Shown: positions 1 to 5,693 of the stretch, in pieces | How the letters are laid out: every line of letters begins with the position of its first letter | Position numbering within the stretch: the stretch's first letter is position 1 | Assembly: GCA_023419055.1 (NCBI GenBank) | Contig: JAEZYO010000870.1 | Location: 1-5,693 of the forward strand | Length of the DNA stretch: 5,693 nt | Direction of reading: 5' to 3' | Source: Pseudomonadota bacterium | GTDB taxonomy: Bacteria > Myxococcota > Polyangia > Polyangiales > Polyangiaceae | Translations under genes and position numbers: made by a program | The notes under the pieces: generated by a model | The model's database searches: none | What the model was told of the DNA's origin: nothing | What the model saw: only the letters and a program-made list of their open reading frames with translations

Positions 1-2241
1 GTACCAGAGCTCACCGAGCTCGTCGAGCGCCGCCTTCGGCTTGTCGGCGTAGAGCGCGACCGTGCGCGCGGCGGTCTCCGGCGAGCCGCCCAGGATGAGC
101 GCGAGCGCCGCGTCGTTCATCAAGACCTCGTTCTTCATCTGCTCGAAGAGCTGCGCCTCGACGGTCTTGTCGAAGCCGCCCTTCGCGATCGCGCGCGCCA
201 CCTGATGGCGCGTCTCGAGGGCCGACTCCGGCGTCATGAGCGACATGAGCGCCGGCGCGGTGCCCGGGACCGGGCGCTGGATCAGCGCCTCCAGCAGGCA
301 AGCGCGCCGGAACTGATCCGACTTCTCCTGACCCGAGTACTGCTGGATCTTCTTCGCGATCTCGAGGAAGTCCTCCTTCTCGGCGACCCAGGCGAGAGCG
401 GCGCACGCGGCCATGCGCGACTGTTCGTTGTTCCGCGGCTCCTCGACGTACGTCAGGAGCTGCTTGAAGCCCTTGTGGTCACGCCACTGGCTCATGCCTT
501 CGGCCGCGCCCACGCCGATGGCGCGGAGCGACATGCCGAGGATCGCGACGCCGCCCTGCATCAGGCCTTCCATCGTGACGTCGAGCTCCTTCGGACGCGC
601 GGTGAGCCCCTTCTCGAGCACGCCCCAGGAGCGAGCATCCTTGATCCAGCCGACGTAGCGCATCGCGCTCTGCGCGATCACCCACTCTTCCGGCATGGGC
701 GGCTGCTGGCCTTCCTTCGGGAGCTCGGCGTTCGGGTTCGCCCACTTGCGGAGCGCGTCGATGTCCTTGGTCGACTCCATCGCGGCGAGGGCGCGGAGGC
801 CGTTCGCGTGCGGCGAAGGCATCTCGTGGATCCAGAAGATCACCGCGTCTTCCGCCTGCTCGGCGATCTGGGCGCGCTTGTCCGGGTGCAGGATCGCAAG
901 GTCGGCGATCATGCGGGAGGCGATCACGCGCTCGTTGTCGTCGCGCTTCAGCGCCATCTCCCAGTCGGTCTGGTCGCTGTAGATCTTCAGCGGATCCATG
1001 CGCAGGCGCTTGGCCAACGTAGGGACCGCGCGCACGTCGCCGATCGCGGCGAGCGAGATGGCGGCGCGAGTCTGGAAGTGAATGTGCGGCTTGCTCTCGA
1101 TGTACTGGTAGAGAGCGTTCGCTCCACCCGGGTCGTTGAGCCCCTTCGTGGGGTCCGACACGTCGTGGATCATGTCGAAGATCTGCTTCTTGAAGTACCA
1201 GGCGCCCTTCTCGTCGTCGGTCGGCGCCGCGGCGAGCGCGACCACCAGGCCCTCGGTGCCGTTGCCGTCGCGCAGCGCCTCGAAGTACTTGGTGCGGCTC
1301 TCCTTGTCCGCGAGCTTCAGCGCCTCGACCAGCGGATCGCGCGCGCGGCTCTCCTGGATCTTGCCGAGACCCGGCGCGGCCTGACGCGCGACCTCGGCGT
1401 CCTTGTCCTGCACGAGCTTGATCAGCGTGTCGGTCCACTTCGGCTCGGCGTTGTCGGACATCACGGTCGCGACCAGCTGGCGCACCGCCGCGCTCTCGTC
1501 GCCGGCCATGCTCGCGATCTTCTCGAGCGGCACCAGCGCGACGATCTTGTTCGGGTCGAACGCGCTGCCGCCGCCGAGGCGCTGCACCTTCGACAGGTGG
1601 CCGAGGCGGTACAGGTTCATCACGTCGTCGAACGCGCGCGACTCACCGAGCACCACGAGCGCCCAGGCAATCTGGGGTTTCGAGCCGGGACCGGCGGTCT
1701 TCAGCGCGGCGAGCAGCGCGTCCTTCGCGCCCTCCGCCATGGGGCGGCCGTACTCGGCGAGGGCCTGGGCCGCCATGCCCTGGACGGGCTCCGACGGAGA
1801 CACGAGCGCCTTCGCCGCGAGCGGCACGCCCTCGGGATCCCGCGCCCAAGCGAGCTGCTTGAGGGCTTCCATACGAAGCTCGTCGCTGAGCTCGGTGGCC
1901 GCCCACTGGCGCCAGTCGGGCACCTGTTCGGCCTTCGGTTTGACGAAGATGTCCTTCTTCTTCGCTTCGGCCTGCTCGACCGTCAGGCGCTCCGCGTCCT
2001 TGGTCATGCCGAACGCAAGGAAGCCGCCGAGGCCGAGCGCCATCACCACGCCGATGGCGATCACCGCCGGACTGAAACGGCCGCGCTTGAAGTTGCCGTC
2101 GCCGGGATCGAAGCCACCACCAGCCGGTACGCCGGGGCTCGGAAAGCCCGGCACGTCATCGGGCGGAAACTTTGCCGCGTGAACGATCGGAGGCGGCGGG
2201 GCGGGCTGATGAGAAGTGATCGAGGCGTTCGGTTCGAACAT
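1..2241 (-). CDS. Membrane-anchored HEAT-repeat protein (C terminus outside window)
   Basis: The minus-strand frame stays open from the ATG at 2241 to the left edge: 747 codons with no stop, so the C terminus is missing. Residues 1-55 are Pro/Gly-rich (a run of four Pro at 15-18) and end in a basic KRGR patch at 52-55. Residues 57-79 form one hydrophobic helix. Basic residues before it suggest N-in topology, which places the rest in the periplasm. From about 110 onward the protein is a chain of ~30-residue amphipathic helix pairs with HEAT-like spacing, for example around 115-215 and 240-345, where Ala/Leu-rich helices alternate with Asp/Pro turns. HEAT arrays usually act as protein-binding scaffolds. 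No catalytic motif is visible. The start is supported by a GGGAGG ribosome-binding site 4 bases upstream. It is transcribed divergently from the protease-nadC-birA genes. The repeat class is fairly secure, but the partner and function are unknown. Confidence 0.85.
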   Translation of the reverse strand, partial: MFEPNASITSHQPAPPPPIVHAAKFPPDDVPGFPSPGVPAGGGFDPGDGNFKRGRFSPAVIAIGVVMALGLGGFLAFGMTKDAERLTVEQAEAKKKDIFVKPKAEQVPDWRQWAATELSDELRMEALKQLAWARDPEGVPLAAKALVSPSEPVQGMAAQALAEYGRPMAEGAKDALLAALKTAGPGSKPQIAWALVVLGESRAFDDVMNLYRLGHLSKVQRLGGGSAFDPNKIVALVPLEKIASMAGDESAAVRQLVATVMSDNAEPKWTDTLIKLVQDKDAEVARQAAPGLGKIQESRARDPLVEALKLADKESRTKYFEALRDGNGTEGLVVALAAAPTDDEKGAWYFKKQIFDMIHDVSDPTKGLNDPGGANALYQYIESKPHIHFQTRAAISLAAIGDVRAVPTLAKRLRMDPLKIYSDQTDWEMALKRDDNERVIASRMIADLAILHPDKRAQIAEQAEDAVIFWIHEMPSPHANGLRALAAMESTKDIDALRKWANPNAELPKEGQQPPMPEEWVIAQSAMRYVGWIKDARSWGVLEKGLTARPKELDVTMEGLMQGGVAILGMSLRAIGVGAAEGMSQWRDHKGFKQLLTYVEEPRNNEQSRMAACAALAWVAEKEDFLEIAKKIQQYSGQEKSDQFRRACLLEALIQRPVPGTAPALMSLMTPESALETRHQVARAIAKGGFDKTVEAQLFEQMKNEVLMNDAALALILGGSPETAARTVALYADKPKAALDELGELWY

Positions 2242-2492
2242 CTGTCCTCCCGGGGACAACGGGTCAGGCAGAGGCGGCCAGCGGATTGCCGCCCCTGATG
2301 AAGAGCCGGGCCGGACCTTAACCCAGTAGGCGAAAGGCGGGGAGTGTCTCGCTTCTACTAACGCTAGATTTTCAGGACGGGACACCGCGCGCGGGCCGAG
2401 CGGCCACCAGGACACCTCGTCCGTCGAAGTCAGAACATTACAAAGACAGCGAGATTGTCGCAGCGGACTGGCATCATCTAAGGTGCCGCCGC
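2242..2492. other. Divergent intergenic region, promoters not resolved
   Basis: These 251 bp separate two divergently transcribed genes, so promoters for both should lie here. Two stretches are clearly more AT-rich than the surroundings, at about 2350-2375 and 2428-2460, and are the likeliest promoter locations. I found no -35/-10 pair close enough to the sigma-70 consensus to call, no convincing terminator and no gene. Confidence 0.5.
2246..2252 (-). promoter_or_regulatory. Ribosome-binding site of the HEAT-repeat gene
   Basis: Read on the minus strand, GGGAGG lies 4 bases before the ATG at 2241. It is a strong Shine-Dalgarno match and fixes this start over later in-frame Met codons. Confidence 0.7.
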
Positions 2493-3200
2493 GTGAACGA
2501 CGCCGCTCGGCGACAGTCGCTCGTGAAAGTGCTCGCCGCCGCCCTGCTGACGACAGCGGTGGTGACGGCGCTCTCCTACCTCCTGCCCGAAAAGCACCAA
2601 GCGACGGGCGTGGGGCTCGCCTTCCTCTTCGCGACGTACGTGCTCGTGGTGCGAGGCGACCAGGGCGAGGCGGTCCGTCACCATGGCATCGCCTTCGGGG
2701 GCCTGCTCGAGCTCGAGCCCATCGATCCGAGGCGAGTGCTGCGCGACTTCGCGCGCGCGCTGGCGTGGGCCCTCGCGATCTCGCTGGTCGTGTTCCCTGC
2801 CTTCTGGGGCGGCTATCGACTCTGGCACTCGCCGGAGAGCGACTTCGAACCGCCTGCGCTGTTCCGCACCTTCGACTCCGCGCTCGGCGAGGTGATGATG
2901 ATCGCGCTCCCGGAGGAGGCCTTCTATCGCGGCTATCTCTTGACCGCCCTCGACGACGTCTGGCCGCCGACCCGTCGTCTGCTCGGCGCGCCGGTCGGGC
3001 TCGGGCTGGTCGTCTCGAGCGCCATCTTCGCGCTCGGTCATCTGCTCACCGAGTTCAACCCGAGCAGGTTGGCCGTCTTCTTCCCTGCCTTGGTGTTCGG
3101 GTGGCTCCGCGCGCGCACGGGCGGGATCGGCGCGGCGGTCCTGTTCCACGCGTTCTGTAACCTCTTTGCCTCGTATCTCGCGCGAGGCTACGGTTTTTGA
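2493..3200 (+). CDS. CPBP/Rce1-like glutamic intramembrane endopeptidase, candidate myxosortase
   Basis: This 235-residue polytopic membrane protein has the three CPBP (Rce1/CAAX protease type II) active-site motifs: EEAFYR at 141-146 (catalytic Glu141/Glu142 and Arg146), FALGH ending at His183, and HAFCN at 219-223 (His219, Asn223). Hydrophobic segments lie at about 13-31, 39-53, 87-105, 130-140, 168-183, 193-205 and 212-229. The core around 183-223 (GHLLTEFNPSRLAVFFPALV, then GWLRARTG and the HAFCN motif) resembles from memory the myxosortases (MrtX/MrtC/MrtP), which are proposed to cleave MYXO-CTERM sorting signals in myxobacteria. MrtC is my best guess, and a generic CPBP protease remains possible. 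The start is GTG 2493 with AAGG nine bases upstream. Its TGA at 3198-3200 overlaps the nadC ribosome-binding site, which implies one operon. The family is near certain, while the sorting role is inferred. Confidence 0.9.
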   Translation: MNDAARRQSLVKVLAAALLTTAVVTALSYLLPEKHQATGVGLAFLFATYVLVVRGDQGEAVRHHGIAFGGLLELEPIDPRRVLRDFARALAWALAISLVVFPAFWGGYRLWHSPESDFEPPALFRTFDSALGEVMMIALPEEAFYRGYLLTALDDVWPPTRRLLGAPVGLGLVVSSAIFALGHLLTEFNPSRLAVFFPALVFGWLRARTGGIGAAVLFHAFCNLFASYLARGYGF

Positions 3201-3205
3201 GGAGA
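3199..3205 (+). promoter_or_regulatory. nadC ribosome-binding site overlapping the upstream stop codon
   Basis: GAGGAGA begins inside the TGA (3198-3200) of the protease gene and sits 3-6 bases before the ATG at 3209. Ribosomes ending on the protease gene would land on this site, which suggests translational coupling. It also argues against the in-frame TTG at 3197 as the nadC start, because that codon overlaps the site itself. Confidence 0.65.
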
Positions 3206-3208
3206 GTG

Positions 3209-4051
3209 ATGGTAGGTCCCCTACTGGCTGAGCTCGTACGCGTCGCACTCGCGGAAGATGTTTCCGGCGGAGATCTCACGACCCAAGCGCTGGTCGCGCC
3301 GGGTTCACGAGCCATCGGGCGCGCCGTAGCGAAGAGCGCGATCGTCGCGTGCGGGGCCGAGGTCTTCGCGCGCGTGTTCTACGAGATCGATCCGGGGGTG
3401 CGAGTCGAGCGCAAGGTCGACGACGGCGCCGAGGTCGAGCCCGGAACCGTGCTCTGGGAGGTCGAGGGCTCGACTCGCTCCATCTTGATCGGCGAGCGCA
3501 CCGCGCTCAACTTCGCGCAGCGCATGAGCGGGGTGGCCACGCTCACGCGCCGCTTCGTCGAGGCGGTGCCGAAGGGCTTCGCGCTGCGGATCACCGACAC
3601 CCGCAAGACCACCCCCGGCCTGCGCTCGCTCGAGCGCTATGCCGTGCGGACGGGCGGGGGCTCGAACCACCGCAACGACCTCGGCTCCGCCGTCCTGATC
3701 AAGGACAACCACATCGAGGCCGCGGGCGGCATCACGGCGGCGCTCGAGAGCGCCAAGCGCTTCGCCCCGCACACCGCGCGCATCGAGATCGAGGTCGAAT
3801 CGCTCGACGCGCTCGACGAGGCGCTCCGGGGCGGTGCTGACATCGTCATGCTCGACAACTTCGCGCCCGACGCGCTCGCGGAGGCGGTGAAGCGCACGCG
3901 CGGCAAGGCGCTGTGCGAGGTCTCCGGCGGCTTGACGCTCGATCGGATTTCGGAGCTTGCGCGCGCCGGGGTCGACGTGGTGAGCGTGGGCGCCCTCACC
4001 CATTCGGCGCCCGCGGCCGACATCTCCCTCGACATCGAGCGGCTGTCGTGA
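3209..4051 (+). CDS. nadC: Nicotinate-nucleotide pyrophosphorylase (quinolinate phosphoribosyltransferase)
   Basis: NadC converts quinolinate and PRPP to nicotinate mononucleotide, CO2 and pyrophosphate, in cytoplasmic de novo NAD synthesis. The 280-residue protein has the normal family length and all hallmark motifs: ED-SGGDLTT at 16-25, ERTALNFAQRMSG at 96-108, TDTRKTTPGLR at 129-139 (substrate-binding Arg/Lys), GGGSNHR at 149-155, IKDNHI at 164-169, IEVE at 194-197, MLDN at 214-217, EVSGG at 237-241 and a C-terminal VSVGALTHS. Residues 1-~110 form the alpha/beta-sandwich domain and the rest the barrel. I chose ATG 3209 because GAGGAGA precedes it. TTG 3197 or GTG 3206 are in-frame alternatives and would add only 4 or 1 residues. 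It lies 8 bases after the protease gene and overlaps birA by 4 bases. No nadA or nadB is in the window. Confidence 0.97.
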   Translation: MVGPLLAELVRVALAEDVSGGDLTTQALVAPGSRAIGRAVAKSAIVACGAEVFARVFYEIDPGVRVERKVDDGAEVEPGTVLWEVEGSTRSILIGERTALNFAQRMSGVATLTRRFVEAVPKGFALRITDTRKTTPGLRSLERYAVRTGGGSNHRNDLGSAVLIKDNHIEAAGGITAALESAKRFAPHTARIEIEVESLDALDEALRGGADIVMLDNFAPDALAEAVKRTRGKALCEVSGGLTLDRISELARAGVDVVSVGALTHSAPAADISLDIERLS

Positions 4052-4851
4052 GCTCGTCGTTCGACGTCGTCGGCTTCCACGATCTCCGGACGGCGCGCCG
4101 AGTCGCCCTGGGTTCCGCGATCTGGGCGTTCCAGAGCACGGCCTCGACGAACGACCTGGCGCTCGCGGCCGCGAGGGCGGGAGAGCCGCACGGACTCGTC
4201 ATCGTCGCGGACGCCCAGACCGAAGGTCGCGGACGCCAGGGTCGCGCCTGGCACTCTCCGCCCGGGGAAAACCTGCTGGTTTCAATCCTGCTGCGGCCCG
4301 AGCTGCCGCTCGCCGACGCGCCTCTGCTCGCGCTCGCGGTCGGGCTCGCGCTCCGCTCCGCCGTGGTGGGCTTCATTGGTGAGCGCTCGGACCTCGGCAT
4401 CAAGTGGCCGAACGATCTGCTCTGCGGCGGGAAGAAGCTCGCCGGCGTCCTGATCGAAACACAGGTACAAGGTAGCGAGCTCCTCGGTGTCGTGATCGGA
4501 GTAGGTCTCAACCTGGGAACACGCGTGTTCCCACCGGAGATCGCGGCTACCGCCACGTCGCTGTCGCTGCTCGGCGCGGAGTCCGTGTCGCGCGAAGTGA
4601 TGTTGGTGTCGGTCCTCGCGGAGGTCGAGCGCGCCGTCCGGACGCTCCAGACGGGCGGACGCGCAGCGCTCGTTCCGGAGCTCGTCCGACACGACGTGCT
4701 GCGTGGTCGGCGCGTCCAAGTCGAGGGTGTCGCCGGCCGCGCCGAGGGCATCGACGTGAACGGACGACTCTTGGTGCGGGACTCGCTCGGTCGCCAGCAT
4801 GCGCTCGTGTCGGGACACGTCATCGTCGAGGGTGACGAATCCGACGAGTGA
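4048..4851 (+). CDS. birA: Biotin--[acetyl-CoA-carboxylase] ligase (class I, no DNA-binding domain)
   Basis: This enzyme activates biotin with ATP to biotinyl-5'-AMP and transfers it to the lysine of biotin carboxyl carrier proteins, as in acetyl-CoA carboxylase. The 267-residue protein shows STN at 33-35, the biotin/AMP loop GRGRQGRAW at 60-68, KWPNDL at 119-124 (catalytic Lys119), KLAGVLIE at 130-137 and GVGLNLG at 151-157. A small SH3-like C-terminal domain follows at about 220-267. It lacks the N-terminal helix-turn-helix of E. coli BirA, so it should be a pure ligase and not the biotin repressor. The start is GTG 4048, overlapping the nadC stop in GTGA. No good ribosome-binding site precedes it, which fits translational coupling. 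The frame stays open upstream inside nadC (to about 3913), but that extension is Arg-rich shadow sequence. In many bacteria coaX follows birA, and it does not here. Confidence 0.95.
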   Translation: MSSSFDVVGFHDLRTARRVALGSAIWAFQSTASTNDLALAAARAGEPHGLVIVADAQTEGRGRQGRAWHSPPGENLLVSILLRPELPLADAPLLALAVGLALRSAVVGFIGERSDLGIKWPNDLLCGGKKLAGVLIETQVQGSELLGVVIGVGLNLGTRVFPPEIAATATSLSLLGAESVSREVMLVSVLAEVERAVRTLQTGGRAALVPELVRHDVLRGRRVQVEGVAGRAEGIDVNGRLLVRDSLGRQHALVSGHVIVEGDESDE

Positions 4852-5103
4852 ACGGCGCTCGGCGCGCGCGGCGCACGACCGCCACGGCTCTCCTCATCGG
4901 CTCTCCGATAAGGATGCGCCGAGCCCGTCGCGCCTCGCCCCACCGGCGCAAAACGCGCCGAAGGCCCGACAGCGACGTGACGCCGACGCCGGAGGCGAGG
5001 AGTCTTGGCGCCTTTGATGCTGACCGGCGTTTCTGGATTGCAAAAGCGAGCGCGCGGGAGCAGTGTGCGCCCCGAGCGACAACCCGGCGGACCGTGTCTC
5101 AAA
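4852..5103. other. Gene-poor stretch with GC hairpins
   Basis: I see no convincing gene between birA and the terminator-like element. Two perfect short hairpins stand out. One at 4896-4909 has a 5-bp stem (ATCGG/CCGAT, loop CTCT). The other at 4944-4960 has a 6-bp all-GC stem (CGGCGC/GCGCCG, loop AAAAC). Neither is followed by a T-run. An 86-codon frame starting with GTG 4848 crosses the region but is Arg-rich and unlike a real protein. The stretch could be a long 3' untranslated region of the protease-nadC-birA transcript, or could hold a small RNA. Confidence 0.4.
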
Positions 5104-5131
5104 GGTAGCGGAAACCGCCCTTCTTTTTTTT
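5104..5131 (+). terminator. Probable intrinsic terminator
   Basis: GCGG at 5108-5111 pairs with CCGC at 5115-5118 around an AAA loop. Beyond a TA bulge (5106-5107), GG at 5104-5105 can pair with CC at 5119-5120. Directly after the stem comes TTC and then eight T residues (5121-5131). The stem is short, but the T-tract is striking in such GC-rich DNA. It would end plus-strand transcription about 250 bases after birA and insulate the downstream gene. Confidence 0.5.
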
Positions 5132-5133
5132 GA

Positions 5134-5153
5134 GTTTGCAGTTCCCTGCAAGC
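5134..5153 (+). repeat. Inverted repeat / stem-loop upstream of the PHAX-domain gene
   Basis: TTGCAG (5136-5141) and CTGCAA (5146-5151) are perfect inverted arms around TTCC. In RNA the stem extends to 8 bp through a U-G wobble (5135/5152) and a G-C pair (5134/5153). No T-tract follows on the plus strand, so it is not a second terminator for that direction. It lies 55 bases before the ATG at 5209. It could be an operator palindrome or a 5' untranslated stem-loop, and the sequence does not decide between them. Confidence 0.45.
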
Positions 5154-5194
5154 CGAGGCAAGAATCACTAAGTCCACGAGCGGGGGGCGTGGCT

Positions 5195-5199
5195 GGAGG
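5195..5199 (+). promoter_or_regulatory. Ribosome-binding site of the PHAX-domain gene
   Basis: GGAGG sits nine bases before ATG 5209 and supports that start. No clear promoter was found. The best -10-like hexamer, AAGAAT at 5160-5165, lacks a good -35 partner. Confidence 0.65.
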
Positions 5200-5208
5200 C
5201 CTACACAA

Positions 5209-5693
5209 ATGGCGACCGAAGATACGGTGAACACCATCGCAAAGGCGCTGGGTGAGGTGGACGAGCAGCCGATGACGCAGATCACTGGAGTGGTCAAAGC
5301 GCTCGGCGAAGAAGCCTCTCTCTCGTTGTTGGAAGAGACCAAGCGCATCGAGGCGGGCGGCGGGATGATGTTGCCGGACAACAGCCGCAAGCGAACACCC
5401 GGCGGGGTGTTCTTTTTCCTCGCGCGTCAGAAGCTCTCGCACGAGGACAAAGTGAACATCTTCCGACCGGTGAAGCCGCCCAAGCCGGCTCAGCCGGTGG
5501 TCGAGGCAGCGCGGCTGCCGCGCAGGCGCGTGATCGACGTGGCGCCCGCCAGAGAGGTGCCCCTGCGACCGCGCGGCGGCTTCATTCCGCCGGGGCTGCC
5601 GCTCGCGGCCAAGCGCGTTCGCGCTCGAGAGACGATCCAGAACGCTGTCGCGGCGCTGCCTCCCGACGATCAGGTGAACCTGTTGCTCGAGGT
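5209..5693 (+). CDS. PHAX-type RNA-binding domain protein (C terminus outside window)
   Basis: The frame is open from ATG 5209 to the right edge (161 complete codons). Residues about 8-86 match the RNA-binding domain of PHAX, the phosphorylated adaptor for RNA export (Pfam family PHAX_RNA-bd). An N-terminal helix IAKALGE (10-16) is followed by a second helix VVKALGEEASLSLLEETKRI (28-47). Then come the signature GGGMMLPD (50-57), SRKRTPGGVFFFLAR (59-73) and a closing helix ending in NIF (83-85). In eukaryotic PHAX this small helical domain binds RNA such as snRNA. A linker rich in Pro, Lys and Arg follows (86-~137), with PVKPPKPAQP at 87-96, then a probable helix at about 138-161. Basic residues in the linker would suit nucleic-acid contact. 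The gene has its own ribosome-binding site and lies after a terminator-like element, so it is probably a separate unit. The domain match is from memory of the family motif, and the cellular role in a bacterium is unknown. Confidence 0.85.
   Translation, partial: MATEDTVNTIAKALGEVDEQPMTQITGVVKALGEEASLSLLEETKRIEAGGGMMLPDNSRKRTPGGVFFFLARQKLSHEDKVNIFRPVKPPKPAQPVVEAARLPRRRVIDVAPAREVPLRPRGGFIPPGLPLAAKRVRARETIQNAVAALPPDDQVNLLLE

Follow-up and report, generated by a model that had tools for sequence, protein, structure and literature searches.

A PHAX-type RNA-binding domain in bacterial proteins of Myxococcota and Chloroflexota

A gene running off the end of the window (the whole 5,693-nucleotide stretch of DNA analysed here) encodes what we consider quite likely to be a bacterial RNA-binding protein with a genuine PHAX-type domain, probably acting as an RNA chaperone or post-transcriptional regulator. 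The domain has been known as part of small nuclear RNA export in animals, a pathway confined to eukaryotes. In the bacterial protein it is recognized by profile and by fold prediction, it is conserved over two phyla and, in relatives, it is fused to nucleic-acid-binding domains. RNA binding appears to be the likeliest activity, judging from family, fold and domain partners. The features of the gene and its leader are collected in Table 1.

Table 1. Features of the PHAX-domain gene and its upstream leader, in window coordinates
Feature	Position	Strand	Basis
Promoter-like motif, TTGCAG-N17-CAAGAA	5136..5164	+	Shared with Myxococcota leaders
G-run, six G	5182..5187	+	Leader sequence
Shine-Dalgarno-like GGAGG	5195..5199	+	Nine bases before the ATG; read from sequence
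PHAX-domain gene, 5' part, 161 codons	5209..5691	+	ATG at 5209; open to window end
PHAX RNA-binding domain, residues 8-86	5230..5466	+	PF10258; predicted fold match to 2w4s and 2xc7
Basic Pro-rich linker with PRRRV motif, residues 87-129	5467..5595	+	Composition, conservation, low pLDDT
Start of predicted helical hairpin, cut by window end	5596..5691	+	P0003 model

Domain identity and protein architecture

The sequence-only reading had placed a PHAX RNA-binding domain at the very N terminus of the encoded protein, marked by three sequence motifs, and this assignment is borne out. PF10258 (PHAX_RNA-bd) was the sole Pfam match at E <= 1 for the 161-residue window protein, with residues 8-86 aligning to positions 3-80 of the 84-position profile (E 3.1e-20, 72.4 bits, above the curated cut-off of 25 bits). 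The motifs are present as LLEET (residues 40-44), GGMMLPD (51-57) and SRKRTPGGVFF (59-69). A phmmer search of PDB sequences returned 2w4s (E 2.6e-9) and the human PHAX entries 2xc7 (6.2e-9) and 8pnt (4.1e-8), while a fourth match, 8fre (E 0.082), was not significant. NCBIfam contained no family for the protein. Judged by the relatives P0002 and P0003 (249 and 250 aa; 96% identity over the shared part), the full-length window protein probably comprises about 249-250 aa. Another relative, P0005, encoded on a 37,424-base contig, matches the window protein without a difference over 149 residues and then takes a different end at residue 160, possibly through a frameshift or a faulty assembly.

The predicted fold superposes on the solved PHAX-type domains 2w4s and 2xc7. 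In the P0003 model, helices span residues 4-14, 19-32 and 34-49 before the loop and 64-75 and 78-85 after it. LLEET is thus helical as first proposed, although it lies in the third of three helices preceding the loop and not in one of two. The linker that follows is rich in Pro, Lys and Arg, again as read from the sequence (in P0003 11 Pro, K+R 9 and D+E 3, pI 11.7), and is modelled with low pLDDT; its PRRRV motif is nearly invariant at R105-R107 and V108 across 41 sequences. A helical hairpin (helices 130-148 and 152-169, block pLDDT 81-91) comes next in the model and by itself gave no confident fold match. Pfam reported PF10258 alone for both the window protein (P0001) and full-length P0003, with no cold-shock, RRM or SSB domain.

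Relation to eukaryotic forms

Human PHAX is described as a 394-residue protein, mostly disordered apart from its RNA-binding domain, with the ARS2-binding motif, the phosphorylation cluster, the CBC helix (W118) and the NES all upstream of that domain (PMC12350170). The bacterial protein has only seven residues in this position, so the upstream export elements, as far as described there for the human protein, cannot be present. The absence of eukaryotic export and phosphorylation regions noted in the sequence-only reading is thereby confirmed. Profile and predicted fold place the window protein in the PHAX_RNA-bd family, but it is not a PHAX orthologue. In 2w4s, from Cryptosporidium parvum, the domain sits in an ankyrin-repeat protein, whereas the bacterial protein has no Pfam ankyrin match.

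In a comparison of 20 Myxococcota and 36 other bacterial sequences of the domain, G52 and G65 are invariant and G66, G33 and R62 hardly vary. The conserved glycines are shared by both eukaryotic sequences compared; in both bacterial groups, few parts are as well conserved as the loop and SRxRTxGG segment. Identity to the window domain is 38% for the human domain over a stretch of 74 residues, 37% for 2w4s over 60 residues and 32-51% for the domains at Chloroflexota loci. By these figures, the distance between eukaryotic and bacterial forms is hardly greater than that between the two bacterial groups, a pattern consistent with either lateral transfer or slow change. In a FastTree phylogeny of the 80-residue domain, the two eukaryotic sequences included fall among the bacterial ones with weak support, a placement that does not decide the direction of any transfer. 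We tentatively entertain, as an unlikely scenario, that the domain arose as a bacterial single-stranded RNA module, was shuffled in Chloroflexota and Myxococcota with cold-shock, RRM and OB domains to give a family of RNA chaperones in these Hfq-poor phyla, and was the source of the eukaryotic PHAX domain.

Domain partners and function

Chloroflexota include proteins in which the PHAX domain is fused to cold-shock, RRM or OB-like domains. The cold-shock domain itself is found in four of these proteins, RRM is paired with the PHAX domain in two Anaerolineae proteins, and SSB/PriB-like OB folds are among the other partners. These fusions make binding of RNA or other single-stranded nucleic acid the likeliest role. 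By eye, three cold-shock-like repeats could be seen at L043 (403-2325), ahead of its PHAX and OB-like domains, but no cold-shock domain was reported there by Pfam. A winged-helix-like end after the PHAX domain was likewise seen by eye at L017, L019, L058 and L066, with Pfam reporting no winged helix at L017 or L019. L017, L019 and L066 cluster by sequence as a divergent Myxococcota branch (E 1e-7 to 1e-9).

Under the favoured RNA-binding reading, the PHAX domain would most likely hold RNA that is single-stranded or has little structure, as is described for its human counterpart (PMC12350170 and the title of 2xc7). The basic linker and the Lys/Arg-rich tail would raise RNA affinity, and the conserved helical hairpin could join a partner protein or a second copy of the protein itself. 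The protein would then serve as an RNA chaperone or in post-transcriptional regulation, much as cold-shock proteins are used. The likeness to the latter lies in probable single-stranded RNA binding and in the four Chloroflexota fusions; the fold is different, and proteins of the window's own kind have no cold-shock domain. Several observations weigh against this reading: the partner domains belong to Chloroflexota while the window's own kind has none known to Pfam, and the PHAX part (residues 1-86 of P0003) has a pI of 5.3, so that the domain by itself is not basic.

Cold-shock and OB folds also bind single-stranded DNA, which counts against the RNA-binding reading. The main rival is a protein binding mainly single-stranded DNA or the nucleoid, with the PHAX domain on single-stranded DNA and the Lys/Arg tail coating DNA. 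The cold-shock and SSB/PriB-like partners in Chloroflexota would suit such a protein, as would the basic character of linker and tail (pI 11.6-11.7). The solved structures that match best are, however, described as RNA-binding, and RRM is among the partners, so we regard this alternative as improbable, if the most serious of those considered.

Hfq has an unrelated fold and allows a functional comparison at most. None of 30 PHAX-bearing genomes yielded Hfq. As Hfq is uncommon in the two phyla in general (1 of 188 Myxococcota genomes and 2 of 151 Chloroflexota genomes have it above its cut-off), its absence does not point to replacement by the PHAX protein, and that idea was dropped.

Gene neighbourhood and occurrence

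Upstream of the PHAX-domain gene, the window encodes a HEAT-repeat protein (minus strand), a CAAX-protease-like protein, a quinolinate phosphoribosyltransferase (nadC type) and a biotin ligase (birA type). The order HEAT, CAAX protease, nadC, birA, PHAX is common to the window, L002, L003 and L004; L005 shares the birA-PHAX adjacency, and L006, L061 and L062 have other neighbours. The intergenic gap between birA and the PHAX-domain gene (4852-5208) measures 357 bases in the window and, by ORF ends, about 65, 122 and 170 bases in L002, L004 and L005. A eukaryotic contaminant or chance match might be suspected for a domain known from a eukaryotic export factor. The nadC- and birA-type genes on the same contig, the strength of the profile match and the finding of 109 relatives, mostly of about 240-260 aa, speak against it, and the synteny shared by four independent assemblies refutes it, leaving this explanation a negligible chance.

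At the loci examined, the neighbouring genes indicate no RNA process, a further point against RNA binding, and two-component genes form the largest other neighbour group. At two Chloroflexota loci (L071:6856-9469 and L073:6500-9307), a short PHAX gene lies just downstream of a histidine kinase/response regulator pair on the same strand. This adjacency, together with the patchy occurrence described below, would be compatible with a domain that no longer binds nucleic acid and instead mediates protein-protein contacts in signalling or another process. Two-component genes are common neighbours, though, and stand beside two of the four short-form loci with wide flanks; moreover, the loop and SRxRTxGG segment ranks with the best-conserved parts of the domain, and RRM and cold-shock fusions occur. 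We consider such a loss quite unlikely.

Of the 109 relatives recovered by protein search, 108 had a precomputed PF10258 assignment. The sequence-only reading had noted that bacterial members of the family exist, and this occurrence is indeed already on record, since NCBI names three relatives (P0009, P0013 and P0095; two visibly Polyangiaceae) "phosphorylated adapter RNA export RNA-binding domain-containing protein" and P0058, P0084 and P0090 bear PHAX names from JGI. Two strict patterns, run over 84,980 species genomes, confirmed at least 12 loci, in Myxococcota and Chloroflexota by title and later grouping. Profile searches, which covered these two phyla, gave matches in 6 of 377 Myxococcota genomes (5 over cut-off), in 15 of 108 genomes of the family of G001 (14 over cut-off) and in 16 of 301 Chloroflexota genomes, rising to 34 of 150 in one Chloroflexota class and 22 of 41 in one family; control genomes gave none (0 of 14 in each search). 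Individual genomes hold up to five matches (G773, and G012, where one is a fragment at a contig edge). The distribution, newly reported here, is patchy in both phyla; this argues against a core function and also counts against the RNA-binding reading.

Patchiness could alternatively point to a phage, plasmid or defence-system protein, and one plasmid match was found. This is CP000876.1:89901-90137 of Herpetosiphon aurantiacus, 36.7% identical and annotated as a hypothetical protein; the species is in culture, and its plasmid-borne relative may offer an experimental route. Relatives were nevertheless absent from two viral-contig scans and 50,697 phage records and present in 1 of 72,556 plasmid records, and P0003 belonged to no PADLOC or PHROG family at E <= 0.01. 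Membership of a phage, plasmid or defence system thus seems very unlikely.

Leader sequence

A degenerate form of the promoter-like motif, TTGC(A/G)(G/A)-N17-CA..., lies 66-83 bases upstream of the start codon in 9 leaders out of the 11 from Myxococcota, the exceptions being L007 and L016, and has 11 matches overall in 225,886 bases on both strands. This count is descriptive, since the motif was derived from the same leaders on which it was then counted. A scan for sigma-70 promoters and terminators over 4700-5300 returned nothing.

Ten of the 11 leaders carry a run of at least five G within 55 bases before the ATG, compared with 5.1% of 44,944 background windows from the same loci; the L016 leader has four G only. 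Two pairs of leaders are near-copies (L001/L002 and L061/L062), which reduces the set to about nine distinct leaders, eight of them with the G-run. The run may be a protein-binding site, a transcription-start or ribosome-binding element, or a remnant of shared descent. Speculatively, the PHAX protein might bind the G-run in its own leader and so control its own synthesis. A hairpin around the G-run, drawn by eye in the window and L001, was dropped: RNAalifold predicted no pair on nine leaders, and in folding, the same leaders did not stand out from shuffled sequences (z -1.06 to +0.86; L002 and L062 were omitted from both tests as near-copies of L001 and L061). Rfam gave one sub-threshold match over 4800-5300, DnaX on the minus strand at 17.5 bits (gathering score 35). 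No tRNA was detected in the window, and the birA-PHAX gap holds neither a tRNA nor an above-threshold RNA family.

Conclusions

The titles and abstracts retrieved, with subscription papers and preprints thinly covered, described neither a bacterial PHAX protein and its function nor the PHAX fusions and their spread. The domain match itself is known to annotation; the fusions and the phylum-level spread are the new part. Through the fusions, what was a single domain match becomes a group of proteins that can be tested. Should the bacterial form prove to bind RNA, it would be a little-known RNA-binding module of bacterial phyla in which Hfq is mostly missing, and its varied domain partners would help in tracing how the eukaryotic export factor came by its RNA-binding part.
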